Source of the DNA: Rubrivivax sp.
GTDB lineage: Bacteria; Pseudomonadota; Gammaproteobacteria; Burkholderiales; Burkholderiaceae_C
Assembly: GCA_027484885.1 (NCBI GenBank)
Contig: JAIXSD010000371.1
Span: 1 to 12,307, forward strand
Length of the DNA: 12,307 nucleotides
Direction of reading: 5' to 3'
A program made the position numbers and the translations under genes. Positions 1 through 12,307 of this stretch are shown piece by piece (within the stretch, counting starts at the first letter, position 1; each line of letters opens with the position of its first letter). The notes below the pieces were generated by a model. The model worked only from the letters and a program-made list of their open reading frames with translations, did no database searches and had not been told where the DNA came from.

Positions 1-46
1 CAGGGTGGGCCAGGTACTGCGCGCCGCTGATGAGAACGGAACTCAT
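1..46 (-). CDS. N-terminal fragment of an unidentified gene (continues beyond the left edge)
   Basis: Only the first 15 codons are inside the window. Read on the minus strand they give M-S-S-V-L-I-S-G-A-Q-Y-L-A-H-P. The start is supported by a strong Shine-Dalgarno run, GAGGAGG, ending about six bases before the ATG. The gene points the same way as the MoaD-like and beta-propeller genes and follows the MoaD-like stop after 113 nt, so it may be the third gene of that operon or have its own promoter in the gap. The peptide is too short to assign a family. It has no obvious signal peptide in the visible part. Confidence 0.6.
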   Translation of the reverse strand, partial: MSSVLISGAQYLAHP

Positions 47-62
47 GGATACGCCTCCTCGT

Positions 63-79
63 CGGGCCGCACAGGCCCG
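63..79. other. Hairpin in the leader of the truncated gene
   Basis: A perfect 6-bp inverted repeat (CGGGCC / GGCCCG) encloses a 5-nt loop. On the minus strand it lies just upstream of the GAGGAGG ribosome-binding site of the gene starting at 46, and it is not followed by a U-run in that direction. It could be a weak attenuator, a processing or stability stem between the MoaD-like gene and the next one, or chance in GC-rich DNA. Confidence 0.3.
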
Positions 80-159
80 GTTTGTTCGGAGCGCACAGCC
101 TCCAGCAAGCGCCATGGCAACGCCAGACGGGCTTTCCCGAGGTCAGCTCAGCAGCGTCC

Positions 160-444
160 TCAGCCGCCACTGAGCGCCAGCACCACGGCCACGAGATCTT
201 CGGCCGCGAGAGCGTGCTGCAGATCGCGCACGCCCAGGCCGTTGACGAAGATTCGTAGATTGGCGCGAAGCAGCCCCTGCTCATCCACCACCCGAAAGCG
301 CAGCCCCGGGTGGCGCCGCTCGAGCGCATCGAAGAGCGCATCCAGCGTGCACAGGCCCTGCGCGTTCAGCGCCTCGGCCGGCGGCAGCTCAAACTGCAGC
401 TGCGGCGCATAACTGCGCAGGGCGCCGGGCAGCATGATCTTCAT
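160..444 (-). CDS. MoaD/ThiS-like small sulfur-carrier (ubiquitin-fold) protein
   Basis: 94 residues, typical for the MoaD/ThiS beta-grasp family. The sequence opens MKIMLPGALRSY, has the family's helix segment (LDALFDALERRHPGLRFRV), the strand LRIFVNGLGVRDL, and ends L-S-G-G. The terminal Gly-Gly is the feature that E1-like enzymes adenylate and convert to a thiocarboxylate in this family. The ATG at 444-442 shares bases with the TGA of the upstream beta-propeller gene (441-443) in an ATGA overlap, so the two are probably translationally coupled. A longer reading frame extends upstream, but it runs inside the propeller gene and its extra residues are unlike the family. No MoeB/ThiF-type activating enzyme or molybdopterin or thiamine gene is in the window, so a role in either pathway is not supported. 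The family is fairly sure, the function unknown. Confidence 0.8.
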   Translation of the reverse strand: MKIMLPGALRSYAPQLQFELPPAEALNAQGLCTLDALFDALERRHPGLRFRVVDEQGLLRANLRIFVNGLGVRDLQHALAAEDLVAVVLALSGG

Positions 445-1667
445 GCCGGATCGTCCAGCTCGGCCACCTCGACGGCGTAGATCTCGGGCAGGTGGCGGGC
501 GATGTTCTGCCATTTGGCGCCCTCGTCGCGGCCGATCCAGAGCTCGCCGCTGGTGGTGCCCAGGTAGAGCGCCGGCTTGGCCTGCGCATCCACCGTCATG
601 GCCTGGCGCTTGATGGTCCACCAGGCCTGGTGCTCGGGCAGGCCTTCATCGAGGCGCTGCCAGGTCTTGCCGGCATTGCGGGTGATGTAGGCCGCCGGCT
701 GGCCGCCCGGGGCGGTGCGCGGCCAGACGTCTTGCCCATCCATGGGGAAGACCCAGGCCGTGTCCGGGTCGCGCGGGTGCACCACCATGGGAAAGCCGAT
801 GTCGCCCACGCGCTTGGGCATCTTGCGGCCGATGCGCTGCCAGACGTCGTCAGCCGGGCGGCCCGTGCGGTCCAGTCGGTAGATGCCGCAGTGGTTCTGC
901 TGGTAGAGACGGTCGGGCTGCGTGGGGCAGATGCGCAGGCAATGCGGGTCGTGGAAGGTGATGGTGCTCGGGTCAAAGCCGCCGACCACCTCCATGCCCT
1001 GGATCAGGGGGCTCCAGCTGGCGCCCCCGTCACGCGACTCATGCACGCCGCCGCCCGACATGCCGAAGTAGAGATGCTGCGGGTCACGCGGGTCGACGAT
1101 CACCGAATGCAGCTTGGGGCCGTCAGGCGTGCCATCCTGGGCCGAGCCCATCCACTCGCGGAACTGCGCGCTGTCGTTGACCGAAGCCAGAGGAGTCCAG
1201 CGCTCGCCGCCATCTTCCGAGCGAAACAGGCCTTGCGGTGAGGTGCCCACATACCAGCGGCCCGGCTCGCTGGCATGGCCCGGCGTCAGCCAGAAGCTGT
1301 GGTCCACCGAGCGGGCGGGCAGGCTGCTGCCGGCCGCCGGTGCGGCAAAGGCCGGCGGCTGGGCCGCTTCCTTCCAGCTTCGCCCCAGATTGATGGAACG
1401 AAAAATCGTCGGGCCCAGATGCCCGGTCTTGGCCGCGGCCAGCAGGGTGCGGCCATCGCGCGGGTCCAGCACCAGGTGGCTGATGGTGTGGCCCAGGAAA
1501 TGCGGGCCGTCCACCGTCCAGGTCTTTCGTTTGGCATCGCTGTGGAACAGCCAGGCCCCCTTGCGCGTGGCAACCAGCAAAACGACGCGGCGCGCCGGCT
1601 TGCTGGAGGTCTTGCGCGTGGTCTGGCGACTTGATGCGGGGGCTCGGGCGGTGCGGCTGGGGCTCAT
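441..1667 (-). CDS. BNR/Asp-box beta-propeller protein (sialidase-fold / VPS10-like), cytoplasmic
   Basis: 408 residues. The protein carries recurring Asp-box motifs of the S/T-x-D/N-x-G-x-x-W type: S91..W98 (NLGRSW), S150..W157 (EDGGERW), S211..W218 (RDGGASW), T329..W336 (RNAGKTW) and a final degenerate one at 379-386 (RDEGAKW), with a weak one at 43-50. These repeats mark the blades of a beta-propeller. Databases usually label such proteins 'exo-alpha-sialidase' or 'glycosyl hydrolase', but Asp boxes are structural and no sialidase catalytic set is evident, so enzymatic activity should not be assumed. Residues 2-27 are basic and Ser/Thr/Arg-rich, with no signal peptide, so it is probably cytoplasmic. 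The start at 1667 is chosen because AGGAG lies 8 nt upstream; upstream in-frame starts such as 1724 lack one. It is the first gene of the minus-strand operon and overlaps the MoaD-like gene. Confidence 0.82.
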   Translation of the reverse strand: MSPSRTARAPASSRQTTRKTSSKPARRVVLLVATRKGAWLFHSDAKRKTWTVDGPHFLGHTISHLVLDPRDGRTLLAAAKTGHLGPTIFRSINLGRSWKEAAQPPAFAAPAAGSSLPARSVDHSFWLTPGHASEPGRWYVGTSPQGLFRSEDGGERWTPLASVNDSAQFREWMGSAQDGTPDGPKLHSVIVDPRDPQHLYFGMSGGGVHESRDGGASWSPLIQGMEVVGGFDPSTITFHDPHCLRICPTQPDRLYQQNHCGIYRLDRTGRPADDVWQRIGRKMPKRVGDIGFPMVVHPRDPDTAWVFPMDGQDVWPRTAPGGQPAAYITRNAGKTWQRLDEGLPEHQAWWTIKRQAMTVDAQAKPALYLGTTSGELWIGRDEGAKWQNIARHLPEIYAVEVAELDDPA

Positions 1668-1713
1668 GAGGCGAACTCCTGGTGGATGGCTGGAGGCAAA
1701 CGACAAGCCCGGG

Positions 1714-1736
1714 GCTCGCGACATCTGAGCGCGAGC
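1714..1736. promoter_or_regulatory. 7-bp dyad with 9-nt spacer upstream of the propeller operon
   Basis: GCTCGCG at 1714-1720 and its exact reverse complement CGCGAGC at 1730-1736 form a 23-bp dyad centred about 58 bp upstream of the propeller start codon. The size and spacing suit a dimeric regulator's operator or a leader-RNA hairpin. No regulator gene is adjacent, so this is a candidate only. Confidence 0.3.
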
Positions 1737-1764
1737 ACCCTCCCGGCACGACGAAGCAAGGGCA

Positions 1765-1783
1765 GCCGGATCGACACACCGGC
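1765..1783. other. Inverted repeat beside an A-tract
   Basis: GCCGG and CCGGC enclose a 9-nt loop, followed on the plus strand by TACAAAAAAA. The A-run is on the wrong side for a minus-strand terminator and would read as A, not U, on the plus strand. It is therefore not a rho-independent terminator in either direction. It may be part of a bent promoter region. Confidence 0.2.
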
Positions 1784-1862
1784 TACAAAAAAACCCTCTT
1801 CTCGCAAGTCGCGCAAGGGCTGGGGCACAAACGGACCGACTCATGACACCAAAGCATTCTGT

Positions 1863-1876
1863 GCGCGGGCCCGCGC
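1863..1876. other. 14-bp perfect palindrome
   Basis: GCGCGGGCCCGCGC reads identically on both strands. It sits roughly mid-way in the divergent spacer, 191 bp before the VOC start codon. It may be a protein-binding site or reflect local GC richness. Confidence 0.25.
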
Positions 1877-2067
1877 TGCCGTCATGCGCGTTTGTGCCAG
1901 TGCGGTGGCGCAAGCGCAGGGCCACACTGGGCAGAACGCAGCCGACTCAAAGTCCAAGCGCGCGGCTTGTCGATTTCCGCTCTCTTGCTTCGTCGTCCGT
2001 CTTGTCGGGCCGACCTGACGCTCCAGCCACCCTCACCTGTTCTTTTGAATCCCGGGAGACCTTTGCC

Positions 2068-2529
2068 ATGAGCACCCAGCAAGACAGCCGCAGTGACAAC
2101 AACACCCCACCGCCTCCGTTCACCCAACAGATTTTCATCAGCCTGCCCGTGCAGGACCTGGCCGCCTCCATCGCCTTTTACGAGGCCCTGGGCTTCGCAC
2201 GCAATCCGCAGTTCAGCGATGCAGAGGGCGCCTGCATGGTCTGGAGCGAGGCCATCCACGTCATGCTGCTCAGCCACGCCAAATGGCGCAGCTTCACCGA
2301 GCTGCCCCTGCCCCCCGCCGGCACCGCCGGCCACATGCTCAACCTCTCGCTCGCCAGCCGCGAGGCCGTGGACGCGATGAACGAAGTGGCCCGAACCCAG
2401 GGCGGCCGGGCCGATGTGAACCCGGTGCAAGACCTGGGTTTCATGTATGCCCGCGATCTGGCGGACCCGGATGGGCATTTGTGGGGAGCGTTTTGGATGA
2501 ACCCGGAGGCGGCCACACCTCAAGCTTGA
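2068..2529 (+). CDS. VOC (glyoxalase/bleomycin-resistance fold) family protein
   Basis: 153 residues, the usual length of a single-chain VOC protein. Residues 21-43 ([11 protein letters not shown], then FYEALGF) match the first beta-alpha unit of the family, and residues 123-145 ([17 protein letters not shown], then AFWM) match the last strands. The pattern is closest to the group annotated as 'predicted lactoylglutathione lyase' (COG3607). Position 140 is Gly where many VOC enzymes carry the last-strand metal-binding Glu (…DGHxWE…), so metal-dependent catalysis is uncertain. The ATG at 2068 is preferred because GGGAG lies 9 nt upstream; the longer frame upstream has no family similarity. The 12 residues after the start are polar and there is no signal peptide. 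It is probably monocistronic: the next gene starts 154 nt later. Confidence 0.85.
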
Positions 2530-2558
2530 GATTGCACCTGCCAGAGCCAGCCTGCCAC

Positions 2559-2574
2559 GCCCCCGCGGCGGGGC
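2559..2574 (+). terminator. Weak GC hairpin after the VOC gene
   Basis: GCCCC and GGGGC form a 5-bp stem with a 6-nt loop, 30 nt after the VOC stop. There is no downstream T-run, so it is at best a weak or factor-assisted terminator. Confidence 0.2.
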
Positions 2575-2683
2575 CAGACATCGGCTTGGTCATGAAATGG
2601 TCAAGCTCCGATCAAGACGGCGCAGGGCCCTCAGGCCGAAACTGCCGACTCGTTCAGCACAACAACAACGCAGTCGGCATCTC

Positions 2684-4210
2684 ATGGGAATCAAACAACG
2701 CATCTGGGCCCTCCCCGCGATCGCGGCACTTATCTTCGCCATCAGCATAGGCATCATCCTGACGGTGTCCCAGCGCACCTCGGAGACGATCAACAAGATG
2801 GGCAGCGATGCCTATCCCCACCTGCAGGCGGCGACACAGGCCCTCTCTCTGCTGGACCCGATTTCCGTGGCCTTTCAGGCGGCCGTCAGCGAGACAGAAC
2901 CCAAGCGCATCGACGACGCCAAGCACCTGACCGATAGCCTGAACGCCCATCTGGCACGCATGGCCCAGGTGGAAGGCCGGGAGGCCGCTGCGGCCCGCTT
3001 GCTGCAGGCCAGCCAGACCTACGCCATTGCCGCCGAGAACACCGCCTTGATCCTGCTGGGCAAGGCCGATGGCGAAGCCGCCGAGGCCGTGAGCGCCATG
3101 CAGGACAAGCTGAAGGCCTTGCGTGAGCCGCTGGAGCTGGAAGCCCAGCTGGCGCAAAAAAACTTCGATGAGATGCTGGTGGGCAGCCACCAAGGCGTGC
3201 GCTCCGTCGGCACGGTCACCCTGATCAGCGCCGCCTTTGTGCTGGCCGGCCTGGTGTTTGCCTCCTGGCGCATCATCAGCAGCGTCTGGGAACAGCTGGG
3301 CGCCGAACCGGCCGAGGTGCGCGAGGTCATGCAGGAAATCGCGGCCGGTGATTTGTCGCGCCGCATCGAGGCCCGCGACGCGCAGGGCACCGACCTCCTC
3401 CATGCCATTGCCAGCATGTCCCACGGCCTACGGGACATGGTCAACCAGGTACGCGATGGCGCGGGCGAGATCGCCTACGCCGCCCAAGAAATCGCAGCCG
3501 GCAACTTGGACCTGTCCAAGCGAACCGAGATCCAGGCTGGCGCGGTCGAGGTGACCACGCAATCCATGCGCCTGCTGACCGAGTCGGTGAAAGACAACGC
3601 GTCCAGCGCACGGCAAGCGACTCGCAATGCAGGCCAGGCCTGTGCCGATGCGGAACGCGGTGGCGAGGCGGTTCGCGAGGCCATCACTTCGATGCAGCAG
3701 ATCAGTGAGTCCTCACAAAAAATCTCCGAGATCACCGGTGTGATTGACGCGATTGCCTTTCAGACCAACATCCTGGCCTTGAACGCTTCAATCGAAGCGG
3801 CTCGCGCCGGCGAGCATGGCCGCGGCTTTGCGGTGGTGGCTGGCGAGGTGCGTCGCCTGGCGCACCGGGCCGCCGAGGCCGCCAAGGAGATCGCAGGCCT
3901 GATCGAGGTCTCCACCCAGCACGTGTTGCACGGCACGGACAAGGTCAACACGGCAGGCGCTGCCATGCAGAACGCCGTGCAGTCCGTCAACTCGGTGGCC
4001 ACGCTGATCACAGAAATCGCGCAGGCCAGTGACGACCAGGCCGAGCGGATCACCGAAGCAAGCCGCGCCATCGCCGGCATCGACGACAGCACACGCCAGA
4101 ACAGCGCACTCGTGGAGCAGGCCGCTGCAGCGGCAGCCAGCCTTGAACAGCAAACCCAGCGCCTGGCTTCCTTGACGCAGCGCTTCCAGACCGAGCGCCT
4201 GCCCGCCTAG
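2684..4210 (+). CDS. Methyl-accepting chemotaxis protein (two transmembrane segments, periplasmic sensor)
   Basis: 508 residues from the ATG at 2684. A short basic start (MGIKQR) precedes TM1 at about 8-28. A periplasmic, mostly helical sensor of about 145 residues follows, then TM2 at about 176-198, a HAMP-type segment (about 199-250, with [18 protein letters not shown]) and a long coiled-coil signalling domain. The hairpin tip at about 358-390 carries the conserved [16 protein letters not shown] and [15 protein letters not shown] blocks that contact CheA and CheW. The C-terminus (RFQTERLPA) has no NWETF-like CheR/CheB-binding pentapeptide. Sensor regions like this one resemble four-helix-bundle receptors, but its ligand cannot be read from the sequence. 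An upstream ATG at 2597 would add 29 very basic residues and lacks a ribosome-binding site; 2684 also lacks a clear one. No che or flagellar genes are in the window. It lies upstream of the porin modules, 158 nt apart. Confidence 0.92.
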
Positions 4211-4224
4211 CGCCCGGCGCAGCA

Positions 4225-4239
4225 GCCGACACGGTCGGC
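4225..4239 (+). terminator. Possible terminator hairpin after the chemotaxis receptor
   Basis: GCCGAC and GTCGGC form a perfect 6-bp stem with a 3-nt loop, beginning 15 nt after the receptor's stop. It is followed by AGCCCTTTCCT, which is pyrimidine-rich but not a true T-run. If it works it would separate the receptor from the porin modules transcriptionally. Confidence 0.35.
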
Positions 4240-4280
4240 AGCCCTTTCCTCCCCATTGATCCCGCCCATCTCGCCCTTGC

Positions 4281-4322
4281 TGCAAGGCGCGTGAGGGCGC
4301 CCTGTTGCCGATTTGCAAGGCG
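4281..4322. repeat. Direct repeat TGCAAGGCG x2, 33 bp apart, in the porin leader
   Basis: The 9-mer TGCAAGGCG occurs at 4281-4289 and 4314-4322, a period of 33 bp, about three helical turns. A stem-loop (GGCGC 4286-4290 / GCGCC 4297-4301) overlaps the first copy. The repeat lies 47-88 bp upstream of the first porin start, where an operator or leader structure would be expected. Confidence 0.25.
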
Positions 4323-4368
4323 GTGCATGTCGGCCTGTTGAATGTCCATCCGCCCAGAAAGACTCACG

Positions 4369-5724
4369 ATGAAGTTAGCTCCTCGCCGCCACATGACGGC
4401 TCTGGCCGCCGCGCTGTTCTGCTCGGCTGCCGCCCATGCAGAGATCTCCAACGACAGCAAGACCTTGGTGCTCTCCGGTTTCGGCACGCTGTCGGCGGTG
4501 CAAACCAACAACGAGAACATCGAGTTCCGCTCGGACAACCGGCTGCCGAACGGCACCGCGAACAGCCACGAGTTCGACAACGACAGCAAGCTCGGCCTGC
4601 AGCTGAGCTACCGCCCGACAGACAAGCTGCAAGCTGTGGTGCAGCTGCTGTCGCGCCGCAACGAAGACAACAGCTTCAAGCCCTCGGTGGACTGGGCCTA
4701 TATCGCCTACAAGCCGAGCAGCGCCTTGTCGCTGCGCGCAGGTCGCTTCGTGGCACCCGTGCTCATGGGCTCGGACTACCGCAATGTCGGCTATTCCAAT
4801 GTCTGGGTTCGCCCGCCCACCGATGTCTACAACTCGGCCACCATCAACAATGTGGACGGCCTGGACGCCATCTACCGCGGTGAACTGGGTCCGTTCTCCT
4901 TCAGTGCTCAGGCCTACTACGGCAGCTACGACCTGAAGTTCAACGGCGGCTCCGGCATCAAGTTCAACCGCATGGGCGGCGTGAACCTCACCGCCGAATT
5001 GGGCAGCTGGACCTTCCGCGTCAGCCACATGGATGCCCGTCACACCAACTACCAAGCCGACGGCCAGGTTTCGCCCTCCACCCTGTTTGCAGTGAGCGAC
5101 CCCGCAACCGGCCGTGGCTATCGACTCACCCCGGGTGCAGCGACCTGCAACGCCAGCATCAAGGCGAACGTGGGGTGTTCGGACCTCTTCTCCAACTTCG
5201 ACACGGTCAACAACGCGATTCGCCGTGATCACAAGCCTTTCAACATCAGTGACATCGGCCTGGCCTACGACAACGGCAAGGTGGTCGTGCAAGCGGAGTA
5301 CATGCGGCGCAAATCCGACTCGCAACTGTCGAACTCAAGTGCTTACTACATGACTGCAGGCTATCGCTTTGGCAAGGTGCTGCCCTATGTCAGCTACTCC
5401 GGCAGCAAGACGGACACCCGTCGCCTGAGCCTGACGGCAACGCCGGCCTATGCCGCAGACGTGGCACGGCGATACACCATGGGTGAGCCCTATGTGCAGA
5501 CCTCGAACACCGACAACAACACCGTGTCACTGGGCATGCGTGTGGATGTGGCGTCCTCGGTGGCCTTGAAGTTCCAGCTGGATCGCTACACCCCCAACAC
5601 CAACAGCTTTGGCGCCACCGATGCGCAGACCATGACCCGTGTGAATGGCGTGCTGACCTCGCCCATGTCGAGCTCGGTCGGCTCCGTGAAGCTGGCGACC
5701 GTGTCGCTCGACTTTGTGTTCTGA
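4369..5724 (+). CDS. Outer-membrane beta-barrel porin-like protein, module 1
   Basis: 451 residues. A signal peptide is clear: MKLAPRRH, a hydrophobic core (ALAAALFCSAAAHA) and likely cleavage after A-H-A at residue 24. The mature part shows alternating beta-strand character throughout, is rich in Tyr, Ser and Asn, and ends in an aromatic residue (…SLDFVF), the outer-membrane assembly signal. A conserved block at 122-154 contains LRAGRFVAP and NVWVRPPTDVY. Two cysteines, C260 and C270, lie in one predicted surface loop. The start at 4369 gives a clean signal peptide with weak AGAAAG upstream; the ATG at 4342 would add nine residues without a ribosome-binding site. It is paralogous to the porin at 6306 and is followed after 10 nt by a small exported binding-protein-like gene. 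Substrate or ligand is unknown. A channel role is inferred from fold only. Confidence 0.85.
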   Translation: MKLAPRRHMTALAAALFCSAAAHAEISNDSKTLVLSGFGTLSAVQTNNENIEFRSDNRLPNGTANSHEFDNDSKLGLQLSYRPTDKLQAVVQLLSRRNEDNSFKPSVDWAYIAYKPSSALSLRAGRFVAPVLMGSDYRNVGYSNVWVRPPTDVYNSATINNVDGLDAIYRGELGPFSFSAQAYYGSYDLKFNGGSGIKFNRMGGVNLTAELGSWTFRVSHMDARHTNYQADGQVSPSTLFAVSDPATGRGYRLTPGAATCNASIKANVGCSDLFSNFDTVNNAIRRDHKPFNISDIGLAYDNGKVVVQAEYMRRKSDSQLSNSSAYYMTAGYRFGKVLPYVSYSGSKTDTRRLSLTATPAYAADVARRYTMGEPYVQTSNTDNNTVSLGMRVDVASSVALKFQLDRYTPNTNSFGATDAQTMTRVNGVLTSPMSSSVGSVKLATVSLDFVF

Positions 5725-5728
5725 GGAG
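5723..5728 (+). promoter_or_regulatory. Shine-Dalgarno of the module 1 small binding-like protein, overlapping the porin stop
   Basis: GAGGAG shares its first two bases with the porin's TGA stop (5722-5724) and lies 6 nt before the ATG at 5735 and 9 nt before the adjacent ATG at 5738. Ribosomes finishing the porin would sit on this site, which argues for coupled translation of the pair. Confidence 0.7.
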
Positions 5729-5734
5729 CGAGAC

Positions 5735-6181
5735 ATGATGTTCAAGACTCAACAGACCCACAGCTTCACTGCCGCAGCGATCGCCTTGTTTGCCTTCGCC
5801 CTGCCGACCCCAACGTTCGCCGCGGACTGGGTGCTGGTGGCCGGGGCCAAGAGCGGCATCAACAAGCTCGATGCCGACGCCGCCAGCAACCTCTACCTCG
5901 GCAAGGTGAATGAGTTGGCCGGTGTCGGCCCGGTCACGCTGATGGACCTGCCCGAGGGCAACCCGATCCGTGACAGCTTCTACGCCGACACCACCAAGAA
6001 GGACGCCAGCGCACTGAAGGCCTACTGGTCGCGCATGATCTTCACCGGCAAGGGCCAACCCCCGCGCGCGATGGACGGCGCTGCGGCCATCAAGAAGGCG
6101 CTCAGCGCCAACAGCACGGCCATCGCTTACATCGAGAAATCAGCGGTGGACGCTTCCGTCAAGGTGCTGCTGACACCCTGA
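5735..6181 (+). CDS. Small exported PstS-like 'half' periplasmic-binding protein, module 1
   Basis: 148 residues. Residues 1-29 form a signal peptide (core AAAIALFAFALPTPTFA, probable cleavage A-F-A before ADWVLVAG), leaving about 119 residues, only about one lobe of a normal PstS-type binding protein. Family marks are the SNLYLGKV block (51-58), the Y-W-S-R-M-I-F-T-G-K-x-x-P-P block (97-110), AIAYIEK (129-135) and the C-terminal DASVKVLLTP. Proteins like this are usually annotated 'phosphate ABC transporter substrate-binding protein', but it is half-size, the full-length PstS phosphate-site motifs are not evident, and no pst or other ABC genes are nearby. Phosphate binding and transport are therefore unsupported. 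It follows the porin by 10 nt and has a paralogue at 7661. A periplasmic sensing or adaptor role with the porin and the downstream c-di-GMP enzyme is my inference. Confidence 0.82.
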   Translation: MMFKTQQTHSFTAAAIALFAFALPTPTFAADWVLVAGAKSGINKLDADAASNLYLGKVNELAGVGPVTLMDLPEGNPIRDSFYADTTKKDASALKAYWSRMIFTGKGQPPRAMDGAAAIKKALSANSTAIAYIEKSAVDASVKVLLTP

Positions 6182-6206
6182 TCGGCCCTGCGGCACTGCG
6201 CAGACC

Positions 6207-6229
6207 GGCACGCCCCGCGCGGGCGTGCC
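6207..6229 (+). terminator. Strong 9-bp GC hairpin between the two modules
   Basis: GGCACGCCC (6207-6215) and GGGCGTGCC (6221-6229) pair perfectly across a 5-nt loop, 25 nt after the module 1 stop. This is the most stable stem I found in the window. No T-run follows, so it may be an imperfect terminator, an attenuator lowering module 2 expression, or a 3'-end stabiliser of the module 1 transcript. Confidence 0.45.
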
Positions 6230-6233
6230 CGGC

Positions 6234-6251
6234 CTGTGCTTGCGCGCACAG
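6234..6251 (+). other. Second hairpin in the inter-module spacer
   Basis: CTGTGC (6234-6239) and GCACAG (6246-6251) form a 6-bp stem with a 6-nt loop, 4 nt after the first hairpin. CTTGTTGC follows, a weakly U-rich stretch. Together the two stems make a tandem structure between the modules. Confidence 0.35.
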
Positions 6252-6305
6252 CTTGTTGCACCGGTTTCTTGCCCTGCCCTCTCGATCCCCCCCGCCCTCG
6301 TCCTC

Positions 6306-7655
6306 ATGTCGCTTCGTTCCACCTCGGGTCTGCCGTTCATCTGCATCCTGGCCCTGTCCACCTGCATGGCGCCAGCGCCAGCCTCGGCCTGGGCCAGTGT
6401 CGAGGACGAAAGTGCGGCCTGGACGATCTCCACCTTCGGCACCGCCTCCTTGGTTCGCGCCGAAGGCGAAGGCGTGACCTTCCTGCCTTTTGGAACCCAG
6501 CCCAGCGGCGCACGGCAGGCCTGGAAATCTGACATCGACAGCCTTCTGGGCATCCAAGCCCGTTACAGCGTGGCCAATCATGGCTCAGCCACTGTGCAGC
6601 TGACGTCCAAACGCGACGCATCCAACAACTACCGGCCCGATGTGGAGTGGGCCTATCTGTCCCTGGAGCCCGGCCACGGCTTGACGCTGCGTGGTGGCCG
6701 ATTTGTGGCGCCCTTGTTCGCGGCATCGGACACGCGCCTGATCGGCTACGCCAACCTCTGGGTGCGCCCGCCGGTCGACGTCTACACCTTGGGCATGAGT
6801 CATGTCGATGGCGCAGACCTCATCTGGCGCACCTCCTGGCGGGACAGCACGGCCCTGTTTCAACTCTGGGGCGGGCGATCGCGCCAAGCGTTTCCGCGCA
6901 GCAGCGCCAGCGGCCTGCTCACCAACCAGGCCGTCGAGTACGAAGGCATGGCAGGCATCAACCTGAGCGTGCAGCACCAGGGCCTGAGCCTGCGGTTCGC
7001 GCACCTGCGCGCGCAGCAGACCTTGATCACCACCCAAGGCAGGCCCGAGCAGGGCCTGCGCACTTTCGGCGCCAGCCAGAGCGCCTGCGTGGGCAAAGAA
7101 GCACTCGCTCGAACCACCCTGCTGTGCCGCGATCTGTACCTCGGCTTCTCCGAGCTCGAAGCCCGCTACGACGTGGACCACGCCCCGTTTCAGTTCACCA
7201 GCATCGGCCTCAATTCCGAGTGGGGGGCCTGGCGCTTGATCGGCGAGTCGATCTGGCTCCAGCATCAGTCCCGGATCGCCAACAGCCGTGCTGGCTACTT
7301 CACGCTGGCGCGCAGCCTGGCGTCGATCACTCCCTACCTGACCTTCTCCTGGCATCGGGCGTCCACCAAGGCTTTTTCGGTGCAGGTGCGCCCGGAGTAC
7401 GCCCAGCTCGTCAAACCCACGCTGAAGCTCTACAAGCCCGCCGGCGAAGAGGGCCCGCAGCAAAAGACCTGGAGCCTCGGCCTGCGCTGGGATGCCCGCA
7501 GCGGCTGGGCCCTCAAGGCCCAGGTGGACCGAATCCGCCCCCAGGGTATGGGCAATGGCATCAGCGAGCTGAACCGGATCGGCCTGGTCGGGAAGAACCT
7601 GTCCCGCGGGCCCGCCATCCATATCTACAACCTGAGCGCAGACTTTGCGTACTGA
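6306..7655 (+). CDS. Outer-membrane beta-barrel porin-like protein, module 2
   Basis: 449 residues and a diverged paralogue of the porin at 4369. The signal peptide is MSLRSTSG followed by a hydrophobic core and P-A-S-A at 25-28, with cleavage near residue 28-30. The block at 128-160 (LRGGRFVAP … NLWVRPPVDVY) is identical to the first porin at 22 of 33 positions, while the rest is much less alike. A cysteine pair, C261 and C274, sits just before DLYLGF at the place equivalent to C260/C270 and DLF of the first porin. The chain ends in Tyr (…SADFAY), as barrel proteins do. The start at 6306 is chosen for the signal peptide; no Shine-Dalgarno is visible, and the upstream GTG at 6225 lies inside a hairpin and would bury the signal sequence. 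Ligand unknown. The next gene starts 5 nt after its stop. Confidence 0.83.
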   Translation: MSLRSTSGLPFICILALSTCMAPAPASAWASVEDESAAWTISTFGTASLVRAEGEGVTFLPFGTQPSGARQAWKSDIDSLLGIQARYSVANHGSATVQLTSKRDASNNYRPDVEWAYLSLEPGHGLTLRGGRFVAPLFAASDTRLIGYANLWVRPPVDVYTLGMSHVDGADLIWRTSWRDSTALFQLWGGRSRQAFPRSSASGLLTNQAVEYEGMAGINLSVQHQGLSLRFAHLRAQQTLITTQGRPEQGLRTFGASQSACVGKEALARTTLLCRDLYLGFSELEARYDVDHAPFQFTSIGLNSEWGAWRLIGESIWLQHQSRIANSRAGYFTLARSLASITPYLTFSWHRASTKAFSVQVRPEYAQLVKPTLKLYKPAGEEGPQQKTWSLGLRWDARSGWALKAQVDRIRPQGMGNGISELNRIGLVGKNLSRGPAIHIYNLSADFAY

Positions 7656-7660
7656 AGACG

Positions 7661-8083
7661 ATGAGTCGCGCCCGCTTCATTCTGCTGGTCCTGTGCAGCC
7701 TGGCGCTCTCGCTCCAGGCGCAGGCGCAGTCCTTCGTGGTGGTGGTCGGGCCACACAGCCCGCTGAAACACCTGAGCCCGCACGACATCAGCAATGTCTT
7801 TCTGGGGCGCATCGAATCCCTGCCGGGCGCAGGCACGGTTCGGCCTGTGGAGCTGCGTGACGACGCCGAGCTGCGGCTGGCCTTCCACGCGGCCATCACC
7901 GGCATGTCCGAGCACAAGCTGCGCTCGCACTGGGCGGCCATGGTGTTCACCGGCAAGGCTCGACCACCTTGGCGCTACGAGTCGGTGGATTTGCTACGCG
8001 CGCGTCTGCAAGAAGACCCCCATGCCGTGGCCTATCTGCGGCGCCAGGATCTGGACGCCAGCCTGAAACAGGTCTTTCCCTAA
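7661..8083 (+). CDS. Small exported PstS-like 'half' periplasmic-binding protein, module 2
   Basis: 140 residues. The signal peptide is MSRAR plus a hydrophobic core (FILLVLCSLALSL), with likely cleavage after A-Q-A at residue 23 or one residue nearby. C12 is not in a proper lipobox, so it is not taken as a lipoprotein. The mature part, about 117 residues, aligns along its length with the module 1 protein: SNVFLGR (44-50), W-A-A-M-V-F-T-G-K-x-x-P-P (91-103), AVAYLRR (122-128) and DASLKQVFP at the C-terminus. Similarity is limited to these blocks, so the two copies are old paralogues rather than a recent duplication. The ATG lies 5 nt after the porin stop with only a weak GAAGACG upstream, implying translation coupled to the porin. 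As with its paralogue, the usual label of phosphate transporter component is not supported by the neighbours. The c-di-GMP gene follows after 46 nt. Confidence 0.8.
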   Translation: MSRARFILLVLCSLALSLQAQAQSFVVVVGPHSPLKHLSPHDISNVFLGRIESLPGAGTVRPVELRDDAELRLAFHAAITGMSEHKLRSHWAAMVFTGKARPPWRYESVDLLRARLQEDPHAVAYLRRQDLDASLKQVFP

Positions 8084-8103
8084 ATCCCTTCTTTTTGCGC
8101 ATC

Positions 8104-8119
8104 GAGGCGCCTGCGCCTC
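8104..8119 (+). promoter_or_regulatory. Hairpin just upstream of the EAL-protein start
   Basis: GAGGCG (8104-8109) and CGCCTC (8114-8119) form a perfect 6-bp stem with loop CCTG, ending 10 nt before the ATG at 8130. The only SD-like bases (GAGG) are in its 5' arm and too far from the start to act in a linear leader. It could modulate translation of the downstream gene. It is not a terminator, because the T-rich stretch lies before it. Confidence 0.35.
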
Positions 8120-8129
8120 TGCAGTTCCT

Positions 8130-9986
8130 ATGCACACCCCTTTCTTTCCCCGCCCCAGCAAGAGGAGGCTGAGCACCACGCCCAACAAGGAAATTGCGGG
8201 ACTGGTGGCGGCCTTGTTCAGCTTGATGCTGCTGCTCGCCGTGGTCCAGTTTCACGGCTTGAAGGCCAGCATGCTGTCTGACCTGGGAGCCGCCGCCGAG
8301 CTGATTGCGCAGAACGCCAGCCATGCCATCGTGATCGAGGACGACACGGAAGCCCACGAGCTGCTGTCGGCGCTGGCTCGCTCGAAGAACCTGCTCAAGG
8401 CTCGCCTCGAAAGCCCGGACGGACGGCTGCTCGCGGTTTACGACAAGGGGCATCAAGCCGAGCGCTGCGACGAGCTGATGCCGCTGAAGGTTTCGCGACC
8501 GGTGCTGGCCTATGGCAAACCGGTGGGGCAACTGATCCTCACTGCCTCGTCCCACAAGCTCCTGAGCTGGACCGCAGTCTTTCTCGGCATCGGCAGCATC
8601 AGCATTGCGGTGGCCTGGTTCACCTCTTGGCTGTCGGCCCGGCGCGCGGCCAAGGCCGCCCGGCAGGCCCAGCAAAAGCTGGCCTGGATGTCGCGCCACG
8701 ACCCCTTGACCGGCTGCGCCAACCGCGAGGAACTGCGCGCGCATCTGCGTGAGCGCTTCCAGAGCTCGCCCAAGCCCTCGGCGCTGTACCTGCTGGACCT
8801 CGATGACTTCACCGTGTTCAACGCGGCCTATGGCGCACACCAGGGCGATGCCATTCTTCGCGTCATCGCCCAAAGACTGCAGACCCTGGTCAAGCCGGAA
8901 GACCGCCTGGCCAGGCTGAGCGCGGACGAGTTCGCGTTGTCGCTGCAGCATGGCAGCGAGCACAGCCTGCTGGAGTTCACGACGCGCATTCAGGAGGTCC
9001 TGCGGGAACCCATCTTCGTGGGCGATGTGCCGCTGCGCGCCACAGCCTGCATCGGCGTCGCCCTGCTGCCGGACGACGCGAACAACGAAGACAGCGCGAT
9101 TCAGGCAGCGAGCGCGGCGCTGAGCATGGCCCGGCACGCCGGGCATGGCAGCGTCTGCCGCTACGAGGAAGGGCATGACCGCAAGCTGCGTGACCGCGCC
9201 GACCTGACCGATGCACTTCGCCTGGCTTTGGTGCGCGGCGAGTTTCGCCTGAACTACCAGCCCATTTACAGCGTGCACGGGGGGCGGGTGAATGGTGCGG
9301 AAGCCTTGATTCGCTGGAAGCATCCGAGCCGCGGGCTGATTTCACCCGACCGGTTTGTGCCCATCGCCGAAAGTTCCGGCCTGATTGAAGAAATTGGCCT
9401 GCACCTGCTCGGCCTGCTGCAGCGCGATCGGCAGGCGTGGCTGTGCGCGGGCCTGCAGGTGCCGCCCATCGCCATCAACATCAGCTCGCTGCAGTTTCCA
9501 AAAGAACAGTCCAAAGACCGGTTTCTGCAGCAGCTGAGCGCGCTGGAACTGGGCCCGGATGCCCTCGAAATTGAGCTGACCGAGCGCGCCGCTTTTGAGG
9601 AGCTGGAGGGCAAGGACTCCATCATTCACCGCCTCAAAGGACGTGGCTATTCCATCTCGCTGGATGACTTCGGCACGGGTTACAGCTCCCTGAGCTATTT
9701 GCACCGCATCAACTGCGACAAGCTGAAGATCGATCGGAGCTTTGTGCGGCGCATGGACGAGAACCCCAAGGCTCAGCAACTGGTCAAGGCCATCGTCGAG
9801 GTGGCGCATGCCTTCCACATGACCACGGTGGCCGAAGGTGTCGAGACCGAGGGTGAGCTGAACGCCGTGCGCAACGCGGGCTGCACCGCCGTCCAGGGCT
9901 ACCTCCTGGATCGCCCGCTGGATGCGCAGGCCTTCGGGGAGCGGCTGGCGGCCTTGAACGGCAGGGCTTCCGAAGACGCGGCGTGA
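8130..9986 (+). CDS. Membrane c-di-GMP protein: CHASE8-like periplasmic domain, degenerate GGDEF, intact EAL
   Basis: 618 residues. TM1 is at about 22-41. A periplasmic domain at about 44-144 carries the CHASE8-like pattern (DLGAAAELIAQNAS, then DD.EAHELLSALARSKNL, then ARLESPDGRLLAVY) known from YfiN-type proteins. TM2 is at about 146-168, and only about 20 residues precede the GGDEF domain, so HAMP is absent. In the GGDEF domain (about 188-347) the signature is S-A-D-E-F (264-268), the I-site is K-P-E-D rather than RxxD, and the usual FKxIND…GHxxGD block is altered, so cyclase activity is doubtful. The EAL domain (about 355-610) keeps its key residues: E391-A-L, N450, E482/E485 (ELTE), D512-D513-F-G-T-G, K533, E569-G-V-E572 and Q589. 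It probably hydrolyses c-di-GMP. It starts 46 nt after the second small periplasmic protein and is likely its partner (inference). No Shine-Dalgarno is visible; an AGAGGAGG run at 8161-8168 is inside the gene and followed only by an in-frame CTG. Confidence 0.9.
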   Translation: MHTPFFPRPSKRRLSTTPNKEIAGLVAALFSLMLLLAVVQFHGLKASMLSDLGAAAELIAQNASHAIVIEDDTEAHELLSALARSKNLLKARLESPDGRLLAVYDKGHQAERCDELMPLKVSRPVLAYGKPVGQLILTASSHKLLSWTAVFLGIGSISIAVAWFTSWLSARRAAKAARQAQQKLAWMSRHDPLTGCANREELRAHLRERFQSSPKPSALYLLDLDDFTVFNAAYGAHQGDAILRVIAQRLQTLVKPEDRLARLSADEFALSLQHGSEHSLLEFTTRIQEVLREPIFVGDVPLRATACIGVALLPDDANNEDSAIQAASAALSMARHAGHGSVCRYEEGHDRKLRDRADLTDALRLALVRGEFRLNYQPIYSVHGGRVNGAEALIRWKHPSRGLISPDRFVPIAESSGLIEEIGLHLLGLLQRDRQAWLCAGLQVPPIAINISSLQFPKEQSKDRFLQQLSALELGPDALEIELTERAAFEELEGKDSIIHRLKGRGYSISLDDFGTGYSSLSYLHRINCDKLKIDRSFVRRMDENPKAQQLVKAIVEVAHAFHMTTVAEGVETEGELNAVRNAGCTAVQGYLLDRPLDAQAFGERLAALNGRASEDAA

Positions 9987-10011
9987 GCGAATGCGCTCTG
10001 GGCCTCAGGCC

Positions 10012-10033
10012 TCAGTCACAAGCATCAGTCACA
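10012..10033. repeat. Short tandem repeat at the 3' end of the regulator gene
   Basis: TCAGTCACA occurs at 10012-10020 and 10025-10033, a 13-bp period. The second copy contains the regulator's stop codon on the minus strand. A smaller tandem repeat, GGCCTCA x2, adjoins at 10001-10014. These fill most of the 38-bp spacer between the convergent genes and look like slippage duplications. Confidence 0.5.
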
Positions 10034-12307
10034 GGCCTGGGTCAGCAGCTGGCGGCTGGGGTCGACGGGGCCACCAAGCAGTGCTTGCAAGCCACTCGGG
10101 CTGGCCCAGGCCATGGCATTGCGCTGCAGGGCAGGCAGCTGATCCAGACACGCTTGCCATGAACGCGAGCAGGACTCGGGCGGCTCTGACGAGTGCGCCA
10201 GCCGCCATGCGTAGGCCGTCTGCAACAAGGCGGTGGGCGCGTGCTCCGCGCTCATGCGGGCGACGGATTTCATGAGCAGCTCCAGCTCTTTGAGCTTGCC
10301 CTGCTCCAGCAGCATCCAAGCCAGATCGATGGCCAGGTCTTGGCCTGCCGCCCCATCGCTGGGCTCGGTGGTCCAGGCCGAACGCAAGCAAGCTCTGGCC
10401 TCATCAAAGCGGCCTTGATGCAGGAGCAGGGCGGCTTCGCAGCGCGCCCGACGCGCGGCATTGGCATCGTCGGCCAGCACGAGGAAGACGGCTTCCGCCT
10501 CCGCCCGTCGGTCCAGGCTGAGGTACCAGCCACACAGCAAGGAGGCGCACAGCCAGCGGGTGTACCAACCCCACTGCCGCGCCAGTGCCAGCATCGCCTC
10601 CATCTGCTCAATGGCGGCGTCATGATGGCCCTGCCGCCACTTCATATGCGCCTCGGCTCGCGCCAACGCCGAGCTCAGGTAGATTGGGGCCTCTGCCCCC
10701 ATCAGGCTTTGGCACTCTCGCACATTGGCCTCGGCTTCGGAGAGGCGGCCGGCATCAACCAAAACAAAAGTCTCCTGAATGCGCGAGCCGATGAACTTGC
10801 CCTTGAAGCCCAGGGTGTTGCTGAGCAGCGCGGCACGGCGGGTGGCTTCCACAGCGCCAGCGAACTGCCGCACCATGCCCAGGGCGGTGCCCAGTGACTG
10901 GTAGGCCTGCAGCTCGACACGGGTGAGCCCGCGCAGGCGGGTTTCACGCACCACAGCGCGCAAGAGCTCGATGGCTTTGGGCAGGCGCGGCACCGACATC
11001 AGCACATGCCCGTGCAAACAGGTCGCCAGCTGCTCGCGGTAGACATCGCCCACCGCCCTGGCCGCCTCCACCGCACGGGCCGCCGTCTTGGCCGCCAGCT
11101 CAGCCTTGCCTTGAAAGCGCTCCATGTCGGCGCGTGCGATCAGGATGTTGGCCAGCACGGCCGCACTGGCCTCGCCGGAGAACACCAGCCCCATGCCCTG
11201 TTCACAGCAGCGCTGCGCCGCCACCAGGTCGCCCGAGTTCACTTCGATGCGGCAGAGCTCTGCGTAAATGTCCACCTGAAGATCGGTCTGATGCTCGGCC
11301 TGCGCGCCGCGCAATGCCTCGGCTGCCGTGCAGCGGGCACGCTCCATGTCGGCAGTCTGCTCGCGCAACAAGCGGGCATGAACCAAACGCATGCGCGGCG
11401 TGACCTGGAGCTGCTGCATGCACGACTCCAGCAAGGGCAAGGCTGCGCCAAGCTCCCCGCGAAGCTCGCAGTCAAAGGCCCGCGCCAGCTGCTCCTCCCA
11501 AAACACCGGGGCAGGATCGCGGCTGGGCGCAGCCAGCGCATCGACGTAGGACACCACAGCAGAAGCCAGCGCGACCAGATCCGCGCCTTGAAACACCCGT
11601 TGCTCCAGGTCCGACTCCTTGCTGCCCAGCAAGGTCTGCAGACGGAAATCACCGGCCGGGGTTCGCGCGAACCGACACAGCAGCGCGCGCTCCGTCCCCA
11701 GCTGCTGGCAAGCCTGCGCCAAAGCCTCGGCGCCCCAGGTGGCGATGCCGTGCCAATCGCCGGTCGCATTGATGCTGGCGACGGAGATCCGGCCTTTGGT
11801 TTCCAGCTGGTGGTGGACCAAACCCGCCAAGCCGCGCTCAGCCCAGCTCAGCTGCGGATCGCCCGCCTCGTTCCAAAAAGGCAGCACGGCCAGCGCCGGC
11901 TTGATCGAAGAGACCGATGGCTGCTCCGCCGGCACACTCTCTGCCGTGGCCGTTGCCGCGGTCGGCGGGGCCTCAGCCTCCCGAGGTGCCGCCGCCTCGT
12001 CCTCCATGACCGTGACGTCGGCGTCGAACCGGTAGCCCACCCCACGGATGGTGGTGATCAAGCCCTCGGTGCTGGCGTCGTCCGAGATCAGCCTGCGCGC
12101 CTTCATCACGGCACGAGCGACCACCGAGTCGCTCACAAAAGTCGTGCCCCAGACCGCCTGCAGCAACTCATCCTTGCTGAGCACGCGATTGGGATGGCTG
12201 GCAAGAAACAGCAGCAACTCGAAGATCAAGGGCTGTATCGCCACCGGCTGCTGACCCACCATCAGCCGATGCCGCGTGGTATCGATGACGCACTGATGGA
12301 AGCAATA
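10025..12307 (-). CDS. Winged-helix transcriptional regulator with TPR-like C-terminus (N-terminus cut by the right edge)
   Basis: 760 codons are visible and the frame is still open at the window edge. The first visible residues (Y-C-F-H-Q-C-V-I-D-T) fit the N-terminal strands of an OmpR/PhoB-type domain, so the true start lies just outside and the internal ATG at 12262 is not it. The winged helix covers about visible residues 1-95, with LSKDELLQAVWG, VVARAVMKARRLI and TTIRGVGYRF. An Ala/Pro/Glu-rich linker follows, without a membrane segment, so unlike CadC it is soluble. Next is an AVLPFWNEAGDPQLSWAERG block like that following the linker in other wHTH-TPR regulators, and then about 500 residues of Ala/Leu/Arg-rich helical pairs typical of TPR or SEL1-like repeats. 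No receiver domain is seen. It converges on the EAL gene with a 38-bp gap, so it is not in that operon, though it could regulate it. Signal and targets are unknown. Confidence 0.85.
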   Translation of the reverse strand, partial: YCFHQCVIDTTRHRLMVGQQPVAIQPLIFELLLFLASHPNRVLSKDELLQAVWGTTFVSDSVVARAVMKARRLISDDASTEGLITTIRGVGYRFDADVTVMEDEAAAPREAEAPPTAATATAESVPAEQPSVSSIKPALAVLPFWNEAGDPQLSWAERGLAGLVHHQLETKGRISVASINATGDWHGIATWGAEALAQACQQLGTERALLCRFARTPAGDFRLQTLLGSKESDLEQRVFQGADLVALASAVVSYVDALAAPSRDPAPVFWEEQLARAFDCELRGELGAALPLLESCMQQLQVTPRMRLVHARLLREQTADMERARCTAAEALRGAQAEHQTDLQVDIYAELCRIEVNSGDLVAAQRCCEQGMGLVFSGEASAAVLANILIARADMERFQGKAELAAKTAARAVEAARAVGDVYREQLATCLHGHVLMSVPRLPKAIELLRAVVRETRLRGLTRVELQAYQSLGTALGMVRQFAGAVEATRRAALLSNTLGFKGKFIGSRIQETFVLVDAGRLSEAEANVRECQSLMGAEAPIYLSSALARAEAHMKWRQGHHDAAIEQMEAMLALARQWGWYTRWLCASLLCGWYLSLDRRAEAEAVFLVLADDANAARRARCEAALLLHQGRFDEARACLRSAWTTEPSDGAAGQDLAIDLAWMLLEQGKLKELELLMKSVARMSAEHAPTALLQTAYAWRLAHSSEPPESCSRSWQACLDQLPALQRNAMAWASPSGLQALLGGPVDPSRQLLTQACD

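Follow-up and report, generated by a model that had tools for sequence, protein, structure and literature searches.

A probable trans-envelope sensory relay built from pairs of a porin and a PstS-like half-protein in Rubrivivax sp.

What might a cell do with outer membrane barrels and small periplasmic proteins whose genes lie, in pairs, between the genes of two inner membrane receptors? A stretch of 12,307 nucleotides from Rubrivivax sp. (contig JAIXSD010000371.1), hereafter the window, raises this question at positions 2684-9986 (Table 1). We consider it slightly more probable than not (roughly 0.55) that this locus is a trans-envelope sensory relay, with two predicted pairs of a porin and an exported single-lobe PstS-like protein (half-PstS) placed between a gene for a methyl-accepting chemotaxis protein (MCP) and a CHASE8-GGDEF-EAL gene.

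Table 1. Features of the locus, with window coordinates.
Feature	Positions	Strand	Basis or remark
MCP gene, first receptor of the locus	2684..4210	+	MCPsignal, 162.8 bits
barrel1, predicted 16-strand general-porin-like outer membrane protein	4369..5724	+	AF2 model and Foldseek
small1, predicted exported single-lobe PstS-like protein (half-PstS)	5735..6181	+	starts 10 bases after barrel1
barrel2, predicted divergent second porin-like barrel	6306..7655	+	profile and pairwise identity
small2, predicted second half-PstS, adjoins the CHASE8 gene	7661..8083	+	starts 5 bases after barrel2
CHASE8-GGDEF-EAL inner membrane protein, predicted c-di-GMP phosphodiesterase	8130..9986	+	Pfam, predicted helices, motifs

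The five genes from barrel1 onwards all have open reading frames and stand in the order described in an earlier note on this DNA. The MCP gene ends 158 bases before barrel1, and it keeps this place in both close relatives whose contigs reach that far (L095, 80% identical to the window protein, and L096, 62%; the contig of L094 stops before the MCP position). Because L094 and L095 share the gene order of the window, at pairwise dN/dS of 0.09-0.25 (several dS values being near saturation), the gene run appears to be more than chance; for the four genes in common with L096 the range is 0.23-0.37. The earlier note also spoke of a module repeated in tandem; two modules are indeed present, but a recent duplication is ruled out, since the barrels are only 32% and the small proteins only 29% identical. 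Its observation that transport ATPases and permeases are missing holds for the nine window proteins scanned, none of which matches a transporter family (a 94-residue ORF at 160-444 lay outside the scan). Promoter and terminator searches gave signals no higher than the shuffled background.

The AF2 model of barrel1 (pLDDT 83.7) has 16 long strands and a C-terminal aromatic residue, as found in 16-strand outer membrane barrels, and its listed Foldseek matches in the PDB are porins. Barrel1 ends in FVF and barrel2 in FAY, a terminal Tyr where 119 of 128 barrels have Phe; the barrel2 orthologs of L094 and L095 are 61-63% identical to it. The fold of the barrel1 model recalls the general 16-strand porins OmpF, PorB and Omp32, and Porin_4 matches 21 of 52 aligned relatives, though not barrel1 itself. 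The family differs from these porins in its coupling to a half-PstS gene, and a sequence search with its profile finds no PDB chain up to E 1. Our local profiles were grown iteratively on the fetched loci, so that other porins may have entered the one for the barrels.

The small proteins had been called half-binding proteins, a description that the structural model of small1 bears out. The predicted fold is a single PstS-type lobe: residues 30-148 align to one lobe of PstS (e.g., 109-234 of 4gd5), whereas PstS has two that close on a ligand. Small2 matches the small1 family at E 1.3e-17. In E. coli PstS this lobe carries the phosphate motif Arg..SerGlyThr. Mapped through the alignment onto 81 half-PstS sequences, the motif is mostly lost: Gln or Leu fills the Arg position in 74, Pro or Ala the Gly position in 67, and 16 have Thr or Ser at the Thr position. 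Since half-PstS has no second lobe and few of the residues that hold phosphate in PstS, it is more likely a docking piece than a free ligand binder; against a docking-only view counts that the phosphate loop survives in part, with Ser or Thr still present in 49 of the 81 at its first Ser/Thr position. The best candidate for a contact surface is the W..FTGKGxPP segment, because two of its three invariant residues, W98 and G105, sit in a stretch absent from the PstS structure 4exl and the third, P110, follows that stretch. In two loci an SBP_bac_3 domain (35 bits in L084, 27 in L085; cut-off 26.4) precedes the half-PstS domain in one open frame beside barrels, an arrangement that would suit a docking role.

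For the MCP, two membrane helices are predicted, and its short periplasmic domain matches no Pfam family. In the second receptor, the CHASE8-like periplasmic domain suspected earlier is recognized by Pfam (PF17152, residues 45-137, 42.6 bits, cut-off 27; 29-39 bits in orthologs), as are its c-di-GMP domains (GGDEF, 99 bits; EAL, 233 bits). The GGDEF motif is degenerate (SADEF) and the EAL motifs are intact, in L094-L096 as in the window, and the intact EAL motifs predict a c-di-GMP phosphodiesterase. CHASE8-like inputs (hhalign 88.6%, E 2.7e-6) adjoin half-PstS in other families as well (L071-L073, L075, L078 and the kinase of L076). The inputs of receptors associated with half-PstS are nevertheless diverse (CHASE8, dCache_3, weak dCache_1, unclassified), so that a single docking mode cannot be assumed.

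A survey of other genomes had been set beforehand as a test able to refute the idea of a sensing system, and its outcome did not do so. The grouping of porin, half-PstS and receptor recurs across many proteobacteria, and half-PstS was found in 78 of 276 genomes sampled from the class, including that of the window. The locus is also present in Paucibacter sp. TC2R-5, with both modules, and in Roseateles asaccharophilus DSM 25082, with a single one. We examined three sets of loci: all 42 matches from other genomes of the order (L091, split into two short pieces, was dropped from the count); one hand-picked locus from each of 40 of the 77 other matching genomes of the class, mostly strong matches with flanking sequence on both sides; and, from named genomes, the best 80 of 375. 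The named set is biased by this selection and by patterns drawn from close relatives, the order and class sets less so. A co-oriented barrel within 1.5 kb accompanies 36 of 41, 37 of 41 and 84 of 87 small proteins (order, class and named, as throughout), and a signalling domain within 4.5 kb accompanies 32, 32 and 80. The barrel is thus the most constant neighbour of the small protein, not the receptor. No small protein lacks both. The density of signalling ORFs at 0.5-3 kb exceeds that at 4.5-7 kb by factors of 3.3, 18 and 5.4, the far zone holding 7, 1 and 15 of them, and in 5, 8 and 3 cases the signalling genes lie on the opposite strand only. One locus (L057) was scored as signalling-positive though its CHASE8 protein, encoded by the same gene as that of L195, has its own YfiR. 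In the window's own genome, the contigs of four of the seven small proteins counted, mostly short ones, carry no signalling gene.

This recurrence also qualifies the earlier proposal. GGDEF-EAL proteins do stand beside the module, but so do chemoreceptors and histidine kinases; the module is not confined to c-di-GMP, and CHASE8 is one among several input domains. On the tree of small proteins, the output types require 12 changes among 104 labelled rows (the minimum possible being 2) and are nevertheless clustered, for with each output none of 500 shuffles was as low, although near-copies help this. Such switching of outputs on the tree speaks against a single inherited accident. Barrels and small proteins are closely paired, with a median gap of 11 bases and the barrel first in 112 of 125 pairs. 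Their paralogs diverge together clearly in one genome (r 0.95, 1 of 120 permutations), but the trend is weak in the genome that contains the window (r 0.33, 337 of 5040). Two loci with barrel and small protein in one frame (L059 and L148, on contigs equal in length and content) were rejected as evidence of interaction; with the barrel shortened and no signal peptide between the parts, the frame is best read as a deletion or assembly product, and both were left out of the tree and kept in the neighbour counts.

The steadiness of the barrel invites a different explanation, namely an uptake or porin-maintenance unit in which half-PstS accepts solute that has passed the porin, controls the porin's opening or assists in its assembly, while the receptors sense the same nutrient without contact. 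In the three sets, every small protein without a signalling neighbour has a barrel (9 of 9, 9 of 9 and 7 of 7), which implies that the barrel partnership is independent of an adjacent receptor, and the SBP_bac_3 fusions could be solute acceptors. We nonetheless regard such a unit as rather unlikely. ABC-ATPase motifs were found in an ORF within 2.5 kb at just 1 of 119 related loci; the signalling genes so frequent in the order and class sets are of three output types; and 5, 4 and 3 small proteins near signalling genes have no detected barrel, though barrels may have been missed. Moreover, the half-PstS beside CHASE8 holds a place in which YfiR, a known regulator, is often found among relatives.

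This last point concerns the parallel with YfiB-YfiR-YfiN, which proved stronger than first argued. Among 30 of 65 CHASE8 places, taken with 1.5 kb on each side and not including that of the window, YfiR is adjacent in 21 (on the opposite strand in L192) and half-PstS in none; in the window and in L094-L096, half-PstS occupies this usual YfiR slot. In the window's own genome, three consecutive genes on C746 encode DUF4154, CHASE8-GGDEF and OmpA proteins. As in YfiBNR of P. aeruginosa (where YfiN is TpbB), a CHASE8-type inner membrane receptor, called PAS in PMC3375315 and PMC4655355, goes with an adjacent gene for a small periplasmic one-lobe-like protein and with an outer membrane partner. 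PMC4655355 describes YfiR as similar to a single binding-protein lobe, and PMC3375315 reports YfiR-YfiN variants whose outputs range over GGDEF, GGDEF-EAL (found in some relatives) and kinases. There are also differences: the small protein here is a predicted PstS-type lobe rather than DUF4154, the outer membrane partner a predicted porin rather than an OmpA lipoprotein, and the enzyme a predicted phosphodiesterase without an intact GGDEF motif; the half-PstS module also adjoins chemoreceptors and dCache receptors. Small1 and small2 do not match DUF4154 (PF13689) in Pfam, nor is it among the matches of 48 family members, and a search for sequence homology between half-PstS and YfiR found no relation (hhalign 3.4%). 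The absence of YfiR from the 50 listed structural matches of small1 says little. None of the nine window proteins scanned matches OmpA.

Given the shared slot, half-PstS could act as a brake in the manner of YfiR and signal redox or envelope stress, the porin serving as a stress gauge with no solute involved, and the loss of most phosphate residues would agree with this. We find such a brake improbable. Mature small1 and small2 contain no cysteine, nor do the A1 and A3 consensus sequences, whereas YfiR has conserved cysteine pairs, one of them required for folding according to PMC4655355. Porins also stand in for the peptidoglycan-binding YfiB, and solutes fit the frequent chemoreceptor neighbours better than stress does.

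In the sensory relay that we favour, each half-PstS would dock on its own porin; the state of that porin, or what passes through it, would decide whether the half-PstS also engages a receptor's periplasmic domain, much as YfiR moves between YfiB and YfiN. Small2 may act on CHASE8 and thereby set c-di-GMP breakdown; the target of small1 may be the chemoreceptor, the CHASE8 protein or both. More tentatively, and with odds that we would put below even, half-PstS, having lost phosphate binding, could be a reusable trans-envelope plug that links a porin to any receptor below it, be it a chemoreceptor, a histidine kinase or a c-di-GMP enzyme; YfiR, a lobe from another class of binding protein, would be an independent second invention, and porin occupancy may be the readout of the cell. 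Should the relay exist, an outer membrane input would reach many of the chemoreceptors, kinases and c-di-GMP enzymes encoded close to half-PstS genes, and single binding-protein lobes may have been recruited at least twice as periplasmic messengers.

Other binding proteins are known to work through receptors. NspS of Vibrio cholerae is two-lobed. Work on NspS-MbaA describes a periplasmic binding protein that regulates a GGDEF-EAL receptor, as proposed here; NspS differs in being a polyamine-binding homologue of ABC solute-binding proteins, and the sources consulted mention no porin partner. In the phosphate chemotaxis of P. aeruginosa, a PstS-class protein docks on the chemoreceptor CtpL, which itself does not bind ligand (PMC4926252). 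That PstS is a whole transporter component with tight phosphate binding, whereas here we find one predicted lobe, a phosphate motif mostly lost and a porin neighbour. By title and the start of the abstract, we found no paper on the combination of porin, half-PstS and receptor in a search that covered few subscription journals or preprints.

That the locus is a chance run of unrelated genes in a contig is very improbable: direct interaction remains hypothetical, but the order is conserved in L094-L096, the recurrence in two broad genome samples largely refutes chance, and the genes have been annotated independently in plasmids. In the plasmid records that we saw, the small proteins either carry the label of a phosphate ABC transporter binding protein or are called hypothetical. 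The former label is misleading, because these are predicted half-proteins with the phosphate motif mostly gone and ABC-ATPase motifs nearly always absent from their surroundings. A gene with the same annotation, matched by that annotation only, was raised in V. parahaemolyticus biofilm, according to PMC9309355.

The window carries a chemoreceptor (MCP) gene, two successive pairs of a predicted porin-like outer membrane barrel and a small protein, and a gene encoding a CHASE8-GGDEF-EAL protein. These genes are separated by 158 (MCP/barrel1), 10 (barrel1/small1), 124 (small1/barrel2), 5 (barrel2/small2) and 46 bases (small2/CHASE8-GGDEF-EAL). None of the four barrel and small proteins reaches the cut-off of a Pfam or NCBIfam family; the small proteins are predicted to be exported and to fold as a single lobe of PstS (half-PstS). 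The convergent winged-helix/TPR gene could be an unrelated regulator. Near the BNR/sortilin-repeat gene, a small ORF (160-444) may encode a MoaD/ThiS-like protein. The window is a complete contig (12.3 kb); the genome it comes from is fragmented (4.06 Mb in 779 contigs, completeness 76%).

Genes annotated in the window
Feature	Position	Strand	Remark
BNR/sortilin-repeat protein	441-1667	-	
Glyoxalase/bleomycin-resistance (VOC) family protein	2068-2529		5' of MCP gene
MCP	2684-4210	+	
barrel1	4369-5724	+	
small1	5735-6181	+	
barrel2	6306-7655	+	
small2	7661-8083	+	
CHASE8-GGDEF-EAL protein	8130-9986	+	
OmpR-type winged-helix domain + TPR repeats	10025-12262	-	converges on sensor genes

The barrel1 model has 16 long strands (pLDDT 83.7) and matches general porins in a structure search (query-normalised TM about 0.5). 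Within the barrel family, 119 of 128 members end in Phe and 21 of 52 match Porin_4 at E up to 0.01. On two equal-length contigs (L059, L148) the barrel, which is shortened, shares one open frame with the small domain, with no signal peptide between the parts.

The full six-gene set is present in Paucibacter sp. TC2R-5 (L095), and a Roseateles MAG (L094) has the order barrel-small-barrel-small-CHASE8 on a contig that stops before any MCP. Against these two loci, pairwise dN/dS is 0.09-0.25 for each of the genes found there; for the four genes shared with Roseateles asaccharophilus (L096: MCP, single barrel, single small protein, CHASE8 gene) it is 0.23-0.37. In L096, barrel2 and small2 match just the first barrel and small protein, so a single module accompanies two receptor genes at this locus.

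Matches to small1 occur in 28 of 150 genomes of the order, and family-profile matches in 78 of 276 genomes (66 of 216 genera) of the class, the window's genome being among both. The family expands within genomes, as seen from the 8, 7 and 6 matches of G175, G318 and G187 in the class search. The window's own genome has nine, two of which (contigs C378 and C411) are probably the ends of one gene; for seven counted, a barrel accompanies six and a signalling gene (MCP, kinase or c-di-GMP) three on the contig piece at hand. Neighbours were counted per small protein, signalling genes within 4.5 kb, in 39 regions from the order, 40 from the class and a further set of 80 named loci. A barrel and a signalling gene accompany 36 and 32 of 41 small proteins (order), 37 and 32 of 41 (class), and 84 and 80 of 87 (named); none in these samples lacked both. 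Signalling ORFs per kb at 0.5-3 kb versus 4.5-7 kb number 0.127 versus 0.038 (order), 0.134 versus 0.007 (class, one far ORF) and 0.237 versus 0.044 (named). A signalling gene is co-stranded with the small protein in 27, 24 and 77 cases, respectively, and solely on the opposite strand in 5, 8 and 3.

Third-party plasmid annotation agrees with this recurrence. Among 21 matched plasmid records, ten were inspected and nine of those are annotated; an MCP or GGDEF/EAL gene adjoins the barrel/half-PstS pair in seven (Ideonella, two Caballeronia, Massilia, two P. aeruginosa and one Pseudoalteromonas, the last on the opposite strand) and is absent next to it in two (P. xiamenensis, Alteromonas). On Alteromonas mediterranea plasmid MRG65-300 (L179), type IV CRISPR csf genes adjoin the half-PstS gene and a barrel-length hypothetical gene 3' of it; the 12 kb examined contain no gene annotated as signalling.

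The receptors vary in output and input. The 133 rows of the small-protein tree comprise 58 c-di-GMP, 33 MCP, 13 kinase and 29 unlabelled; receptor type changes 12 times among the 104 labelled rows and each type clusters beyond all 500 shuffles, on a tree of 125 columns (short) from a quick search, with many forks open. Among the partners scanned, Pfam identifies CHASE8 in the receptor of the window clade, dCache_3 at L087 and L093, and dCache_1 below cut-off at L109 and weaker still at L122; neither of the MCPs (window, L104) receives a named input domain, nor do four partners from other families (L071, L072, L076, L078). The input domains of six partners from these other families (L071-L073, L075, L076, L078) match a 24-member CHASE8 profile (hhalign 88.6%, E 2.7e-6).

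Because the barrel is the small protein's most constant neighbour, the main rival explanation is that the two form a unit for uptake or porin maintenance. In the signalling reading, which is the likelier one, half-PstS would dock on its own porin and on the receptor, and may relay porin state or cargo to the latter. The window's EAL protein has SADEF at the GGDEF position and carries EALIRW, INIS, ELTE, DDFG, KIDR and EGVET; from its sequence it is a predicted phosphodiesterase. In single open frames, an SBP_bac_3-type domain precedes half-PstS at L084:6187-7323 and L085:6142-7296 (Pfam score above cut-off), L026:2082-3062 (below it) and L023:2274-3143 (not found by Pfam); barrels adjoin the first three. 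Such fusions suggest that half-PstS acts as a connector and that a ligand-sensing part can be joined to it.

Among known systems YfiB-YfiR-YfiN comes closest; the window-type system differs from it in small protein, outer membrane partner, enzyme and receptor range. PMC3375315 already describes the modularity of YfiB-YfiR-YfiN, with varying outputs, and two YfiR copies in Thauera. A 2022 review of c-di-GMP inputs (PMC8846402) names SBP_bac_3 as the sole member of the binding-protein clan studied until then in c-di-GMP networks, and no description of the porin, half-PstS and receptor combination was found in the literature searched. The window's genome also carries consecutive DUF4154, CHASE8-GGDEF and OmpA genes (G000:C746, L232:2043-4628), which form a YfiR-YfiN-YfiB-like set.
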